A stretch of 5,012 bases of DNA from Nitrospinota bacterium. GTDB taxonomy: Bacteria > Tectomicrobia > Entotheonellia > J063. The number at the start of each line of letters is the position of its first letter. Within the stretch, counting starts at the first letter, position 1. Where the stretch lies: positions 1-5,012 of the forward strand of contig RFHZ01000547.1 of assembly GCA_003696125.1 (NCBI GenBank). Reading direction: 5' to 3'. Shown piece by piece: positions 1 to 5,012 of the stretch. Position numbers and translations under genes: made by a program. The notes under the pieces were generated by a model. That model ran no database searches. It was not told the DNA's origin and saw only the letters and a list, made by a program, of their open reading frames with translations.

Positions 1-4
1 CCGT

Positions 5-12
5 TTCTCCTC
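5..12 (-). promoter_or_regulatory. Probable ribosome-binding site of a minus-strand gene starting just left of the window
   Basis: Read on the minus strand, the left edge of the window ends with GGGAGGAGAAACGG. The intact porin gene has the nearly identical leader GAGGAGGAGAAACG immediately before its ATG. The match suggests that a second minus-strand gene begins within a few bases beyond position 1, downstream of the porin and in the same orientation. The start codon itself is outside the window, so this is an inference from the Shine-Dalgarno-like purine block and its similarity to the porin leader. Confidence 0.4.
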
Positions 13-72
13 CCTGTGCGCACTTCCCCCGGTAACAGGAGAAGCGATGAACACGAGACCTGCATCGCCGAA

Positions 73-119
73 CCGGCAAGGGGAGCAGCAGTTTTCCTCT
101 CTCCGCTCCCCCTTGCCGG
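73..119 (-). terminator. GC-rich stem-loop downstream of the porin, possible terminator
   Basis: The arms CCGGCAAGGGGAGC (73-86) and GCTCCCCCTTGCCGG (105-119) are complementary over 14 pairs with one bulged base, around an 18-base loop. The structure starts 33 bases after the porin stop codon, the usual place for a terminator of that gene. Neither strand has a clear T-run after the stem, so it is not a textbook intrinsic terminator. It may act as a Rho-assisted terminator or as a 3'-end stabilising hairpin between the porin and the putative next gene. Confidence 0.45.
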
Positions 120-151
120 CTCGCCTGTTCTCACATCCCCCGATGCGGGGC

Positions 152-1654
152 TCAATACACAAACTGGAAGCGTCCCGCGATGAGCCAGACATCCGAGGGA
201 TCCTCCCGGGCGGCGCGTGCCGCCTGATTGGCCCCGGGAATGGTGGGATCCAGCTCAAAGAACCCGCCCGTGATGAAATAGGCCGGGGTGAGGCGGACCG
301 AGAGCTGGTCCCAGAGCTTGATCTCCAGGGGGAGCGAGATCTCGGTCCCCATATATTTACTGCCGTCTTTACTGTTCGGGTTGCCGGCGGCCGACCAGGT
401 GGGGGCCACCACCAGTCCCACAGAGGTGGTCGGGGTCGGCTTGAGGGTGTAGCCGAACATGTTAAAGATCAACCCCAGGTCATCGTTGGGGATCGTCTCC
501 ACCAGGATCAACTCATCCACCAGGTTGCCAAAGACGATCTCGGTCCCGGGAAAGAAGTTATCCGTGGTAAAGGCAAACTCGCGCGGCAGGGCACTGAGAT
601 CCTGTGTTGGTCGTTCCTTGAGATCCCCCCGCGAGCGATCACTATCCCCGGAGACGAAGAGGTTAACAAACTTGAAGTGCCCTGGTCCCAGGGGGAAGCG
701 GAGTTCGAACTTGTTGAAGATGCCGTGCCGCCGGGCCGGTTCCGGGTCTGGGGCCAGACCAGAGCTCCGCAGGCCAAAATCATCGCTGGCTGCGCGTTTA
801 GATGCCGCTCCAGACTGTTCCCAGGCGTAGGCAAAGTGGTTCTTGAAACGAAAGCGGCCGATCTGTCCGGCCACGTTGAGGCCGGTCATGTAGGCCTCAG
901 TGGTAAAGCCCTCTCCGCGGGTGGTGTTGTCGTCGATGTAGTTGAAGCCACTTCCCACCCGGAGCCCCTTGACCCAGGGGATAATCCCATCAGGGATGGT
1001 GTAGCCAAAGCTGAAGAAGTAGGCGTTTTTGGCCCGCGACTGCCGGTTTTCGGGAAATCCCCGCTGGCTGAAAGGATGCCGCTGGAGGGGTGACCAGACA
1101 AAATGGATATCGACCGGGCCCAAGGGGCCTCGTACCCAGACGCCCGGGATATCGTCCCCGGTAAAGGCACCATCGGTCAGCGGGTCGGCCCCAAAGGGGA
1201 TCAGGCCCATCAGGGCCTCCAGGTGGGTATAGGGGACATCGAACTGGAGGTAGAGGTTTTTCGTTTCTACATTGACGCCATCGGCACCGGTGCCGCCACC
1301 CGAGCCGCGTCCCACGCGATTACCGGGCAGATCGGCCCCTTCCGTGTTTTCCGCCACCCCGAGATCGAGATAGCCGATCTCCATGCCCCAGACCGCTCGC
1401 AGGTGTTCATTGGCCTTAAAGGTCCACCAGTTGCGAAAGCGCTGGCGCACCAGAAAGAGGGTATCATCGTCTTGGGCCGGGATATCGAGCTCGGTCTGCG
1501 TGTTGCCAAAGTTACTGAATTCCGAGAAGTTGGTGACACCCCATTTGATGCGGATCCGTCCCCGGGCCAGGATCTCGACCGCAGCCGTCTCAGTGGCAAG
1601 GGAGAGCAGCAGAAGTACTCCCAGGATCCAACTCCCTAGAAGGCCTTTCCTCAT
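152..1654 (-). CDS. Outer-membrane porin-like beta-barrel protein
   Basis: This is a 500-residue protein predicted to sit in the outer membrane and form a diffusion channel or an uptake pore. Residues 1-25 form a classical signal peptide: Arg-Lys at positions 2-3, a Leu-rich core at about 10-20, and a likely cut after Thr-Ala-Ala (25/26). The mature part alternates polar and hydrophobic residues in short strands with aromatic girdles, for example about 28-40, 65-80, 84-99 and 129-138. These are separated by long Gly/Asp/Asn-rich loops such as 101-127. The chain ends in ...GRFQFVY, a terminal aromatic with alternating hydrophobics as expected of a BAM-recognised C-terminus. The ATG is preceded by GAGGAGGA at 6-base spacing, which supports this start. 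The general pattern resembles the porins annotated in sulfate reducers and other deep-branching diderms, but I cannot assign a substrate. The gene appears complete and is followed by a hairpin. A 348-codon open frame on the opposite strand is judged a by-product of its codon bias. Confidence 0.85.
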   Translation of the reverse strand: MRKGLLGSWILGVLLLLSLATETAAVEILARGRIRIKWGVTNFSEFSNFGNTQTELDIPAQDDDTLFLVRQRFRNWWTFKANEHLRAVWGMEIGYLDLGVAENTEGADLPGNRVGRGSGGGTGADGVNVETKNLYLQFDVPYTHLEALMGLIPFGADPLTDGAFTGDDIPGVWVRGPLGPVDIHFVWSPLQRHPFSQRGFPENRQSRAKNAYFFSFGYTIPDGIIPWVKGLRVGSGFNYIDDNTTRGEGFTTEAYMTGLNVAGQIGRFRFKNHFAYAWEQSGAASKRAASDDFGLRSSGLAPDPEPARRHGIFNKFELRFPLGPGHFKFVNLFVSGDSDRSRGDLKERPTQDLSALPREFAFTTDNFFPGTEIVFGNLVDELILVETIPNDDLGLIFNMFGYTLKPTPTTSVGLVVAPTWSAAGNPNSKDGSKYMGTEISLPLEIKLWDQLSVRLTPAYFITGGFFELDPTIPGANQAARAAREDPSDVWLIAGRFQFVY

Positions 1655-1858
1655 CGTTTCTCCTCCTCATGATCTTGTCAGCACCATCACCCTGTTCCCA
1701 ACACCTTGCGTCCGGGCGTGACCGCCCCTGACGCGCCTGTGCACTGCTTGCTCGACCTCACCTCCTCTCTGGCGAAAAACGTTTCTCTCCCGCCGAAACC
1801 GGAGAGTGAATGGCAGCTTCTACTGTTGGTCAGATGACATCCTGTTGGTGGTAGGCGT

Positions 1859-1885
1859 CAGCCCAGGTAGGGGCTACCTGGGCTG
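1859..1885. repeat. Perfect 12-bp palindrome with 3-base loop
   Basis: CAGCCCAGGTAG (1859-1870) and CTACCTGGGCTG (1874-1885) are exact reverse complements around GGG. The stem is long, GC-rich and free of mismatches. Neither flank carries a T-run, so a simple intrinsic terminator is unlikely. It lies about 205 bases upstream of the porin ATG. It could be a regulatory dyad, a transcript-end hairpin, or a copy of an interspersed palindromic repeat; only a genome-wide count would tell. Confidence 0.7.
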
Positions 1886-1899
1886 TGGAGGAAATGCTT

Positions 1900-1922
1900 G
1901 CCTGATGGGCTCACTCTCAGGC
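1900..1922. repeat. Short inverted repeat next to the long palindrome
   Basis: GCCTGA (1900-1905) and TCAGGC (1917-1922) are complementary around an 11-base loop. They start 14 bases after the perfect 12-bp palindrome. Alone this 6-bp stem could be chance; the pairing with the adjacent stronger stem is the reason for listing it. Confidence 0.35.
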
Positions 1923-2006
1923 TGTGTGGCTTGCGGAAAGAGGGGGGTGCAAGGCTGGTGCCAGAACAGGGATTGAGAAAAGAGGGGGAAATTTTTTACA
2001 TAACAG

Positions 2007-2029
2007 CTTGTATTCCAAAGAGATACAAG
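2007..2029. repeat. Inverted repeat CTTGTAT-N9-ATACAAG
   Basis: The arms at 2007-2013 and 2023-2029 are exact reverse complements of 7 bases with a 9-base spacer, giving about two helical turns overall. They lie in a locally AT-rich patch that includes a run of T at 1992-1997. The geometry fits an operator for a dimeric regulator, but no live gene starts close by, so it may be fossil or chance. Confidence 0.35.
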
Positions 2030-2059
2030 AGCGAGTAGGGAGGGGGAAAGGCAAGGGAG

Positions 2060-2120
2060 TGGTGGTGTCTAGAGGGCAAACTGGTGGTGCATATCGTGCA
2101 GGTGGTGGAAAAGCACCACC
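2060..2120. repeat. Cluster of TGGTGGTG words and a GGTGGTG/CACCACC hairpin
   Basis: TGGTGGTG occurs at 2060-2067 and 2082-2089, and GGTGGTGG at 2101-2108. The last is followed by its complement CACCACC at 2114-2120, so GGTGGTG (2101-2107) can form a 7-bp stem with the loop GAAAAG. Any of the three upstream copies could pair with the single CACCACC block, giving mutually exclusive structures. Low-complexity triplet drift is an equally good explanation. Confidence 0.4.
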
Positions 2121-2207
2121 ACTACCCGGTAAGGCCGTACTTCTTCAATCACAGAGAAGCTTCTTAAACCAACATGCAGAGAAACAATTCTGTCTACGTA
2201 ATGGGAA

Positions 2208-2609
2208 CTACAGCCAAGAGGAGAATGGTTGCTTTCGCAGGCGATCCTTTCTGGTTCGTTCCTCCCTCATCCGTTGGAAACTATCCCGCAGTGCAGGCAG
2301 GTGTGCGAACAGGGTGGTAAAGGCACTCCGATGGAGTGTCAGCACATCGATACTGGTGATGGCCCGGACTGTAGCCGTGCGCGGTGCTTCGCACAGTACA
2401 GCGAGCTCACCGAAACACTCTCCCTCTGTGAGTCGAGCAAGAAGGGTTTCCTCGCCACCTTCTTCCTCACGCACTACTTCCACCGTTCCTCACAGGATTA
2501 CATAGACTCGATCACCCCAATCTCCTTGATGAAAGATGACTTCCCCGGATTCAAAATGAGCCCAGGTGACCTCCTCCCACCCCTAAAGGCGTCGGAAGAA
2601 CGGTAACCA
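2208..2609 (-). pseudogene. Cyclic-nucleotide-binding (CNB) domain protein, C-terminal remnant with in-frame stops
   Basis: One minus-strand frame reads through a recognisable CNB (CRP/EF-hand-kinase type) beta-roll. It starts with LPFFRRL, then shows FESGEVIFHQGDWGDRVYVIL and GTVEVV, and then the phosphate-binding cassette FGELAVLCEAPRTATVRA with its conserved Glu and Arg. It ends with a basic C-terminal helix and a TAG at 2208-2210. The frame is broken by TGA at 2490-2492, exactly where the family has one residue between VIL and GTVEV, and by TAG at 2583-2585. The TGA fits a CGA-to-TGA transition. The stretch between the second stop and FESGEVIF is shorter than usual, so residues may also be lost there. 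Everything N-terminal is missing: the neighbouring kinase sequence begins where more of this gene should lie. A GTG-initiated fragment from 2483 would hold the cassette but only half of the beta-roll. The parent could have been a CRP-like regulator or a CNB fusion such as those with FAD-dependent reductases; a C-terminal helix-turn-helix is not visible. Confidence 0.7.
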
Positions 2610-3010
2610 TTGACACGCACGGCCTGACAGGGAGGCTACCACGTGAGATAGAAACGATCCTCTTTCGTATCGCCCAGGAGACGATGAGTAATGTTACTCG
2701 CCACAGTAAAGCCAGACACCTTACCATCTCTTTAGAGTGTGCCCAGGAGCAGGTCGTTATGACCTTGACAGACGATGGGCAAGGTTTTGATCCCTCCACG
2801 GTGGTTTCGGCACCGGATCAGAGTCGAGGATTAGGGATTGCCGGTATGCGGGAGCGCGCTTCGCTAGTAAGTGGTCGAGTGACCGTGGACAGTGCTCCTG
2901 GTCGAGGGACCATGGTACGTGTCACCATTCCTCTCTCTCCGATATTCAACACCAAAGGAGATCGTCAGAGCCAAGGAGGCAGAGACCAATGTCGGCACTC
3001 ATCCGCCTGA
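2591..3010 (+). pseudogene. NarX/LiaS-type sensor histidine kinase, 5'-truncated (HATPase end only)
   Basis: The frame is open from 2570, and kinase-like sequence begins at about 2591-2605 with VTIDTHGLTGRLP. It then shows the family's N-box (LFRIAQETMSNVTRHSKA, key Asn at 2690-2692), the D-box DDGQGFD (2771-2791), the Gly-rich lid RGLGIAGMRERA (2825-2860) and GRGTMVRVTIPL (2900-2935). The ATP-binding domain of a HisKA_3-class kinase is therefore essentially complete. The sensor, membrane segments and the dimerisation/phospho-acceptor His helix are absent. The first in-frame ATG (2684) falls inside the N-box, and no ATG, GTG or TTG precedes it in the open frame, so no sensible protein can be made. 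The 3' end overlaps the following regulator start by 22 bases, the usual arrangement of a coupled kinase-regulator operon. It is a truncated gene whose 5' part was replaced by the oppositely oriented CNB remnant. Confidence 0.75.
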
Positions 3011-3254
3011 TCATCGCTGATGACCATGCTGTAGTACGAGAGGGTCTGGTAGCTTTGCTCGAGGAGGAAGCGGATCTGGAGGTGATAGGGCAGGCTGGTA
3101 ATGGTACCGAGGCGGTGGCCTTGGTACGACAACATCGCCCAGATATCGCCCTGCTGGATATCACCTTATTCTCACCATGCACGAAGAAGCCTTCTTCTTT
3201 GAAGCCCTGCGTGCCGGTGCCGCCGGTTACGTGCTCAAAGGGGTTCACAGCGAG
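2989..3254 (+). pseudogene. NarL/FixJ-type response regulator, receiver domain with internal deletion and frameshift
   Basis: The start is well defined: AAGGAGG at 2973-2979 lies 9 bases before ATG 2989. Residues 1-59 are a normal receiver N-half: beta-1 LIRLIIADDH with the acidic pair Asp11-Asp12, VREGL, and the phospho-acceptor in IALLDIT (Asp57). After Thr59 the frame changes, and reading continues one frame over at 3166 with LILTMHEEAFFFEALRAGAAGYVLKG. That supplies the conserved Thr, the Ala-rich helix and the Lys of beta-5. In the family about 22 residues (MPGxxG and helix 3) separate these blocks, so roughly 65 bases are missing and the deletion is not a multiple of three. In the original frame translation would end at 3258. 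The LuxR-type DNA-binding domain is absent: homology stops at GVHSE (about 3254), where cupredoxin sequence starts. It formed an operon with the truncated kinase upstream. Neither signalling nor DNA binding can be expected. Confidence 0.8.
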
Positions 3255-3383
3255 GTAAGGTTATATTTTAGGGTTCCGCCTGATGCCCAGGGGCAGTGGG
3301 AGTTTGGTAGCTTCTTGTCCGGACACTATGAAGCCGGTATGAAAGGAGCGATGGTGATTCTACCAGCCTCACCATCTCTGTAA
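3255..3383 (+). pseudogene. Cupredoxin (blue-copper protein), C-terminal remnant fused in frame to the regulator remnant
   Basis: The frame that carries the regulator C-half continues into RVPPDAQGQWEFGSFLSGH and YEAGMKGAMVILP, ending at TAA 3381-3383. This is the C-terminal copper loop of plastocyanin/sulfocyanin-like cupredoxins, where a Cys, a His and a Met ligand follow in the order C-x4-H-x4-M, commonly written as CxxPGHYEAGMKG. Here His (3324-3326) and Met (3339-3341) are kept, but the Cys position is Ser (AGC, 3309-3311) and the usual Pro before Gly-His is Ser. Without the Cys thiolate a type 1 copper site cannot form. The N-terminal strands, the first His ligand and the signal peptide are missing. 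The joint lies near 3255. The fragment probably comes from a periplasmic electron carrier gene that has been broken by rearrangement. The assignment rests on this one loop, which is distinctive but short. Confidence 0.6.
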
Positions 3384-3677
3384 AGCCTTTCTAGCAGCCC
3401 ATATCAGGGGGGTGTTTCCAGAAAACTCTCTACCCATCGCTGACAGATAATGGCCCCCTTCCCAGGTGACAAAAGCGATCCAGTGGCAAGCCGCAACTGT
3501 ACCAGCCAGGATACGGCTGCGGCCTGCTGCTGGATCCGATCCGCTACAGCAGTCGTCAAACATGCCGAAAGATGCTACAATATCCTCCAGGAAGGGCTGA
3601 TCATTTAGCGACTCTTCCTGGGCCTGAAACGGTATTTGCCCCTCACAGCGATCTCTACACTGGATTTTGTCCGAACG
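3369..3677 (-). other. Unassigned open frame, no family recognised
   Basis: The minus strand is open for about 102 codons between TAA (3678-3680) and TGA (3369-3371), with an ATG at 3563 but no good Shine-Dalgarno before it. The translation looks moderately protein-like (for example LNDQPFLEDIVASFGMFDD upstream of and across the ATG, then CHWIAFVTWEGGHYLSAMG). It ends with SGNTPLIWAARKA, which resembles the ankyrin-repeat core GNTPLhWAA. A second such core cannot be placed at the usual 33-residue spacing (CHWIA lies 27 away), so the ankyrin reading is weak. Its 3' end overlaps the cupredoxin remnant by 15 bases. It may be one more gene fragment in the decay zone, or non-coding. Confidence 0.2.
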
Positions 3678-3764
3678 TTACTCCTTACTTGCCGGTAAGA
3701 CTGAAGTAGAGACATCCTGTCGGTAAGAGCGGGGAGACTTTGGAGAGAACAAGGAGAGCACAGC
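3384..3764. other. Region between the decay zone and the dehydrogenase; presumed dehydrogenase leader
   Basis: Apart from the unassigned minus-strand frame I see no gene here. The 3' part should contain the dehydrogenase promoter, but no hexamer pair stands out. Possible regulatory marks are the dyad CTTAC-N6-GTAAG (3684-3699) and a direct repeat CGGTAAGA at 3693-3700 and 3721-3728, 28 bases apart start to start. Both are short. The ribosome-binding site AAGGAG (3751-3756) ends 8 bases before the ATG at 3765. Confidence 0.4.
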
Positions 3765-4829
3765 ATGGAATCTTTGCTCAGATCCTGGGATGGAGAGGCT
3801 GTCATCATTCATTTTGATCACCCTACCGGCGCCTGGATCGTCATCGCCATCCATTCGACTCGCCTGGGTCCGGCCGGAGGCGGTACCCGGATGAAGACCT
3901 ACCCGGATCTGCCTGCGGCGGTCCAGGACGCCATGCGTCTTGCGGCAGCCATGACGTATAAGTTTGCCATTCCCGGTATCGCCATGGGAGGAGGGAAGGC
4001 GGTCATCGCCCTTCCTCCTGACTTCGACCAGCGATTACGTCCCACCCTGCTACGACACTATGGGACCCTGGTGCACCAGCTTCGCGGCCTGTTCTACACC
4101 GGACCCGATGTCGGAACCTCGGCCGCAGATATGGACATCATTGCAGAAACCGGGGCTCCCTATATCTTTGGACGTACTCCAGCAGCGGGCGGGGCAGGCG
4201 ATACCGGCCCGCTCACGGCAATAGGGGTGTTTACCGGGATGCAGGTTACCTGCGCCCAGCTCTTTGGATCTCCTTCGCTTCACCGACGCCGGATCCTTGT
4301 CCAGGGGGCCGGGAGCGTGGGAAGATCCCTGATCGAGCGCCTGTGTGCCGCCGGGGCGGAGGTCTACTTTAGCGATATCGACGAGGAAGTGGTACAGGAG
4401 CTCTTAAAGACCCTGCCGGTAACGTTCGTTGCTCCTGACGATGTGTACACGACAGAGTGCGACATCTTTGCCCCCTGTGCCCTGGGCGGTATCCTCAACC
4501 GGGATACGATCCCTCTACTGAAGTGTAAGGCAGTGGTTGGGGCGGCCAACAACCAGCTTGCCACCCCGGAAGATGCAGACAGGCTCCAGGCGCGGGAGAT
4601 CCTCTATGCACCCGACTACGTGGTCAATGCCGGTGCTGTCCTGGGTATTCCGGGTATAGAGACCATGGGCTGGTCGCAGGCAGAGGCAGAGCAACGGGTG
4701 ATCGAAGGCATCCGGCACGCCTTACAAGAGATCTTCCACCTGGCGACCACAGAAGGCATGACAACCGAGATGGCTGCCCGTCGTGTGGCTGAAGCCCGGC
4801 TTGCCTCTTCTCCTAAAGGGGATGCTTAG
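3765..4829 (+). CDS. Leucine/valine/phenylalanine-type (branched-chain) amino acid dehydrogenase
   Basis: This 354-residue protein belongs to the Glu/Leu/Phe/Val dehydrogenase superfamily. It is expected to catalyse reversible NAD-dependent oxidative deamination of a hydrophobic amino acid to its 2-oxo acid and ammonia in the cytoplasm. The N-terminal catalytic domain has GPAGGGTRM (35-43), TYK (Lys66) and GGGK (Lys78, catalytic Lys), and the catalytic Asp in PDVGT (Asp115). The Rossmann domain has QGAGSVG (180-186), with an acidic residue after beta-2 (FSDID, Asp204) that favours NAD over NADP. It is followed by CDIFAPCALGGILN (232-245), GAANNQL (259-265) and YAPDYVVNAGAV (281-292). Length and N-terminus line up with Bacillus leucine dehydrogenase (about 366 residues), and AAGGAG at 8-base spacing supports the ATG. 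The pocket residue that is Leu in GPALGG of Bacillus enzymes is Gly38 here, so the preferred substrate is uncertain (leucine, valine, phenylalanine or another). The gene appears intact. It is convergent with the next gene, with a 17-base overlap. Confidence 0.92.
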   Translation: MESLLRSWDGEAVIIHFDHPTGAWIVIAIHSTRLGPAGGGTRMKTYPDLPAAVQDAMRLAAAMTYKFAIPGIAMGGGKAVIALPPDFDQRLRPTLLRHYGTLVHQLRGLFYTGPDVGTSAADMDIIAETGAPYIFGRTPAAGGAGDTGPLTAIGVFTGMQVTCAQLFGSPSLHRRRILVQGAGSVGRSLIERLCAAGAEVYFSDIDEEVVQELLKTLPVTFVAPDDVYTTECDIFAPCALGGILNRDTIPLLKCKAVVGAANNQLATPEDADRLQAREILYAPDYVVNAGAVLGIPGIETMGWSQAEAEQRVIEGIRHALQEIFHLATTEGMTTEMAARRVAEARLASSPKGDA

Positions 4830-5012
4830 CGATCTCCTCCTCGTTCAGCTCCGTGCCCCAGCCCGGTTTGTTGGGAATCAAGAGATGCCCCTCTTCGATC
4901 ACCGGCGGATCGGTCACGATTGCATCCTTCCAGGGCACATCATCCACATCGGTTTCCAGGATGCGCACGTTGGGAACACAGGCAGCCAGATGGGCACTCA
5001 TCAAGGTGGAGA
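4813..5012 (-). CDS. Mandelate racemase/muconate lactonizing enzyme family protein, C-terminal part (continues beyond the right edge)
   Basis: The frame is open from the window edge to TAG at 4813-4815 and gives the last ~65 residues of an enolase-superfamily protein. SAHLAACVPNVRILE aligns by eye with the mandelate racemase C-terminus (SAHLLAATPTAHWLE). This places the Glu at 4954-4956 on the conserved Glu that acts as electrophilic catalyst in mandelate racemase (Glu317). DVPWKDAIV, a Gly-rich turn, then LLIPNKPGWGTEL and a short terminal helix EEEIAKHP follow, typical of the dehydratase/racemase branch. The TTG at 5002-5004 and ATG at 4999-5001 lie inside the domain and are not starts; the open frame runs through them to the edge. 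The barrel with the metal ligands and the Lys/His bases is outside the window, so substrate (sugar acid, mandelate-like or other) cannot be told. Its stop lies within the 3' end of the convergent dehydrogenase gene. Confidence 0.8.
   Translation of the reverse strand, partial: STLMSAHLAACVPNVRILETDVDDVPWKDAIVTDPPVIEEGHLLIPNKPGWGTELNEEEIAKHPL

Follow-up and report, generated by a model that had tools for sequence, protein, structure and literature searches.

A gene-free zone with four gene remnants, probably left by three deletions in a single gene neighbourhood

Gene content and composition of the window

The analyzed window is the whole of contig C897 (5012 bp) from a MAG of 4.18 Mb in 990 contigs, estimated as 94.8% complete and 8% contaminated. 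Two genes on either side of its central part are intact, as the initial annotation had proposed. The first is a porin gene (152–1654, minus strand), a 500-aa open frame that matches the NCBIfam model DESULF_POR1 with an E-value of 1e-17, below the cut-off of the model, and has a 57% identical paralogue within the same genome. The second encodes a Glu/Leu/Phe/Val (ELFV) dehydrogenase (3765–4829, plus strand; PF00208 and PF02812). It is followed by the C-terminal end of an MR_MLE (enolase-superfamily) gene (4813–5010, minus strand; PF13378, E-value 2.3e-12), which is cut by the contig end.

No intact gene was found between the porin and dehydrogenase genes (1655–3764). At ~2.1 kb, this zone is wider than the ~1.2 kb originally described. 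It contains pieces of a CNB-domain gene, a sensor histidine kinase (HK), a response regulator (RR) and a cupredoxin, and translated and profile searches bear out all four proposed identities (PF00027, PF02518, PF00072 and AcoP/CopI, respectively). The G+C content is even across the zone and amounts to ~0.52–0.55, compared with ~0.60 in the flanking genes. The GC3 values of the four pieces range from 0.50 to 0.58, whereas fragments of 115 long ORFs from the same genome average 0.69, and the codon score of the HK piece falls at the 2nd percentile; the porin and dehydrogenase genes have GC3 typical of the genome. Because a foreign origin could equally lower GC3, these values support decay but do not prove it.

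Coding density was surveyed in ~280 kb of sampled contigs, with contigs under 3 kb excluded. A simple gene caller overlooked two real genes in this sample, an amidase and a PCYCGC gene, and the longest gaps were therefore inspected by hand. L199 had the longest called gap, of 1.6 kb, which turned out to be an intact gene overlooked by the caller; an 878-nt gap in L181 contains the PCYCGC gene, and a 924-nt gap in L184 has no Pfam match in the tested frames. After this checking, no gene-free stretch of comparable length was left in the ~280-kb sample; thus the zone is unusual for this genome and does not reflect genome-wide decay.

Several further features of the window were recorded. The dehydrogenase is 60–68% identical to MAG proteins of Chloroflexota, Pseudomonadota and Zixiibacteriota (68% in an Anaerolineales MAG) and at most 44% identical to homologues in class-level relatives; since the identity across phyla exceeds that within the class, these values suggest that the gene was acquired by horizontal transfer. 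The MR_MLE gene (4813–5010, minus strand, in the window) has a homologue in G003 (3126–4070, minus strand, in L058) that lies within 5 kb of a dehydrogenase homologue, and the end present in the window is 62.5% identical to the G003 protein over 64 residues. It is possible that the two genes form a functional pair. A perfect 12-bp palindrome, CAGCCCAGGTAG-GGG-CTACCTGGGCTG, is located upstream of the porin gene (1859–1885) and has no further copies in the genome; it is perhaps an operator or a terminator. Finally, the minus strand of 3369–3563 encodes SGNTPLIWAARKAL, with a likeness to ankyrin repeats that is below significance, and may possibly be one more remnant.

The CNB remnant

The CNB-domain gene remnant occupies 2208–2609 on the minus strand and lacks its 5' part. 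When 2208–2648 (minus strand) was translated with stops written as X, the match to PF00027 covered positions 3–87 of 89 with an E-value of 1.2e-25. The domain is thus nearly complete, contrary to the initial annotation, which had taken the remnant for merely a C-terminal piece. Apart from the self match, relatives of it in the genome show 25–38% identity. Two in-frame stops precede the natural stop of the gene: a TGA within the domain (2490–2492, minus strand), so that no open frame holds the whole domain, and a TAG close to the junction with the HK piece (2583–2585, minus strand), perhaps on the border of the homology or beyond it. Selenocysteine insertion or an alternative genetic code was considered for these stops and rejected, as one of them is TAG and the TGA is not at a Cys position.

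Remnants of a kinase–regulator operon

The NarX/DegS-like sensor HK remnant (2594–2980, plus strand) consists of the ATPase domain only, in agreement with its earlier description as the ATPase end, and matches positions 3–110 of 111 in PF02518 (E-value 3.9e-15). It is 46% identical to an intact kinase of the same genome (G000:C574, 618 aa), relative to which ~500 N-terminal residues are missing, including the ERxRIARELHD region with the phospho-acceptor His. No stop interrupts the frame over 146 codons, and the N, G1 and G2 motifs are conserved, whereas the first start codon of the frame, ATG 2684, falls within the N-box helix.

The NarL-type RR remnant (2989–3252, plus strand; PF00072) is a partial receiver in two frames, matched by tblastn at 3001–3168 and 3165–3239. 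The receiver had been described as having a hole, and the comparison confirms this: the frame changes near 3163–3165, and 22 receiver residues are missing relative to the partner regulator of the C574 kinase. Nearly everything beyond the conserved Lys is gone, and the whole DNA-binding domain is absent.

Intact HK and RR genes adjoin in the same order in C574 and C539 of this genome and in two class-level relatives (G001 and G002), and on this basis the HK and RR pieces are identified as the remnant of one operon. The initial count of four unrelated remnants was therefore overstated; the zone contains three units. In gene order and domain sequences the remnant resembles the NarX/NarL or DegS/DegU operons, in which a kinase is followed by a LuxR-type regulator. 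It differs from them in that the kinase lacks the sensor and His-containing domains, retaining the ATPase part alone, whereas the regulator lacks part of the receiver as well as the LuxR-type, DNA-binding output domain.

The cupredoxin remnant

The fourth piece (3255–3383, plus strand) appears to be the C-terminal copper-loop part of a cupredoxin. Its best PDB match is AcoP (7z3b, E-value 0.0012), and among NCBIfam models it matches CopI (E-value 0.01); no Pfam match was obtained for it. With ~35 residues left, this is a weak assignment and the weakest of the four. The copper loop proposed earlier is retained in part: the His-x4-Met loop, in which the His and Met ligands are kept, and the strand before it agree with the C-terminal pattern of AcoP/CopI-like cupredoxins, but the overall match is weak and the position of the Cys ligand, which is Cys in the relatives, is occupied by Ser (AGC, 3309–3311).

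Joints between the pieces and the proposed deletions

The pieces meet or are interrupted at three joints. At joint 1 (2558–2609, the limits of both homologies) the CNB gene on the minus strand and the HK gene on the plus strand abut head to head, and each of them lacks its 5' part. Joint 2 (3163–3165) lies within the receiver, where ~64–67 nt were deleted with a change of frame and a loss of ~22 residues. Joint 3 (3249–3258, from translation, alignment and hits) connects the RR without its 3' part to the cupredoxin without its 5' part.

We conclude that the zone is most probably a set of pseudogenes produced by three deletions in one ordinary gene neighbourhood (probability roughly 0.75). Homology is recognizable in every piece, weakly in the cupredoxin, and essential parts or the open frame have been lost: the CNB domain contains a stop, the receiver has a frame-changing hole, the HK lacks its His region and the RR its output domain. 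The absence of an internal stop in the HK piece stands against decay.

The prior neighbourhood and the order of events are inferred as follows. In the ancestral layout, the plus strand would have carried an HK–RR operon and, after it, a cupredoxin gene, with a CNB gene transcribed divergently from the minus strand in front of the operon. The first deletion would have removed the 5' ends of the CNB and HK genes along with the intervening promoter region; as the two genes are divergent and both lost their 5' ends at one joint, a single deletion accounts for both. The second would have taken ~64–67 nt from within the receiver, breaking the frame, and the third would have extended from the remainder of the RR into the cupredoxin. 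Point mutations (the stops, the Cys to Ser change and the A+T drift) may have occurred after or alongside these deletions. Given that HK and RR belong to one operon and that end losses are paired at the joints, three deletions are enough. The repeated deletions suggested initially thus remain the simplest account, with one event for each joint.

Searches for the locus elsewhere yielded no intact counterpart. A DNA search across 40 related genomes, the closest of which are class-level relatives, found no syntenic locus; four genomes share the class of the MAG. The porin query had no match among genome contigs, and the dehydrogenase query retrieved 80 loci, none of which carries the CNB, HK, RR and cupredoxin set. 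No genome was found with an intact CNB/HK–RR/cupredoxin arrangement, and the class-level relatives have neither CNB nor cupredoxin beside HK–RR.

In Salmonella, bacterial pseudogenes have been shown to be quickly removed by deletion, and deletion is the usual fate of inactivated bacterial genes (Kuo and Ochman 2010, PMC2916853). The zone resembles the pseudogene clusters that deletion bias generates in bacteria in truncation, stops, frame-changing deletions and compositional drift beside intact genes; it differs in being a single locus in an uncultured lineage. It represents ordinary local gene decay of a common kind, and nothing in it points to a new system.

Alternative explanations

The contig might unite sequences that lie apart from each other in the cell. 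It is short and belongs to a fragmented MAG of 990 contigs with 8% contamination, and the absence of the joint sequences from viral contigs is also in line with misassembly. However, damage is internal to the pieces as well (the stop in the CNB domain, the Cys to Ser change), HK and RR stand in their natural operon order, composition is even over the zone, and the bin has no second copy of any piece that could produce a chimaera; we consider this explanation unlikely. Equally unlikely is the old mobile-element hot spot offered as an option by the initial annotation, in which events of transposition or integration would in time have imported or cut the pieces. The proximity of several truncated genes in two orientations speaks for it, and low GC3 might suit foreign DNA. 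Pfam scans, however, revealed no transposase or integrase remnant, there is no transposase-like ORF, and no element ends lie at the breakpoints. Repeats within the zone do not exceed what chance would give, and none at the joints is significant. An imperfect 14-nt repeat (1836 and 3711) was considered as a duplication bracketing the zone and discarded, since similar repeats arise by chance in the window; it occurs nowhere else in the genome. Nor do the pieces have copies elsewhere in the genome, and plasmids gave no DNA match and by protein only generic kinase and cupredoxin matches.

That the pieces are still in use, as short expressed proteins (e.g., ATPase-only or receiver-only) or as a regulatory region, is very improbable. 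The stop-free HK frame with its conserved motifs would fit such a role, but its first start lies inside a helix of the domain, the RR switches frame inside the receiver, the CNB domain holds a stop, and no Rfam family matches. More speculative still is the idea that the site is a deletion hot spot specific to this lineage and that the HK ATPase piece continues to be expressed from it as a separate small protein with a new role.

A candidate selenoprotein elsewhere in the genome

The PCYCGC-motif protein recovered from the gap in L181 (G000:C810; 3417–3942, plus strand; PF13798, E-value 5.2e-10) is encoded with an in-frame TGA (3842–3844) in the context HAST-stop-GICVEEA, at a position where Cys is presumably expected in this family. 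A gene for SelB is present in the genome (385.9 bits against a cut-off of 242), and downstream of the TGA there is a GC-rich hairpin (z -1.9). The gene is a candidate selenoprotein gene rather than a pseudogene.

Implications

The zone provides a compact example of the loss of a gene neighbourhood, as three joints account for four damaged genes. It also calls for caution, in that adjacent remnants should not be taken as independent events. If sister strains are sequenced, the locus could help to establish when genes were lost in this poorly sampled lineage.
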